Made by a program: the position numbers and the translations under genes. From Solibacillus sp. FSL R5-0449 (GTDB taxonomy: Bacteria > Bacillota > Bacilli > Bacillales_A > Planococcaceae): a DNA stretch of 64,000 nt. The notes beneath the pieces were generated by a model. That model saw only the letters and a program-made list of their open reading frames with translations. It was not told the origin of the DNA and did not search any database. Within the stretch, counting starts at the first letter, position 1; every line of letters starts with the position of its first letter. This document shows, one piece after another, positions 1-64,000 of this stretch. The stretch lies in assembly GCF_037975215.1 (NCBI RefSeq), contig NZ_CP150239.1, forward strand, positions 720,001-784,000, read 5' to 3'.

Positions 1-25
1 AAGGATAATAGTTGGAGATGAGTTT

Positions 26-385
26 ATGGAAAATATACAGCAGTTACTGCAAATCTCAGCAAAACTTTACCAACATTTGGTAGTCCTTCCGGAGGGGGAA
101 CAGAGAGATGCTTATATCGATAAAACGAATGACTTATTAGATGAGCGGGGTATTATCATTGAAAAGATGCAACGTGATGGTTTTCAAGTTGATATGCAAC
201 AGAAATCCCATGCCATGCTAGTTGAGTTAGATAAAGGAATTCGCGAGCGTTTAAATAGTAATATGAAAGTAATTAAGAACGATTTAAAAGATCTGCAATA
301 TTCGAAAAAAAATGAGCAACAATATATGAATCCGTATGCAAATGTTCAAGTCATGGACGGTCGCTATTATGATAAAAAGAAGTAA
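26..385 (+). CDS. fliT: Flagellar protein FliT-like chaperone
   Basis: A 119-residue, mostly helical, charged protein. It ends in NPYANVQVMDGRYYDKKK, which matches the typical FliT tail of Bacillales (NPY...DG.F.DKRK). FliT acts in the cytoplasm as an export chaperone for the filament cap protein FliD. A GGAGATGAG ribosome site lies just before the ATG. It is followed after 29 bases by fliS, so both probably belong to a fliD operon whose start lies outside the window. In B. subtilis the order is fliD-fliS-fliT, so the order is swapped here. FliT proteins are poorly conserved; the call rests on the C-terminal motif and the location next to fliS and hpf. Confidence 0.8.
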   Translation: MENIQQLLQISAKLYQHLVVLPEGEQRDAYIDKTNDLLDERGIIIEKMQRDGFQVDMQQKSHAMLVELDKGIRERLNSNMKVIKNDLKDLQYSKKNEQQYMNPYANVQVMDGRYYDKKK

Positions 386-414
386 TACTAACAGCAATAA
401 AAGGAGTGTCAACA

Positions 415-819
415 TTGACAACACAAACAAATGCTTTCAACGCATACAAACAAAACAGTGTGACAACTGCTTCCCCTGGGGAACTAACGCTAATGTTATA
501 TAACGGGTGCTTAAAGTTTTTGAATAAAGCGAAGCAGTCTATTACCGATAAAAATATAGAAGAGCGCAACCATTATATCCAGAGATCACAAGCAATTATT
601 GGAGAATTAATGTCTACACTTAATATGGACATCGAAATTTCAAAACAAATGTTACCGCTATATGGATATATGAATCGTCGTCTTACGGAAGCAAACATCA
701 AAAACGACCCTTCAATCATCACAGAAGTCGAAGGCCTAGTAACAGAATTCCGTGACACATGGAAAGAAGTTATCAAAATTACTCGCCAGCAGCAATACGG
801 TACAGCTGGACAAGTATAA
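415..819 (+). CDS. fliS: Flagellin chaperone FliS
   Basis: FliS binds the C-terminus of flagellin in the cytoplasm, prevents early polymerisation and aids export. The protein has the family signature near its start (NAYKQNSVTTASPGELTLML) and the later stretch LYGYMNRRLTEAN. I place the start at the TTG at 415, nine bases behind AAAGGAG. This gives 134 residues beginning TTQTNAFNAY, which lines up with known FliS proteins. The in-frame GTG at 406 overlaps the ribosome site and is unlikely. The gene closes the flagellar operon and is followed by a strong terminator. Confidence 0.95.
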   Translation: MTTQTNAFNAYKQNSVTTASPGELTLMLYNGCLKFLNKAKQSITDKNIEERNHYIQRSQAIIGELMSTLNMDIEISKQMLPLYGYMNRRLTEANIKNDPSIITEVEGLVTEFRDTWKEVIKITRQQQYGTAGQV

Positions 820-832
820 AATATAAATACAG

Positions 833-876
833 AAGCCGATGTGAGGAGTTTTTAATCTTCCTACATCGGCTTTTTT
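833..876 (+). terminator. Terminator after fliS
   Basis: AAGCCGATGT pairs perfectly with ACATCGGCTT around a 20-base loop, followed directly by T residues. It ends the fliT-fliS transcript. Confidence 0.9.
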
Positions 877-931
877 AATTATAACTTTTCTCTCAAATTT
901 CCACTTCTTAATTTATAAAATTTAAAATAGT

Positions 932-969
932 CAAAATAGTATTGATTATATTGTACTATTTTGTATAAT
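932..969 (+). promoter_or_regulatory. Sigma-A-like promoter with a 10-bp inverted repeat
   Basis: TTGATT (942-947), 16 bases, then TATAAT (964-969) forms a plausible vegetative promoter. The arms CAAAATAGTA (932-941) and TACTATTTTG (954-963) are perfect inverted repeats 12 bases apart. One sits against the -35 box and the other against the -10 box, as expected for a repressor site. The next forward genes are the short region at 1293-1414 and the comK-like gene at 1454. The regulator is unknown. Confidence 0.55.
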
Positions 970-1323
970 GTAAATAATTAGCAAATTTTGCTTGATACCA
1001 TTTGGTTTAGTTTAACCATACATAACCAATGGACCTACATAAATCTAAAAACATCCTACGAACTTCAGCATCAATAAATTAATATTCGCCTTTTGCTAAA
1101 TAGAAAACGGTAATATTAAACCCCTAGATGCCACTATACTCCAAGATTCCAAAACTTTCATCCGTTTTCCTAATACATAATAATTCGTTTAGTCATCTAT
1201 TCAACTTTGTTCCGTTGCGGTATTGTTTTTGGCTGGAAAATTCTATTACTTTTATTCATCGAAGAAAGCGGTTACCAAATTAAGCTAACCGTAAAGGGGG
1301 TGAGTGAGTATGTGAAATGGCAA

Positions 1324-1388
1324 AATAAAAAACCCCAAGTGAAGATCCTGCATAGACATCACCTGAGGTTTGGACGCCGGAGTATACC
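1324..1388 (-). ncRNA. Candidate antisense RNA
   Basis: On the minus strand a perfect TATAAT (plus 1394-1399) has a weak TTTTCA -35 at 17 bases. About 50 bases downstream lies a hairpin (CCTCAGGTG with CACTTGGGG) followed by TTTTTTATTTT, a good intrinsic terminator ending near 1324. The predicted RNA is about 65 bases and entirely antisense to the forward unit. Confidence 0.4.
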
Positions 1389-1414
1389 GACATATTATAA
1401 GTATACTCCTTTTT
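1379..1414 (+). terminator. Terminator before comK-like gene
   Basis: GGAGTATAC and GTATACTCC form a perfect 9-bp stem with a 13-base loop, followed by TTTTTT. It lies 40 bases before the comK-like start, so it either ends a small upstream RNA or attenuates read-through into that gene. Confidence 0.8.
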
Positions 1415-1453
1415 ACTGAAAATGATAACTATAAATTGGAAGGAGTATGGAAA

Positions 1454-1996
1454 ATGTATAGAAATTCCTTGTATGATGCCTGTGTATTAAAGCCTGAATT
1501 TGATCAGCTTAATAATCTTTATACGCTAATGATTACTCCGAATAGTTATAAAAAAGTCCCGTTCACTCCGATGCAATTCCTGGATATGGAGCTGAAACAA
1601 TATGGTTCAAGCTTAAAAGGGGCGAAGGAAGCGGCAAAAGCGGTCCTTAAGTCCAATTCGGTCAACCCGATTATGATTCCGAGGACTCCGCTTGTTCATA
1701 TTTGGTTTCCGACAGAGGCGATGCGCAATAGTGAGAATTGTATGTACTTTGCATTGCATCATGTCGAAGATGTTAAACCGTATACGGAAAATCATTCTAT
1801 TGCCGTTTTAATGAATTACGAAGAAATAATAGTTCCTGTACCGCATAGTAAACTGAAAAAACAATGGAGTAAGGCGAAAGATTACTTATCGACTGCCTTA
1901 TTAAAACAATTTTACAAGGATCCTTTATATTCCAAAGCCGAGCAACAAATAATGTTAAAATGTGCAGAACTAAATGAACCATATGTAATCAATTAA
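1454..1996 (+). CDS. comK: ComK-like competence transcription factor (copy 1)
   Basis: ComK binds paired AT-rich boxes and switches on DNA-uptake genes. The 180-residue product carries the central ComK pattern: YGSSLKGAKEAA, then NPIMIPRTPLVHIWFP, then a basic C-terminal helix, comparable to FGSSYAGRKAG...PIMVDPSNQIFLFP in B. subtilis ComK. The ATG at 1454 follows AGGAG by 8 bases and is preferred over longer in-frame starts. Near the C-terminus DPLYSKAEQQ resembles the region around FMLYPK, the MecA-binding motif of B. subtilis ComK; that match is my inference. A second, shorter ComK-like gene lies at 8339-8830. Confidence 0.85.
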   Translation: MYRNSLYDACVLKPEFDQLNNLYTLMITPNSYKKVPFTPMQFLDMELKQYGSSLKGAKEAAKAVLKSNSVNPIMIPRTPLVHIWFPTEAMRNSENCMYFALHHVEDVKPYTENHSIAVLMNYEEIIVPVPHSKLKKQWSKAKDYLSTALLKQFYKDPLYSKAEQQIMLKCAELNEPYVIN

Positions 1997-2003
1997 TAAG
2001 CAT

Positions 2004-2050
2004 AGAGTTTTACGCAACGGAGCATCCCAATGTGTGAAACTCTTTTTGTT
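2004..2050 (+). terminator. Terminator after comK-like gene
   Basis: AGAGTTT and AAACTCT form the base of a long imperfect hairpin followed by TTTTTGTTT. Confidence 0.75.
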
Positions 2051-2234
2051 TCTCAATTTTTTATCAATAGCACAATCCTTTAATGAAAACGAGAAAAATT
2101 CTGGTTCGTTGGTCATGAGTTTGAAGTCACAAATTCTCCTTAAAATAGCAATTAAGCACATAGACATTTAATCGTATATTACATCATAATGTGGGTATAT
2201 AAATTGTAGTAATGAATGGCTAGGGGGAACGGTT

Positions 2235-2612
2235 ATGGCGTTTAAACGCACAGAAGGATTTCGCTTTACTTTTGGTGTCCCAATCGAAGCAAATTTTACC
2301 GAATTAATCAATGGAAAACAGGAACAATTAGAGGTGATAAAATACCCTTGTGAAATCATCGATGTGAGCCCGCACGGAATGAAAATGTTTTCTTCTCGGG
2401 AAATTGGTGAAAATAATAATAACCTGGTGCAGTTGGAACTGGAATTCATTTTAGACGAAGTATTGATTAAGGCCATTGGAGACATCGTATGGAAGAAGAA
2501 GTACGGCGATAAGTTTCAATATGGTTTAATCTTCGAAAATCAGCCAGGTATTGAAGAATTAATCGTCAGTGAATTAAAAGTTCGGCGGAAAAAAGAAGTC
2601 GGACGTAAGTAA
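2235..2612 (+). CDS. PilZ domain protein
   Basis: PilZ domains bind cyclic di-GMP. The 125-residue protein has an arginine-containing N-terminal segment (KRTEGFRF) and the second hallmark DVSPHG (pattern DxSxxG), followed by beta-strand-rich sequence ending in DKFQYGLIFEN. The first motif is RxxxxR rather than the usual RxxxR, so binding is likely but unproven. The ribosome site AGGGGGAAC precedes the ATG. It is a single gene. A matching diguanylate cyclase is encoded at 19302-21002. A weak general-stress-like promoter (GTATAT, 13 bases, GGGTAT) lies upstream; I would not rely on it. Confidence 0.8.
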   Translation: MAFKRTEGFRFTFGVPIEANFTELINGKQEQLEVIKYPCEIIDVSPHGMKMFSSREIGENNNNLVQLELEFILDEVLIKAIGDIVWKKKYGDKFQYGLIFENQPGIEELIVSELKVRRKKEVGRK

Positions 2613-2711
2613 TTTGGTTGGTTACCATTGATTCCATATAACGATACGGTGTCTTTCTTATCAATCTGTAGGACAACTTGTCGAAAAATGAAAAAAGTTT
2701 CAAGTCGTAAC

Positions 2712-2736
2712 AGGATTTTATTGATGAATGTAGAAT
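2712..2736 (+). promoter_or_regulatory. Candidate sigma-H promoter of hpf
   Basis: AGGATTT (2712-2718), 11 bases, then GTAGAAT (2730-2736) matches the sigma-H pattern AGGAwww-N11/12-RnnGAAT. In B. subtilis the homologous yvyD gene is known to use sigma-H as well as sigma-B. The predicted start is near 2743, leaving a 30-base leader. Confidence 0.6.
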
Positions 2737-2771
2737 AGATAATTAAGAGCAGTAATGAAGGAGGAGTTCAC

Positions 2772-3329
2772 ATGCTAAAGTTTAACATTCGTGGTGAAAA
2801 TATTGAGGTAACTCCAGCGATTCGAGATTACGTTGAGAACAAAATTGAAAAGGTAGAACGCTATTTCAATGAAGATCTTAACGCGAACGCTAACGTCAAT
2901 TTGAAGGTTTATAATGATAAACAAACAAAAGTAGAAGTGACGATTCCGATGAAAAATTTAACGCTGCGTGCCGAAGAGCGTCATAACGACATGTATGCTG
3001 CAGTTGACTTAATTGTCGACAAGCTTGAGCGCCAAATCCGAAAACATAAAACAAAAGTAAACCGTAAATTCCGTGATCGTGAAGGGACAGGTGTCTACTT
3101 CGCCAATGTGACATCCCAAATGGAAGCGAACGCTGAATCTTCAGAGGATGAATATACAATCGTTCGTACGAAGCAATTTGATCTGAAACCGATGGATCAG
3201 GAAGAAGCCGTTTTACAAATGAACATGTTAGGCCATGATTTCTATATCTTCACGGATGCAGAAACAGACGGCACGAACATCGTTTACAAACGTAAAGACG
3301 GAAAATACGGTTTAATTGAAACGAACTAA
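2772..3329 (+). CDS. hpf: Long-form ribosome hibernation promoting factor
   Basis: HPF pairs 70S ribosomes into inactive 100S dimers in stationary phase or stress. The 185-residue length shows the long form. The N-terminal domain (about 1-105; starts MLKFNIRGENIEVTPAIRDY) binds the decoding centre. The C-terminal domain (about 125-185; VRTKQFDLKPMDQEEAV...GHDFYIF) mediates dimer formation. The start follows AAGGAGGAG. It sits between fliS and secA as in B. subtilis, but here comK and pilZ genes are inserted. A perfect terminator follows. Confidence 0.97.
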   Translation: MLKFNIRGENIEVTPAIRDYVENKIEKVERYFNEDLNANANVNLKVYNDKQTKVEVTIPMKNLTLRAEERHNDMYAAVDLIVDKLERQIRKHKTKVNRKFRDREGTGVYFANVTSQMEANAESSEDEYTIVRTKQFDLKPMDQEEAVLQMNMLGHDFYIFTDAETDGTNIVYKRKDGKYGLIETN

Positions 3330-3345
3330 ATGATTGACTTCCAAG

Positions 3346-3376
3346 CGGATTGCCTGAAATAGGCAATCCGTTTTTT
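3346..3376 (+). terminator. Terminator after hpf
   Basis: CGGATTGCCT and AGGCAATCCG form a perfect 10-bp stem with a 5-base loop, then TTTTTT. Confidence 0.95.
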
Positions 3377-3390
3377 GCTTTGTTGTAAAG

Positions 3391-3650
3391 TATCTAATTA
3401 AGGTTCTTGTAGTGTCTAATAAAAATATAAATTGGATATTATAAACTGAATTGACTATTATCCAGTACAAAGTGGCTATTAAGTATGGTCAAATGGCGAT
3501 AATCGTAAGTGAACTGGCTATTAAATACTTTGAGTTGGCTAAAATCCGTAAAAAATGGCCAATAAAATATCCATTCTCTCATACACGTCTTTGCATTCTC
3601 TCTCAAAGTGGCTTTAAGTGGCTAATATCTGAAAAAAGTGTCTAAAACAT
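3391..3650 (+). repeat. 21-base-period array A (TGGCTATTA core)
   Basis: Cores of the type TGGCTATTA or TGTCTAATA start at 3391, 3413, 3433, 3452, 3473, 3494, 3515, 3536, 3556, 3609, 3619 and 3639. From 3452 to 3536 the spacing is exactly 21 bases; elsewhere it is mostly 19 to 22. The 12 bases between cores are not conserved. The array fills the gap between the hpf terminator and secA. Because 21 is a multiple of three, an open frame runs through it, but there is no sign of real coding. Confidence 0.8.
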
Positions 3651-3784
3651 CCTACTCCTCTGAGTTTCTCCTTAGCAAAAAATCGCGTTGCTTTAAATTA
3701 CAATTCTTACCGCCCATTTGCACCACCGGCATATATAATGCTAAAATATACTTTGAGACTATTTATTGGGAAGTGACCAATTCG

Positions 3785-6295
3785 ATGGCAAACATATTAA
3801 ATAAATTATTTGATTTCAATAAAAAAGAAGTAAAGCGTTTAGAAAAGATTGCAGATAAAGTTGAAGCATTGGCAGGGCAGTTTGAAAACCTATCTGACGA
3901 TGCATTAAAAGCGAAAACAGAAGAATTTAAAAATCGTTATCAAAATGGCGAAACAGTGGATGCTTTGTTGCCTGAAGCATTTGCAACAATTCGTGAAGCG
4001 TCTCGCCGTGTTCTTGGCATGTTCCCTTTCCGTGTGCAGATTATGGGGGCGGCTGCATTAAATGAAGGTAATATCGCGGAGATGAAAACCGGTGAAGGTA
4101 AAACTTTAACGTCGACAATGTCCGTTTATTTAAATGCGCTTACTGGAAAAGGTGTTCATGTCGTAACGGTCAATGAATATTTAGCAAGCCGTGACGCGAC
4201 TGAAATGGGAGAGTTATATAATTGGTTAGGCTTAACGGTCGGTCTGAACCTGAACAGTCTTTCAAAAGACGAAAAGCGTGAAGCATATGCGGCGGATATT
4301 ACATATTCGACGAACAATGAGCTTGGTTTCGACTATTTACGTGACAACATGGTGCTTTACAAAGAAGACCGTGTACAGCGTCCGCTTTATTATGCGGTAA
4401 TCGATGAAGTTGACTCGATTTTAATCGATGAAGCGCGTACACCGTTAATCATTTCCGGACAAGCAGGGAAATCTGCACAGCTATACGTACAGTCAAATGC
4501 ATTTGCCCGTATGTTAAAACAGGATGAAGACTACAACTATGAAGAATCAACAAAAGGCGTAACGTTGACAGAGCAAGGGATCGAAAAGGCGGAGCGTGCG
4601 TTTGGCATCGATAACTTATTCGATTTAACACATGTTCGTTTAAACCATGCGATCAACCAAAGCTTAAAAGCACATGCATCGATGCATAAGGATGTCGACT
4701 ATGTTGTACAGGACGGGGAAGTTGTAATCGTTGACGGCTTTACTGGTCGTTTAATGAAAGGCCGACGCTATTCAGATGGTTTACACCAGGCGATTGAAGC
4801 GAAAGAAGGTCTTGAGATTCAAAATGAATCGATGACAATGGCGACCGTTACATTCCAAAACTATTTCCGTATGTACGAGAAACTGTCTGGTATGACAGGT
4901 ACAGCGAAAACAGAGGAAGAGGAATTCCGCAACATCTACAATATGCAGGTTGTAGCGATTCCTACGAACAAACCGATTGCGCGTGATGACCGTCCTGACC
5001 TTATCTTTGCAACGATGGAAGGCAAGTTCAAAGCAGTTGCGGAAGATATCGCAGAGCGTCACCGTAATGGTCAGCCGGTACTGGTTGGTACGGTTGCGAT
5101 CGAAACATCGGAAATCATTTCAAAATATTTAACGAAATTTAAAATTCCGCATAACGTGTTAAACGCGAAAAACCATGAGCGTGAAGCGGAAATCATTTTA
5201 AATGCCGGCCAAAAAGGTGCAGTTACAATTGCAACAAACATGGCAGGTCGTGGTACCGACATTAAACCGGGTGAAGGTGTGCTTGAAATTGGCGGTCTAG
5301 CGGTAATCGGTACAGAGCGTCATGAATCACGCCGTATCGATAATCAGCTTCGTGGTCGTTCTGGTCGTCAAGGGAACCCGGGGGTAACGCAATTCTATCT
5401 TTCTTTGGAAGATGAATTAATGCGACGCTTCGGTTCAGATAAAATGAAGACGATGATGACAAGACTTGGTATGGACGATACACAGCCGATCCAATCAGGC
5501 ATGGTTTCAAAAGCGGTAGAATCAGCACAAAAACGTGTTGAAGGGAATAACTTCGATGCCCGTAAACGTCTATTACAATACGATGATGTACTTCGTCAGC
5601 AACGTGAAGTGATTTATAAAGAGCGTGAAGAAGTATTGGATTCGGAAAATATGCGTGCATTAGTAGAGTCTATGATATCTCAGGCAATCGAAAATCAAGT
5701 AGCCCTTCATACACAAGGCGAGAAGGAAAACTGGACACTGGATGCACTGGAAGACTATATCGCAGCGAATCTTTTAGATGAAGGCGATATTACGAAAGAG
5801 CAGCTTGAAAATAAATCACCAGAAGAAATGATCGCGTTCATCTCTGAAAAAGTGACAGCGCGCTATGATGAAAAAGAAGAAGCGATGACACCAGAGCGTA
5901 TGCGCGAATTCGAAAAGGTTATTTTATTGCGTTCAATCGACTCGAAATGGATTGACCATATCGATGCTATGGATCAGTTACGTCAAGGGATTCACCTGCG
6001 AGCTTACGGTCAAAACGATCCATTACGCGAATACCAGCAAGAAGGTTTCGCAATGTTCGAAGACATGGTCGCAGCGGTACGTGAAGATGTAGCGAAGTAC
6101 GCATTAAAAGCGGAAATCCGCAGTAATCTGCAACGTGAAGAAGTAGCAAAAGGACAAGCTGTCAACCCGAAAGAAGAAGGCGCAGCAAAACCCAAAAAAC
6201 TACCGACACGTAAAGCCGAAAACATCGGACGCAACGACCCATGCCCATGCGGCAGCGGCAAGAAATACAAATCATGCCACGGCGTAGGCCAATAA
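3785..6295 (+). CDS. secA: Preprotein translocase ATPase SecA
   Basis: SecA drives secretory proteins through SecYEG at the membrane using ATP. The 836-residue protein has Walker [10 protein letters not shown], the DEVDS box ([10 protein letters not shown]), the second helicase motifs ([10 protein letters not shown] and [10 protein letters not shown]) and the C-terminal zinc-binding, SecB-type tail [13 protein letters not shown]. The start ATG at 3785 gives the normal N-terminus [15 protein letters not shown]; the frame is open further upstream to 3638, but that part runs through the repeat array and is not family-like. The ribosome site before 3785 is weak (GGAAGTG). prfB follows as in B. 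subtilis, after a terminator and a repeat element. Confidence 0.98.
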
Positions 6296-6303
6296 AAGCA
6301 AGT

Positions 6304-6350
6304 AAACCGAGGTCATTGAAACTATGCTCAATGACCCGGTTTGTTTTTTC
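6304..6350 (+). terminator. Terminator after secA
   Basis: AAACCGAGGTCATTG pairs with CAATGACCCGGTTT (one mismatch) and is followed by GTTTTTTC. Confidence 0.9.
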
Positions 6351-6495
6351 ATAAAGGTTGAAATGAGGAAGTGCTAACATTTGGTGGGGAATATGGGACT
6401 TTTCCGATTGATTACTCACTCACCCTCTAGCTTTGGTAAAACTTAAGTGCCTCAATAATATAAGGTGCTTAAATTTAAAAATAAATGGCACTAAG

Positions 6496-6650
6496 TTGAT
6501 TGGAGCGAAGGCGGCGACTCCTGGGGGAATAGCGTGACGCCTGAGACAAGGAACAAAAGCTAACAACGCCACGTCCTGTGGCAACGCTTTTGTGACCAAC
6601 ATCGTGTTGGCCTCACGCCCCCGGAAAGCGTCCGCCGCAGCGGAAATCAA
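6496..6650. repeat. Dispersed palindromic element with nested hairpins
   Basis: Outer arms are TTGATTGGAGCGAAGGCGGC and a matching right end with GTCCGCC and AAATCAA. This GC-rich outer part looks like the dispersed intergenic repeat common in Bacillales. Inside are two strong hairpins: ACAAAAGC...GCTTTTGT enclosing GCCACgtcctGTGGC, and CCAACATCGTGTTGG. The inner core CACGTCCTGTGGCAA (6570-6584) recurs exactly at 44237-44251. It lies just before prfB; the element is much richer in GC than its surroundings. Confidence 0.7.
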
Positions 6651-6698
6651 CGATGATAGAAAACGAAAACTTTAACACTCAACTACGGAGGAAAATAT

Positions 6699-7806
6699 AT
6701 GATGGAATTAGCAGATGTGCGGAATGCACTCGAAAATACAGCTACAAAACTAGCGGACTTCAGGGGGTCTCTTTGACTTAGAAAACAAAGAGGCACGCAT
6801 CCAGGAACTAGATGAATTGATGCTTGAACCCGAATTCTGGAACGACCAGAACGGTGCACAGGCAATCATTAACGAAAGCAACGGCATTAAAGCAGTTGTC
6901 AACGAATTCAATGACTTAGTCGACACACAGGAAAATCTCGAAATGACGCTCGAGCTATTACGCGAAGAACCAGACGCAGAACTGCAGGAAGAACTAGGCA
7001 AAGAACTTACTGAATTCCAGACAAAAATGGAAGAGTTCGAACTGCAAATGCTGTTATCAGAACCATACGATAAAAACAATGCCATTTTAGAACTGCATCC
7101 AGGTGCAGGTGGTACCGAGTCGCAGGACTGGGGCTCGATGCTATTACGTATGTACACACGCTGGGCAGAGAAGCGCGGCTTTAAAGTAACGACAATCGAC
7201 TATTTGCCTGGCGATGAAGCCGGCATTAAATCGGTTACACTTCAAATTTCAGGCCATAATGCATACGGCTATTTAAAAGCGGAAAAAGGCGTACACCGTC
7301 TAGTACGTATTTCACCGTTCGATTCTTCAGGCCGCCGTCATACATCGTTCGTTTCATGTGATGTTATGCCGGAGTTCAATGACGAAATCGAAATCGACGT
7401 TCGAACAGAAGATTTGAAGGTCGATACGTACCGCGCAACTGGTGCCGGTGGTCAGCATATTAACACGACCGACTCGGCTGTACGTATTACCCATCTTCCA
7501 ACAGGTGTCGTTGTACAATGTCAGTCAGAACGTTCACAAATTAAAAACCGTGATGCAGCAATGAAAATGCTGAAATCGAAGCTGTATCAGCTGGAAATCG
7601 AAAAGCAGCAGGCACAGCTGGATGAAATTCGAGGAGAGCAGAAGGAAATCGGCTGGGGCTCACAAATTCGTTCATATGTATTCCATCCGTATTCAATGGT
7701 AAAAGATCACCGTACAAGTGCCGAAACAGGAAATGTAGGCGCTGTAATGGACGGCGACCTCGATATTTTCATTACTGCCTATTTACGATCAAAAATCTCA
7801 TACTAA
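6699..7806 (+). CDS. prfB: Peptide chain release factor 2, programmed +1 frameshift
   Basis: RF2 releases proteins at UGA and UAA codons. Translation starts at the ATG at 6699 behind GGAGG and reads 25 codons to an in-frame TGA at 6774-6776. The site AGG GGG TCT CTT TGA C carries both classic frameshift signals: an internal Shine-Dalgarno-like AGGGGG and the slippery CTT TGA C. After the +1 shift, reading continues from 6775 to 7806, giving 368 residues. Visible motifs are [19 protein letters not shown] (with the SPF stop-recognition motif) and [14 protein letters not shown] (GGQ catalytic loop). The shift makes RF2 self-regulating: when RF2 is scarce the ribosome pauses at TGA and shifts. 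Confidence 0.98.
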
Positions 7807-7837
7807 CATCTTCAGCGGTTATCCGCTCAAGAAAGTG

Positions 7838-7877
7838 AAAACCGTGCCTTAGTAAAAAGCTAAGGCACGGTTTTTTT
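7838..7877 (+). terminator. Terminator after prfB
   Basis: ACCGTGCCTTAG and CTAAGGCACGGT form a perfect 12-bp stem followed by a T run. Confidence 0.95.
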
Positions 7878-7945
7878 AGTGAAATTTAAGCTAAGTAATA
7901 ATTTTCCACTTGTCAGATTTAAAAAAATATGTGAAAATACATATG

Positions 7946-7959
7946 CGAACAAATGTTCT
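7946..7959 (+). promoter_or_regulatory. LexA (SOS) box upstream of hypothetical gene
   Basis: CGAACAAATGTTCT matches the Gram-positive LexA site CGAACRNRYGTTYG at 13 of 14 positions. It lies 20 bases before the start at 7980. A TTGTCA (7910-7915) and GAAAAT (7933-7938) pair upstream would place the transcription start beside the box. Confidence 0.7.
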
Positions 7960-7979
7960 TATTAATTGGAGGTATTCGT

Positions 7980-8333
7980 ATGCTGCAAATTCCTTCTAAA
8001 ACGATTCCGTATTATGAGGCTGGGATTTATTTGCCGTTGCTGTTAATTATTCTTGGGAAAGATTACACAATAGTGGAGCAAAGTCCGTTCAAATTTAAAA
8101 ATCCCTATTTGCAATTAATCGATGCTGTACGTATCAAAATAGAGCATGACTTAAAAGAAACGAAGGACTATTTTAAACTTCATCAGATGCGCTTAGTGAG
8201 AGGCAAAACGGATGATTTGTTTACCGAGTATCATTTTTACTTTGGGGGAATCATGGAGTGCAGAAGATATTCGAATATTCGCCTTCGTAATCAAAGTGAG
8301 TTACTTCTTGCTGAATATTTTAAAAAAAGTTGA
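7980..8333 (+). CDS. Hypothetical protein, probable SOS-regulated gene
   Basis: I do not recognise this 117-residue protein. It begins MLQIPSKTIPYYEAGIYLPL, has one hydrophobic stretch near the N-terminus (IYLPLLLIILG, too short and isolated to be a sure membrane helix) and is basic and aromatic-rich after that (DYFKLHQMRLVRG, EYHFYFGG, MECRRY). GGAGG seven bases before the ATG fixes the start. The near-perfect LexA box upstream suggests DNA-damage induction, and uvrBA with its own box lies 1.6 kb downstream. It converges on the comK-like gene at 8339, with only five bases between the stops and no terminator between them. Confidence 0.75.
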   Translation: MLQIPSKTIPYYEAGIYLPLLLIILGKDYTIVEQSPFKFKNPYLQLIDAVRIKIEHDLKETKDYFKLHQMRLVRGKTDDLFTEYHFYFGGIMECRRYSNIRLRNQSELLLAEYFKKS

Positions 8334-8338
8334 TGCTC

Positions 8339-8830
8339 TTATAAGATGGCATTGCGCTGTAAAAGCAGATATTTATAGTACATCGCAGCGCGTACATATT
8401 GCTGGTTGAATGATTTCATATTGATATCCAGACTAATCTCAGTATTATCCACAAAAGTTACGAGCGTTTTATCTCCGTCTTCACAAATATTAATAATAGG
8501 ATTCAAGGATAACCATATATTTTGAGGTGAAAACGGCGAAAATAGTGGAAATAAAATGCACGGATCACCGAAATCATAGGCCACCATGATCGGCAATTTA
8601 TGTTTATTCTCTCCGAAAAATCGTCGTGCCTGATATTTGCTGGCGTCATAGGAACTTCCATGCAGACGACACGTATCCCGAATGATTTTTAAAGGTTTAT
8701 ACGGAGATGTGGATTGGCCGTACTTGTCCAAAATGGCAGTGTGAATTTTATCTCGTTGCTGATAGGACTGTAAACAGAAGGTAGAGTTAGAAATAATGTA
8801 ATTGGTTTTTTGTGTTAAATTACTAATCAT
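8339..8830 (-). CDS. comK: ComK-like competence transcription factor (copy 2, short)
   Basis: The 163-residue product has the ComK core: CRLHGSSYDASKYQARRF, then KLPIMVAYDFGDPCILFP, then NQQYVRAAMYYKYLL, matching CRFFGSSYAGRKAG...PPIMVDPSNQIFLFP...NQVYRTAWLRTKF of B. subtilis ComK. It ends soon after that point and lacks the C-terminal tail that in B. subtilis carries the MecA-binding motif and is needed for activity, so it may act differently or escape MecA control (inference). The ATG follows AGGGG by 7 bases. It is transcribed divergently from the IDEAL-domain gene, and the two copies are only about 36% of the window's first 9 kb apart, both among housekeeping genes. Confidence 0.85.
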   Translation of the reverse strand: MISNLTQKTNYIISNSTFCLQSYQQRDKIHTAILDKYGQSTSPYKPLKIIRDTCRLHGSSYDASKYQARRFFGENKHKLPIMVAYDFGDPCILFPLFSPFSPQNIWLSLNPIINICEDGDKTLVTFVDNTEISLDINMKSFNQQYVRAAMYYKYLLLQRNAIL

Positions 8831-8961
8831 TTTGTATCCCCTATCTTTCCTACTTTTTTAATCGCTTAAATTTTCACTATACATCTAAACTACTGCATAA
8901 TTTGCTAAAAATCAACATTATATTTAGAAAATTCTGTCATATGATAATTTTTCAGAATATA

Positions 8962-8991
8962 TTGCAAATTAAATGACTTTTAACTTATAAT
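8962..8991 (+). promoter_or_regulatory. Promoter of the IDEAL-domain gene
   Basis: TTGCAA (8962-8967), 18 bases, TATAAT (8986-8991). It lies in the AT-rich gap shared with the divergent comK-like gene. Confidence 0.6.
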
Positions 8992-9017
8992 GATTAAAAG
9001 AGGTCGAGGTGATATCG

Positions 9018-9257
9018 ATGGATAAATATTATTCGTATACAGACTTTTTAAAAGCGGTTAGTCAGCAGTCCACTGAACATCATGCAGAGAAGCTATTGAA
9101 TGAGATTTATTTAGATTTATTTATTAGTCGGTTGCAGCGGATGCAACGTATTGAACAATTAAAGCTACTTATCGATACATCGTTAGATCAAAAGAACGAA
9201 CAAGCATTTCACAGCTATACTACAGAGTTAAAAGAGTTATTGGAAACCGTTTCTTAA
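9018..9257 (+). CDS. Small IDEAL-domain protein
   Basis: The 79-residue protein ends in an IDEAL-type segment: LLIDTSLDQKNEQAFHSYT followed by TELKELL, with the usual ID..LD..D...F..Y..EL pattern. This short domain occurs alone or at the C-terminus of YpiB-type proteins in Bacillales; its function is not well defined and is probably protein binding. The start is the ATG at 9018 behind GAGGTG; the GTG at 9009 lies within the ribosome site. A single-gene unit with its own promoter and terminator. Confidence 0.75.
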   Translation: MDKYYSYTDFLKAVSQQSTEHHAEKLLNEIYLDLFISRLQRMQRIEQLKLLIDTSLDQKNEQAFHSYTTELKELLETVS

Positions 9258-9258
9258 G

Positions 9259-9287
9259 AGCCGCCCTATTCAGGTGGCTTTTTTTTA
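9259..9287 (+). terminator. Terminator after IDEAL-domain gene
   Basis: AGCCGCC and GGTGGCT pair (one G-T) around a short loop, then eight T residues. Confidence 0.85.
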
Positions 9288-9302
9288 TGGGCAAGCAGCA
9301 GG

Positions 9303-9500
9303 TTCTGGTTATTTTCTAATAAGTTGTTGAAAGTTTCTAATAAAATTAAAATAGTTCTAATAAATTGGTTATTTTCTAATAAAAAGGATAATTCTTCTAA
9401 TAAGTGCACGAGATTTTCGAATAACCGTTCCCAATCTTCAAATAAGTCACCGAAATTTTCTAATATCCGTCACCAAAGTTCTAATAAATCCAGCCTACCT
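9303..9500 (+). repeat. 21-base-period array B (TTCTAATAA core)
   Basis: Cores TTCTAATAA or close variants start at 9314, 9335, 9355, 9374, 9395, 9416, 9437, 9458 and 9479, with a partial one at 9303. Six of eight intervals are exactly 21 bases; the other two are 20 and 19. The 12 bases between cores differ. The array lies between the terminator of the IDEAL-domain gene and the uvrB control region. An open frame of serine-asparagine-lysine repeats through it is a by-product of the period. Confidence 0.85.
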
Positions 9501-9524
9501 AAAAAGACCCAACCGCACAAAATT

Positions 9525-9538
9525 CGAATGTACGTTCG
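9525..9538 (+). promoter_or_regulatory. LexA (SOS) box of uvrBA
   Basis: CGAATGTACGTTCG matches CGAACRNRYGTTYG at 13 of 14 positions. uvrB is a known LexA target in B. subtilis. Confidence 0.85.
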
Positions 9539-9566
9539 CAATTTTATCGTAAATTAAAAACGGGTA

Positions 9567-9575
9567 TGTTAAAAT
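9567..9575 (+). promoter_or_regulatory. Extended -10 of uvrB promoter
   Basis: TGTTAAAAT: a TGn extension joined to TAAAAT. The LexA box lies 28 bases upstream, close to where a -35 element would be, so LexA could block polymerase. Confidence 0.55.
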
Positions 9576-9612
9576 AGAACATAACATAAGCGACAGAAAG
9601 GACAATCTGAAT

Positions 9613-11595
9613 ATGACAGAAACTTTTACAATAAAGTCCGCCTATCAGCCTGCCGGGGATCAGCCGGAAGCGATTAAACAGCTCGTACAAGGGGTTAAAG
9701 AAGGCAAGCGTCACCAGACATTGCTTGGGGCGACAGGGACAGGTAAAACATTTACGATTTCCAATGTAATTAAAGAAGTGAATAAGCCGACGCTCGTGAT
9801 GGCACACAATAAAACACTGGCCGGCCAATTATATAGTGAGTTTAAAGAATTTTTCCCGGACAATGCGGTTGAGTATTTTGTCAGCTATTATGACTACTTC
9901 CAGCCGGAAGCGTATGTGCCGCAAACCGATACGTACATTGAAAAGGATTCAAGTATTAATGAAGAAATCGATAAATTGCGCCACTCGGCAACGACTGCTC
10001 TATTTGAACGGAAAGACGTTATTATTATCGCGTCCGTTTCGTGTATTTACGGTCTCGGTAATCCGGAAGAATATCGTGAAATGGTCGTTTCCATTCGTAC
10101 AGGAATGGAAATCGAGCGCAACCAGTTATTAAGAAAACTGGTAGACATTCAATATGAACGGAATGATATTAACTTTACACGCGGTACGTTCCGAGTACGC
10201 GGGGATGTTGTCGAAATTTTCCCGGCATCACGCGATGAACACTGTATCCGTATCGAATTTTTCGGAGATGAAGTAGACCGGATCCGTGAAGTGGATGCAT
10301 TGACGGGCGAAATTTTAGGGGACCGTCAGCACGTAGCGATTTTCCCGGCATCCCACTTCGTTACCCGTGAAGAAAAGATGAAAGTGGCCATTGCAAATAT
10401 CGAAAAAGAACTGGAAGAGCGTCTGGCAGTATTGCGTTCGGAAGACCGATTACTGGAAGCACAGCGTCTGGAGCAACGGACAAACTATGATCTGGAAATG
10501 ATGAAAGAGATGGGCTTTTGCTCAGGTATCGAAAACTATTCGCGCCATTTAACATTGCGTGAAGCAGGTGCGACACCTTATACATTACTCGATTACTTCC
10601 CGGAAGACTTTTTGCTAGTCGTTGATGAAAGCCATGTTACATTACCGCAAGTACGTGGTATGTATAATGGAGACCAGGCTCGGAAAGGGGTACTGGTGGA
10701 ACATGGTTTCCGTTTGCCGTCCGCACTCGATAACCGCCCGCTAATGTTTGATGAGTTCCAGTCAAAGGTAAGCCAGGCAATCTATGTGTCAGCAACACCA
10801 GGTCCATACGAATTGGAGCATACACCGGAAATGGTGGAGCAGATTATTCGTCCGACAGGGCTGCTTGATCCGACAATTGATATCCGTCCGATTGAAGGGC
10901 AGATTGATGATCTTATCGATGAAATCCATGAGCGTATCCGTCGTAATGAACGGACACTCGTTACGACATTGACGAAGAAAATGTCTGAAGATTTATCAAG
11001 CTATTTAAAAGAAATGGGCTTGAAAGTAGAATACCTGCATTCCGAAATTAAAACTTTGGAGCGGATCGAAATTATCCGTGAGCTTCGTAAAGGAACTTAT
11101 GATGTGCTGATCGGCATTAACTTATTAAGGGAAGGTCTTGATATTCCCGAAGTCTCCCTTGTCGCGATTTTGGATGCGGACAAGGAAGGGTTCCTGCGTT
11201 CGGAACGTTCACTTATTCAAACGATTGGACGGGCTGCACGTAACTCGAACGGTCATGTCATTATGTATGCCAACAATATGACGGATTCAATGACAAAGGC
11301 GATCGGTGAAACGAAACGCCGTCGTGAAACTCAAATGGCCTACAATGAAAAACATGGGATTACACCGAAAACTATTATTAAAAAGATTCCTGAGATTATC
11401 CGTGCTACACAAGCTGCGGAAGGGGAAGAAACATATATTACAAAAGTAACAGGCGGCAAAAAGCTGACGAAAAAAGAGCTGGAGAAGCTTGTTGAGACAT
11501 TGCAAGGTGAAATGAAAGAAGCCGCAAAAGCGCTGGACTTTGAACGCGCGGCTGAATTGCGTGACATGATATTTGAATTGAAAGCAGAAGGGTGA
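9613..11595 (+). CDS. uvrB: Excinuclease ABC subunit B
   Basis: UvrB is the damage-verifying helicase of nucleotide excision repair and works with UvrA and UvrC. The 660-residue protein shows Walker [13 protein letters not shown], the beta-hairpin region [18 protein letters not shown], the DESH box ([11 protein letters not shown]), helicase motif [14 protein letters not shown] and the C-terminal UVR domain ([19 protein letters not shown]) that contacts UvrC. The ATG follows AAAGGA. uvrA begins six bases after the stop, so they form an operon behind a LexA box. Confidence 0.98.
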
Positions 11596-11600
11596 ACAAT

Positions 11601-14468
11601 GTGAAAAATACAGAAATTGTCGTACAAGGTGCACGAGCGCATAATTTAAAAAATATTGATGTCACAATTCCTCGCGATAAAATTGTTGTTGTGACAGGGC
11701 TTTCAGGTTCGGGTAAATCGTCACTGGCATTCGATACGATTTATGCGGAGGGGCAGCGACGCTATGTCGAATCATTGTCTGCATATGCACGACAATTTTT
11801 AGGACAGATGGACAAGCCGGATGTCGATACAATTGAAGGGCTATCACCGGCCATTTCGATTGACCAGAAGACAACGAGCCGTAATCCGCGCTCGACTGTC
11901 GGTACAGTAACGGAAATTTACGATTATTTGCGGTTGCTTTTTGCACGTATCGGAAAACCGTACTGCCCGAACCATGGGATTGAAATTACGTCACAGACGG
12001 TTGAACAAATGGTCGACCGCCTGATGGAATATCCGGAGCGCACGAAAATGCAGCTCCTTGCTCCTGTTATCGAAGGGAAAAAAGGGACACATGTAAAGCT
12101 GATAGAAGACTTGAAAAAACAAGGCTTTGTACGTATCCGAGTAAACGGGGAACTGCGTGATCTCGATGACAATATCGAGCTGGATAAAAATAAAAAACAT
12201 ACAATTGAAGTAGTCGTGGACCGCGTTGTCATAAAAGAGGGCAATGAAACACGATTAAGTGATTCGCTTGAAGCAGCGCTCAGAATTGCGGATGGCCGTG
12301 TTCTTGTCGATGTTATCGATCATGAGGAGCTGTTATTCAGTGAGCATCATGCATGCCCGCTTTGCGGTTTTTCGATCGGTGAACTTGAGCCGCGCATGTT
12401 CTCATTCAACAGTCCATTCGGGGCTTGTCCTACGTGTGACGGCCTTGGAAGTAAGGCAAAGGCAGATATCGATCTGGTCATCCACAACTGGGATTTAACA
12501 CTCCTTGAAAATGCGATTGCACCATGGGAATCCGTATCGTCCAACTATTACCCGCAGCTGTTGGCTTCCGTATGTAAGCATTATAATATTCCGATGGATG
12601 TACCGGTAAAAGATATTCCTAAAGAGAAAATGGATAAAATTTTATACGGTTCAGGAAAAGAAAAGATTCTATTCGAATATACGAATGATTACGGCAGCAT
12701 GCATAAGAAAAATATTGAATTTGAAGGCGTCATCGCGAATATCGAGCGCCGATTTAAAGATTCCTCTTCGGACTATGTACGCGAATCAATGCAAAAGTAC
12801 ATGACGGAACAGCCTTGTGCTACTTGTAAAGGGCACCGTCTGAAAAAGGAAACACTGGCAGTAAAAATTAAAGACCAGAACATTTCGGAAGCGACACGCC
12901 ACTCCATTCAGGAAATGTATGAGTTCTTTAGTTCACTAGAATTAACGGATAAAGAACGCCAAATTGCAAATTTAATTATTCGTGAAGTAATTGAACGACT
13001 GAAATTCTTATTGGATGTCGGTTTAAATTATTTAACACTTGCACGATCTGCCGGAACTTTATCCGGTGGGGAAGCGCAGCGTATTCGACTGGCGACACAG
13101 ATCGGTTCCCGCCTAACAGGTGTTCTTTATATTTTGGACGAGCCGTCAATCGGGCTCCATCAGCGTGATAATGACCGGTTAATCAATACACTTGTAAATA
13201 TGCGTGATCTTGGCAATACATTAATTATCGTCGAACATGACGAAGATACGATGATGGCAGCAGACCACTTAATCGATATTGGTCCTGGTGCCGGTGTGCA
13301 TGGTGGGCAAGTCATTGCACAAGGGACACCAAAGCAAGTAATGAAAAACAAAGAATCGATTACCGGCCAATATTTAAGCGGGAAGAAATTTATTCCGCTT
13401 CCGCTTGAACGCCGTAAATCAGATGGCCGAAAAATAAAGATCAAAGGCGCTTCCGAAAATAACTTGAAAAATGTCAGCGTCGATATCCCATTAGGGCAGT
13501 TCATCGCCGTTACGGGTGTGTCAGGTTCCGGTAAATCAACATTGATAAATGAAATTTTATATAAGTCACTCGCATCCAAGCTGAACCGGGCAAAAGTGAA
13601 GCCTGGCAAACACAAAACAATAGAAGGTTTGGAACAGCTGGAGAAAGTAATCGACGTGGACCAATCGCCAATCGGCCGTACACCACGTTCAAATCCTGCT
13701 ACTTATATCGGTGTATTCGATGATATTCGTGATGTTTTTGCGATGACGAATGAAGCGAAAGTGCGCGGCTATAAAAAAGGGCGTTTTTCGTTCAACGTAA
13801 AAGGCGGACGCTGTGAAGCATGCCGTGGGGACGGCATTATTAAAATCGAAATGCACTTCTTGCCGGATGTATATGTCCCATGTGAAGTTTGTCACGGCAA
13901 GCGTTATAACCGCGAAACGCTGGAAGTAAAATATAAGGATAAAAATATTTCCGATATTTTAGAAATGACAGTAGAGGATGCGTTGGAGTTTTTCGGAAAC
14001 TTGCCGAAAATCCAGCGTAAACTGCAAACGATTGTCGATGTCGGGCTTGGTTATGTGAAGCTTGGCCAGCCTGCGACAACATTATCCGGCGGGGAAGCAC
14101 AACGTGTAAAATTGGCGTCTGAGTTGCATCGCCGTTCAACCGGCAAATCATTTTATATTTTGGATGAGCCGACGACCGGTTTGCATGCGGATGATATTTC
14201 CCGTCTACTGCTTGTACTGCAGCGCTTAGTTGAAAACGGTGAGACGGTCCTTGTTATTGAGCATAATCTCGATGTCATCAAAACAGCCGACCATATTATC
14301 GATTTAGGTCCTGAAGGCGGCGAAGGTGGGGGTACCATTTTAGCGACAGGTACGCCGGAGAAAATTGCTGAAGTAGAGGAAAGCTATACAGGACGTTATC
14401 TAAAACCGATTCTCGAACGTGACCGTGAGCGTATGGAATCAAGAATTAAAGAAGCGAAAAATAAATAG
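11601..14468 (+). CDS. uvrA: Excinuclease ABC subunit A
   Basis: UvrA is the ABC-type damage sensor that loads UvrB on DNA. The 955-residue protein has two ABC modules: Walker [14 protein letters not shown] near the N-terminus and [10 protein letters not shown] around residue 640, two signature motifs ([24 protein letters not shown]) and zinc-finger cysteines (CPLCGFS...[14 protein letters not shown]...CEVCHGKR). The start is the GTG at 11601 behind GAAGGG, giving [19 protein letters not shown]; the GTG at 11592 overlaps the uvrB stop and lacks a ribosome site. Cotranscribed with uvrB. No clear terminator follows. Confidence 0.98.
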
Positions 14469-14490
14469 ATTCAAAAACTGAGAGCGCAAA

Positions 14491-14521
14491 CGAAACTTTT
14501 CGTCCTCCCTCCTCGTATAAT
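14491..14521 (+). promoter_or_regulatory. Candidate ECF (sigma-W type) promoter
   Basis: GAAAC (14492-14496) followed by TTTT, then 17 bases to CGTA (14514-14517). It resembles the sigma-W pattern TGAAAC-N16/17-CGTA; the leading T is C. In B. subtilis the related yvlABCD operon belongs to the sigma-W regulon. TATAAT at 14516-14521 overlaps, so vegetative use is also possible. Confidence 0.55.
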
Positions 14522-14554
14522 AACTATATACGAAGCAGAGGGAGGAATTTTTTT

Positions 14555-15769
14555 ATGCAAGAAGAACGTAAACGCATTTTAAAATTAGTTGAAAGCGGTA
14601 CAATTACGGCAGAAGAGGCAATTGTATTACTGGAAAAATTGTCGTCGGAAAAGGAATCCACTCCAGCACAAGCAGCACCAATCGAGCAACCGGTTTTTGA
14701 AGAAACGTTTGAGGAAGAGCCGCATAAGGCAGAACCGGTTTTTGAAGAGCAAAAAGAAAAACGTAAAACAACAGGATTTGAAGATATTTTCGGCAAGTCA
14801 TTTAACGATAAAGAATTCAATAAAAAAATGGACGAGTTTATGGGCGATATTAAGCAGGATTTATCGCAATTCAGCACACGTATGACAGGATTGGTCGGTG
14901 CGGCATTATCGAAGTTCAAAGAGCTTGATATTGATACACCATTTGGAGAAAAAGTGGAATTCACGAAAACGTACGCATACCCAGTAGCTGATGTGAAAGG
15001 GGTAGAGCTGGAAATAGCTAACGGTAAAGTTGATATCGTACGTGCTACGGATGATTTAGTTACTGTCAATGTGACAGGGAAAACACCGTTAAAAGGTACT
15101 GAGGAAGAAACGATTACTCAGGCAACGGAAAACATGTCGAAGCTGACAAATGACAAATTATTTATTCAGTCAACAAATAAATTTGCGCAAGTGAAAGTAC
15201 AAGTAGCTATTCCAGAAAAACATTATGATGTCGTCATTGCAAAATTATTAACAGGTAGTGTTTCAATCGAAAAGGTTGATGCAAAGCTAGTAAAAGCGCG
15301 TACACATAACGGTGTCATCCGTCTGGAAAATGCAACATTCGATCATGCGGAACTGCAAACGAGCAATGGTGCAGTAGAAGCCCGTCAAATTAAAGGTGAT
15401 GATTTGGAAATCGGCACAGCGAATGGACGTATTTATGTGGACGGCGAATTAAACGAAATCGAAGCAGAATCAATGAATGGACATGTTGTCATTACAACAA
15501 CGAGTGCAGAAGCGCACAAAATCAAGGCACGCGCATTGGCAGGTTCAGTTGAAATTTATGTTCCGAAAACCGTTGCGCTGGACGGCCAGGTTTTCTCAAA
15601 CTTCGGTAAAGCAGATATCGGTTTAAGTGATGCGCTTATTACAGAAGAAGAGGAGCAATTCCTGTCAAAATCGGTTCGCTTCTCAAAAGAACTGGAAGGT
15701 GCGAAACTTCTGAAATTAGTAGGAGAATCTCGTACAGGTACAGTGCTCGTACGTTATACACTGCAATAG
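14555..15769 (+). CDS. yvlB: YvlB/LiaX-like DUF4097 envelope-stress protein
   Basis: The 404-residue protein has a short N-terminal helical domain (MQEERKRILKLVESGTITAE, a SHOCT-like segment), an acidic linker (about 40-85) and a long repetitive beta-structured C-terminal part (about 150-404) of DUF4097 type with recurring NG turns (RTHNGVIRLENA, QTSNGAVEARQI, GTANGRIYVDG, ESMNGHVVITT). Proteins of this type take part in cell-envelope stress responses (LiaX in enterococci; YvlB in B. subtilis). No signal peptide or membrane segment is visible. It lies downstream of uvrA, close to the B. subtilis arrangement. An ECF-type promoter is visible upstream. Confidence 0.75.
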   Translation: MQEERKRILKLVESGTITAEEAIVLLEKLSSEKESTPAQAAPIEQPVFEETFEEEPHKAEPVFEEQKEKRKTTGFEDIFGKSFNDKEFNKKMDEFMGDIKQDLSQFSTRMTGLVGAALSKFKELDIDTPFGEKVEFTKTYAYPVADVKGVELEIANGKVDIVRATDDLVTVNVTGKTPLKGTEEETITQATENMSKLTNDKLFIQSTNKFAQVKVQVAIPEKHYDVVIAKLLTGSVSIEKVDAKLVKARTHNGVIRLENATFDHAELQTSNGAVEARQIKGDDLEIGTANGRIYVDGELNEIEAESMNGHVVITTTSAEAHKIKARALAGSVEIYVPKTVALDGQVFSNFGKADIGLSDALITEEEEQFLSKSVRFSKELEGAKLLKLVGESRTGTVLVRYTLQ

Positions 15770-15837
15770 GCGTAGTGTTTTAGTTACAGTTACCAGGGGT
15801 TCGATTTATACAAAGTAACAGCACATTTATAAAATCA

Positions 15838-15879
15838 GGCATCCATCTTCCCGCAAAGAATTTGGATGCCTTTTATTTT
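15838..15879 (+). terminator. Terminator after yvlB-like gene
   Basis: GGCATCCA and TGGATGCC pair around a 17-base loop, followed by TTTTATTTTG. From here to 16220 the AT-rich gap holds no gene that I can support. Confidence 0.8.
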
Positions 15880-16220
15880 GTTTTCCGTCAAATCTCCAAT
15901 CAAAAGTCACAAACTGCCGCATTCCTACAAGGAAAAATGCTCTTTCTAAAAAACTCCCTAAAAATACCATAATAATCCAAATACTGAGAAGGGTTTTCAC
16001 TGAAAACGTCGAATAATTAAAAATAGTGTAGAGTATTTTATTATATTAAGAACATTTCATACTTTAACAAATACATTACGAAAACCAAAAAATAAGTGTA
16101 TTTCCATGAAAATTTAGCAACAATTGAATTTTTGTAATGTTGTCATGACGGTCCAGAGAGCTCGAAAACGAGGCGGGGCTTACATTGAAAAGAAAATGTA
16201 ATAAAATTTGAGCCTGAAAA

Positions 16221-16229
16221 TGCTATAAT
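16221..16229 (+). promoter_or_regulatory. Extended -10 promoter of ftsEX
   Basis: TGCTATAAT is a perfect TATAAT with a TGn extension. No good -35 is seen at 17 bases. The ftsE start is 53 bases further on. Confidence 0.6.
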
Positions 16230-16281
16230 GGGTAAGACTAAAATTTAAAATACTAGATATTGAGCTTAGGTGGTTTCGTGA

Positions 16282-16968
16282 ATGATTGAAATGAATAATG
16301 TTGTGAAGAAGTATCCTAATGGGGTCGTCGCCGCAAACGGGATTACGGTTCATATAAAAAAGGGTGAATTTGTGTATATAGTTGGCCCGAGTGGAGCAGG
16401 TAAATCGACATTCATTAAGTTGATGTACCGTGAAGAAAAACCGACTTCCGGTGATGTCATCATTAATGGCATTAATTTGAGAACGCTAAAAAATAATCGC
16501 GTACCTCATTTACGCCGTCATCTTGGTGTTGTCTTCCAGGACTTTAAATTATTGCCGCGCTTAACAGTGTATGAGAATGTAGCGTTCGCGATGGAAGTAA
16601 TTGAAGAACAGCCAAGTGTCATCCGTAAACGGGTAATGGAAGTACTCGAACTGGTGGGCTTAAAGCATAAAGTGCGGATGCTGCCGAATGAGCTGTCAGG
16701 TGGAGAACAGCAACGCGTTGCAATTGCCCGCTCGATTGTGAACCGTCCGAAAGTGATGATTGCGGACGAGCCTACAGGAAATTTAGACCCGGAAACTTCG
16801 TGGGAAATTATGAATATTTTCGAGGAAATCAATCGCCAAGGTACAACGATTTTGATGGCAACACATAACCGTGAAATCGTAAATACTGTGCGTAAAAGAG
16901 TTATTGCCATTGAAGGCGGAATGATCGTCCGTGACGAGTACGGAGGTGACTACGGCTATGAAAACTAG
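16282..16968 (+). CDS. ftsE: Cell division ABC transporter ATPase FtsE
   Basis: FtsE is the cytoplasmic ATPase that, with FtsX, controls cell-wall hydrolases outside the membrane. The 228-residue protein has Walker A VGPSGAGKSTF, Q-loop VFQDFKLLPRLTV, signature LSGGEQQRVAIARS, Walker B VMIADEPTGNLDP and switch histidine ATHNREIV. The start ATG at 16282 lies behind AGGTGG. It overlaps ftsX by 11 bases, showing translational coupling. Confidence 0.97.
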   Translation: MIEMNNVVKKYPNGVVAANGITVHIKKGEFVYIVGPSGAGKSTFIKLMYREEKPTSGDVIINGINLRTLKNNRVPHLRRHLGVVFQDFKLLPRLTVYENVAFAMEVIEEQPSVIRKRVMEVLELVGLKHKVRMLPNELSGGEQQRVAIARSIVNRPKVMIADEPTGNLDPETSWEIMNIFEEINRQGTTILMATHNREIVNTVRKRVIAIEGGMIVRDEYGGDYGYEN

Positions 16969-17854
16969 AACACTTGCCCGTCATTTCCGTGAGAGTTTTA
17001 AATCATTGGGCCGTAACAGCTGGATGACGCTCGCTTCTATCAGTGCTGTAACGGTCACTTTATTATTGGTCGGTGTATTTGCTGCGATCATGATGAATTT
17101 AAACAAGGTCGCTTCCGATTTGGAAAACGATGTTGAAATTCGTGTCATGATCGATATTATTCCGGAAGCGGAAGAAGCAAAACTGGCAGAAGAACAGCTT
17201 CTTGACGAGATTCATAATATGCCGGATGTCGAGGAAGTTACATATTCTTCAAAAGAACAGGAATTGAGTAAGTTAATCAAAGATTTTGGTGATGAATTAA
17301 GTTTATTCGAACAGAACAATCCGTTATACAATGTGCTGTACGTCAAAGCAGTCGATCCTTTGAAAACAGCTGAAGTCGCAAAGCAGATTGATAGCTTGGA
17401 CAATACTTTTGAAGTAAAATATGGCGAGGGTAAAGTAGAAAAACTATTTAACTTCTTGGAAATCGCTCGTAATGTTGGACTCGTATTAATTTTAGGACTG
17501 CTGTTTACAGCGATGTTCTTAATCTCTAATACAATTCGCATTACGATTATTGCACGTAAAGATGAAATTGAAATTATGAAGCTTGTAGGGGCTACAAATT
17601 CGTTCGTCCGCATTCCATTTGTATTGGAAGGAATGTGGCTTGGTTTGATTGGTTCAATTATTCCAGTCGCAGCCGTTACAATTGCTTATTACAATATTTA
17701 TGACTTATTGGCACCTCGATTAAAAGGGGAATTGTTCCAATTGTTAGAGGTAACACCACTTATGTACCAGGTGAACGCATTAATCATTTTCATCGGGATG
17801 TTCATCGGTATATGGGGAAGTTTCATGTCAGTTCGTAAGTTTTTAAAAGTATAA
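16958..17854 (+). CDS. ftsX: Cell division permease FtsX
   Basis: FtsX is the membrane partner of FtsE. The 298-residue protein has the expected four membrane segments: one near the N-terminus (about 20-45), then a large outer loop (about 45-165, with NNPLYNVLYVKAVDP), then three clustered segments (about 170-290). The ATG at 16958 sits nine bases behind GGAGGTGA and overlaps ftsE. FtsX in Firmicutes activates a wall hydrolase through its outer loop; the next gene is the likely partner. Confidence 0.96.
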   Translation: MKTRTLARHFRESFKSLGRNSWMTLASISAVTVTLLLVGVFAAIMMNLNKVASDLENDVEIRVMIDIIPEAEEAKLAEEQLLDEIHNMPDVEEVTYSSKEQELSKLIKDFGDELSLFEQNNPLYNVLYVKAVDPLKTAEVAKQIDSLDNTFEVKYGEGKVEKLFNFLEIARNVGLVLILGLLFTAMFLISNTIRITIIARKDEIEIMKLVGATNSFVRIPFVLEGMWLGLIGSIIPVAAVTIAYYNIYDLLAPRLKGELFQLLEVTPLMYQVNALIIFIGMFIGIWGSFMSVRKFLKV

Positions 17855-17915
17855 CTTCTTTCAGCGACTGTCACACATTGCCAAGGCAAAATTGACAATG
17901 ACGAAAATAGTGGGA

Positions 17916-17948
17916 AGTGGCTCGTTTTTTGAGACAAAAAGAGCCACT
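17916..17948 (+). other. Hairpin between ftsX and the M23 gene
   Basis: AGTGGCTC and GAGCCACT pair perfectly, and the inner TTTTT and AAAAA extend the stem to 13 bp around one bulged G. No T run follows, so it is not a standard terminator. It ends 30 bases before the next start codon and could be a processing site or a translation or stability element. Confidence 0.6.
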
Positions 17949-17977
17949 ATTACCCATGCATTTAGGGGGAAAAGTTT

Positions 17978-19276
17978 TTGAAGAAGCTAACGACGCGTTC
18001 ATTTAAAACCATTGCAGCAATACTTGCGCTAGTGCTATTTGTTCAAATACCGGCAGCATCTGCAGCATCATTAAGTGAACTGAAAAAAGAGCGCAGTCAA
18101 CTCGAAGCAGAAAAGAAATCAATAAATAAATCGCTTGAACAAAAAACAAATGAGATTCAAACAAATCAAAACAGACAGCAAAAAATCATTTCACAATTAG
18201 AGCAACTTGGTGCAAAAATTAATGAAACGAATCATAATATTGCGGTTGTCGAATTGGATATTGAAATTGCAAACGAAGAAATTTCGATTTTAGAAGATGA
18301 AATTGCAGAATTAAAAGAGAAGATCGAACAGCGTAATGAACTATTGCGTGAACGTGCTCGCGCAATCCAGTCATCGGGTACAGTAAGCTACCTTGACGTC
18401 CTGCTTGGAGCAAATAGTTTCGTAGACTTTATCGACCGTTTTTCTGCTGTAAGCACACTTATGGACGCTGACCGTCAAATTATGCGTGAGCAAAAGGAAG
18501 ATCAGGAAAAGCTTGAAGTTCAAAAGCTGGAGCTGTTGAAGAAAAAAGAAGACCTTGAAGCGAATAAAGCAAAATTGAAAAGCTTGATGGCTTCATTAAA
18601 TCAGCAAAAGAAAGAAAAGAAACAGTTAGTAGCAGAGCTTGAAAAAGAAGAAGCGAAACTGCGATCTGAGAAAACAGAACTTAAAGCTGAATACGATGAT
18701 AAAGTAGAATTAAGTAAAGAGCTGGAAGAGAAGTTTCTTAAAGAACAGCGCCGATTAGCGGAAGTAGCCCGTCAAAAGGCATTGGAAGCTGCGGCTGCTA
18801 AAAAGAAAAAACAAAGCAGCAGCAATAGTGCTGTAAGTTCCGGAAACTTGCCGGTTGTTTCGGCAGGAAATTGGACAAGACCTGCAGCGGGCCGTTTTAC
18901 ATCAGGGTTCGGCCGACGTGATATTGGACCAATCGGAAGTAAAAATCACTTAGGAATTGACATTGCCAACTCGATCGGAACACCGGTTGTTGCAGCAGCG
19001 GATGGTGTTGTTTCGTATGTTGGTTCGATGAATGGCTACGGTAACGTTGTCATGGTTACGCACTCGATTGAAGGCAAGTTATTCACAACAACGTATGCAC
19101 ATTTAAGCGGATTTAATACGAGTGTTGGGGCATCTGTTTCAAAAGGTCAGCAAATTGCACGACTTGGGAATACAGGGAACTCAACAGGACCTCATTTACA
19201 CTTTGAAATCCATGTCGGTGAATGGAACGGCAGTCGTTCAAACGCCGTAAACCCGTTAAATTATATTTCACTGTAA
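17978..19276 (+). CDS. Secreted coiled-coil M23 murein hydrolase (EnvC/PcsB-like role)
   Basis: The 432-residue protein starts with TTG behind GGGGGA and has a signal peptide (TIAAILALVLFVQIPAASAA). Residues about 30-270 are a long coiled coil. The C-terminal LytM/M23 domain (about 300-432) has the zinc-site motifs HLGIDIA and GPHLHFEIH, so it should be an active endopeptidase. A coiled coil joined to a M23 domain directly after ftsEX is the layout of FtsEX-activated hydrolases such as EnvC; in B. subtilis the FtsEX partner is CwlO, which has a different catalytic domain. The partnership is inferred from position and architecture. Confidence 0.9.
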   Translation: MKKLTTRSFKTIAAILALVLFVQIPAASAASLSELKKERSQLEAEKKSINKSLEQKTNEIQTNQNRQQKIISQLEQLGAKINETNHNIAVVELDIEIANEEISILEDEIAELKEKIEQRNELLRERARAIQSSGTVSYLDVLLGANSFVDFIDRFSAVSTLMDADRQIMREQKEDQEKLEVQKLELLKKKEDLEANKAKLKSLMASLNQQKKEKKQLVAELEKEEAKLRSEKTELKAEYDDKVELSKELEEKFLKEQRRLAEVARQKALEAAAAKKKKQSSSNSAVSSGNLPVVSAGNWTRPAAGRFTSGFGRRDIGPIGSKNHLGIDIANSIGTPVVAAADGVVSYVGSMNGYGNVVMVTHSIEGKLFTTTYAHLSGFNTSVGASVSKGQQIARLGNTGNSTGPHLHFEIHVGEWNGSRSNAVNPLNYISL

Positions 19277-19283
19277 CATAGAG

Positions 19284-19319
19284 AAAAGACCAAACTTTAA
19301 TTTAAAGTTTGGTCTTTTT
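19284..19319. terminator. Bidirectional terminator
   Basis: AAAAGACCAAACTTT and AAAGTTTGGTCTTTT form a perfect stem around AATTT, with T runs in both directions. It serves the M23 gene (+) and the GGDEF gene (-), whose stop codon lies inside it. Confidence 0.95.
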
Positions 19320-21002
19320 ATGTGTGTATGAAGAAAGGCTGGGAGAGTTAACGTTATATAATTTATAGCAATTTTTCCCGCTTTCTTTAGCCTCGTATAG
19401 GGCAATATCCGCTTTTTTCATTAAACTGGATTCAGTAAAATTCAGTTGACTGGATGCCGTTGCAATTCCCATGCTTGTTGTAACCGATAATGTATGACCG
19501 TTCAGTTTCCATGGCTGCCGGATAGTGTGGTTAATTCTTTCTGCAATTTCTGTCGCATTGTTAGAGCTTTGAATATTTGAGAGTAGAATAACAAATTCAT
19601 CTCCGCCTAATCTTGCCACCATGTCCTGTTCACGGATAGTCGCTTTAATACGGGAACCAAATTCTTTAATAACCGCATCGCCTGTATCATGGCCATAAGT
19701 ATCGTTGATCAGTTTAAAATGGTCAATATCTAAAAGTATTAGAGCAAGAGGTGTATTATTTGTTAGAAACTGCTCTTTTGCAAAGGCAAATTGTTCTTTA
19801 AAATAAAGTCGATTCGGAAGATCGGTTAAACTATCGTGATAAGCAAAATATTTCAATTTGGATTCATATTCTCTTCTCAAGGTTATGTCTCTAGTAAGTA
19901 CAACCAGATGCTGAAAGCTATTATTATGATTGAACACCGGATTTCCGATGGATTCACACCAAATCATATCTCCTTCAGCATTTTTTTGTCTAAATTGAAT
20001 AGTAAAAGGTTCACCTGTATGAATCGAATTGCGGACAATTTCCACTAAACGCTCTTGATCCTCTGCATGGATATTATGAAGGAAACTTTTCTTAAGATAT
20101 TCCTGATGGTAGTAACCTAATATATTTTTATAAGATGGGGAAACATAGGTGATTTCTCCGTCTTTATTAATAAGAGTAATTAGGTCATGGGCGTTCTCTG
20201 CGATAATTCGAAAACTTTTTTCACTTTCTTCCAGCTTGTTCATGCTTTGTAACTGTTCAGTGACATCTTTCAAAATTCCGTATAAACCAATGATTTTCTC
20301 ATCAATGAGAAGTGGAATGATTTTAAAAATGATGTTAACTTGCTCGCCATTTTTATTTTTAAAGATTAAATCTCCACTTTGATTAGTTCCTTTAACCGCT
20401 TCGTTTATCAGATGATCAAAGTTGCCTGTATCTTCTTTGTCTACCAGCTCTTTAAGTGATTTTCCGAATAACTCTTTTATTTTATACCCGGTAATATGTT
20501 CACTTGCTTCGTTTCCATCGGTAATATAACCCATTTTATTCAATACAAAAATGCCGTCTGTATTATGGAAAAATAAAGAATGATAACGCTCATTACTTTC
20601 AGCCAGACCACTTATCATTTCCATAGCATTTGAAAGCGCATTTTTTTCCTGTGTAATATCTCGTACAACCGCTATGATTCGATCAACAGCGCCTTTTTCA
20701 TCAAAAAATGGGCTTAAAACGGTTTCAGCATAATACTTTGTGCCATTCTCTTCGTAAACATCTTCGTAAGTATAGCTTTTTTGACTTTCAACAACTTTGC
20801 TGTATTGCTTATATAAAAATTTTGCTTTTTCCTTTGGCTTAATCTCCATAAGGCTTGAACCGATAAACCGGTCAGTCAAATTTAAACGATCCATCGCAGC
20901 GGTATTAATAAACTGAAATCGAAAATCATCGTTTACAACTTCAAGAATAAAGACCATATCTTTAATACCGTTCATTAAAACTTCTTTATAAAATTTCTCC
21001 AT
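19302..21002 (-). CDS. PAS-PAS-PAS-GGDEF diguanylate cyclase
   Basis: It makes cyclic di-GMP from two GTP. The 566-residue protein has three PAS sensor domains (about 5-120, 135-260, 260-385) and a C-terminal GGDEF domain (about 395-555) with intact ARLGGDEF active site and a REQD product-inhibition site (RxxD) five residues before it. There is no membrane segment or EAL domain, so it looks like a soluble cyclase with feedback control. The start at 21002 follows AAGGGGAAC; the frame is open 22 codons further. It stands alone, opposite in strand to its neighbours. The PilZ protein at 2235 is a possible receptor. Confidence 0.93.
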   Translation of the reverse strand: MEKFYKEVLMNGIKDMVFILEVVNDDFRFQFINTAAMDRLNLTDRFIGSSLMEIKPKEKAKFLYKQYSKVVESQKSYTYEDVYEENGTKYYAETVLSPFFDEKGAVDRIIAVVRDITQEKNALSNAMEMISGLAESNERYHSLFFHNTDGIFVLNKMGYITDGNEASEHITGYKIKELFGKSLKELVDKEDTGNFDHLINEAVKGTNQSGDLIFKNKNGEQVNIIFKIIPLLIDEKIIGLYGILKDVTEQLQSMNKLEESEKSFRIIAENAHDLITLINKDGEITYVSPSYKNILGYYHQEYLKKSFLHNIHAEDQERLVEIVRNSIHTGEPFTIQFRQKNAEGDMIWCESIGNPVFNHNNSFQHLVVLTRDITLRREYESKLKYFAYHDSLTDLPNRLYFKEQFAFAKEQFLTNNTPLALILLDIDHFKLINDTYGHDTGDAVIKEFGSRIKATIREQDMVARLGGDEFVILLSNIQSSNNATEIAERINHTIRQPWKLNGHTLSVTTSMGIATASSQLNFTESSLMKKADIALYEAKESGKNCYKLYNVNSPSLSSYTHKKTKL

Positions 21003-21363
21003 AAAAGTTCCCCTTATTTTAACTGGACTAAAATTTATTTCTTCTGAAGTAAGTATGGGCATCTTCATAGATAAATTCAGTGTTAATATGCCTTTTATTT
21101 GTTAAGTATAAGCATATAAAAGATTCAAAATTCAATTGTTTAATATGTTTTTCTTTAAATGTAATAGGACTATTGTATTGAGACTATGTATTTAGAACAA
21201 AGTATGCATATTTTAAATACCCGTTTTTTAAAATAAATAATCACATTTTATAAAATTAAATTTGTATTTATTTATATCGTTTTTTATTAAATGAAATTTG
21301 AGAATTTCTTAATGATTCACTGGTTCATTAAATCAACGACGATTCAAAAAAAGTTTTTCCCGT

Positions 21364-21392
21364 TTGAATAATTACCTGAAAGTTATGATAAT
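21364..21392 (+). promoter_or_regulatory. Promoter of the thioredoxin-like gene
   Basis: TTGAAT (21364-21369), 17 bases, GATAAT (21387-21392). The remainder of the gap from 21003 is very AT-rich and shows no other feature. Confidence 0.6.
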
Positions 21393-21425
21393 GTACTAGT
21401 AGGAAGAAATGGTGGGGTGATGTTG

Positions 21426-21998
21426 ATGAAGAAAAATATTGGAATCGGTATTATTTTAGTGCTTGTAATCACAATGCTTGGCACTTACATAAAAGCTGAA
21501 ATCGATCAGAGTACTGCAATCAACGAATATGCTTTAGGAAAAGAAGTGGAACCGGACGAAGAAGTGGGCCTTGAAAAAGGTCAGTTTGCACCGGATTTTA
21601 CATTATATAATTTGCAAGGCGAGCCACTGACGCTTTCGGAGCTGAGAGGGAAGCGGGTCGTACTGAATTTCTGGGCAACATGGTGTCCGCCATGTGAAGC
21701 TGAAATGCCGCATATGCAAAAGTACTACGAAAAATACCGTGAAGAAGACAATGTGGAAATTGTCGGTGTCAATATGACATATGCAAACGAAAAGCTGGAG
21801 CGTGTCGAGCAGTTTTTGAAAAGCTATGATATTACCTTCCCAATCGTACTGGAACAAACGGAAGCAGTCGCCTTTCAATATGAAATTTTGACAATGCCGA
21901 CAACGTACATGATTGATTCAGCAGGGAAAATACAAAAGCAAATCATTGGCCCGCTGGATTTGGATGCATTGCGTGAAAATGTACTCCAACTAGATTAA
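21426..21998 (+). CDS. Membrane-anchored thiol-disulfide oxidoreductase (TlpA/ResA-like)
   Basis: The 190-residue protein has one N-terminal membrane anchor (IGIGIILVLVITMLGTYI) and an extracytoplasmic thioredoxin fold (about 60-190) with the redox site FWATWCPPCEAEMP and the cis-proline region TMPTTYMID. ResA-type proteins reduce apocytochrome c or other exported thiol proteins; the CPPC variant favours ResA/TlpA-like reductants. No cytochrome c maturation gene is next to it, so the substrate is unknown. The ATG at 21426 is 8 bases behind GGTGGGG; the two earlier in-frame starts lie within the ribosome site. Confidence 0.88.
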   Translation: MKKNIGIGIILVLVITMLGTYIKAEIDQSTAINEYALGKEVEPDEEVGLEKGQFAPDFTLYNLQGEPLTLSELRGKRVVLNFWATWCPPCEAEMPHMQKYYEKYREEDNVEIVGVNMTYANEKLERVEQFLKSYDITFPIVLEQTEAVAFQYEILTMPTTYMIDSAGKIQKQIIGPLDLDALRENVLQLD

Positions 21999-22115
21999 AT
22001 ACGGGTAATTTATAGATTAGCACTTAAATTAACTTCATTTTGTGACGCTAAATTCGACTTTGTAAGTATGAATCTTTCATTCGCTTCATAAATTTTATGG
22101 AACGGAGGAGAATTC

Positions 22116-23543
22116 GTGCGGAAAAGTCGGATTTTTTTATTAATTGTTGTAATGGTTAGTATTGGCGTAATTGTTTATGGTGTGTTGAAAATCAAGCCAC
22201 AGCCACAGGAGGAACAGGCAGATTTTGCGGTAGTCAATGAACTGCATGAGTTAATCACGAACGAATCAGTTTATGATATCGAATCGGAGAAATTGGTGGA
22301 AGGTGCACTGCGAGGGATGGCAAATGCAATCAATGACCCCTACAGTACTTATTATTCGGAGCAAGAAGCAGCATTACATAAACAGACGCTCGCAAGTGAA
22401 CGAATCGGCATTGGTGTTGAGTTGGCAGAAGCAAATGGCAAAATTATTGTCGTGGCCCCTATTAAAGCATCACCAGCAGAAAAAGCGGGTATTCGCCCAT
22501 TGGATGAGCTTATACAAATTAATGAAGTACGACTTGACGGGAAATCAATGGGAGAAGTTCGTAAGCTGATGTATGGTAAGGAAGGAGAAGCGGTTGAGCT
22601 AGTCGTTTATCGCCCGGAAATGGACCAGCATTTGAAGTTGGTCATGAAAAGGGAACGTTTGAAAAATGACACGGTGGAAGCTGAAGTTCTCGAAGTAGAA
22701 GGGAAAAAACTAGGCTATATAACGATCAACCTTTTCGGTGAAAAAACAGCAGAAGAATGGAAAGAGGCCCTTGATGGGGTCATTAAGGAGGAAGTGGAAG
22801 GGTTAATCATTGATGTGAGGGACAATCCAGGTGGCTATTTACATAGTGTTGCCCAAATGATGAGCATGTTCGAGCAAAAAGAAAAAATCTTTGCGTATAT
22901 GCAAAATCATGATGGTGTAACAGAGCCACTGAAAACGCAGAAAGTGGAACAATTCCAGCCTTACGTAAATTGGTTGCGTGAAACACCTTTAACACTTATC
23001 CAAAATGAAGGAAGTGCATCAGCGAGTGAAGTGTTTGCAGGTGCCCTGCAGGATTGGAAACGATCGGTCATTATTGGGGTGACGAGCTTCGGTAAAGGAA
23101 CGGTCCAACAAACATGGGATCTTCAAAATGGGGGAGAAGTAAAGTTATCGACGAATAAATGGCTCACACCTTCTAAAAAATGGATCCATGATGTCGGAAT
23201 CGAGCCGGATGTCGAAGTGACACAGCATCCTCTTTACAGTATGGAAACCAAAATACTGAAAGGGCGTTATGAAGAGGGCGAATACAGTGAAGAAGTTGCC
23301 TATAGCCAACGTATTTTAAGTGAACTGGGCTACGCTATCAGCCGGACAGACGGATTCTTTGATAAGGATACAGCACAGGAAGTAGAAAACTTCAGACACA
23401 AGCATGATATTGCAGAAGGAGACTATATGGATGAAGTGTTTTTCCATGAATTAACAAAGGAACTGCAAACATTCAAACAGTCAAAAGTAAACGACATGCA
23501 GCTGCAGATGGCGATTAGTTATATTATGCATCAGTTTGAGTGA
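22116..23543 (+). CDS. ctpB: S41 carboxy-terminal processing protease CtpB-like
   Basis: CtpB-type proteases are secreted or membrane-tethered serine proteases; B. subtilis CtpB cleaves SpoIVFA during the sigma-K checkpoint. The 475-residue protein has an N-terminal signal anchor (IFLLIVVMVSIGVIVYGVL), a PDZ domain (about 90-175), the S41 core with serine in NEGSASASEVFAGAL and lysine in TSFGKGTVQ, and a C-terminal peptidoglycan-binding repeat (about 390-445). The GTG start follows CGGAGGAG. Its place between ftsX and minJ matches B. subtilis yvjB. Confidence 0.92.
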   Translation: MRKSRIFLLIVVMVSIGVIVYGVLKIKPQPQEEQADFAVVNELHELITNESVYDIESEKLVEGALRGMANAINDPYSTYYSEQEAALHKQTLASERIGIGVELAEANGKIIVVAPIKASPAEKAGIRPLDELIQINEVRLDGKSMGEVRKLMYGKEGEAVELVVYRPEMDQHLKLVMKRERLKNDTVEAEVLEVEGKKLGYITINLFGEKTAEEWKEALDGVIKEEVEGLIIDVRDNPGGYLHSVAQMMSMFEQKEKIFAYMQNHDGVTEPLKTQKVEQFQPYVNWLRETPLTLIQNEGSASASEVFAGALQDWKRSVIIGVTSFGKGTVQQTWDLQNGGEVKLSTNKWLTPSKKWIHDVGIEPDVEVTQHPLYSMETKILKGRYEEGEYSEEVAYSQRILSELGYAISRTDGFFDKDTAQEVENFRHKHDIAEGDYMDEVFFHELTKELQTFKQSKVNDMQLQMAISYIMHQFE

Positions 23544-23584
23544 TGGAATATTAAATCCATTATAAAGCAATATTAATAAATAGT

Positions 23585-23630
23585 AGGCGTTGTCGAATTA
23601 TCAAAGTTCGACAGCGCCTTTATTTTATTT
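23585..23630 (+). terminator. Terminator after ctpB
   Basis: GGCGTTGTCGAA and TTCGACAGCGCC form a 12-bp stem with one mismatch, then TTTATTTTATTT. Confidence 0.9.
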
Positions 23631-23697
23631 ACGGTACAAATGGGACTACGCATTCCGTAAAGGATTTGGTACAATTATTCGTACGGTAGGTGAGAAT

Positions 23698-24867
23698 ATG
23701 GATGGAACAGTTTTGATTGAAATTTTAAAAGGGATTGGCCGATTTTTTATAAATCCTTTGTTTTATGTCGCCATCATTTCCGCAGTTTATTTAGGATATC
23801 GCCGAGTGAAGCGCGAACGAAGGTATTTTAACCGACGGATACTAGGTGGCTGGTCCGAGCTGAAAAATATGCTTGCGATGGGCTTTATGCTGTCCGTTAT
23901 TATTTCCTTATTTAGTCTTGTAATAGGCTTAACAGTATCACTCGAATTATTGACAATTGTATTTATTGTAAGTCTCGCAGGTATGATTATTTATCTGTAT
24001 CAATTATTATCGCCAGCGATTGTGATGGCAGTTGCTTTTTGCGGAATCGTTTGGATGCAATGGCAAGATTGGTCATATACAATCGGAACTATTGAGTTAG
24101 CAGGAAGAAATGTTACAGACGAGCTTGTTATGACCGTTCCGATAATGACAGGGCTTTTGCTGATGGCAGAAGGAATTTTAATCCGCCGTTATGGTGCCCG
24201 GTTTGCTTCACCGATTGTTGAGAAAACAAAGCGTGGATTAAACGGGATCGGTTATTTTAGTAAACAGCTTTGGATTTTGCCGGTCTTTACTGTTATTCCG
24301 GGTGAAGGGATTCAAAATTTTGCGCCTTATTGGCCACAGTTTACGATCGGAGCAGAACAGTTTTCAATCATTGTTTTCCCATTTATTATCGGCTTCCAGC
24401 AGATGGTGCGTCAGAAGCTGCCGATGAATGTTTATCCTCAAATGGGACGTTCAATTATAATGATAGGCCAATTTGTGCTCGTTGTCGGATTGGCCGCTTA
24501 TCTCCTGCCGATACTTGGGGCAGCAGCATTAGCGTTAGGAGCAATTTCTCGTACAATTATCGGTATTCATTATAGTCGTTCAGAGGACCGTAACAGCTAT
24601 GCCGTTGTACGCAGTGATAAAGGTGTGATGATTGCCGGTATTTTACCGGATTCCCCTGCTGAGAAAATGGGGCTTGTCGCAGGTGAAATTATCAAGCGTG
24701 TAAATGGACAAGATGTTTTTACAGAAGAAGATTTGTATAAAGCATTGCAGATCAATGCTGCCCATTGCCGTTTGGAAGTGCTGGATCATTCTGGTGAGTT
24801 GCGCCTTGCCCAGCATGTTGTCCATCGTGATGATAATCATAAAATTGGATTATTAGTTGTCAGTTAA
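23698..24867 (+). CDS. minJ: Division-site topological factor MinJ
   Basis: MinJ bridges DivIVA and MinD at poles and septa in Bacillus. The 389-residue protein has about eight membrane segments (roughly 10-300) followed by a cytoplasmic PDZ domain (about 310-389; GVMIAGILPDSPAEKMGLVAG). The ATG at 23698 lies behind TAGGTGAG; upstream codons run into the ctpB terminator and are not coding. Its position directly after ctpB is the same as for B. subtilis yvjD/minJ. Confidence 0.88.
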   Translation: MDGTVLIEILKGIGRFFINPLFYVAIISAVYLGYRRVKRERRYFNRRILGGWSELKNMLAMGFMLSVIISLFSLVIGLTVSLELLTIVFIVSLAGMIIYLYQLLSPAIVMAVAFCGIVWMQWQDWSYTIGTIELAGRNVTDELVMTVPIMTGLLLMAEGILIRRYGARFASPIVEKTKRGLNGIGYFSKQLWILPVFTVIPGEGIQNFAPYWPQFTIGAEQFSIIVFPFIIGFQQMVRQKLPMNVYPQMGRSIIMIGQFVLVVGLAAYLLPILGAAALALGAISRTIIGIHYSRSEDRNSYAVVRSDKGVMIAGILPDSPAEKMGLVAGEIIKRVNGQDVFTEEDLYKALQINAAHCRLEVLDHSGELRLAQHVVHRDDNHKIGLLVVS

Positions 24868-24871
24868 TTTC

Positions 24872-24905
24872 AAAAGAATCTCGATAATACGAGGTTCTTT
24901 TTTTT
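24872..24905 (+). terminator. Terminator after minJ
   Basis: AGAATCTCG and CGAGGTTCT pair (one G-T) around ATAATA, followed by a T run. Confidence 0.85.
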
Positions 24906-25006
24906 GGCTAAAACGGGTATAAACAAATTATGTTAAGATTAAATTGTACTAGACAGCATTGTGTAACTTCAGGAATTTTTATCGTTTTTGGTAGGGGTGA
25001 GTGGTT

Positions 25007-25627
25007 ATGTTAGATTGGCTGACAATCGATAATATAGAAACAGTTGTAGAAAAATATAAGTTACTAGGCCCGTTTTTCGGAGTTTTATTAACGTTTTTGG
25101 AATCATTTATACCGATATTGCCGCTGTTCGTAATCATCATTGCCAATGCAGCCGCATACGGGTTATTTTGGGGATTTTTACTGTCCTGGCTTGGAACAGT
25201 AGCAGGTTCCTATATGTTCTTTCTTATGATTCGCATGTTCGGAAAGTACCGGCTCTTCCGTCGGATTAAAGAACAGAAACAAGTAAAAAAATTGATTAAC
25301 TGGGTGGATATTAGAGGATTTACACCACTGTTTGTTCTGCTGTGCCTGCCGTTTACACCTGTAGTCGTTGTCAATACGGTTGCGGGTCTATCTCATATAA
25401 AAAAGAAATATTATTTTTTGACACTTCTTATTTCAAAACCCATTTTAATCTTTTTAATTAGTTATTTAGGCAGTGATCTGCGTGATATTTTAACCTCTCC
25501 TGTAAAACTTGTTATTTCAGCTGTCATTATTTTAATCATTTGGGGAATCGGCAAATTGATTGAAAATATTTTAAATAAGCGTGTGGAAAGAGATTTGCGA
25601 GAGATAGGTAAGTCTCGTAAACATTAA
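25007..25627 (+). CDS. TVP38/DedA-family membrane protein
   Basis: The 206-residue protein has about five hydrophobic segments and the family core: FLESFIPILPLFVIIIANAA near residue 30, GTVAGSYMFFLMIR near 65, and the conserved loop FTPLFVLLCLPFTPVVVVN near 110. DedA/TVP38 proteins are lipid scramblase-like or flippase proteins; the exact substrate here is unknown. The ATG at 25007 is 9 bases behind AGGGG. B. subtilis yhjE is the closest match I can name by appearance and by proximity to addBA. Confidence 0.82.
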   Translation: MLDWLTIDNIETVVEKYKLLGPFFGVLLTFLESFIPILPLFVIIIANAAAYGLFWGFLLSWLGTVAGSYMFFLMIRMFGKYRLFRRIKEQKQVKKLINWVDIRGFTPLFVLLCLPFTPVVVVNTVAGLSHIKKKYYFLTLLISKPILIFLISYLGSDLRDILTSPVKLVISAVIILIIWGIGKLIENILNKRVERDLREIGKSRKH

Positions 25628-25638
25628 TGGAAAACTAT

Positions 25639-25681
25639 AAGTCTTGGCTTTTTACAAATAGTGAAAAGGCAGGGCTTTTTT
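25639..25681 (+). terminator. Terminator before addB
   Basis: AAGTCTTGGCTTTT pairs with AAAAGGCAGGGCTT through two G-T pairs and one mismatch, then TTTTTTG. Confidence 0.75.
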
Positions 25682-25701
25682 GTATGATTGCAATTAATGC
25701 G

Positions 25702-25715
25702 CGAACATGTATTCT
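25702..25715 (+). promoter_or_regulatory. Degenerate LexA-like site before addB
   Basis: CGAACATGTATTCT matches the LexA pattern at 12 of 14 positions, with the central G of the right half-site lost. TATAAT follows at 25721. Weak evidence for SOS control of addBA. Confidence 0.35.
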
Positions 25716-25757
25716 TATATTATAATAGAAGAAAGAAATAGAAGTGAGGTGGGAATT

Positions 25758-28700
25758 GTGACGTTACGAGTTATAACAGGACGGGCAGGTACGGGAAAAA
25801 CAACTTTGATTCACCGTGAAATTGTCGATGATTTAAAAACAAATATATTTGGACATCCGATTTTTATATTAGTTCCTGACCAAATGTCGTTTACAACGGA
25901 ATATGAGCTGACAACGAATTATGACATTGAAGGAATGATGCGTGCGCAGGTTATGACATTCAAACGGCTGGCCTGGTTTGTGCTGCAAAATGAAGGCGGT
26001 ATCGCCCACGAACGCATTGACGGCACAGGGTACCGCATGCTGTTACGACGTATTTTGGAAGAACATCAGGAAGAGTTCCTACTATTTAAACGAGCGGCAG
26101 GTAAACCCGGTTTTACGAAAGAAGTCGAGCAGATTTTAAAGGAATTCAGTCAATATCATATCGATGTGGAAACAATCGACCCGCTGATTGAATCATTAAA
26201 ATTAAACGGTGCAAGTGAAGTACTGCTTCATAAATTGCATGATCTGAACATTATTTTAAAGCAGCTGCATGAGCGCATCGGGACGGAATATATTGATGGC
26301 GACGGCTATTTCCCGCTGTTAATTGAGCGTATTCCGAAAATGGAAAGCTTGCGCGATACCCACATCTATTTGGATGGGTTTGTTTCATTTAATGGACAGG
26401 AATTTGCCATTTTAAAAGAGCTTCTTATTTATGCAAAACGTGTCACAATGGTTCTCCCGATGGAAGAACCGCAAATGGATTTACTGGAAGGCTCGGTATT
26501 TTACAGAGCTGCGATGACGTACGATAAACTAAAGAATGAGCTGCAAAAATTACGATTCGAACGAGGAATTGATATTGAAGAGGAGCCGCGCGTTCATTTA
26601 GAAGTAAACTACCGTGCGACAAATCGGGACTTGCTGCATATTGAACATTGCTTCGACAAAATTACGGATACACCAGTCGAATCATCGGGACATGCGAAAA
26701 TATTGGAAGGTGTAAACCCGCGCGCAGAAGTGCAAGGTATTGCCCAGGAAATTAAACAGCTCGTTTTGGAGAAGGGGCTGCGCTATAAAGATATCGGGAT
26801 AATGTACCGCCAGGCGGATGTATATGATGCGATTATCGGCACGACCTTTACCCAATACGAAATCCCGTTTTTCTCAAACGAGAAGCGGGCGATGCTTTAT
26901 CATCCGCTGATCGAATTCAGTCGATCCGTACTGGAGATTATTACGACAAACTGGAAATACGAGCCGGTTTTCAGAAGCATTAAGACCGATCTGTTTTTCC
27001 CTTACGGAGCCAATTTAGTTGCAATGCGCGACAGAGCGGATATTTTGGAAAACTTCGTCATCGCAAAAGGAATTGTCCATGACCGCTGGATGAAAGATGA
27101 AGTATGGCATTATCGCCGTTTTAAATCACTGGAAAAAGTAAATGCGGTTCAGACAGAAGACGAGCTGGAGCATGAGCAACTTTTAAAATCGGTGCGTGAC
27201 CTAATCCGGGAGCCGGTAATGGCATTGCAGAACCGGTTGAAAGGTAAAAAAACAGGCCGTGAAATTGTAGTGGCACTGTATGAGTTTATGGAGCAGCTTG
27301 ATATTTATAAGAAACTGCTGAAAATGCAGGAGCAGGAAGAGCAGGCCGATTCACTCCATCAGTCATTGGAGCATGAACAGGCTTGGAATGGCTGGATTCA
27401 TATTTTGGAGCAGTTTGACCTGATGTTCGGCGATAAAATTATGCCGTTGGAAGAAGCAGCACAAATTTTGGATGAAGGCTTTGAAACGCTTGAGTTTGCA
27501 AGTGTGCCGCCGACATTGGATGAAGTGACCGTTTCGACTGTCGAGTTTGCCCGTTTTGACAATAAAAAGGCGATTTTCGTCATCGGTGTTAATGATGGGG
27601 TATACCCGATGCGTATGGAAGCGGGAGGATTGCTGTCTGATGACGAGCGTGAAACATTTGAGAAAATCGATGTGGAATTGGCACCAGGTATAAAAAGCAG
27701 ACTTCTTCAGGAAAGTTTCCTGTTTTACCGTGCAATTTCTTCATCGACACAATATTTATATATTACGTATGCAAATGCAGACGAGGAAAGTAAAAGTAAG
27801 CTTCCATCGCTTTATATTAACCGCCTGCACGGCATGTTCGAGATTACCGAAAACCGGGGCACACCCGAGGAAAAAACAGTTCGCACACTGCCGCATCGTC
27901 AAATTGCGATGGACCCGCTTGATGAACTCCAAAAAGATCATGTGCTCAATTATTTACAGCATCCGTCACCGGCAATCGGCTTCTTAATGACCCAGCTGAA
28001 GCAGGCGCAGCACGAGCGACGTCCGCTTACGGAAGAATGGGCGGCGTTAAAAGCATTTTACGAACGGGAACAGCGCTGGAAAGATGTGCTGAATGTCGTG
28101 GAAAAACCTTTATACACGACGAATGAAGCAGAACCGCTAACGGAAGACATAGCGACAGCATTGTATGGGGAAGACTTTTTGGCAAGTGTATCGCGTATTG
28201 AACGCTTTTACAGCTGTCCGTATTCACATTTTGTGTCCTATGGGCTGAAACTGCAGGAACGGACGGAATTCAAGCTGGAAACATTTGCGATGGGGGATCT
28301 GTTCCATGAGGCAATCCGGACGATTTTATCCGAGAAAGAGTCCTCGATTCCGCTTACGACATATGTAGCATGCTATAAAAAGGCGGATGAAACGATTTCT
28401 AAACTGGCGGATTACTTCTCGTACAGTATTTTAAAAAGCAGTCACCGCTTTGAATATATTAAAACGAAACTTGTGAAAATCGTGGCACGTACAATTTATG
28501 CGCTTATTAATCAAAGTGAGCTGTCGAAGTTCAAAGCGATTGCCCATGAAAAGCCGTTTGGGAAACGCGACGACAAAAATACGGAACAGGATGACCGCAA
28601 TCCGCTGGAAGCACTGAAAATCGATCTGGAACATAACAGGAAAATGTATGTGCGCGGGCAGATTGACCGGATCGATGCATATAAAGATGCGGAAAATCTG

Positions 28701-29399
28701 TATTTGCGTGTTATTGATTATAAATCAAGCGGCCGCAAACTTGATTTTACCGAAGTATATAACGGGATCTCGCTGCAGCTGCTGACGTATTTAGATGTAG
28801 CAATGAAAAATATCCCGATAATCGCACGTGAAGGGAAGTTCATTCAGGATTTATCGGAACTGGAGAATATTATTGTCCAGGCTGCCGGGATGTTCTATCT
28901 GCATGTGCACAATCCGCTAATTCCGACAGAGGACTATGAGCAGTATGATCGTGTGGAAAGTATGCGTCAGGAGAAGTTCAAGTTAAGCGGCTATATGGTG
29001 AAAGATGTGGAAGTGGCGCAACTGATGGACAAGTCACTTGAGCCGAGTAAAACATCCATTATCGTACCAGCGGCGTTTAAAAGCGGAGAGAATCCGGAAT
29101 TCAACAGCCGTTCCTCAAAAGTGATTGAACAGGAACAGATGGAAAACTTGCAGGAATTTGTACACTATAAATTCCGTCAGGCGGGCAATGAAATTTACCG
29201 AGGAAATACGGAAATTAAGCCATACAGCTTAGGTAATCAAAAGGCTTGTACGTATTGCAGTTTTAAATCAGTTTGCCAGTTCGACCAGTCGGAAACAGGC
29301 AACAGTTTCAATGAAATTAAGAAACAGCCGGAACAGGAAGTATTTGAAAACATTAAAAAGGTGGTATGTGCAGATGACAATTCCAGCGAAGCCGAGTGA
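25758..29399 (+). CDS. addB: ATP-dependent helicase/deoxyribonuclease subunit B
   Basis: AddAB resects double-strand DNA ends and recognises Chi sites for recombination. The 1213-residue protein has Walker A GRAGTGKTTL at its N-terminus, a RecB-type nuclease motif near residue 990 (LRVIDYKSSGRKLDF) and the four iron-sulphur cysteines, one in FYSCPYSHF near residue 820 and three in CTYCSFKSVC near 1163-1172. The GTG at 25758 follows GAGGTGGG and gives the family-like start TLRVITGRAG; upstream codons are unlike AddB. The end overlaps addA by 26 bases. Confidence 0.97.
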   Translation: MTLRVITGRAGTGKTTLIHREIVDDLKTNIFGHPIFILVPDQMSFTTEYELTTNYDIEGMMRAQVMTFKRLAWFVLQNEGGIAHERIDGTGYRMLLRRILEEHQEEFLLFKRAAGKPGFTKEVEQILKEFSQYHIDVETIDPLIESLKLNGASEVLLHKLHDLNIILKQLHERIGTEYIDGDGYFPLLIERIPKMESLRDTHIYLDGFVSFNGQEFAILKELLIYAKRVTMVLPMEEPQMDLLEGSVFYRAAMTYDKLKNELQKLRFERGIDIEEEPRVHLEVNYRATNRDLLHIEHCFDKITDTPVESSGHAKILEGVNPRAEVQGIAQEIKQLVLEKGLRYKDIGIMYRQADVYDAIIGTTFTQYEIPFFSNEKRAMLYHPLIEFSRSVLEIITTNWKYEPVFRSIKTDLFFPYGANLVAMRDRADILENFVIAKGIVHDRWMKDEVWHYRRFKSLEKVNAVQTEDELEHEQLLKSVRDLIREPVMALQNRLKGKKTGREIVVALYEFMEQLDIYKKLLKMQEQEEQADSLHQSLEHEQAWNGWIHILEQFDLMFGDKIMPLEEAAQILDEGFETLEFASVPPTLDEVTVSTVEFARFDNKKAIFVIGVNDGVYPMRMEAGGLLSDDERETFEKIDVELAPGIKSRLLQESFLFYRAISSSTQYLYITYANADEESKSKLPSLYINRLHGMFEITENRGTPEEKTVRTLPHRQIAMDPLDELQKDHVLNYLQHPSPAIGFLMTQLKQAQHERRPLTEEWAALKAFYEREQRWKDVLNVVEKPLYTTNEAEPLTEDIATALYGEDFLASVSRIERFYSCPYSHFVSYGLKLQERTEFKLETFAMGDLFHEAIRTILSEKESSIPLTTYVACYKKADETISKLADYFSYSILKSSHRFEYIKTKLVKIVARTIYALINQSELSKFKAIAHEKPFGKRDDKNTEQDDRNPLEALKIDLEHNRKMYVRGQIDRIDAYKDAENLYLRVIDYKSSGRKLDFTEVYNGISLQLLTYLDVAMKNIPIIAREGKFIQDLSELENIIVQAAGMFYLHVHNPLIPTEDYEQYDRVESMRQEKFKLSGYMVKDVEVAQLMDKSLEPSKTSIIVPAAFKSGENPEFNSRSSKVIEQEQMENLQEFVHYKFRQAGNEIYRGNTEIKPYSLGNQKACTYCSFKSVCQFDQSETGNSFNEIKKQPEQEVFENIKKVVCADDNSSEAE

Positions 29400-32300
29400 T
29401 GTTCAATGGACAGATGTGCAGTGGAAAGCCATCTACGCATCCGGCCATGACATATTAGTATCGGCAGCGGCCGGTTCAGGGAAAACAGCGGTATTGATCG
29501 AGCGACTGATCCAAAAGATATTGGCGCCTGAAGATAAGCGGATTGATGTGGATGAGCTGCTCGTTGTAACGTTTACAAATGCATCGGCTGCGGAAATGCG
29601 CAACCGGATGGCGGAAGCGCTTGAAAAGGAACTTGCCCAAAATCCGAGCAACCATTTTCTGCGCCGTCAGTTAAGTTTATTGAACAAAGCGCAAATCTCA
29701 ACACTGCATTCTTTCTGCTTATCAATTTGCCGTGAATATGCATACACGATTGATCTGGACCCGGGTTTCCGTTTGGCAAGTACAGAAGAAGCTTCGTTAT
29801 TGCAAGATGACGTACTGATGGATGTGCTTGAAAAGGCATACCGGGGTGATATGGGAACATTGTTCACGAAAGAGGAGCTTTACACATTAGTCGACAGCTT
29901 TGCCTCTGACCGCAGTGACCAGGCAATTGAACTGTTGCTGCAGGAAATGTATAAAGTGTCGCGTGTTCAGCCAAACCCGTATGAATGGCTGCGCGCATTG
30001 CCGGAGAAATACGATATCGATCCGGAAAGTCCGATTGATGAGTTGGGTATTGCGAAGGAAGTGCGTCCGTTTATAATCGGGAGTCTGAAAGAAATTGCCA
30101 CACGGCTTGAAAAAGGATTGCAAATCGTGACCGTTACACCTGCTTTAGAGAAAAACAAGCCATTGTTTGAAGCGGAATATACAGGGGTTAAGCATGTACT
30201 TGAAGCGATGGAGGAAGGTTCATGGGAACAGGCATATGAGCTGATCCCTGCAGTTGAGTTCGGTCGGATCAAGCCTTTGACGAAAAAGGATACAGAGGAA
30301 GATAAGCAAACTTATGCGGTAGCGAAAAATCATCGTGATACGGCAAAAGAAATGCTTACGGATTTAAAGGAAACATTTTTTGCGCGTCATCCTAAGTTGT
30401 ATGTTCAGGAAATGGCGGCGACAAAGCCGATTTTGGAAACACTCGTGAAACTGACGATTGAATACAGTGAAGCGTTTAAAAAAGCGAAGCAAGAGCGCGG
30501 CCTGCTTGATTTTTCGGATTTGGAGCATTATGCGCTGGAGATTTTGACAGATGAAGAAAGCACGTCAAATCCACCCCAGCCGTCCGATGTGGCATTGAAT
30601 TTCCAGAAGCGTTTCAAAGAAGTGCTTGTCGATGAATATCAGGATGTCAATTTCTTACAGGAAACAATTTTGCAGCTTGTGAAAAACGGCGGCGAACAGG
30701 ATGGGAATATGTTCATGGTCGGCGATGTGAAACAAAGTATATACGCATTCCGTCTTGCAGAACCGCGCCTTTTCCTTGATAAATATAAGCGATTTGAAGA
30801 GGACCCGTCCGGCACAGGAATGAAAATTGACTTAAATGCCAATTTCCGCAGTCGTTCGGAAGTGCTGGAAGGTACGAACTATGTATTTGAGCAAATCATG
30901 GATGAAGAAGTCGGCGAGATTGCATACGATGAACAGGCAAAACTTAAGTTCGGAGCGAGCTATGATGAGCAGCAAGTGCCGATTGAATTAGTTTTACTGG
31001 AAGGTGATTCAAAAGCGCAAATTATTCCGGGAAGTGAAGACGGTTCTGAGGAAGAAAGCATCAGCGCGGCACAACAGGAAGCACGCTACATTATTCAGCG
31101 CATCCGTGATTTAGTCGATCATGGCGGACAAGTATACAATCCGAAAACGAAATCAATGCGTCCGGTCAGCTACCGCGATATCGTCGTATTGATGCGTTCC
31201 CGTACTTGGTATACGACATTCGCAGAGGAATTTAAACTGGCGGGCCTGCCGCTCTATGCTGAAACGGATGGCGGTTATTTTGAATCGCTTGAAGTAATGA
31301 TTATGATCAACACATTAAAAGTTATCGACAATCCGTATCAGGATATTCCGCTCGCTTCCGTACTGCGTGCACCGTTTATCGGGTTAACGGAAAATGAACT
31401 GGCGAAAATCCGCCTAATTAACGGGAAAGTCCCTTTTTATGAGGCATTAAAGCAGTATAAAGAAGAAGCAGCAGGTGACATGCCGATCGAAACAGAGGCA
31501 AAGCTTGATAAGTTCTTTATGATGCATCAGAAATGGCGCCAGTTCTCCCGTCATGGGGCATTGGCCGATTTAGTATGGCAAGTATATTTAGATACGAATT
31601 ATTACGAAATGGTTGGGGCGATGGCGAACGGCAAGCAGCGTCAGGCGAACTTGCGGGCATTGCATGATCGTGCATTAAGCTATGAAAAATCCTCATTCCG
31701 CGGATTATTCCGCTTCCTGCGATTTATCGACCGCATGAGTTCACGCGGAGATGATTTAGGAATTGCCAAATCAACAAGTGAAGCCGATGATGTCGTCACA
31801 TTACTTACAATCCACAAATCAAAAGGATTGGAATATCCAGTCGTATTTGTAGCGGGGATGAGCCGTACATTCAATACAAAAGATTTAGGCAGCCGTTATA
31901 TTTTCGATCAGGATTTCGGTTTGGCGATAAAATCGGTGAATCCGGATTTAAATATCATTTCGACATCGTTACCGCACTTATATGTGAAGGAAAAAAAGCT
32001 CGCGAAAATGAAGGCAGAGGAAATGCGCGTCTTATACGTAGCGATGACCCGTGCGAAAGAGCGCCTCATTTTAGTCGGCTCGATTAAAGACTGGGAAAAG
32101 CAGAAGGAAGAATGGGCATTTTATCAGGAATTGGAGGAGACAGTGCTCCCGGCTTATATTCGTTCAAAAGCGAACAGCTATTTAAGCTGGGTCGGTCCGG
32201 CTGTTGCACGCCATAACGATTTCCTGTTTGCCAATTACGGTTATTCGAATGAAGCGGCAACAACAGAAAAATGGACAGTACGTATCATTCCGAACTATGA

Positions 32301-33093
32301 TTACTTGCTTGCCAATGAAGCGGAAACGGTGGAACACGAAGTGGTTGAACAGACCGTGAATGAAGATCTGGTTCAGCTCTTGGCGAAACGCTTCACAACA
32401 CCGTATCCCTATGCAAATGCAGTAACGAAGAAATCAAAGACATCGGTATCGGAGCAAAAACGTCTTGAAAGTTTGCAGCGTATGGAAGAAGAGCAACTTT
32501 ACAATATGGAAGCGAAGCGTTATGTAAAAACCGATGTACCAAGCTTTATGCTGAAAGGGAAAAAAGAACGGAAGCTTTCGGCAACCGAAGTCGGTACAGC
32601 TGTACATGCCGCTATGCAGCATATCCCGCAGCAAGGGTTTGCATCAATTGAAGAGACGGAAAGTTATATCCAGTCGCTTGTAGAACGTAAGCTGTTGCAG
32701 CAAATTGAAGCAGATGCCGTTTCAGCGGAAAAAGTATTTGCCTTTTTCCAAACAGAGGTCGGTGAGCGTTTTAAAAAAGCGAAGCAAGTATTAAGAGAAG
32801 AGCCGTTTACACTTAGTTTGAAAGATGAGGAAGGAGATGCCCAAATTGTACAGGGTGTCATCGACTGCATTTTTGAAGATGAACACGGTAACTGGGTGCT
32901 TCTTGATTATAAGACGGATTATATCGAACAGTATTTATTAGGCGATTTTGAGAAAATTAAACAAAAAATGACAAAGTCGTACCAAATTCAATTAAACTAT
33001 TATCAGCATGCTGTCCAATCAATTAAGCGCATTGAAATAAATGAACGCATTTTATATTTATACAGTATTGGACAAGAAGTGAAAATAGATTAG
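29374..33093 (+). CDS. addA: ATP-dependent helicase/nuclease subunit A
   Basis: AddA is the UvrD-like helicase of the AddAB end-resection complex. The 1239-residue protein has Walker A VSAAAGSGKTAVLIERL near residue 30, motif II DEYQDVNFLQ, motif VI VAMTRAKERLIL and a C-terminal RecB nuclease motif (WVLLDYKTDYIE near residue 1173) with the upstream HAAMQHI segment. The ATG at 29374 lies behind AGGTGG and overlaps addB, so translation is coupled. Confidence 0.97.
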   Translation: MTIPAKPSDVQWTDVQWKAIYASGHDILVSAAAGSGKTAVLIERLIQKILAPEDKRIDVDELLVVTFTNASAAEMRNRMAEALEKELAQNPSNHFLRRQLSLLNKAQISTLHSFCLSICREYAYTIDLDPGFRLASTEEASLLQDDVLMDVLEKAYRGDMGTLFTKEELYTLVDSFASDRSDQAIELLLQEMYKVSRVQPNPYEWLRALPEKYDIDPESPIDELGIAKEVRPFIIGSLKEIATRLEKGLQIVTVTPALEKNKPLFEAEYTGVKHVLEAMEEGSWEQAYELIPAVEFGRIKPLTKKDTEEDKQTYAVAKNHRDTAKEMLTDLKETFFARHPKLYVQEMAATKPILETLVKLTIEYSEAFKKAKQERGLLDFSDLEHYALEILTDEESTSNPPQPSDVALNFQKRFKEVLVDEYQDVNFLQETILQLVKNGGEQDGNMFMVGDVKQSIYAFRLAEPRLFLDKYKRFEEDPSGTGMKIDLNANFRSRSEVLEGTNYVFEQIMDEEVGEIAYDEQAKLKFGASYDEQQVPIELVLLEGDSKAQIIPGSEDGSEEESISAAQQEARYIIQRIRDLVDHGGQVYNPKTKSMRPVSYRDIVVLMRSRTWYTTFAEEFKLAGLPLYAETDGGYFESLEVMIMINTLKVIDNPYQDIPLASVLRAPFIGLTENELAKIRLINGKVPFYEALKQYKEEAAGDMPIETEAKLDKFFMMHQKWRQFSRHGALADLVWQVYLDTNYYEMVGAMANGKQRQANLRALHDRALSYEKSSFRGLFRFLRFIDRMSSRGDDLGIAKSTSEADDVVTLLTIHKSKGLEYPVVFVAGMSRTFNTKDLGSRYIFDQDFGLAIKSVNPDLNIISTSLPHLYVKEKKLAKMKAEEMRVLYVAMTRAKERLILVGSIKDWEKQKEEWAFYQELEETVLPAYIRSKANSYLSWVGPAVARHNDFLFANYGYSNEAATTEKWTVRIIPNYDYLLANEAETVEHEVVEQTVNEDLVQLLAKRFTTPYPYANAVTKKSKTSVSEQKRLESLQRMEEEQLYNMEAKRYVKTDVPSFMLKGKKERKLSATEVGTAVHAAMQHIPQQGFASIEETESYIQSLVERKLLQQIEADAVSAEKVFAFFQTEVGERFKKAKQVLREEPFTLSLKDEEGDAQIVQGVIDCIFEDEHGNWVLLDYKTDYIEQYLLGDFEKIKQKMTKSYQIQLNYYQHAVQSIKRIEINERILYLYSIGQEVKID

Positions 33094-33104
33094 GGGGATT
33101 GACG

Positions 33105-34283
33105 GTGGATTTTCGCCCAGTAGGTACGAACGAACGTGTTGCAACACTTGATATATTGCGCGGGGTAAGTTTACTCGGCATCTTATTAGTGAATATGTTC
33201 GGATTTTATTTACCGATGCCGCATATTGCGGATTTGAGCAGCTGGTTTAATGAAGTTCAGGATATAGTACTCCAGCAGCTTTTGGATATTTATGTGCAAA
33301 GCAGCTTCTATCCGTTATTTTCTATGCTGTTCGGGTATGGATTAGCGATGCAATATATAAAAGCAAATAATACGGGGGCAGATTTTTACCGGTTTGCGCC
33401 GAAACGTTTAATTTTGTTATTTTGCATCGGGATGTTCCATGCGATTGTTATTTGGTGGGGCGATATTTTGGCAACATACGCATTTTGTGGAGTGTTTTTA
33501 ATTGCACTAATTCGTATGAAGGCAAAATGGCTCCTGCTTGTGGCAGTTGCGGTGAATGCTTTGTATCATGGTTTTAACCTAAGTTTATATGTCGCGGCAG
33601 GTTTTTTTAACGCATCAACAGATAGCTTCTCTGTCGATATTGAAGCAATTCAAAGTGCTTTAACAGCATACGGTATCGGAAACTGGACGGATGCATTCAT
33701 GCAGCGTCTTGATGACTTATCGATTCAGATGAGTGTCATGATGTGGATGTCGTCTCTATTTACGATATTACCCTATATGCTGTTTGGTGCGGCACTTGCC
33801 AAATGGCGTCTGATCGAGCGGGCAAAAGAAAAAATCATCATATGGGTGATTTTAGCTGTTGCTGGTATTGGCGGCGGAATTTATATGAAGAGCTTGCCGA
33901 TAGCCGGTGATCAAACACTAGGCAATGAATACTTGCAAGTTTATATTGGCGGTCCGTTATTGGCGATTGGTTATATGGCGGTGATTACATTGCTGACACA
34001 ATTGCCGTTCATTGTAAAACTGCTGTCGCCGATTGCAAAGGCTGGCCGTATGTCTCTTACGCTCTATCTGATGCAGTCCGTTATTTGTACGGTGCTTTTC
34101 TACAATTGGGGCTTTGGTTTATACGGGAAAGTGGATGTGCAAATGGGCATTTATATGGCGGTTGGAATTTTCGTCATCCAAGTATTAATTGCGGAAATCT
34201 ACTTCTCGAAATATAAACAAGGGCCGATTGAAGCATTGCTGAAAAGATTTACTTACGGTAAACCTGCGAAACGTGAATCGTGA
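33105..34283 (+). CDS. DUF418 family membrane protein
   Basis: The 392-residue protein has about nine membrane segments and the family N-terminus RVATLDILRGVSLLGILLVN, with the later conserved SPIAKAGRMSLTLYLMQSVI of the DUF418 domain. Members resemble acyltransferase-like membrane proteins, but no activity has been established that I know of. The GTG at 33105 is 6 bases behind GGGGGA and starts 11 bases after addA, so it may be cotranscribed. Confidence 0.85.
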   Translation: MDFRPVGTNERVATLDILRGVSLLGILLVNMFGFYLPMPHIADLSSWFNEVQDIVLQQLLDIYVQSSFYPLFSMLFGYGLAMQYIKANNTGADFYRFAPKRLILLFCIGMFHAIVIWWGDILATYAFCGVFLIALIRMKAKWLLLVAVAVNALYHGFNLSLYVAAGFFNASTDSFSVDIEAIQSALTAYGIGNWTDAFMQRLDDLSIQMSVMMWMSSLFTILPYMLFGAALAKWRLIERAKEKIIIWVILAVAGIGGGIYMKSLPIAGDQTLGNEYLQVYIGGPLLAIGYMAVITLLTQLPFIVKLLSPIAKAGRMSLTLYLMQSVICTVLFYNWGFGLYGKVDVQMGIYMAVGIFVIQVLIAEIYFSKYKQGPIEALLKRFTYGKPAKRES

Positions 34284-34422
34284 ACAAAGAATGCGGTACT
34301 GTACAAAATTTTATGCACCGAACACTTAGTTTTACGAATTAAGTCCCTTTTTGTCAGAAAAGTAAGGTAATTGTTTATGTTTTAATGTATGATGTAAAAA
34401 AACAGAAGGAGTGCTCCACGTT

Positions 34423-35325
34423 ATGAAATTGTTATCATTTAAAGTAAACGAACAAGTAAAGTTTGGCCCAAAAGTGAAAAAAGAAGAGGCAGTTTGGGAT
34501 GTAATCGAAATCCAAAACCAACTTAATGTACTAAAAGACTTTCCGAAAACAATTATTGACGGGATTGCACATGGCTACGAATTTGTTGAGCAAGTTCGTA
34601 AATTAGTAGAGGCAGCTCAAAATCATGAAGATGGCGCTCAATTTAAACTGGCTTATTCTGATATTGAATGGCTGTCGCCAGTTCCTCGTACACCGAAAAA
34701 TATTTTATGTGTTGGTAAAAATTACAGTGATCATGCCCGTGAAATGGGTGCAGAAAAGGCACCAGAACATATCGTTGTCTTTACGAAGTCGCCAACTGCA
34801 ATTGCGCCGGATGAATCGACGTTACCTGTGCATGCAGATGTGACGGATTCCCTGGATTATGAAGGGGAGTTAGCTGTCGTAATCGGCAAGCGCGGAAAAA
34901 ATGTTCCGAAAGCAATGGCATTTGACTATGTGTTCGGTTATACAATTGCCAATGACATTACAGCGCGTGATGCACAGGAGAAACATAAACAATTCTTCTT
35001 AGGTAAAAGTTTGGAAGGCAGCTGTCCGATGGGGCCGTATTTAGTAACGAAAGATGAAATTCCTGATCCGCATGCATTATCCATTGTGACGAAAGTTAAT
35101 GGTGAAGTACGCCAAAATGGATCGACGAAAGATATGCTGTTCTCAGTTTCGGAAATTATCGAGATCGTTTCAAAATATGTAACGCTTGAGCCGGGCGATG
35201 TTATTTTAACAGGTACGCCGGCTGGGGTTGGAAAAGGGATGAACCCGCCTCAATTCTTAAAAGCAGGCGATGAAGTGAAAATTGCAATTGAAGGAATCGG
35301 GACTTTAGCAAACCGATTTGCTTAA
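34423..35325 (+). CDS. yisK: YisK-like fumarylacetoacetate hydrolase family protein
   Basis: The 300-residue protein has the FAH catalytic domain (about 95-300): ILCVGKNYSDHAREMG, then the metal ligands in LDYEGELAVVIGKRG (glutamates) and GYTIANDITARDAQ, and LTGTPAGVG near the C-terminus. B. subtilis YisK has been reported as an oxaloacetate decarboxylase that also interacts with the cell-shape protein Mbl. The reaction here is inferred from homology and from the neighbour yisL. The ATG at 34423 is 11 bases behind GAAGGAG, a long but usable distance. Confidence 0.88.
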   Translation: MKLLSFKVNEQVKFGPKVKKEEAVWDVIEIQNQLNVLKDFPKTIIDGIAHGYEFVEQVRKLVEAAQNHEDGAQFKLAYSDIEWLSPVPRTPKNILCVGKNYSDHAREMGAEKAPEHIVVFTKSPTAIAPDESTLPVHADVTDSLDYEGELAVVIGKRGKNVPKAMAFDYVFGYTIANDITARDAQEKHKQFFLGKSLEGSCPMGPYLVTKDEIPDPHALSIVTKVNGEVRQNGSTKDMLFSVSEIIEIVSKYVTLEPGDVILTGTPAGVGKGMNPPQFLKAGDEVKIAIEGIGTLANRFA

Positions 35326-35364
35326 TAGTTTTATAATGACGGATTACTAGTTTCCGATATTAAT

Positions 35365-35407
35365 AGGCAGTAGATTTTCATTGTTAAGAAAATCTGCTGC
35401 CTTTTTT
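35365..35407 (+). terminator. Terminator after yisK
   Basis: AGGCAGTAGATTTTC pairs with GAAAATCTGCTGCCT (one mismatch), then TTTTT. Confidence 0.9.
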
Positions 35408-35524
35408 GCATAGAAATTTAGCTTTTTTATGACAACTCATTGAACTTGGAAGATTCAATTGAATTTAGAGGGCTTTACATGGTAGGATATGCCTGTAGAG
35501 AAAAATAGAAGAGGTGGAAAATTC

Positions 35525-35893
35525 GTGGATTTTTTAACTAGTACGACACATTTGCACATTACGACTTGGGCAATCGCATTAATATTATTCTTTATTGCTG
35601 CATTATCCGGTAAAAAGTTGAAAGCAGTACACATGATCTTACGTTTAATGTATATTTTAGTAATCGTTACAGGATTGTCTTTATTCCTTGAGTGGCGCGA
35701 TAAAATTCCTGAAAGCGGCATGAACTATGATATGAAAGTATTATTTGGTATCTTAGTAATCGGCTTTATGGAAATGGTATTAGTACGCAAAAGCAAAGGC
35801 AAATCTGTCAATATGTTCTGGGTACTATTCGGTATCGTTCTATTAATTACATTATACTTAGGCTTAAGCATGGGTATCGGTGTAAACTTCTAA
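35525..35893 (+). CDS. yisL: YisL-like DUF1516 membrane protein
   Basis: The 122-residue protein has four hydrophobic segments (starts THLHITTWAIALILFF; ends LLITLYLGLSMGIGV), typical of the small DUF1516/YisL family of unknown function. The GTG at 35525 follows AGAGGTGGA. Its place after yisK is as in B. subtilis. Confidence 0.88.
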   Translation: MDFLTSTTHLHITTWAIALILFFIAALSGKKLKAVHMILRLMYILVIVTGLSLFLEWRDKIPESGMNYDMKVLFGILVIGFMEMVLVRKSKGKSVNMFWVLFGIVLLITLYLGLSMGIGVNF

Positions 35894-35902
35894 TAAAGAT
35901 TG

Positions 35903-35944
35903 AAGCGTGTTAAAAGTTGAAGTGGCTTTTTACACGCTTTTTTG
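35903..35944 (+). terminator. Terminator after yisL
   Basis: AAGCGTGT pairs with ACACGCTT in a long hairpin, followed by TTTTTG. Confidence 0.8.
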
Positions 35945-35960
35945 TATGGAGAAGGGTGGA

Positions 35961-36294
35961 TTCTACTTTTACGGGGAAACGTTCTACTTATGTAGTGTTT
36001 TGTTCTACTTTAGGGGAGAGACGTTCTACTTTATAGAGGAAAGGTTCTACCTTTCCGTTTCCTCTTTCCACATTTTATCCTGAAAGTTCTAATAGCTCCG
36101 GGTGTTCTACATTCAGATGTATTCGTTCTACATTAGGTCGTGAGTATTCTACTTTGCTGGCCCAACGTTCCACATTTCACCTATAAAGTTCTACATTCCC
36201 CGCGATTTGTTCTACCTATGAGGAGAATCGTTCCACATTATTTCAAGGAAGTTCCACTTTTTCGGCTCCACGTTTTACATACAACCCTCTATTC
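35961..36294 (+). repeat. 21-base-period array C (GTTCTACTTT core), the most regular
   Basis: The TTC of each core (TTCTAC, TTCCAC, or TTTTAC once) lies at 35961, 35982, 36003, 36024, 36045, 36066, 36087, 36105, 36126, 36147, 36168, 36189, 36210, 36231, 36252 and 36273. All intervals are exactly 21 except one of 18. The core is about 10 bases (GTTCTACTTT or GTTCTACATT); the unit at 36087 is GTTCTAATA, the core type of arrays B and D. The remaining 11 bases of each unit are unrelated. It lies between yisL and the amylase-like gene. Confidence 0.92.
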
Positions 36295-36453
36295 AAAAAC
36301 AACGCGCCTTCAATTTTTAGCTAGAGCAATCCCTCCATACACATTTCTGACACGTATTTGTCGAATTTCCTATAAATAACTATTTAAGGTAGCTACGTTT
36401 ATATCTTTTTTGGTAAAATGACGATGGACTGTATATGAAAGAGAGGGAAATGA

Positions 36454-37905
36454 ATGGGATTTAATAAATGGTTTCGTACATTAGCTGCGGGTGTGCTGCT
36501 TTCGACTTCATTGTCAGTTGCTGCTGTTGCAAATGCGGAAGAGCGTACGATTGCAGATGAAAGTATATATGATGTTTTAGTGGACCGTTTCTTTAACGGT
36601 ACCGGTAAAAATGATGATGATACAGTAAATGCGCAAGACCCGACGATGTTTGCGGGCGGGGATTTCAATGGATTGCTGAAGAAAATCGATTATGTAGCAA
36701 ATATGGGCTATACAATGCTGTCAATTGGCTCTGTATTTGAGACTGAAAAATATGATGGCTCGATGCCGACGAGCTATACAATGTTTGACCACCGTTTTGG
36801 TACAGCCGATGAATTTAAAAAAATGGTCGAGGCTTATCAAAAACGCAATGTTAAAATGATGGTGGATTTCCCGATTTCCAATGTGAGTCCAAACCATGAA
36901 CTTGCAGAAAAACAAGGATTTGTGGCATCTGAAAACGATGGGAAAATCCAATGGGACTTAACGAATGAAGAAGTACAGAATGAGCTGATCAACAGTGCTG
37001 TACAATTTGTAGATACATATAAACTAGACGGGGTTCGATTGACGAATATTGAACAAGCAGATACTGCTTTTTTAAATCGCTTTATCGAGCAGTTAAAAGC
37101 AGCAGGTGCCTATGTAATTGCGAATGCAGAAAGTGACGCTGATTTTGACGCGAAATTTTATAGTGATACAGCTGCTAACTTCACGAATGCATTTAAAAAT
37201 GTTGATTTAAATACAACGGTACTGGAGCCTCATATCGAGGAAATGCTATCGGGAACGCCGGTTTTATCGATGACCGATACAATCTGGTCGGACCGCTTTA
37301 CATTAGCGGCAACAGAGGAAGGCATGTATCCTCCGACACGCAGCAAAATTTCCATTGCGAGCACGCTATTACTTCCTGGTGTGCCCGTCGTACAATATGG
37401 ATCTGAAATTGCAATGAACGGGAAAGCCGGTGTTGAAGCGCACCAGTACTACAATTTTAAAACGGATTCGGAATTAGCCGATTATGTCGGAAAGCTTCAG
37501 TCATTGCGAAATGATTCCGATACTTTGCGTAACGGGGAATTTAAATGGCTTGAAAATGAAGACGGCTATGTTGTATTTGAACGCAAATCCGATAAGGAAA
37601 CATGGATTGTTGTCATTAATAATAGTAGTAAAACAAAACGTGTGCATATTCCGGTCGCTGAGCTAGGTGAAGGAAAAGAAGTTCGCGGCATGTTCAACAG
37701 TGAAATCATCCGTGAAAATAAGGATGGCAATTATACCATTATTTTAGACCGTGAGATGGTGGAAGTGTACCAGGTGATTGAAGCGCGTGGTATTAACACA
37801 TCTTACATTGTGGCACTTGGATTAGTCGTTGTGCTGTACACAGCATTTATGATAGCGATTATGAAGCGCGGAAAAAAACGCCGTGCCGAAAGTTCAGCAC
37901 AATAG
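36454..37905 (+). CDS. Membrane-anchored alpha-amylase-like protein, probably catalytically dead
   Basis: The 483-residue protein has a signal peptide (LLSTSLSVAAVANA), a GH13-type barrel (about 35-370), a small beta domain and a C-terminal membrane segment (about 450-470; YIVALGLVVVLYTAFMIAI) with a basic tail, so it should be anchored outside the cell. The GH13 motifs are damaged: region I reads MVDFPISNV without the usual NH, and region II reads LDGVRLTNIEQ, with threonine where the nucleophile aspartate normally follows RL. Region IV reads LSMTDT without histidine. A glutamate persists in IANAES. It is more likely a binding or structural protein than an amylase. The ATG follows GAGAGGGA. 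Confidence 0.8.
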   Translation: MGFNKWFRTLAAGVLLSTSLSVAAVANAEERTIADESIYDVLVDRFFNGTGKNDDDTVNAQDPTMFAGGDFNGLLKKIDYVANMGYTMLSIGSVFETEKYDGSMPTSYTMFDHRFGTADEFKKMVEAYQKRNVKMMVDFPISNVSPNHELAEKQGFVASENDGKIQWDLTNEEVQNELINSAVQFVDTYKLDGVRLTNIEQADTAFLNRFIEQLKAAGAYVIANAESDADFDAKFYSDTAANFTNAFKNVDLNTTVLEPHIEEMLSGTPVLSMTDTIWSDRFTLAATEEGMYPPTRSKISIASTLLLPGVPVVQYGSEIAMNGKAGVEAHQYYNFKTDSELADYVGKLQSLRNDSDTLRNGEFKWLENEDGYVVFERKSDKETWIVVINNSSKTKRVHIPVAELGEGKEVRGMFNSEIIRENKDGNYTIILDREMVEVYQVIEARGINTSYIVALGLVVVLYTAFMIAIMKRGKKRRAESSAQ

Positions 37906-37906
37906 T

Positions 37907-37950
37907 AAAAAAGCCTGGAGAAGCAGACACTATGCTTTTCCAGGCTTTTT
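37907..37950. terminator. Bidirectional terminator
   Basis: AAAAAGCCTGGA and TCCAGGCTTTTT pair around a loop with T runs on both strands. It serves the amylase-like gene and yitU. Confidence 0.9.
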
Positions 37951-37958
37951 CTAGTTTA

Positions 37959-38765
37959 TTATAGTTTTAAGCGGTCCTGCAGGAATTTCCCGATGCCGTC
38001 TTCATTGTTCGATAGCGTAATTTCATTGGCGATAGATTTCAAATCGTCGATACCGTTACTCATCGCAACGCCAACGCCGGCATATTCAATCATTTCCATG
38101 TCGTTGTCCTCATCGCCAAATGCAATGATACGATCGCGCGGAATGCCCATTTCTTTTGCAATATAGTCGATGCCTACTGCTTTACTTAACCCTTTATGAA
38201 CAATTTCAATAATCGGGAATGGCGCTCCCCAACGGCGATGCTCAATCAGTTCAGCATGAACATCCTGTAAATGTTGGCGGATGATCGGTGTATTTACATC
38301 ATCGGCTTGAATAAGCAAACTTGTCGGGTCTTCCTTTAATATATCTTTTAGATCGCCGGTTAAAATATTCGGGTTGCCCATATGCAGCAACTGAAGCACA
38401 CCTTCATCTTCACGATGGAGATATACGTCATCCATCACTTCGGCGATTAAGTTGTCATATTCATATTTATGAACGGATTCTACAACATCGTGGACTACAC
38501 TCAAATCCACTGTTGTATGAATGGGTTTCCACATGGGATTTTTAGGATGGTGAATGAGGGCTCCGTTGAAATTGACAATCGGAGTTGTTAAACTCAGCTC
38601 CTGATAATAAAGCTGACTCGCACGATACGGACGTCCTGTCGCAATCATCACCTGATGACCAGCTTCTTTTGCTTTAAACAAAGTTTCCTTTGTCAGCGCA
38701 GAAATCTTTTTCTCGTCCGTCAATAAAGTGCCGTCTAAATCTAATACAATTAAATGTTCGTTCAT
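37959..38765 (-). CDS. yitU: Cof-type HAD phosphatase YitU
   Basis: HAD phosphatases hydrolyse small phosphate esters; B. subtilis YitU is reported to act on a riboflavin-pathway phosphate intermediate. The 268-residue protein has motif I VLDLDGTLLT, motif II MIATGRPY, the lysine in KGLSKAVGIDY and motif IV FGDEDNDMEMI, with a type IIB cap between. Divergent from yitV, as in the B. subtilis yitUVW group. The ribosome site is GGAGG. Confidence 0.9.
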   Translation of the reverse strand: MNEHLIVLDLDGTLLTDEKKISALTKETLFKAKEAGHQVMIATGRPYRASQLYYQELSLTTPIVNFNGALIHHPKNPMWKPIHTTVDLSVVHDVVESVHKYEYDNLIAEVMDDVYLHREDEGVLQLLHMGNPNILTGDLKDILKEDPTSLLIQADDVNTPIIRQHLQDVHAELIEHRRWGAPFPIIEIVHKGLSKAVGIDYIAKEMGIPRDRIIAFGDEDNDMEMIEYAGVGVAMSNGIDDLKSIANEITLSNNEDGIGKFLQDRLKL

Positions 38766-38876
38766 AAGAGTAAGCCTCCTTTAGCCTGGGTATAATTGTA
38801 ACGTGCAAAAATAGCATTCGTCAAAGTTTTGAAACATCGACCAATTTTTGCTAATGTAAACAAAGAGGTGAGAAAT

Positions 38877-39632
38877 TTGATAGTAGATCAAGAACAATGG
38901 AAGTCCATTCCATTACTGCATGTATATGATGAAACGATGGATGAGCAAACACCGGTCGTTATTTTTCTTCATGGTTTTATGAGCGCAAAGGAACATAATT
39001 TACATTACGCTTATCAGTTTGTGCAACGAGGTGTACGTGTTATACTGCCGGATGCATTAATGCATGGTGAGCGTTCAAATGAATTGACGGAAGACCAGAT
39101 GAACTTTAACTTCTGGAAAATTGTATTAAAGTCAGTGGAAGAAGTACATACTATTTATGAAGAATTGAAGCTGAAAAACTTGGCAGGAAATAAGGTTGGC
39201 ATTGCCGGAACTTCAATGGGCGGCATCGTAACATCGGGTTGTTTAGCAATCTATCCATGGATTGAAACAGCAGGTATTTGCATGGGAACGACAAGCTACA
39301 CGAAACTGGCACTCCATCAAGTAGAGGATTTAAAGCAAAAAGGCGTAACATTCCCGCTATCCGAAGAACAGCAATCTGGCCTGATTCAAATGCTGCAAAA
39401 ATTCGATATGGAGCAGCATGAGGAATTATGGGCGAACAAACCGATTATTTTCTGGCATGGGGAGCGTGATACGGTCGTTCCTTATCATATGAGCCGAGAT
39501 TATATTGAACAACTGGAAAAAGAAAAAAAAGCAGAACATATTACTTATTTGGCAGAACGAAAAGCTGGGCATGCGGTATCAAGAAACGGGATTTTGCAAG
39601 TCACGCATTTTATGGCGCATTGTTTGGCATAA
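38877..39632 (+). CDS. yitV: Alpha/beta hydrolase YitV
   Basis: The 251-residue protein is an alpha/beta hydrolase with the oxyanion segment VVIFLHGFMSAKE, nucleophile GIAGTSMGGIV, aspartate in HGERDTVVP and histidine in RKAGHAVS, so the catalytic triad is complete. Such proteins are esterases; the natural substrate is unknown. The TTG at 38877 is 6 bases behind AGAGGTGAG and is preferred to the ATG at 38829, which has no ribosome site. It lies between yitU and yitW. Confidence 0.88.
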   Translation: MIVDQEQWKSIPLLHVYDETMDEQTPVVIFLHGFMSAKEHNLHYAYQFVQRGVRVILPDALMHGERSNELTEDQMNFNFWKIVLKSVEEVHTIYEELKLKNLAGNKVGIAGTSMGGIVTSGCLAIYPWIETAGICMGTTSYTKLALHQVEDLKQKGVTFPLSEEQQSGLIQMLQKFDMEQHEELWANKPIIFWHGERDTVVPYHMSRDYIEQLEKEKKAEHITYLAERKAGHAVSRNGILQVTHFMAHCLA

Positions 39633-39688
39633 AGCATACGTTCTGCTATGATAAACAATAACACCAAGGCGAAAGGGGAAATTTAAAA

Positions 39689-40003
39689 ATGGCAATTGAT
39701 CACGATATGAAAGAAAGTATGTTAGGTGCATTGGAAAACGTAATTGACCCTGAGTTAGGCATTGATATCGTCAACTTAGGTTTAGTATATGAAGTGGATT
39801 TAACAGACGAGGGCTTAGCAACTGTTACAATGACATTAACATCAATGGGCTGTCCGCTTGCACCGGTTATCGTTGACCAAGTAACAACGGCACTTAGCGA
39901 ATTACCGGAAATTAAAGAAGTAAAAGTTGATATCGTATGGCAACCGGCATGGTCTAAAGACAATATGTCCCGTTATGCAAAAATGGCATTAGGCATTCGT
40001 TAA
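39689..40003 (+). CDS. yitW: MIP18/DUF59 iron-sulphur assembly protein YitW
   Basis: The 104-residue protein is a DUF59 (SufT/PaaD-like) protein with the family motifs NVIDPELGIDIVNLGLVY and TSMGCPLAP. The conserved cysteine in GCPL is kept. Family members help mature iron-sulphur proteins. It forms the third gene of the yitUVW neighbourhood, with 56 bases to yitV. Confidence 0.92.
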   Translation: MAIDHDMKESMLGALENVIDPELGIDIVNLGLVYEVDLTDEGLATVTMTLTSMGCPLAPVIVDQVTTALSELPEIKEVKVDIVWQPAWSKDNMSRYAKMALGIR

Positions 40004-40030
40004 TAAGAAGTGAATAAATAAATTGAAATT

Positions 40031-40070
40031 CGGTCATTTTGCATATAGGCAAAGTGATCGATTTTTTTTA
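40031..40070 (+). terminator. Likely terminator after yitW
   Basis: CGGTCATTTTGC pairs imperfectly with GCAAAGTGATCG, followed by ATTTTTTTT. Confidence 0.65.
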
Positions 40071-40102
40071 GAACTTTTACGAAGAAAACAGGGCGTAATT
40101 AT

Positions 40103-40154
40103 TTGTTGTTTGACCATCTTTGACTTATAATTAAATTAATCAAAAAAGGTCAAA
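40103..40154 (+). promoter_or_regulatory. clpB promoter with two CtsR operators
   Basis: TTGTTG (40103-40108) and TATAAT (40126-40131) are 17 bases apart. The spacer (40109-40125) is exactly a CtsR operator on the minus strand: AGTCAAA-GAT-GGTCAAA, a full match to RGTCAAANANRGTCAAA. A second one, AATCAAA-AAA-GGTCAAA (40138-40154), lies on the plus strand over the predicted start of transcription with one mismatch. CtsR is the class III heat-shock repressor of clp genes. Confidence 0.9.
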
Positions 40155-40175
40155 CTAAAGGAAAGGGTGCACTCA

Positions 40176-42305
40176 ATGCAATTTAACCAAACACAAGATA
40201 ATCGTCCGCCATTAGAACAATTTGGACGCAACTTAATTGAACAAGTAAAAAACGGTAAGATGGATCCGGTTATTGGACGAGATGAGGAAATCCGGAACGT
40301 CATTCGTATTCTGTCACGTAAAACAAAAAACAACCCTGTCCTCATCGGTGAGCCGGGTGTTGGTAAAACAGCAATCGTCGAAGGGCTGGCACAACGAATT
40401 GTTAGACAGGACGTTCCGGAAGGATTGAAGGATGCGGAGCTTTATGAACTGGATATGAGCGCACTGATTGCAGGGGCATCGTATCGCGGGCAGTTTGAAG
40501 AGCGGCTGAAATCTGTTTTGAAGCAAGTGAAGGAATCCGATGGGCGAATCATTTTATTCATCGATGAAATCCATACAATTGTCGGTGCAGGGAAAACGGA
40601 CGGAGCAATGGATGCGGGAAATATGCTGAAACCAATGCTTGCACGTGGTGAACTGCATTGTATTGGAGCAACAACATTGGATGAATACCGTATGTATATT
40701 GAGAAAGATCCTGCATTGGAACGCCGCTTCCAGCAAGTAATGGTGCGAGAACCTTCTATTGAAGATACGGTTTCTATTTTACGCGGAATAAAAGACCGTT
40801 TTGAAGAACATCACCGTGGTGTTCGCATACATGACCGTGCGATTATTGCAGCGGCTCAACTGGCAAACCGTTACATTACCGACCGCTTTTTACCGGATAA
40901 AGCAATTGATCTTGTCGATGAAGCATGTGCAATGATCCGCATTGAAATCGATTCAATGCCGCAGGAACTGGATCAGTTAACACGCCGCCTGACACAGCTT
41001 AAAATTGAGCAGCAGGCACTGAAAAAAGAAAAAGACGATGCGAGTAAAAAACGTCTGGAAATGATTACAGATGAAATAGATACATTGGAAGTATCGATTA
41101 AGTCAATGAAGGAACAGTGGGAACTCGAGAAAAACGGCCTGCAAATCGTTCGTGACAAAAAAGATGAACTGAAAAAAATGGAAGCCGAGCGCGATGACTT
41201 ATTTATTTCCGGCAGTAATTTAGCGCGGGCAAGTGAGCTTCAATACAGTAAAATACCACAGCTTGAAAAGGAAATCGCCGAACTGGAACTGCAGCTGAAA
41301 CAGTCGGAAGGGAACCGGATGCTGCGTGAAGAGGTAACCGAAGAAGAAATCGCTAAAATAATTTCACGCTGGACAGGTATTCCGGTAACGAAACTTGTTG
41401 AAGGTGAACGTGAAAAACTGCTCCGTTTAAAAGATACGCTGCATGAACGGGTAGTTGGTCAGGACGATGCGGTAACTTATGTGACGGAAGCCGTTTGGCG
41501 TGCGCGTTCCGGTATTAAAGACCCGAATAAGCCGATCGGAAGCTTCCTGTTCCTCGGTCCAACAGGTGTCGGGAAAACGGAACTGGCAAAAGCATTGGCG
41601 GCACAACTGTTCGATTCAGAAGACCATTTTATCCGCATTGATATGAGCGAGTATATGGAGAAACATTCTGTATCACGGCTAGTCGGAGCTCCTCCAGGCT
41701 ATATTGGCTATGAAGAAGGCGGTCAGCTGACAGAAGCGGTTCGCCGTAATCCATATTCTGTTGTTCTGCTGGATGAAATCGAAAAGGCGCATCCGGATGT
41801 TGCGAATATTTTACTGCAAGTACTTGATGATGGCCGTATTACCGATAGCCAAGGACGGATCGTCAACTTTACGAATACCGTTATCATCTTGACATCCAAT
41901 ATCGGCTCACAGTTTTTACTGGAAGCGTCAGAAGAAGTGGAACAGCTTGTCCAAGCGGCATTGCGCCAGCACTTTAAGCCGGAGTTGTTAAACCGGATGG
42001 ATGATATTATTATGTTCCATGCATTATCGAATGAGCACTTCCATAAAATTGCCTGGAAATATGTAAAACAGCTTCAAGATCGGGTCGCAGAACAGGAAAT
42101 TACATTGTCTGTTGATGGGGAAGTGGTAGACTGGATTGTGAAGCACGGAATTGATCCGCAGTTTGGTGCACGTCCGCTTAAACGCTTCGTCCAACGCCAT
42201 TTGGAAACAATTGTTGCCCGTGAGCTGTTAAAAGGTGAAGTTACAGCGGGCGGAAGCTTATCGATTAAACTGGAAAATGAAGAGTTAGTCATAAAAACAA
42301 ATTAA
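40176..42305 (+). CDS. clpB: ClpB-type disaggregase lacking the N-terminal domain
   Basis: ClpB rescues aggregated proteins together with DnaK. The 709-residue protein has two AAA+ modules (Walker [14 protein letters not shown] near residue 60 and [13 protein letters not shown] near 465), with a long coiled-coil M domain between (about 265-380; begins [20 protein letters not shown]). It begins right before the first AAA+ module and lacks the roughly 150-residue Clp N domain. It also lacks the zinc finger of ClpE and an obvious ClpP-binding IGF loop, so it is ClpB-like, not ClpC or ClpE. The ATG at 40176 lies behind AAAGGAAAGGG. CtsR sites in its promoter indicate heat and stress induction. 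Confidence 0.9.
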
Positions 42306-42313
42306 GTGTGATG

Positions 42314-42346
42314 AAAGCTTGTACGTGAATGCGTACAAGCTTTTTT
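42314..42346 (+). terminator. Terminator after clpB
   Basis: AAAGCTTGTACG and CGTACAAGCTTT form a perfect stem, then T residues. Confidence 0.95.
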
Positions 42347-42356
42347 GCGTGGGATG

Positions 42357-42553
42357 TTCTAATAAAGCTGAATGATGTTCTAATAAAAATGAAAAAGTTC
42401 CAATAAAAGACGGAAGTTCTAATATAAATGCCCTTTATTCTAATAAGCAGTGCAACTGTTCAAATAAACGGGTCGATTTGTCTAAAAAGATATACAAACC
42501 TTCTAAAATAAGTTAAAAGTCTTCTATTAAAATTCGCGCACCTTCAAAATAGG
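42357..42553 (+). repeat. 21-base-period array D (GTTCTAATAA core)
   Basis: Core TTC positions are 42357, 42378, 42398, 42417, 42438, 42459, about 42480, 42501, 42522 and 42543. Seven of nine intervals are 21; the others are 20 and 19. The core is GTTCTAATAAA, with variants TTCAAATAA and TTCTAAAAT. It fills the gap between the clpB terminator and the terminator facing yjzD, between convergent genes. Confidence 0.88.
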
Positions 42554-42560
42554 CGAAAAT

Positions 42561-42602
42561 AACAAGGGGCTGTCCATTAGTTTTACCGGACAGCCCCTTG
42601 TT
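42561..42602. terminator. Strong hairpin between convergent genes
   Basis: AACAAGGGGCTGTCC and GGACAGCCCCTTGTT form a perfect 15-bp stem around 12 bases. T tails are short on both sides. It most likely ends yjzD on the minus strand. Confidence 0.8.
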
Positions 42603-42607
42603 ATCTA

Positions 42608-42805
42608 TTAGTGATGCTCTGCTTCTGTTTCTGGAGTTGATTCGTTTGGAATGATTGCAGCGATAATAATAACTAATACGCTGAATACTAATGATACGAT
42701 TACGCCATTCATGAAGTTAAAATCTACACTTAATACAGAACTTACTACATAGTTTAGCATTGAAACTAATAAGAATGACCAAAAGAACGTAATGATATAT
42801 TGCAT
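42608..42805 (-). CDS. yjzD: Small membrane protein YjzD (DUF2929)
   Basis: A 65-residue protein with two membrane helices (IITFFWSFLLVSMLNYVV and VIVSLVFSVLVIIIAAII) and an acidic tail ending ETEAEHH. It matches the DUF2929/YjzD family in size and pattern; its function is unknown. The ATG at 42805 follows GAGGTGA. Located upstream of and divergent from fabH, similar to B. subtilis. Confidence 0.8.
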   Translation of the reverse strand: MQYIITFFWSFLLVSMLNYVVSSVLSVDFNFMNGVIVSLVFSVLVIIIAAIIPNESTPETEAEHH

Positions 42806-43170
42806 CAAATTCACCTCATTGAACTTATTTATAACGTTATTGTGAAATTACATCTTCAATATCATACCACAAGCATTCATCAAATTAAAAGGGCGAATCA
42901 AATTATTCTTGAAGTTGTCATAAATGCTTGTTTTTATTGCTTTTTTAAGTAGGAATTAACAAGGGAAATGGGAAAATTAGCTGGAAGCTGTATGTCTAAT
43001 ATTTGAACGATTTTGTCCATTTGTTCTTTAACATTAAATGTAAGAAACGAACCGAAAAAACTTCATCAGCCATTTAATTTCATGAAGATGTGTTAACAAA
43101 TAGTATAGCCATTTTATTCGAACAAAAAACATGTATAAATCCCTAATCCCTCGTTTTCCAGAAATTTTAA

Positions 43171-43215
43171 TTGTGTTCAAAATAATTATGCTCTATAATT
43201 AGTACCAACTACTAA
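43171..43215 (+). promoter_or_regulatory. fabHF promoter with FapR operator
   Basis: TTGTGT (43171-43176), 17 bases, TATAAT (43194-43199). TTAGTACCAACTACTAA (43199-43215) is a 17-base palindrome with TTAGTA/TACTAA arms and matches the FapR site TTAGTACC...TACTAA. It starts on the last base of the -10 box. FapR represses fatty-acid synthesis genes and is released by malonyl-CoA. Confidence 0.9.
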
Positions 43216-43261
43216 TAATTAGTTATATTTTTTGAGTGATGAAAAACAAGGGGGCTATTAT

Positions 43262-44197
43262 ATGAATGCCGGTATTATAGGGATGGGGAAATATGTTCCG
43301 GAAAAAGCTATAGCAAATAAAGATTTTGAAAAAGTATTGGATACATCAGATGAGTGGATTCGTTCTCGTACAGGAATTGAAAACCGTTTTATCGCCGAGA
43401 ATGAAGAAACATCGGATTTAGCATATAAAGCAGCAGTGCAAGCGATCGAAAATGCAGGGATTACACCGGATCAAATCGGCCTTATCATCGTTGCAACAGT
43501 TACACAGGATCAGAATTTCCCGGGTGTGGCGTGCCAAATTCAAGAGCGACTTGGAATTTCGGGATGTGGTGCGATGGACGTGTCCGCTGCGTGCTCAGGA
43601 TTTATTTATGGAACGGCCATTGCAAAACAATTTATTGAGAGTAATAGCTATGAATATATATTAGTAGTAGGTGTTGAAAAACTGTCGAAAATTGTGGATT
43701 GGGATGACCGCAACACAGCTGTTCTATTTGGAGATGGCGCAAGTGCGGCGATTCTCGGCAAAGTTTCGGAAGGGCGCGGAATTTTATCGTTCGAACTTGG
43801 AGCTGACGGAACAGGTGGAAAGCATCTTTATTTAAATCCTGAAAATCATATTACAATGAACGGTCGTGAAGTATTTAAATTTGCTGTTCGTCAAATGGGC
43901 GAATCTGCCGTAAATGTACTCGAAAAGGCTGGCCTGACGAAGGAAGATGTCGATTATTTAGTACCGCATCAGGCGAACATCCGCATTATGGAAGCCGCAA
44001 GAGAACGTCTAGAATTACCAGAGGAAAAAATGTCGAAAACAATCCAGAAATACGGGAATACATCTGCCGCTTCAATCGGTATTTCAATCGTAGAAGATTT
44101 GGAATCAGGGAAAATCAAAGATGATGATATCGTTGTTTTGGTAGGTTTCGGCGGAGGCCTTACATGGGGCGCACTTGCGTTAAAGTGGGGTAAATAA
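43262..44197 (+). CDS. fabH: Beta-ketoacyl-ACP synthase III
   Basis: FabH condenses acetyl- or branched acyl-CoA with malonyl-ACP to begin fatty acid synthesis. The 311-residue protein has the complete Cys-His-Asn triad: [21 protein letters not shown] and [10 protein letters not shown]. The ATG at 43262 is behind AAGGGGG; the frame is open for ten further codons without a ribosome site. It heads a probable operon with fabF under FapR control. Confidence 0.97.
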
Positions 44198-44207
44198 GAA
44201 CGTGAAT

Positions 44208-44272
44208 GTGGGGGAAAGAACGAATACTAAAATCGTCACGTCCTGTGGCAATGAATTCGTGTCCTGCCCCCC
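44208..44272. repeat. Hairpin repeat element between fabH and fabF
   Basis: An outer GTGGGGG/CCCCCC pair and an inner ACGAAT/ATTCGT pair enclose CACGTCCTGTGGCAA (44237-44251), which is identical to 6570-6584 in the element before prfB. The two elements share the core and the nested design but not the arms. Confidence 0.6.
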
Positions 44273-44335
44273 GACCGGAATTGAAAATAAACCTTTAAAT
44301 AGGAAAGAACTTAACTTAGAAAAGGGTGTTAAATA

Positions 44336-45577
44336 ATGGAGAAAAGAAGAGTTGTTGTTACAGGAATCGGTGCAGTATCGCCAGTAGGAAACAGTGCAGA
44401 GCAAGCATGGGAAAATGTAATTGCAGGCAAGTCTGGTATTGGACCATTAACACGTGTGGATGTGAGTAAATTTCCAGTTTCTGTAGCTGCAGAAGTAAGA
44501 GATTTTAATATAGAAGATTATATCGAGAAGAAAGAAGCACGCAAAATGGACCGCTTTACACATTATGCGATCGCTGCTTCTATGATGGCCGCAAAAGATG
44601 CCAACTTGACGATTACTGAAGAAATGGCGCCGCGTGTAGGTGTATGGATCGGTTCAGGTATCGGCGGAATGGAAACACATGAACAGCAGTTTTTAACTTT
44701 CCAGGAACGCGGTGTACGCCGTGTAAGTCCATTTTTCGTACCGATGATGATTCCGGATATGGCTTCTGGACAAGTTTCGATTTATCTTGGTGCAAAAGGG
44801 GTAAACTCTTGTTCCGTAACAGCATGTGCATCGGGAACAAACTCTATTGGTGACGCATTTAAAGTAATTGAGCGTGGCGACGCGGATGTCATGATTACAG
44901 GTGGAGCAGAGGCACCAATCGTCACAATGGCGGTAGCAGGCTTTTGTGCAAACACAGCGTTATCGCTGAATTCGGATACTGCAACTGCATCACGTCCATT
45001 CGATAAAAACCGTGACGGCTTCGTTATTGGCGAAGGTGCTGGGATTTTAATTCTGGAAGAGTATGAACATGCAAAAGCGCGCGGTGCAAAAATTTACGGC
45101 GAGGTTGTTGGGTATGGTTCGACAGGGGATGCCCACCATATTACAGCACCGGCTCCAAACGGTGAAGGTGCAGCACGTGCAATGCAAATGGCAATCGATG
45201 ATGCACAAGTATCACCTGACCGAGTGGGTTATATTAATGCACACGGTACGAGTACACCATATAATGACTTATTTGAAACACAGGCAGTTAAAACTGTGTT
45301 TGGTGACCATGCCTATAAGTTGGCGATGAGCTCAACGAAAAGTATGACTGGCCATTTATTAGGGGCAGCGGGTGGTATTGAAGCGATCTTCACGGTACTA
45401 GCATTGAAGGAAGGTATTTTGCCGCCAACTATGAATTTACATGAACCGGATCCGGAATGTGATCTGGACTATGTACCAAATGCCGCAAGAAAAGCAGAAG
45501 TAGAATATGCGTTAAGCAACTCACTTGGTTTCGGCGGACATAATGCTTGTTTACTATTCAAAAAATTTACAGATTAA
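44336..45577 (+). CDS. fabF: Beta-ketoacyl-ACP synthase II
   Basis: FabF elongates acyl-ACP chains by condensation with malonyl-ACP. The 413-residue protein has the Cys-His-His triad in [25 protein letters not shown] and [14 protein letters not shown], plus [10 protein letters not shown] at the C-terminus. It follows fabH as in B. subtilis. The ATG lies behind AAAAGGGTG. A perfect terminator follows. Confidence 0.98.
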
Positions 45578-45584
45578 TAATAAT

Positions 45585-45623
45585 AAAAAACGAACGTGCT
45601 TCTTCTATCGCACGTTCGTTTTT
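45585..45623 (+). terminator. Terminator after fabF
   Basis: AAAAACGAACGTGC and GCACGTTCGTTTTT form a perfect stem around ten bases. Confidence 0.95.
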
Positions 45624-45649
45624 CGTATAGTTGTACGAAGGATGGTGTT

Positions 45650-47098
<1,449 letters not shown>

Positions 47099-47104
47099 GA
47101 AAGG

Positions 47105-47134
47105 ATTATAACGTAACTCATGAAAAGAAAGCAA
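47105..47134 (-). promoter_or_regulatory. Promoter of the trpS leader
   Basis: On the minus strand TTGCTT (plus 47129-47134), 18 bases, TATAAT (plus 47105-47110). Confidence 0.7.
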
Positions 47135-47345
47135 TTGTTTTATTTAAAGAAAAAGGAATAAAATGAATTGGAAATGGAAATAGTAGTAAATAGTTAATTA
47201 TCGCGCCATATTATCTGATTTTTTTCTCAATTAAGATTTGATAATTGAGAAAAAACTTCGGAAATCTATACGTTTTATTTTACTATTTTATGGGTAAAAT
47301 TTGTTATGGCACAAAATTATAAAAAAGGTGCTTATTAGAGAGAAA

Positions 47346-47368
47346 TACGTAATAAAATTTATTACGTA
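47346..47368. promoter_or_regulatory. Perfect 23-base palindrome upstream of spx
   Basis: TACGTAATAAA and TTTATTACGTA are perfect inverted arms around a single A. It lies 15 bases before TTGACA (47383-47388). It could be an operator for spx; I cannot name the regulator. The flanking gap (47111-47544) is otherwise AT-rich and holds only likely spx promoter elements, with TATAAT at 47417-47422 but no well-spaced -35. Confidence 0.55.
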
Positions 47369-47544
47369 ACTTGAATTATTTATTGACAATGTATATTCAA
47401 ACATGGGTTATTCATGTATAATGGGTACAGAATCTTAAATTAAATTAATTCTAAATTAAGTTTTACTTATACATTTATGCTTCTATATTAACAGAAGCAG
47501 CATCTAGCAATTGAATTGAAATCAATTAGAGAGGGAGTGAGCCA

Positions 47545-47943
47545 ATGTTAGTAACATTATTTACTTCACCAAGTTGTACTTCATGTCGAAAAGCAAAAGC
47601 ATGGTTAGAGGAACATGATATCCCATATACAGAACGCAACATTTTTTCCGAGCCACTTACAATTAGTGAAATCAAAGAGATTTTACGAATGACAGAAGAT
47701 GGTACCGATGAAATTATCTCAACACGTTCGAAAATTTTCCAGAAGTTGAATGTCGATGTTGAAACATTGCCATTACAACGATTATATGAGCTTATTCAGG
47801 AATATCCGGGACTATTACGTCGTCCGATTATTTTAGATGAAAAACGTCTGCAAGTCGGTTATAACGAAGACGAAATTCGTCGATTCCTGCCTCGTAAAGT
47901 ACGAGCGTACCAGTTGCAAGAAGCCCAACGCATGGTTAATTAA
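47545..47943 (+). CDS. spx: Transcription regulator Spx
   Basis: Spx binds RNA polymerase alpha and redirects transcription in disulfide stress; ClpXP degrades it with help of SpxH/YjbH. The 132-residue protein has the redox switch [11 protein letters not shown] (CxxC), the ArsC-like fold and the RRPIILD segment. The ATG follows GAGGGAGTG. The adaptor SpxH is encoded at 52824-53645. Confidence 0.97.
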
Positions 47944-47956
47944 ATAGATCGCTCAT

Positions 47957-47999
47957 GATGTTACGGATGCATATTGTGCAATTGTAGCATCTTTTTTTT
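47957..47999 (+). terminator. Terminator after spx
   Basis: GATGTTAC pairs with GTAGCATC (one G-T), followed by a T run. Confidence 0.8.
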
Positions 48000-48125
48000 A
48001 TTTTAGAACATATTAGAAAGAGACCTTAAGGACTTGATTTAAAGTGTTTCGTGCAATACAATTTCAATTATTCAAATAATTTACGATGAATAATGTTTTT
48101 CCTTTTCATTTTAATCCAATCCATC

Positions 48126-48232
48126 ATACAATAGAGTTATAGATACTTCTAATATTAAAAGTATCTGGGTTCCGATGCAATAGAACGCCATATTGTATGC
48201 CACTTGGAAATAAAGCGACGTTCTATACAATG
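48126..48232 (+). other. Structured leader of mecA
   Basis: TACAATAGA near 48127 could be a -10. Downstream are a hairpin AGATACTT/AAGTATCT (48141-48166) and two interleaved pairings: ATAGAACG (48180-48187) with CGTTCTAT (48219-48226), and ATTGTAT (48191-48197) with ATACAAT (48225-48231). The two cannot nest; they could form a pseudoknot or be mutually exclusive. AT-rich sequence makes chance pairing possible. Confidence 0.4.
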
Positions 48233-48255
48233 ACTGTGAAGGGAGTTGAGGTCTA

Positions 48256-48909
48256 ATGGACATCGAACGCATTAATGAAAATACGCTAAAATTATTTATT
48301 ACGTATAGTGATATCGAGGACCGCGGTTATACACGCGAAGAAATCTGGTACAATCGCGCAAAAGGTGAAGAGCTTTTCTGGGATATCATTGGTGAAATAA
48401 ATACAGATGATTATTTCGATTTAGATGGTCCAATTTGGATTCATATTAACGCTTCAGAAAGTGGATTGGAAGTCGTTGTTACACGCGCGTCTGTAGGTAA
48501 TGACTCCGAAACTTCTTCAATGCCCGGCAGCTTTGAAGATGACCTTCATATATCAGATCAATTAAATGAAATGGAAGAATCGATCTTCAATGCGATTGGC
48601 AAAGCGGCAAAAGAGGAAGAACAATCGCTTGAAAACGCACGATTCCGATTTAAAGATATTGACGAACTAATACCTCTTGCAAAACGCGCAGCACCTTTAG
48701 GAATAGAGTCTGTGTTGTATAAATGGGAGGACTACTACTATTTATATGTAGATTTAAAAGATTTGGAAAGCCAGGAAGCGAGAAATATCATCGCTTTATG
48801 TACTGAATATTTACAGGCTTCCAAAATTACAGCGCATCGCCTTGAAGAGTATGGGGAAACAATCATTGCTGAAGACTGCTTCGAAACAATCATTACGTAT
48901 TTTGAGTAG
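48256..48909 (+). CDS. mecA: Adaptor protein MecA
   Basis: MecA brings substrates such as ComK to ClpC-ClpP. The 217-residue protein has the N-terminal substrate-binding domain (MDIERINENTLKLFITYSDI) and the C-terminal ClpC-binding domain (about 130-217; FKDIDELIPLAKRA). An acidic variable linker lies between. The ATG follows GAAGGGAG. Two ComK-like proteins are encoded 40-47 kb upstream in this window. No clpC or clpP gene is present here. Confidence 0.96.
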   Translation: MDIERINENTLKLFITYSDIEDRGYTREEIWYNRAKGEELFWDIIGEINTDDYFDLDGPIWIHINASESGLEVVVTRASVGNDSETSSMPGSFEDDLHISDQLNEMEESIFNAIGKAAKEEEQSLENARFRFKDIDELIPLAKRAAPLGIESVLYKWEDYYYLYVDLKDLESQEARNIIALCTEYLQASKITAHRLEEYGETIIAEDCFETIITYFE

Positions 48910-48924
48910 GAAGAGCAGTTTACG

Positions 48925-48953
48925 AAAGCCACCTGAGTTTAGGTGGCTTTTTT
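48925..48953 (+). terminator. Terminator after mecA
   Basis: AAGCCACCT and AGGTGGCTT form a perfect stem, then TTTTTG. Confidence 0.95.
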
Positions 48954-49066
48954 GTATTGGTCTTTGAGAAGGAATACTTTGAAAAAGCAAGTTTCCAATA
49001 GTTACTATTCATAAGTTGAAAAAGACTATGCATTTCAATAAGATGGATAAAAAGGAGTCGAGGCAA

Positions 49067-50194
49067 ATGCTCGTCGCCATGAACGAACAACAGCAATTAT
49101 TTCATTTAACGTCAAAACTTCCGCCGGATGAACTGCAAAAATTAAAAGAACAGCAATCCTTTTTTTGTCCTTTATGCAGAGAACGCCTTTTATTAAAGGC
49201 CGGTCAAATAAAAATTCCCCATTTTGCCCATCAAAAAAATAGCGATTGCGATTCTTTATTTTCGGAAGGGGAGTCTGCTGTCCATCTGCTCGGGAAACAA
49301 CAGCTTTTTCAACTTTTTACGGGCCTTCAGCTAAGTCCTGTCCTTGAACCATATTTACCACAGCTTCAACAGCGACCCGATCTTCTTATTATATTTAAAG
49401 ACCATCAATATGCCATTGAATTTCAGTGCAGTCCAATCGCACATCCATCTTTTCAACAGCGTACAAGCGGCTATTTGAATGCTGGTATAACACCGATATG
49501 GATTTTGCACACTCCTGAGAAGTTTAAAAGTCCCGGTATTGTAAAAGTTTCCATCAATCATACGAACGTTCAATTTATGCAACAGTATAAAAAGCAGAAT
49601 TTTCTCATCACCTATGATGTAAAAAGCAAAACTTTCTACTATATTAGTAATTTGATCCATCTTCATAAATTGCAGTATTTTGCTGTTGTTAAACCACTCC
49701 CCCTCAGTCAACAACGTTTCCCGTTCTTAGTCCCTGAAAAAATAACGAAATCACAATTCCATCTGTTGCTAAATAACTACAGGAAGTACCGGGAGCGATA
49801 TATCCGTCCTCGTCTATTACTAAGCAAAAAAGGAGTGAATGACCGATTTTTCCGTTCTATTTATGAGTTAAGGCTATTGATGTCGGATTTGCCGTCTATT
49901 TTAGGAATTCCTGTCTATAATACGAATGCTTTTAATCGATTTTGTATAGAATGGCAAGTAGGGCTTTTTCATTTTATGAACTGCCATGCGCTCACACCTG
50001 AAACGATGAATGTACAGGCAATTCCTTATTTTTTCAAATGGTATCAAATGGAGCTGACGGATGAGCGGAAAGCAGCGGTGGAACATTATTTAACAATTTT
50101 AAAACATCTCAAAGTAGAGCAACTGGATGAAAATATACCCGAAGAACAACTTTTTAATGTTCTGTACGACGAATTGGTTGCATTTGGATGTTGA
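49067..50194 (+). CDS. coiA: Competence protein CoiA
   Basis: CoiA helps process incoming DNA during transformation in Firmicutes. The 375-residue protein has an N-terminal zinc-like segment (FFCPLCRERLLLKAGQIKIP followed by HFAH) and a central nuclease-like core with RPDLLI and YAIEFQCSPI, the PD-(D/E)xK arrangement. The ATG at 49067 gives MLVAMNEQQQLFHLT, close to other CoiA starts, behind GGAG and GAGG; the frame continues upstream to 49016 without support. Together with ComK it suggests a functional DNA-uptake pathway. Confidence 0.92.
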   Translation: MLVAMNEQQQLFHLTSKLPPDELQKLKEQQSFFCPLCRERLLLKAGQIKIPHFAHQKNSDCDSLFSEGESAVHLLGKQQLFQLFTGLQLSPVLEPYLPQLQQRPDLLIIFKDHQYAIEFQCSPIAHPSFQQRTSGYLNAGITPIWILHTPEKFKSPGIVKVSINHTNVQFMQQYKKQNFLITYDVKSKTFYYISNLIHLHKLQYFAVVKPLPLSQQRFPFLVPEKITKSQFHLLLNNYRKYRERYIRPRLLLSKKGVNDRFFRSIYELRLLMSDLPSILGIPVYNTNAFNRFCIEWQVGLFHFMNCHALTPETMNVQAIPYFFKWYQMELTDERKAAVEHYLTILKHLKVEQLDENIPEEQLFNVLYDELVAFGC

Positions 50195-50248
50195 AATTGT
50201 TTAAATAGATTTATAATTTCGAATATCGGAATAGTAGGAGGCAAATAA

Positions 50249-52057
50249 ATGGCAAAGCAAATTTTAACGCGTGAAGAAGTACCTGAGCAATTAACTTGGG
50301 ATTTAACAACAATTTTTGAATCCGATGAAGCTTGGGAAGCTGAGCTGAAAGAAGTAGAACAATTATCAAAAAAAGCTCCGGAATATAAAGGGAAAGTAGC
50401 GGAAAGTGCGGAAAGCTTATACAATACATTGCAGTTCAGCGATGCATTATACGAGCGTCTGAGCAAGCTATATGTGTATTCTCATTTAAAGCATGATCAG
50501 GATACGACGAATAGTAAATACCAGGATCTTGATGGTCGTATTCGCTCTGTACTAACAAATGCAGGAGCAGCGTGGTCATTTATTACGCCTGAAATTTTAG
50601 CATTGGATGAAGCAACATTGAACAGCTATGTGGAAAGCTATGAACCACTTTCACTATATGAACAAAGCCTAAAAGAACTGAATTTGGGCCGCCCTCATAT
50701 TTTATCTGCGGAAAAAGAAGAATTGCTGGCACAATTTTCTGAAGTGACATCAACATCCGGCAAAACATTCAGTGCTTTAAACAATGCAGATCTAGAATTC
50801 CCGAAAATTAAAGGGGAAGATGGGGAAGAAGTACAAATTACGCACGGTAACTATATTACAATGCTTGAGAGCGATAACCGTGAAGTGCGTGAGGCAGCAT
50901 TTAAAGCTGTTTACAAAACGTATGGTCAATACAAAAATACATTTGCGACAACTTTAGCAGGGAATGTAAAAGCACATAATGCCAATGCAAAAGTTCGTAA
51001 TTACAATTCGGCTCGCCATGCGGCATTAAGCAATAACTTCATTCCTGAAAAAGTGTATGATCAGCTTGTTTCGACAATCCATGACTATTTACCGGCATTA
51101 CACCGTTATGTAGAGCTTCGTAAAAAAGTGCTTGGTTTAGATGAACTGCATATGTACGATCTGTTTACACCACTTGTTAAAGAAGTGAAAATGGAAGTAA
51201 CATATGACGAAGCGAAGAAGACGATGGTAGAAAGCTTTGCGCCACTTGGTAAAGAATATCAGGAAATCGTTCAAAAAGGTCTGGATAGCCGTTGGGTAGA
51301 CGTGCTTGAAAACAAAGGAAAACGCAGCGGTGCATATTCTTCAGGAACGTTCGGCACAAATCCGTATGTATTAATGAACTGGCAAAATAACGTGAATAAC
51401 CTTTATACATTGGCACATGAATTCGGCCACTCAATGCACAGTTATTATTCACGTGCTAACCAGCCTTATCAATATGCGGATTACTCGATTTTCGTTGCGG
51501 AAGTTGCTTCAACATGTAACGAAGAACTATTATTCGATCATTTAATGAAAACATTGGATGATGATAAGCAAAAAATCTACTTACTAAATCAATGGTTGGA
51601 CGGTTTCCGCGGTACAGTATTCCGTCAAACGATGTTCGCTGAGTTTGAGCATATGATTCATGAATTAGATGCAAAAGGCGAATCGATTACATCAGAAAAA
51701 TTAACATCCATTTATTATGATTTAAACAAACAATACTTTGGTGATGCAATGACTGTAGATGAGGAAATCGGTCTGGAATGGGCAAGAATTCCGCACTTCT
51801 ACTACAATTATTACGTATATCAATACGCAACAGGTCAATCTGCGGCAACGGCATTATCAAAACAAATTTTAGAAGAAGGCGAACCGGCAGTTGAGCGCTA
51901 TATTAACAACTTCCTAAAAGCTGGCTGCTCGGACTTCCCGATCGAAGTATTAAAAGCTGCAGGTGTAGATATGGAGTCTCCGGAACCGATCGCATTGGCA
52001 TGCCAAGTATTTGAAGAGAAGTTAGAAGAGCTTGAAAAATTATTATTGAATAATTAA
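50249..52057 (+). CDS. pepF: Oligoendopeptidase F
   Basis: PepF is a cytoplasmic zinc metallopeptidase that cleaves short peptides. The 602-residue protein has the M3 zinc site LAHEFGHSMHS and the downstream glutamate in FVAEVASTCNEELLF. The ATG follows AGGAGG. It follows coiA as in B. subtilis. Confidence 0.97.
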   Translation: MAKQILTREEVPEQLTWDLTTIFESDEAWEAELKEVEQLSKKAPEYKGKVAESAESLYNTLQFSDALYERLSKLYVYSHLKHDQDTTNSKYQDLDGRIRSVLTNAGAAWSFITPEILALDEATLNSYVESYEPLSLYEQSLKELNLGRPHILSAEKEELLAQFSEVTSTSGKTFSALNNADLEFPKIKGEDGEEVQITHGNYITMLESDNREVREAAFKAVYKTYGQYKNTFATTLAGNVKAHNANAKVRNYNSARHAALSNNFIPEKVYDQLVSTIHDYLPALHRYVELRKKVLGLDELHMYDLFTPLVKEVKMEVTYDEAKKTMVESFAPLGKEYQEIVQKGLDSRWVDVLENKGKRSGAYSSGTFGTNPYVLMNWQNNVNNLYTLAHEFGHSMHSYYSRANQPYQYADYSIFVAEVASTCNEELLFDHLMKTLDDDKQKIYLLNQWLDGFRGTVFRQTMFAEFEHMIHELDAKGESITSEKLTSIYYDLNKQYFGDAMTVDEEIGLEWARIPHFYYNYYVYQYATGQSAATALSKQILEEGEPAVERYINNFLKAGCSDFPIEVLKAAGVDMESPEPIALACQVFEEKLEELEKLLLNN

Positions 52058-52066
52058 TAGTTTGTG

Positions 52067-52096
52067 AAAACGCATCTGTTTCAGGTGCGTTTTTTG
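52067..52096 (+). terminator. Terminator after pepF
   Basis: AACGCATCTG pairs with CAGGTGCGTT (one G-T) around TTT, then TTTT. Confidence 0.85.
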
Positions 52097-52283
52097 CTTG
52101 AAAAAATGGAATTTTACTTAGGGAATATAGAGAATGGTAAAATTTCATTCTGGGAAACAATGAATGGGAAAAGGTTAAAGAATGTTGATATATCGGTGTT
52201 CGAGGGGGAGAATTAAATACGAATTTATGACAATTTTTTTTAAACCTCATTTATTCATATGGAAACGCTTACTATATGACGAA

Positions 52284-52335
52284 TTTGTGAAATTGTGAAA
52301 GATACATTGCAAGAAATATTATTCCATGATAGAGT
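52284..52335 (+). promoter_or_regulatory. RoxS promoter with tandem TTGTGAA motifs
   Basis: TTGCAA (52307-52312), 17 bases, TAGAGT (52330-52335). Two direct TTGTGAA repeats (52285-52291 and 52293-52299) lie just upstream. They resemble ResD boxes and Rex half-sites. B. subtilis roxS is known to be activated by ResD and repressed by Rex, which fits. Confidence 0.6.
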
Positions 52336-52342
52336 AATACTC

Positions 52343-52457
52343 GTGAAATAAATCACATAACAAACATACACCCCTTTGTTTGAACGTGAACATTTCTCCC
52401 ATCCCCTTTGTGAAAAAGAGGCGTCTTATTTCTCGAGAATAAGACGCCTCTTTTGTT
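52343..52457 (+). ncRNA. roxS: Small regulatory RNA RoxS/RsaE
   Basis: The segment from GTGAAATAAATCACATAAC through CCCCTTTGTTTGAA to TTTCTCCCATCCCCTTTGTG matches the conserved body of RsaE (Staphylococcus) and RoxS (Bacillus), with its C-rich loops that pair with ribosome sites of target mRNAs. It ends in a strong terminator (GAGGCGTCTTATT with AATAAGACGCCTC, then TTTT). RoxS/RsaE represses TCA-cycle and related mRNAs in response to NO and redox state. In B. subtilis it also lies near yjbH. The exact 5' end is estimated. Confidence 0.93.
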
Positions 52458-52496
52458 TTGTTTACGTTTTGATGCCTGGAATAAAGAAGAAGAACG

Positions 52497-52570
52497 TTCT
52501 CTATTCCCTGGCAAATGTTCTACTTCCATCCCATTAACTTCTATTTTTCCGGTTTAATTGTCGAATAAAG
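52497..52570 (+). repeat. 21-base-period array E (short)
   Basis: Cores GTTCTCTAT, GTTCTACTT, CTTCTATTT and TTGTCGAATAA begin at 52497, 52518, 52539 and about 52560, each 21 bases apart. It lies downstream of RoxS, between convergent units (RoxS and spxH). The rest of the gap to 52757 has no gene I can support. Confidence 0.65.
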
Positions 52571-52757
52571 GGTATGTTATTTTAAACAGTCCTAAACCCC
52601 TTAAAACAGCTTTTAAAATTTCACTAGGATAAATGCCAGTGAGTGCCCGATTAAGGCCTTTACGACTGTATAGAGGAGCAAATATACCTATGTCTATCCT
52701 CACGACTATAAAACGATTCATAGCTCTTTTTCGGAACTTCAAATAACCCCGGAAATT

Positions 52758-52790
52758 AAAAAAACCAGCCTGCACAAATGCACAGCTGGT
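52758..52790 (-). terminator. Terminator after spxH
   Basis: On the minus strand ACCAGCTGTGCA pairs with TGCAGGCTGGT (one mismatch), then TTTTTTT. Confidence 0.9.
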
Positions 52791-52823
52791 GAAAATATCA
52801 TATAAGTTCGTTTTAAAAATAAT

Positions 52824-53645
52824 TTAATAGGTCGTGCGTTCTTTTGCACGCCAAAGTGTAATTTCGTCGGTCATAATACGTTCTACTTTTTGCTGAAGCA
52901 TACGTTTCTTTAATTCGCGTTCTGCCAGCTGCTCATTGATCGAGTAGATTTCGGCAACTTCAGCTGTTGTAAGGGTGCTGAATCGATCGAATAACTCGTC
53001 TAATGCAGGAACCGGTTGGCGAATTAATTCTTCCCCAAGCAACTCTGCTAAAATATGCTCGTAAACTTCATAATTATAAGAACCGCTTACTTTCAGGCCT
53101 TCATCCTCAATGCACTCATTGAAAAATACGATGCTTGGTATTTCTTCAACTTCCATTTCGCGAGTTAAGTATAAATCGCATTGGAAGGCACGAGCTGCTT
53201 CTTTTGAACCAAAGTCGGACACGAACTCATCCATATCCAGGCTGACTTGCTGTGCAATTTCAATTAATGTCGCATGGGAATTGATATTGCGTGTATTAAG
53301 TGTTGCAACTTCCTGGACTTTGTTTAAATAGCGGAAACCTGCCCGCTTTCCTTGAAGTTCGGCCGCTTTAATAGCGATTGAAGGTAATGCTGGATGTGTA
53401 ATATCCAATTCCGCTCCGGAAACACAGCCTTTCATCCGGCTCGTCATGCTGTTAAGGGCAGCGAGTTCCGTACTAAGGACATATCGACATGTAAAGTAAT
53501 GACCGTATTCTACTTGCAGTTTTCGCATTGTTGTTTGTAGGGATAATGCTTTCTCGCAAAGAGGGTCAATAAAAATATAAAGCTCAATCGGTTTATTACA
53601 TGTAGAGGGTGCTACAGGTTGCTGTAAAAGTTGGATATTATTCAC
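52824..53645 (-). CDS. spxH: ClpXP adaptor for Spx, SpxH (YjbH)
   Basis: SpxH binds Spx and speeds its destruction by ClpXP. The 273-residue protein has a DsbA-like fold with the N-terminal motif FIDPLCEKALSLQTT; the usual second cysteine of a CxxC site is alanine here, so a disulfide switch at this site is unlikely. The central EEIPSIVFF and the C-terminal helical part match the family. It overlaps the upstream yjbI by 4 bases (ATGA), as in the B. subtilis yjbIH operon. Confidence 0.92.
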   Translation of the reverse strand: MNNIQLLQQPVAPSTCNKPIELYIFIDPLCEKALSLQTTMRKLQVEYGHYFTCRYVLSTELAALNSMTSRMKGCVSGAELDITHPALPSIAIKAAELQGKRAGFRYLNKVQEVATLNTRNINSHATLIEIAQQVSLDMDEFVSDFGSKEAARAFQCDLYLTREMEVEEIPSIVFFNECIEDEGLKVSGSYNYEVYEHILAELLGEELIRQPVPALDELFDRFSTLTTAEVAEIYSINEQLAERELKKRMLQQKVERIMTDEITLWRAKERTTY

Positions 53646-54040
53646 TCAAATCCCTCCTCATCATTTGGGGCGTTGACCATATGGTGAGCAGTCATAACGA
53701 GACGCTTATAGTAAACTTCACGGAATTTTCCGTCCAAGCCCACTTCGTCCATCGCCTCTGCCATACATTCAAGCCATGCCTGGGCACGATCGGGTGTAAT
53801 TTTAAAATGCATATGTCGAGCACGCATCATCGGATGGCCGTGTTCTTCTGAGAAAAGGTTAGGGCCCCCGAGATACTGCGTTTGGAATTGTATTTGTTTA
53901 CGAATTGTTTCCGTCAGATCTTCAGGAAAAATAGGAATTAATAAAGGATGCTTCGCCACTCGAGAGTAGAACGCGTTAATTAATTCAGAAAGCTTTTCAG
54001 CACCGAGTTCCTCATAAGGAATCGTATATTTTCGATTCAT
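53642..54040 (-). CDS. yjbI: Truncated haemoglobin YjbI (group II)
   Basis: The 132-residue protein is a 2-on-2 globin with the family motifs FQTQYLGGPNLFSEEHGHPM (followed by MRARH) and the heme-ligand histidine in RARHMHF. In B. subtilis YjbI works with YjbH and is reported to remove protein peroxides. The ATG follows AAAGGAG. First gene of the yjbIH pair. Confidence 0.95.
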   Translation of the reverse strand: MNRKYTIPYEELGAEKLSELINAFYSRVAKHPLLIPIFPEDLTETIRKQIQFQTQYLGGPNLFSEEHGHPMMRARHMHFKITPDRAQAWLECMAEAMDEVGLDGKFREVYYKRLVMTAHHMVNAPNDEEGFE

Positions 54041-54154
54041 TAGTTATACTCCTTTGTGTCTTTCTTTGCCAGTATATGAAATATGAATGTCATGTAAGTA
54101 ATGTAAATTTCATTTAGGCGATACAATCATTCTAGCAACGTAAGGCCGTTTTAA

Positions 54155-54189
54155 CAAATAAAGTGCCCTGCCAAAAAATTTGAAGGGCA
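54155..54189 (-). terminator. Weak terminator candidate after cwlQ
   Basis: On the minus strand TGCCCT and AGGGCA pair around 14 bases, followed by CTTTATTTG. It lies 160 bases after the cwlQ stop. The gap (54041-54350) otherwise shows only short chance palindromes. Confidence 0.4.
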
Positions 54190-54350
54190 TTTCACATCTA
54201 TTAACACCACGGTGGAATAGTTGATTTAATAGGTGTTCACACCAATTTTCCATTTAATCCAAATTAGAACATATCAGGAGTACTTACAATTAAATCCCAA
54301 ACATCCCTTTTGGCTTTCGTCTTCAAATTTTCACTGCATTTTTAATAACA

Positions 54351-55133
54351 TCACACATTCATATAGTTCATTATTTTTTTGACATAATTTTGAGTTTCTT
54401 GGAATGGAGGAATCCCCCCATATTTTTTTACATTTCCGGGACCCGCATTGTAGGCAGCAAGCGCTGTTTCCACATTATTATCGAACTGATCAAGCATTTG
54501 GCGTAAATATTTTGCGCCGCCCATAATATTTTGTGCAGGGTCAAAACGGTCAGACACACCTAAATAGCGTGCTGTTGCAGGCATAAGCTGCATTAAACCG
54601 GATGCTCCTGCAGCACTTGTCGCAGAAGCATTAAAATTAGACTCCTGTTTAATAACGGAAGTGATCAGTTTTTCAGGTATATTATATTTCTTGGCAGCTG
54701 CAGTTATTTCAGCTTGATAAGTCTCAGCACCGGCAAAGAAATTTGCAACATCGGTCTTTCTTGTGAAATCCGTCATATACTGTTCAATTGTTGATGTATC
54801 ATTACTTGCTGAGAGACTGCTGAATGTCCCTGGTAAATTCGTCAAGTTCGATGAATTATTCAACAAAAATGATGCGATATAGTTTTGAGCAGCCGAGTTT
54901 TGCTGCGAATTAGAAGTTTGTGATGAATCCGTTAACTGCTGGAAAGTGCTCACATCACCGAGTCCATTCAGTGAACTTGATAAAGATTGTCCGTCTAAAA
55001 TGTCGCTCATTAAGTCGGAAAATAAAGTCGACGTAGATGATGATGATAATACACTTGAGCTTGACTGATTGGATGTATTTAAATTTTGAATTGCCTGAAG
55101 TTCGAGCAATGTTTTCATTGATGAAATATCCAT
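54351..55133 (-). CDS. cwlQ: Lytic transglycosylase CwlQ-like (YjbJ)
   Basis: It cleaves the glycan strands of peptidoglycan. The 260-residue protein has a serine-rich low-complexity N-terminal half (about 20-130; QSSSSVLSSSSTS) without a clear signal peptide, then an SLT domain (about 140-255) with catalytic glutamate in VIKQESNFNASA, then GASGLMQLMPATARYLGV and AYNAGPGNVKKYGG. B. subtilis YjbJ (CwlQ) has both muramidase and transglycosylase activity. The ATG at 55133 follows AGGTG. It starts 8 bases after yjbK, an operon. Confidence 0.93.
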   Translation of the reverse strand: MDISSMKTLLELQAIQNLNTSNQSSSSVLSSSSTSTLFSDLMSDILDGQSLSSSLNGLGDVSTFQQLTDSSQTSNSQQNSAAQNYIASFLLNNSSNLTNLPGTFSSLSASNDTSTIEQYMTDFTRKTDVANFFAGAETYQAEITAAAKKYNIPEKLITSVIKQESNFNASATSAAGASGLMQLMPATARYLGVSDRFDPAQNIMGGAKYLRQMLDQFDNNVETALAAYNAGPGNVKKYGGIPPFQETQNYVKKIMNYMNV

Positions 55134-55141
55134 CACAGCAC

Positions 55142-55729
55142 CTAGCCTTTCTGATTGTTTAAAGCCGTCATAAAGCGCACGATTTTCTTTTGCGCAGGCT
55201 GTGGCTCAATTTCATGATGTGCCAAAAATTCGGAGAAAATTTGTTTTCCGACTGCTTCATCATGTGTCTCATATTCTACCTCATAATCGTCGCAGTGCAA
55301 ATAGAAAGAATGGTCAAATACGAGCAAACCGCCTTTGTATGGGATTTCCACCCGGTCGGTCGTCAATGTTCCGTAACAATGTAAATCGGCAACGGGAATT
55401 TTAAATAGCGCAAGCCTTTCGTTTACAGAATACGCGGGTACTCCTTTACCGGCCAGCATACGGTCTGCTTCCTCACGTGTTAAATAGTCAGTCGTTTCTA
55501 AATGCTGATGCTTGGAAGTTTTTTCTTTTAACGTTAATTCAATCGAATCTTCTGTAACACGAATTCGAAGAGCACTGTGAAGTTGTTGTAAATGGCTTTC
55601 CTTTGTATCAAAGTAATGATTAGCTTGGCGGATAATTTGCTCGTTCTTTATGGAGAACGTTTCAAGAAGCTGTTCATACTGCGATTTTGTTAGCATATTT
55701 TTAAATTCTATTTCAATTTGCTGTGTCAT
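55142..55729 (-). CDS. yjbK: CYTH domain protein YjbK
   Basis: The CYTH fold binds triphosphates and metal ions; members include thiamine triphosphatases and adenylate cyclases. The 195-residue protein begins with the signature IEIEFK (ExExK) and has the paired strands RIRVTEDSIELTLKEK and YEVEYET. The substrate is unknown. The ATG at 55729 is 8 bases behind AAAGGA. It is transcribed away from yjbL and yjbM. Confidence 0.9.
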   Translation of the reverse strand: MTQQIEIEFKNMLTKSQYEQLLETFSIKNEQIIRQANHYFDTKESHLQQLHSALRIRVTEDSIELTLKEKTSKHQHLETTDYLTREEADRMLAGKGVPAYSVNERLALFKIPVADLHCYGTLTTDRVEIPYKGGLLVFDHSFYLHCDDYEVEYETHDEAVGKQIFSEFLAHHEIEPQPAQKKIVRFMTALNNQKG

Positions 55730-55898
55730 TGTCAACGTCCTTTTTATTAATAGTATTGAATTAAATTCCGATGATTGAAAGAAGTCAAACGTTTCTGCAC
55801 CAACCGAGTGTCCTATGGTAAAATGTGAAGGGTAGATGAATCATCAATTTTATTATCGGAAAATTTTCGGTGATGAAAAGAAAAAGGAGATTAATTTA

Positions 55899-56282
55899 TT
55901 GCGAAACGTATACATAATCGATCATGTTGAAGTAGTACATAATGAAATCTATTTTATTTTAAATGAAAAGAAACAACTTAGCCAATTGCAATCGACAGGA
56001 CAAGTGATTGTCGATTCGGATAATGAGGCGTTTCTTTATATCATAGAAGAAAATGAGGCATACAGTTATTTAAGCTTTGGGAAAAATGTATGGTCGCAGC
56101 TATTACAAATGTTAGTGGCAGAACAAAAAGCATACTTGAAAGTGGAGGACGGTCTGCTGCCGCTTCAACAATTTGCTGATGAATTACAAGGATTGCTTTA
56201 TAATATTGAAGGCAACAGCAACTATGGAGATCAATTTGTTGAAAATATTGAAAAGGCATTTGCCGAATTCTTTAATAAATAG
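55899..56282 (+). CDS. yjbL: UPF0738 family protein YjbL
   Basis: A 127-residue acidic protein without recognisable domain motifs; size and place between yjbK and the alarmone synthetase match YjbL. The TTG at 55899 is 8 bases behind AAGGAGA and is preferred to an ATG at 55836 that has no ribosome site. Function unknown. Confidence 0.75.
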   Translation: MRNVYIIDHVEVVHNEIYFILNEKKQLSQLQSTGQVIVDSDNEAFLYIIEENEAYSYLSFGKNVWSQLLQMLVAEQKAYLKVEDGLLPLQQFADELQGLLYNIEGNSNYGDQFVENIEKAFAEFFNK

Positions 56283-56437
56283 CATTAAACTTAATTATCA
56301 CAAGAAAAATAGCCATTTTACGTGATTTAAGTGTGAAATGTGTATTTCTCGTCTACAAGAAGTATAATTGTTTGAAACAACGTGTTGATGAAATAGTGTG
56401 ACAGGTATGAACTATTTCTAGTTGGGGGGTTTTTTAA

Positions 56438-57115
56438 TTGGGGCAGTGGGAAGTATTTTTGAGTCCATATCGACAAGCTGTGGATGAACTTAAAATTAAA
56501 TTAAAAGGGATGCGTTCGCAATTTGGTATTATGAGTGCCAATTCGCCAATCGAATTTGTTACAGGCCGTGTAAAACCACTTGCCAGTATATATGACAAAT
56601 CGCTTGATAAAGGGATACCATTCGAACCGACTGCGCGTTTAGGAAATGAATTGCAAGATATTGCTGGATTACGGATTATGTGTCAGTTCGTTGATGATAT
56701 TGCTACTGTAACGGAGCTAATACGCCAGCGTAATGATATGAGAGTTATCGAGGAAAAGGATTATATTACACATAGTAAACCGAGTGGCTATCGTTCACAC
56801 CATATGATTATTGAGTATCCGGTTGAAACGATTCAAGGGTGCATCGTTGTCGTGGCGGAAATTCAAATTCGAACATTGGCAATGAACTTCTGGGCATCCA
56901 TTGAGCATTCTATGAACTATAAGTATAAAGGGATTTTCCCTGAAGAAATAAAAAATCGACTGCAAAGCGCAGCCGAGGCAGCATTCCGGTTAGATGAAGA
57001 AATGTCCTCCATTAGAAGTGAAATTCAAGAGGCACAGGCATATTTCAGTGAAATAAAAGAAGCAACGAATACAGCTATCCATAAGTCGACTGACAAAGAG
57101 GAGCGTGACAATTAA
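56438..57115 (+). CDS. sasB: Small alarmone synthetase SasB/RelQ (YjbM)
   Basis: It makes (p)ppGpp from ATP and GTP or GDP, with no hydrolase domain. The 225-residue protein has the synthetase motifs [43 protein letters not shown] and [20 protein letters not shown]. The TTG start at 56438 lies behind GGGGGG and gives the YjbM-like start [17 protein letters not shown]. It overlaps nadK by one base (TAATG). Confidence 0.95.
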
Positions 57116-57909
57116 TGAAGTTTTCAATACAATCACGCAGAGATGACCAATCAAATGAATTGATGGAGCTCGCAAAATCTTATTTAATTGATTTCGGTTT
57201 ACAATTTGATGAACAAGAGCCTGAAATTGTTCTTTCGATTGGCGGCGATGGAACATTACTCCATGCTTTCCACCGCTATTTGCACCGTCTGGATAAAACA
57301 GCTTTTGTCGGAATCCATACAGGACATTTAGGTTTTTATGCCGATTGGAAACCTTCAGAGCTGGAAAAGTTAGTATTGTCGATTGCCAAAAAGGAATACA
57401 ATGTCGTGGAATACCCGTTGCTGGAAGTACAGGTACACCGCCTGCATTCCGAATCCAGTACGTTTCTGGCGTTGAATGAAGCGACGATTAAATCGCCGGA
57501 CGTAACGCTTGTGATGGATGTGGAACTGAACGGCGAGCATTTTGAACGCTTCCGTGGGGACGGTTTATGTATTTCGACACCTTCGGGCAGTACAGCTTAC
57601 AACAAAGCGCTGGGCGGAGCGATTATTCACCCGACATTGCAGGCTTTGCAAATAACGGAAATGGCATCGATCAACAACCGTGTGTTCCGGACAGTAGGGT
57701 CTTCCCTAGTATTGCCGGCACATCATAACTGTGTACTTAAACCCGTACATGAACAGCAATTTAATATGACGGTCGATCATATTAGCATGACGGAAACAGA
57801 TGTAAAGTCCATTACATTTAATGTGGCAAATGAAAAAGTGCGTTTTGCACGTTTCAGACCATTCCCGTTTTGGGAACGTGTGCATGATTCATTTATCTCG
57901 AATGAATAG
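57115..57909 (+). CDS. nadK: NAD kinase
   Basis: It phosphorylates NAD to NADP. The 264-residue protein has the catalytic GGDGT motif ([15 protein letters not shown]), NEATIK, and the glycine-rich [20 protein letters not shown]. Translationally coupled to the alarmone synthetase gene upstream and followed after 11 bases by the pseudouridine synthase gene, as in B. subtilis. Confidence 0.97.
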
Positions 57910-57920
57910 AATGAGGAACT

Positions 57921-58805
57921 ATGGATAAACGATTTCAATTACAATTTACCAATAAGGTCAATCAGGAGCTTTTGCGTGATGCAATTGCTCACTGGGGCAT
58001 TTCAAAGCGTGCATTGACTGCCATTAAATTTGATGGTGGGGCACTTTTAGTTAACGGAGAAGAAAGAAATGTGCGGCATCGTCTGGCAGAAGGCGATGTT
58101 GTGACAATTATTTTCCCGGTAGAAGAAGCAAGCGAAGGGCTGATACCGGTACAAGGAAAATTGTCTGTAGTGTATGAGGACGAGGCAGTGCTCCTTGTCA
58201 ACAAACCGGCCTTTATGAGCTCGATTCCTTCTAGGGAACACCCGAATAATTCGCTTGCCAACCTTGTATACGGCTATTTTGAACAGCAGCAGCTAGCGTC
58301 GACTGTTCATATCGTGACAAGACTTGACCGTGATACATCCGGGCTGATGCTTATAGCGAAGCATCGTCATATCCATCATTTAATGAGTGAACAGCAAAAA
58401 AAGGGACAAATTCACCGTGAATATGAAGCAGTAGCAGAAGGAATCATAGAACAAACTCAGCAATCCATTATCGCACCGATCGGGCGGAAGGATACGAGTA
58501 TTATTGAACGTGAAGTACGGCCGGATGGACAATTTGCCCATACGGATGTAACGGTGCTGGCTCGTAAAAATAATATGACCTATATTCGCCTGAAGCTTCA
58601 TACAGGAAGAACCCATCAAATACGTGTTCACATGGCTTATATTGGCCATCCATTAGTGGGGGATGAATTATACGGGGGCAATCATACATTCATTGACCGT
58701 CAGGCACTCCATTGCCGCTACATTGAATTTGAACACCCGTTAACGAAAGAAAGAGTACACTTTGAAAGCAAGCTCCCGGACGAGATTGCTACATTGATTA
58801 ACTAA
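57921..58805 (+). CDS. yjbO: RluD-family pseudouridine synthase YjbO
   Basis: It converts uridine to pseudouridine in RNA, probably 23S rRNA. The 294-residue protein has a partial S4-like N-terminal part, the catalytic HIVTRLDRDTSGLMLIAK (aspartate in RLDRDTSG) and LHTGRTHQIRVHMAYIGHPL. The target position cannot be read from the sequence. Third gene of the sasB-nadK-yjbO operon; a terminator follows. Confidence 0.94.
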   Translation: MDKRFQLQFTNKVNQELLRDAIAHWGISKRALTAIKFDGGALLVNGEERNVRHRLAEGDVVTIIFPVEEASEGLIPVQGKLSVVYEDEAVLLVNKPAFMSSIPSREHPNNSLANLVYGYFEQQQLASTVHIVTRLDRDTSGLMLIAKHRHIHHLMSEQQKKGQIHREYEAVAEGIIEQTQQSIIAPIGRKDTSIIEREVRPDGQFAHTDVTVLARKNNMTYIRLKLHTGRTHQIRVHMAYIGHPLVGDELYGGNHTFIDRQALHCRYIEFEHPLTKERVHFESKLPDEIATLIN

Positions 58806-58808
58806 TGC

Positions 58809-58846
58809 AAGATGCCAAGATTTAATTGGCATCTTTTATTTTTGGT
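58809..58846 (+). terminator. Terminator after yjbO
   Basis: AAGATGCCAA and TTGGCATCTT form a perfect stem, then TTATTTTT. Confidence 0.92.
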
Positions 58847-58874
58847 GAAATTGGGAATATACTGTTGAGAAGAA

Positions 58875-58946
58875 AATTACGTAAGTCGTCAGTCGATTAT
58901 GGGAACATACGAAAAAAGTAATGATAATACGTAATTAGCTTGACGA
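58875..58946 (+). other. Interleaved inverted repeats in the mgtE leader
   Basis: AATTACGTA (58875-58883) pairs with TACGTAATT (58928-58936), and TCGTCA (58886-58891) with TGACGA (58941-58946). The order is interleaved, so together they would give a pseudoknot. It does not resemble the known magnesium M-box. Short arms in AT-rich DNA could be chance. Confidence 0.3.
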
Positions 58947-59004
58947 GGGACAGTAATGCATCATAAAATAACTCGTTATGAATAGTTGAAAGGAGGGGGC
59001 AAGC

Positions 59005-60375
59005 ATGATAGAGGAAAAAAATGATGAAATCCAGTACGATGAAGCGTTTTTGCGAATGCTGCTTGATGAAGAAAATATTGAAGCATTCCGCGAACATTTC
59101 CTTGTACTTCATCCATATGATCAGGCACAGTTTTACGAAGAGGTGGGCCCTGACATACGGCAAATTATTTATCGTTACTTGTCTCCTCAAGAAATGGCAA
59201 CCATTTTTGAAACAACTGAAATCGAGGACGATGAATATAAAACATATTTAGACGAGATGGATCCATCATACGGTGCGGCCATGTTTGGCTTCATGTATAC
59301 CGATAATGCGGTAGATATTCTCAATGAATTGGATACCGAGCAACGTGAAAATTATTTGGACATGATGGATGAAGAAACCGTCGATGAAATTAATGAGCTT
59401 TTAGGCTATGAAGAATATACAGCCGGAGCTATTATGACGACAGAATATGTATCGGTCGTTGAAAGTGCAACAGTTCGCGAGGCAATGCGCGTGCTGCGGC
59501 AGGAAGCCCAAACGGCCGAAACGATTTACTATATTTTTGTAGTGGATCAGGAACATCGATTACTTGGTGTCATGTCGTTAAGGCAACTAATTGTCGCGGA
59601 AGGTGATTTATATGTCCGGGATATCATGAGCGAACGTGTCCTATCCGTAAAAGTAACGGATGACCAGGAAAATGTCGCGAATCTGATTAAGGACTATGAC
59701 TTACTGGCCATTCCGGTTGTCAACGAAAACCGAGAGCTTCAAGGGATTATTACGGTCGATGATATTATCGATGTCATTGAAGAAGAAGCAGAGGACGACT
59801 ATTCCAAGCTGGCAGGTATTGCGGACATGGATGATAATGATGCAGGTCCTTTGCGCGCGGCAGGCAAGCGCTTGCCATGGCTTATTATTTTACTGTTTTT
59901 AGGAATGCTGACATCGGGACTTATGGGAATATTTGAAGCCACACTCGATAAAGTCGCTTTGCTTGCAACATTTATCCCGCTTATTTCCGGTACATCCGGT
60001 AATAGTGGAACCCAGGCATTGGCTGTTGCGATAAGAGGGATTGCAACCGGGGACATTGGCGGAAAAAGTAAATTAAAACTGATCATGCGGGAATTAAGTA
60101 CAGGACTTATTATGGGGGTAGTGAGTGGTGCAATAGTTGTCGGCATCATTTTCTTTTGGAAGGGAACATTAATGATCGGTCTGCTTGTCGGAGCAGCGAT
60201 TTGCTGCTCGATTATCGTTGCGACACTTGCCGGCTCGTTTATTCCCATTTTAATGCATAAGATGGGTGTTGACCCTGCCGTTGCATCAGGACCTTTTATT
60301 ACAACGTTGAATGACGTCACAAGTATTATTATTTATCTTGGGCTTGCAACGTCGTTTATTAGCCGGATTCTGTAA
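59005..60375 (+). CDS. mgtE: Magnesium transporter MgtE
   Basis: MgtE is a dimeric Mg2+ channel gated by internal Mg2+. The 456-residue protein has the N domain (about 20-130), a CBS pair (about 135-260; YEEYTAGAIMTTEYVSV and RDIMSERVLSVKV), a plug helix and five membrane segments (about 290-455) with the pore motif SGTSGNSGTQALAVAIRGIA. The ATG follows AAAGGAGGGGG. It appears to be a single gene; no canonical Mg riboswitch is visible upstream. Confidence 0.96.
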   Translation: MIEEKNDEIQYDEAFLRMLLDEENIEAFREHFLVLHPYDQAQFYEEVGPDIRQIIYRYLSPQEMATIFETTEIEDDEYKTYLDEMDPSYGAAMFGFMYTDNAVDILNELDTEQRENYLDMMDEETVDEINELLGYEEYTAGAIMTTEYVSVVESATVREAMRVLRQEAQTAETIYYIFVVDQEHRLLGVMSLRQLIVAEGDLYVRDIMSERVLSVKVTDDQENVANLIKDYDLLAIPVVNENRELQGIITVDDIIDVIEEEAEDDYSKLAGIADMDDNDAGPLRAAGKRLPWLIILLFLGMLTSGLMGIFEATLDKVALLATFIPLISGTSGNSGTQALAVAIRGIATGDIGGKSKLKLIMRELSTGLIMGVVSGAIVVGIIFFWKGTLMIGLLVGAAICCSIIVATLAGSFIPILMHKMGVDPAVASGPFITTLNDVTSIIIYLGLATSFISRIL

Positions 60376-60424
60376 GGAACGATTTGAAAAGACTTTGCAT
60401 ATTGTATGAAAAAGGATGTGGAAT

Positions 60425-60742
60425 GTGGAAATTCACCCATTACTTTTTATTGCAAGTCCGATTTATATACAAGAAAAACGAGTCGAAATAGAGGAAGAAA
60501 GTACATCAATTTATGTACGACCTGCCACTGAAAAAATTGAAAATGCCCTTATTGCCAGACAGCTCCATTATTTTTCGAAACCGACGAAAGAGCCGAGGGT
60601 ATTGGTATTTATTATGCAATCAGGTGAAAAAATTCACGGATCCATCGATAAAATAAGTGGTAGTCAAGTTTTGCTGAATTGCAATGATACAAAACGCTGG
60701 ATAAAAGCTAATGAGATCGTGTTAATTCACAATACTTTATAA
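60425..60742 (+). CDS. cotO: CotO-like spore coat protein
   Basis: A 105-residue protein that starts MEIHPLLFIASPIY and ends in a beta-rich segment (VLVFIMQSGEKIHGSIDKIS, then WIKANEIVLIHN). The N-terminal pattern (LL-I--P) and this small C-terminal domain fit Spore coat CotO proteins, and the gene is next to cotZ as in B. subtilis yjbX/cotO. The GTG at 60425 is 8 bases behind AAAGGA. Similarity is weak, so the name is provisional. Confidence 0.6.
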   Translation: MEIHPLLFIASPIYIQEKRVEIEEESTSIYVRPATEKIENALIARQLHYFSKPTKEPRVLVFIMQSGEKIHGSIDKISGSQVLLNCNDTKRWIKANEIVLIHNTL

Positions 60743-60744
60743 AA

Positions 60745-60776
60745 AGGAGGAGCCAAGTTAATGGCTCCTCTTTTTT
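60745..60776 (+). terminator. Terminator after cotO-like gene
   Basis: GAGGAGCCA and TGGCTCCTC form a perfect stem, then TTTTTT. Confidence 0.95.
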
Positions 60777-60785
60777 AGTTCCTTC

Positions 60786-60829
60786 AAAAAAGAAAATACA
60801 GCATCTCGCACATAGAGCGCGAGATGTGT
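60786..60829 (-). terminator. Terminator after cotZ-like gene
   Basis: On the minus strand CATCTCGC and GCGAGATG pair, followed by CTGTATTTTCTTTTTT. Confidence 0.85.
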
Positions 60830-60841
60830 TATTAATATGAA

Positions 60842-61369
60842 TTATTCACAAATACCAAGGTACACATCATCGATACATTGAACAGCACAGAAGCAATCTA
60901 AATCAACTGTGATACAGCTATCTGAAGCCTCAAATTGTGTCACTTTACATACTTGACGGAAATCAATAGCTGTTCCGTGATCGTTTAGTAAATCAACTGC
61001 ATGTTCTTTGTCATCTTGTGGTACAAGAACACGTAATGTTGCACAGCAGCCATCGAATACGTCTTCAACACGGAAATACATTGATACACAAGGACAAGCA
61101 TTGCCTTCTGCTGTAGTGAATGTAGCAAAGAATGGAGAGCCATCCTTGTTTAATAAAGTAAATACACGTGTGTCGACATTTGAACGTGATGGGTTAACAA
61201 TTCCACCAAGTGGCTCTAAGAAACAGTTTGTTGTACAGCGACTGCATTCATCCTGTACTGCCGCATTTTGAATTTCTAAAATCGCACGGACAACCTCACA
61301 AACACAGCCACGTGATTGGTGATGTCCACCAGTTCCACCTACATCATTATTACCTCTTCCACAACCCAT
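60842..61369 (-). CDS. cotZ: CotZ/CotY-type cysteine-rich spore coat protein
   Basis: CotY and CotZ form the disulfide-linked spore crust and outer coat. The 175-residue protein has more than a dozen cysteines in family spacing (GCVCEVVRAI, CSRCTTNCF, ACPCVSMYFRV, GCCATLRVL, LDCFCAVQC). The ATG at 61369 follows GGAGGTGA. Convergent with the cotO-like gene. CotY and CotZ cannot be told apart with certainty here. Confidence 0.9.
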   Translation of the reverse strand: MGCGRGNNDVGGTGGHHQSRGCVCEVVRAILEIQNAAVQDECSRCTTNCFLEPLGGIVNPSRSNVDTRVFTLLNKDGSPFFATFTTAEGNACPCVSMYFRVEDVFDGCCATLRVLVPQDDKEHAVDLLNDHGTAIDFRQVCKVTQFEASDSCITVDLDCFCAVQCIDDVYLGICE

Positions 61370-61471
61370 AAATTTTTCACCTCCGGTATACTTAACTCTT
61401 ACTAATAATATGACCCGGTTTCTAAAAGAATCGGGCGAATGAACAGGTTTTCCCAAACTTCTTTGGGCGAT

Positions 61472-61501
61472 GAATAATTCAAAATACGACCGGTTATACT
61501 T
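61472..61501 (+). promoter_or_regulatory. Sigma-G promoter of the spoVA operon
   Basis: GAATA (61472-61476), 18 bases, TATACTT (61495-61501). It matches the forespore sigma-G pattern GHATR-N18-CATWHTA at the -35 fully and at the -10 in five of seven positions. The spoVA operon is a known sigma-G target. Confidence 0.75.
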
Positions 61502-61531
61502 GGAGAAAAATGGACAAAAGGGGGGACTGCT

Positions 61532-61933
61532 ATGTGGAGGGCAATTTTGACATTGAGTTTGCTTTTAATTCTTGCAGGCTGCAATGACCGGGAGAAAGTT
61601 GTGACGTATGCGCTGACAGACAATGAACAGAATCAGCAGGAAATAGAAAAGCTTTTAAAGGAAGATGATGCAATTGAACAAGCGAATCTTTTAGTAATTG
61701 AAGATGAATTATTTGTGGCAATGCAATTAAAACCGTTTGAAAAATGGAACCGCAAAAAAATTGAAGAGGATTGGAAAAAGAAGTTGGAAGATAAATTTTC
61801 CGATAGCAAAGTCAATGTTTCCGCGGATTTTAAAATGTTTTGGGAATCGACTAAATTGATGGAAGAAAAAGACCAGAAAAAAATGCTGAAAGAACTGCAT
61901 GCATTAAAAAAGCTTGCTAAGGAGGAAACGTAA
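61532..61933 (+). CDS. Sporulation lipoprotein (YhcN/YlaJ-like)
   Basis: The 133-residue protein has a lipoprotein signal with lipobox LAGC (cysteine near residue 17) and an alpha/beta C-terminal part (ANLLVIEDELFVAMQL, then KVNVSADFKMFWES) that fits the YhcN/YlaJ fold. Such lipoproteins sit in the spore inner membrane. It is the first gene behind the sigma-G promoter and is 1 base from spoVAC, supporting a forespore role. The exact family is inferred. Confidence 0.75.
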   Translation: MWRAILTLSLLLILAGCNDREKVVTYALTDNEQNQQEIEKLLKEDDAIEQANLLVIEDELFVAMQLKPFEKWNRKKIEEDWKKKLEDKFSDSKVNVSADFKMFWESTKLMEEKDQKKMLKELHALKKLAKEET

Positions 61934-61934
61934 C

Positions 61935-62390
61935 TTGAAAGAACAACAATACAATACATTAAAAGATCAGATTACACCGAAATCGCCTATTGCCATCAAT
62001 TGTTTAAAAGCTTTTGCAGTTGGCGGTGTAATTTGTTGTGTGGGACAAGCAATTTCCTTTTTTTATATGATGTTTTTTGATTTTACGGAAAAAACGGTAG
62101 GTAACCCAACAGTGGCAACAATGGTGTTTATCGCCATGCTTCTTACAGGCTTTGGACAATATCGTAAACTAGGTCAATTTGCAGGAGCTGGAAGTGCAGT
62201 TCCGGTAACGGGTTTTGGTAATGCTGTTGTGTCTTCCGCAATTGAAGGAAAAACGGAAGGACTTGTATTAGGTGTAGGGAGTAACATGTTCAAGCTTGCC
62301 GGCTCTGTTATTTTATTTGGGGTCGTATCGGCCTTTTTTGTAACCTTGATTAAATTAATACTAGTATCGGTAGGTGTCGCGGCGTGGTAA
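61935..62390 (+). CDS. spoVAC: Stage V sporulation protein AC
   Basis: SpoVAC is an inner-membrane channel protein for Ca-dipicolinate movement in spores. The 151-residue protein has four hydrophobic segments and the signature GQFAGAGSAVPVTGFGNAVVS (read as QFAGAGSAVPVTGFGNAV). The TTG at 61935 is 9 bases behind AAGGAGG. It overlaps spoVAD by 7 bases. Confidence 0.95.
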   Translation: MKEQQYNTLKDQITPKSPIAINCLKAFAVGGVICCVGQAISFFYMMFFDFTEKTVGNPTVATMVFIAMLLTGFGQYRKLGQFAGAGSAVPVTGFGNAVVSSAIEGKTEGLVLGVGSNMFKLAGSVILFGVVSAFFVTLIKLILVSVGVAAW

Positions 62391-63379
62391 TTGTCTTTCA
62401 GTCAAAGCCATCCATTCTTTCCTCAGGTGTTGTAGTAGGGCCTTTGGAGAAGCGGAGTGTCTTTCAAACATATTTTGACAAAATATCAACCGATGAACGG
62501 TTGCAAAAAGATTCGAATGAGAAAGGGAATGCCGTGCTGATTTCTGAAGCATGTCAGATCATTTTAAAAAAATCGAACTTAAAAAATTTGGATATTGATT
62601 ATTTGCTAGGTGGCGATTTGGTCAATCAAATGACACCTACAAACTTTGCAGCGCGGGAACTGGCGGTTTCGTTTATCGGTCTTTTTTCTGCCTGTGCAAC
62701 ATCTGTCTCTTCTATAGTTATTGCTTCATTATTGACAGAGCTGGGTGCCAGTGACTTTTCTATTGCAGGTGCATCAAGCCAGCATAACTCGGTAGAACGC
62801 CAATTCCGCTACCCGGTTGATTATGGAGGTCAAAAGCCTGCAACTGCTCAGTGGACTGTAACGGCAGCAGGCTTTGTATTAGTTGGTAAGCATCAGCCGA
62901 AGCTTCCGTATGTAGAAGCCGCAACAATTGGAAAGGTAATTGATTACGGAGCAACAGATCCATTTCATATGGGGGGGGCAATGGCACCGGCAGCATTTGA
63001 TACGATTCAGGCCCATTTGAAAAAGCGTTCACAAACAATAAAGGATTACGACGTCATTATGACCGGTGATTTAGGAAAAATCGGTTTGAAAATTTTAATT
63101 GCGATGTTTGCACAAAGCGGTGTGAAAAAAGAAGATTTATCAAGATTCCGTGATGCCGGTGCAGAATTTTACGGTGAAGATACTGCATTTTTGGCCGGGG
63201 CGAGTGGTGCAGGTTGTTCTGCTGCCGTCTACAGTGGCTATATGATGGAACAATTTAAAAGCGGGCGTTACAAGCGTGTATTACTAGTGGCAACAGGAGC
63301 GCTTTTATCACCGCTATCATTTCAACAAGGCGAATCAATTCCGTGTACAGCACATGCAATTGAAATCGGGATGGGGTGA
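62384..63379 (+). CDS. spoVAD: Stage V sporulation protein AD
   Basis: SpoVAD binds dipicolinic acid and supports its uptake. It has a thiolase-like fold without thiolase activity. The 331-residue protein shows [14 protein letters not shown], the conserved [19 protein letters not shown] and [14 protein letters not shown]. The GTG at 62384 overlaps spoVAC, and its own end overlaps spoVAE by 4 bases (GTGA). Confidence 0.96.
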
Positions 63380-63750
63380 GTACAATCGGCTTTACATTTT
63401 TAGTGGCATTTGTCGTTGGTGGATTAATTTGTGTGATTGGTCAGTTATTAATGGATGTAGGAAAGCTGACACCTGGTCATACTTTATCCATTTTAGTAGT
63501 AGTAGGAGCAATTTTGGATGGACTTAATTTATATGAAGCCTTAATAAACTTCGCCGGTGCAGGTGCAACGATTCCAATCACTTCATTTGGCAACTCATTG
63601 ACACATGGGGCGATGGCTGAAGCTGAAAAGCACGGCTGGATTGGTCTTTTGACAGGTATGTTTGAGGTAACAAGTTCTGGAATTAGTGCTGCAATATTGT
63701 TTGGTTTTATCGCGGCATTAATATTTAAGCCTAAAGGAAAAGTAGATTAG
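63376..63750 (+). CDS. spoVAE: Stage V sporulation protein AE (AEb type)
   Basis: The 124-residue membrane protein has four hydrophobic segments and the core [20 protein letters not shown], closely related to SpoVAC. It completes a lipoprotein-AC-AD-AEb cluster. No spoVAA, spoVAB or spoVAF gene is seen before the YjcZ gene, so this is a reduced operon compared with B. subtilis. Confidence 0.94.
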
Positions 63751-63780
63751 ACGAATACCCTCCTTTTTTTTGAGTGTTTG

Positions 63781-63789
63781 CATACACTA
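63781..63789 (+). promoter_or_regulatory. Mother-cell sigma -10-like element
   Basis: CATACACTA fits the -10 pattern of sigma-E (CATACAnT) and sigma-K (CATAnnnTA). No convincing -35 is found at the right distance. Confidence 0.35.
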
Positions 63790-63813
63790 CAAAATAGAAA
63801 GGGGGGTATAAGT

Positions 63814-63966
63814 ATGTCTGGATATGGTTGGCAGCAACAAGGTTGGCAACATGGTGGTTGTGATTATGGCTGTTCCCCAGGCTATGGCGGTAATAACAGT
63901 ATGACATTCGTATTGATCGTTGTACTATTTATTTTACTTATTATCGTTGGTAGCGTATTTATTTAA
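63814..63966 (+). CDS. yjcZ: YjcZ-family small sporulation protein
   Basis: A 50-residue protein with a glycine, glutamine and tyrosine-rich start (SGYGWQQQGWQHGGCDYG) and one C-terminal membrane helix (FVLIVVLFILLIIVGSVFI), the standard layout of the tiny-TM YjcZ family of Bacillales. The ATG at 63814 follows GGGGGG. Members are sporulation-associated. Confidence 0.9.
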   Translation: MSGYGWQQQGWQHGGCDYGCSPGYGGNNSMTFVLIVVLFILLIIVGSVFI

Positions 63967-63984
63967 GGGAGGGAAGTAAACAGT

Positions 63985-64000
63985 ATGGATCGTTCGTTTT
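63985..64000 (+). CDS. Start of another small gene, cut by the window end
   Basis: GGGAGGGAAG precedes an ATG at 63985; only MDRSF can be read. YjcZ-type genes often occur in tandem, so this may be a second one. Confidence 0.4.

Follow-up and report, generated by a model that had tools for sequence, protein, structure and literature searches.

Phased intergenic word arrays behind terminators in Solibacillus and other Planococcaceae

Intergenic gaps in the chromosome of Solibacillus sp. FSL R5-0449 hold arrays of short words that recur every 21 bases, with units of 19 or 20 bases at fixed places. Words and spacing are constrained, the arrays sit in intergenic DNA behind terminators, they follow a modular architecture, and from species to species the words turn over while the geometry is retained. 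Our best explanation, held with belief and doubt evenly balanced, is that these gaps carry a dispersed functional chromosomal element, a multi-site array for a DNA-bound protein or small protein family with its sites two turns apart. The arrays had been noticed in the window, by which we mean the whole stretch of 64,000 nucleotides analysed (bases 720001-784000 of a single contig), in an earlier note that knew of no named element of such form; a limited literature search covering few subscription journals likewise yielded neither a published name nor an earlier description, and a prior report is possible.

Arrays of the window and their modules

Each unit joins a word of 7-12 bases to a free spacer, and five arrays were considered in the window (Table 1), those at A-D being flanked by hpf, secA, uvrB and the DUF1516, alpha-amylase and AAA/Clp genes. 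The closest named relatives of the amylase gene beside array C belong to S. merdavium, S. faecavium and S. palustris, in keeping with the genus Solibacillus. When each array was set against 200 dinucleotide shuffles, the longest chains in A, B, C and D were at least 6, 9, 5 and 6, compared with at most 3 in the shuffles. Array E, taken alone in the host genome, does not rise above its shuffles, and only the other four of the five proposed arrays stand in their own right; since its orthologue in G005 is a clear, full array of six TTCTAC units and GGCGAATAA, array E is a decayed remnant of a TTCTAC array. None of the arrays has an Rfam match that would make it a known structured RNA, and the RsaE gene ends just before E.

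Table 1. Features of the window, with positions counted from its first letter
Feature	Position	Strand	Remarks
Intrinsic-terminator-like hairpin and T-run of hpf	3343-3376	+	Directly 5' of array A; read from sequence
Array A	3413-3565	+	TGGCTATTA-like words; gap hpf (S30AE) / secA
Bacillaceae-1 RNA	6544-6610	+	Rfam match
Intrinsic-terminator-like hairpin and T-run	9259-9287	+	Precedes array B; read from sequence
Array B	9314-9488	+	Nine TTCTAATAA/TTCTAATAT-type words; gap upstream of uvrB
Intrinsic-terminator-like hairpin and T-run	35899-35945	+	3' of DUF1516 gene, ahead of array C
G-rich lead of array C	35946-35960	+	Sequence feature
Array C	35961-36281	+	16 units; gap DUF1516 / alpha-amylase-family gene
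Intrinsic-terminator-like hairpin and T-run	42318-42348	+	3' of Clp-like AAA gene, ahead of array D
Array D	42357-42552	+	TTCTAATAA-type words; orthologues in G014, G005
Bacillaceae-1 RNA	44211-44265	+	Rfam match
T-box leader	46875-47091	-	Rfam match
RsaE/RoxS sRNA gene	52343-52451	+	Rfam match; its terminator stands before array E
Array E	52498-52580	+	Decayed TTCTAC array; 3' of RsaE/RoxS sRNA terminator

Array C had been described as 16 units with 14 of the 15 intervals exactly 21, and this is confirmed: its words, mostly TTCTACTTT, TTCTACATT or TTCCACATT, start at 35961, 35982, 36003, 36024, 36045, 36066, 36087, 36105, 36126 and so on to 36273, the single departure being an interval of 18 at unit 7 (36087), where the word is TTCTAATAG. 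The wider proposal of a period of 21 in all five gaps needs amending. The period is indeed found genome-wide, but units of 19-20 bases recur at fixed places and the mean spacing ranges from 20.46 to 21; array B runs 21,20,19,21,21,21,21,21, array D runs 21,20,19,21,21,21,21,21,21, and array A, with the intervals of the third word family (TGGCTATTA), runs 20,19,21,21,21,21,20. The words differ as well: C and E share the TTCTAC family, B and D belong to the TTCTAATAA family and A to that of TGGCTATTA. The words of A are, in order, TGTCTAATA, TGGATATTA, TGACTATTA, TGGCTATTA, TGGCGATAA, TGGCTATTA, TGGCTAAAA and TGGCCAATA, and its orthologue in G014 has intervals of 19,21,21,21,20,21; orthologous arrays of B are found in four congeners.

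The words of the host genome fall into two main families and several minor families, at least five words in all (TTCTAATAW, TTCTACWTT, TGGCTATTA, TGACTAAWW and GTGAGGAWTA). Family 1 (TTCTAATAA/T), to which B and D belong, takes the form of a nine-word module present at 19 loci, which have in common the intervals (20 or 21),20,19,21,21,21,21,21 or close variants and differ in their spacers. At nine loci a second group, mostly of four words, stands 81 or 82 bases away (word to word), and these linkers, with a mean identity of 0.37 across the nine loci, keep their length while their sequence is not conserved. Family 2 (TTCTACTTT/TTCTACATT, including C and E) consists of blocks, typically of five 21-base units and one 19-base unit, and the blocks therefore repeat at about 124 bases; the word of the 19-base unit is GGCTAATAA, GGCGAATAA or TTCTAATAA, and in most family-2 arrays the last unit is again of the AATAA type. 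Such fixed higher-order modules went unmentioned in the earlier note, as did the terminator placement, the G-rich lead and C-rich tail, and the turnover of words in place described below. Among the minor words, TGACTAAWW is present at four loci and GTGAGGAWTA at one only, the array at G000:C1:1609746-1609815 (L171), which has this word to itself. Whole family-1 modules are duplicated in tandem, about 340 bases apart, at G000:C1:1078187-1078848 and 1155179-1155833 (L046, L049).

Distribution in the host genome and comparison of orthologues

The arrays are intergenic and occur genome-wide, as had been proposed. A strict triple-word pattern has 121 matches in the 3.58-Mb host contig, compared with none for a reversed-pattern control, and the autocorrelation of core positions is limited to 19, 20, 21 and sums of these. 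A word-blind test, which took 8-mers repeated with at most one mismatch at least four times in a row in 464 kb of host sequence, gave 28 loci at 21, one at 20, one at 40, three at 42 (the double period) and none at the 19 other periods tested; it is the contrast between periods that counts, and the 28 loci in 464 kb are no density because most stretches were picked for holding arrays. Not one of 35 chains lies inside an ORF of at least 120 aa, though such ORFs cover 83% of the sequence. Outside arrays the words are found singly at near expectation (TTCTACTTT is slightly high, with 5 and 10 seen against 1.8 and 3.9 expected, and reversed control words behave likewise), and because there is no clear enrichment the array, not the single word, would be the unit. 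Strict TTCTA arrays in the host are dense at 0.1-1.5 Mb (about 30 loci by hand count) and sparse at 1.5-2.6 Mb; the GC skew of this genome switches near 1.7 Mb. The counts inspected for orientation relative to replication disagree between the two arms and give no consistent orientation.

Given that 21 is a multiple of three, equal to seven codons, and that some arrays are crossed by short ORFs, the arrays could be thought remnants of genes for heptad-repeat proteins. Such an origin is next to impossible, because no reading frame survives the conserved units of 19 and 20 bases, and the lack of any chain within a long ORF speaks against it as well.

The proposal that words and spacing are kept while the spacers drift is borne out by the orthologues of gaps B and D. 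With the units laid out by the interval pattern of the host, the words stand in register in every species; at gap B (five species) word divergence is 0.047 and spacer divergence 0.211, at gap D (three species) the values are 0.065 and 0.255, and the third positions of uvrB diverge by 0.15-0.17. Words are thus 4-5 times slower than spacers between orthologues, with no change of length, and within the word positions 4 and 9 (counted from 1) are variable while most others hardly vary. On this evidence, drawn from two loci and few species, the spacers look free, and the words and lengths constrained. The observations that the earlier note had named as telling against its account (no 21-base peak, a coding location, conserved spacers) were largely looked for, and none emerged.

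The arrays might instead be selfish, satellite-like repeats that spread by tandem or block duplication and dispersal, their words looking conserved as the copies are young or homogenised. This could account for the block duplications, which are clear both in blocks of 82 and 124 bases and in the tandem copies at 1078 kb and 1155 kb, for near-identical units in G145 and G055, for rapid gain and loss at gap C and for patchy counts among species. It nevertheless appears unlikely in view of the four- to fivefold slower divergence of orthologous words than of adjacent spacers, free of indels, and of linkers that hold 81-82 bases with no sequence identity; homogenisation would have to be limited to 9 bases, and we know of no process so confined. 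Nor do the arrays behave as a plain minisatellite, in which a whole unit is repeated with no constraint inside, for words and spacers diverge unequally.

At gap B, five species have a TTCTAATAA array and G004 a decayed version of it; the array of G013 is built of CGCAAATAA instead, and those of G008 and G011 of GGATAGAA (TTCTATCC on the opposite strand). At gap C, G000 (the host), G005 and G014 carry an array, G007 has a short one, G010 retains a remnant, and G004, G009 and other genomes have nothing; in array-free cases such as G009 and G013 the terminator passes almost straight into promoter-side sequence. Arrays thus come and go in the stretch from terminator to promoter, and the word changes from one species to another. 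The element is dispensable, since several congeners (G012, G015 and G009) have no array within the 40-60 kb examined. In G001 and G002 (L091, L092) gap C is filled by unrelated sequence around CATCTTCCGTCTAGGCTAAAGCGCCAGCCCCTCGGCC, nearly the same in both, which has the look of a further dispersed repeat. SCGAATA was tried as an array word in array-poor congeners and rejected, its counts being close to control level with no chains.

Placement behind terminators and base composition

Arrays start shortly 3' of intrinsic terminators, which are present at 35 of 39 array-facing gene ends and at 71 of 108 others (Fisher p 0.0035); in part, this placement may reflect tolerance of insertion there. 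Over the first 40 bases beyond the T-run, the excess of G over C is 7.7 in array gaps (29 gene ends) against 1.7 in array-free ones (74). Along the arrays the GC skew goes from about +0.4 to about -0.3 or -0.4, that is, from a G-rich lead to a C-rich tail, and both ends are therefore G-rich on the strand leading in. The sequence from T-run to array is strikingly G-rich in G216 and G193 too, and a TTTATGCTCG array in G013 is flanked by GGGATGGGGGGCGATGGCTGGGG and a C-rich tail. Gaps with arrays are co-directional in 23 cases, convergent in 9 and divergent in 3, and array-free gaps in 128, 21 and 42, with the proviso that single assignments may be wrong because the gene calls are mechanical ORFs; the depletion from divergent gaps (3/35 against 42/191) is not significant alone (p 0.10). 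Words occur in both orientations relative to neighbouring genes.

Arrays that adjoin terminators, show no fold on either strand and have a G-rich entry and a C-rich exit on both strands could also act in RNA, where an unstructured, C-rich and G-poor transcript leaving an array on either side would recruit Rho, or some other RNA-binding protein, to terminate read-through or antisense transcription. Such a role is distinctly improbable: the words run in both directions with respect to the adjacent genes, the skew is compatible with DNA binding too, and Rho, to our knowledge, needs neither a 9-base word nor a 21-base spacing. RNA structure itself was rejected as a candidate, with fold z-scores near zero on both strands and 2 of 38 strand tests below -3, and the 5' flank of an array did not pair with its own 3' flank beyond chance (permutation p 0.16).

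Word diversity, geometry and possible readers

Within the genus the triple-word pattern is found in 14 of 16 genomes, host counted. The TTCTA pattern alone reaches 85 of 261 genomes of the family Planococcaceae and 13 of its 19 genera, counts of one or two per genome being untrustworthy because a few TTCTA matches may be coding, and it carries genus-specific extensions (TTCTATCCGTCACTTT, TTCTATGAGCGC, TTCTACCGAAAC, TTCTAGCGATTC, TTCTATCTATTC). Scanning at the level of the order brought up no genome beyond these 261. A word-blind search of 17 stretches from ten genomes turned up five arrays with a period of 21, compared with zero at five control periods, and three of the five use words unrelated to TTCTA (AACTGTCATGG, GCTCAAA, CGTTGTA). 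The AACTGTCATGG array of G216 has 27 units in a strict repeat of 19,21,21,21 and the TTCTATCC array of G045 has 31 units; like GCTCAAA in G244, these words of other genera keep 21 with recurring 19s, and occasional 19-20-base units give blocks of 82 or 124 bases. Word use differs from genus to genus, and from array to array within one genome, in the same geometry. In a class-level sample of 101 genomes, clear arrays occur in one other family only (G267), where TTCTATCGAGCAAATTTACAA arrays at 21, with 13 strict matches, could be the element itself or a convergent one outside Planococcaceae. BLAST found no plasmid or phage relatives of the arrays, and an exact-word scan of viral contigs gave five matches to TTCTAATA; three of these were inspected and are AT-rich or of low complexity, unlike the element. 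Two viral contigs (L192, L193) bear seemingly real TTCTATCC arrays right behind a terminator-like hairpin and are perhaps prophage or host flanks.

Species- and genus-specific words at many loci, with changes of word at a fixed place, recall the dialects of DNA uptake sequences (DUS) in Neisseriaceae (PMC3630211), and the arrays could be uptake or sorting signals whose lineage-specific words spread by biased DNA uptake. DUS are likewise short words in many copies that change between relatives, but they are dispersed singly (PMC3630211), whereas the present words are phased in tandem and not clearly enriched as singles outside arrays or in genes; as uptake signals have no need of 21-base phasing, we consider this very improbable.

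Among known systems the closest in layout are the iterons of theta-replicating plasmids, where Rep binds direct repeats some 17-22 bp long. Both have direct, non-palindromic repeats about two turns apart, a conserved core with variable bases and a word per lineage. Iterons, however, go with a rep gene and an origin, while the arrays described here lie behind terminators at dozens of loci in one chromosome, with housekeeping genes as the neighbours of A-D and neither a rep gene nor an origin beside the arrays examined. REP/BIME and other dispersed repeats, such as bcr of Bacillus cereus, are also intergenic, dispersed and often at the 3' ends of genes, but REP/BIME are palindromic and fold, whereas the arrays have no fold and place tandem words at fixed spacing with free sequence between. 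The centromere repeats of ParR and TubR are tandem direct repeats as well, read cooperatively by small DNA-wrapping proteins, yet they form one site per plasmid beside par genes; here the sites are many and chromosomal, with no par genes beside those examined. CRISPR arrays share the periodic repeat-spacer layout, but consist of near-identical repeats of about 21-50 bases and unique spacers of conserved length, and their exclusion in the earlier note is upheld: words of about 9 bases (9-12) with spacers of 10-12 (9-12 in all) that drift at or above the third-position rate do not fit. In operator arrays of Lrp/AsnC proteins the wrapped DNA carries sites in phase at intervals of about two turns, a likeness by analogy only, as Lrp sites are near-palindromic, unlike the words of the arrays.

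Some homogeneous arrays have a mean spacing of exactly 21; the mean is 20.5-20.8 in Solibacillus and 20.46 in the arrays of G066, G045 and G216 that are rich in 19s. Strictly 21-base arrays of near-identical units, such as those in G145 and G066, look as plain tandem duplication would leave them. The best phase period, 10.24-10.50 bases per turn, lies in the range of DNA. Among 10 arrays that include shorter units, 6 keep phase better with their actual succession of intervals than with permuted ones (p 0.000-0.037), a result that is suggestive only because whole-block duplication would give the same. It had been suggested that all cores face the same side of the helix; the words do track about two turns, but not exactly one face, given the recurrent 19-20-base units and a mean spacing of 20.46 to 21.

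In the multi-site array that we favour, words on double-stranded DNA would be bound by subunits that touch one another. We infer that these subunit contacts set both distance and phase, which would explain why spacing and helical phase matter and spacer sequence does not. The 19-base units would serve to restore phase, or would lie where one group of 4 or 6 subunits meets the next. It is possible, though doubtful, that the resulting nucleoprotein block serves as a boundary behind terminators against leftover or antisense transcription from either side. Placement, the use of both orientations and the symmetric base skew suggest such a role, which would fit convergent and co-directional gaps, words in both orientations and G-rich lead-in strands at both ends.

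The suggestion that one protein binds all the arrays is doubtful, because no fewer than five words coexist in a single genome, one of them at a single locus, and relatives use others. So many words per genome are awkward for a conserved specific regulator and point to several related binders or to an array reader tolerant of the word. In the latter case selection might act on self-similarity at two-turn spacing and not on the word, with recurrence every 20.5-21 bases being read across the family, an idea that we regard as quite unlikely. Such a reader could rely on direct DNA-DNA or RNA-DNA homology recognition, or be a fast-changing RNA-guided or modular binder, and word-tolerant reading would give the whole family a phased element with a boundary or organising role.

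If confirmed, the arrays would represent a large class of intergenic element in bacteria whose defining feature is geometry and not sequence, one that alignment-based searches for repeats, RNAs or proteins cannot see because the spacers and even the words turn over. They would then also offer a natural case of the replacement of a binding word at a fixed position. For the Planococcaceae, confirmation would mean a family-wide element with tens of loci per genome under purifying selection, and it would provide a handle on what follows Gram-positive terminators and on how transcription units stay apart.
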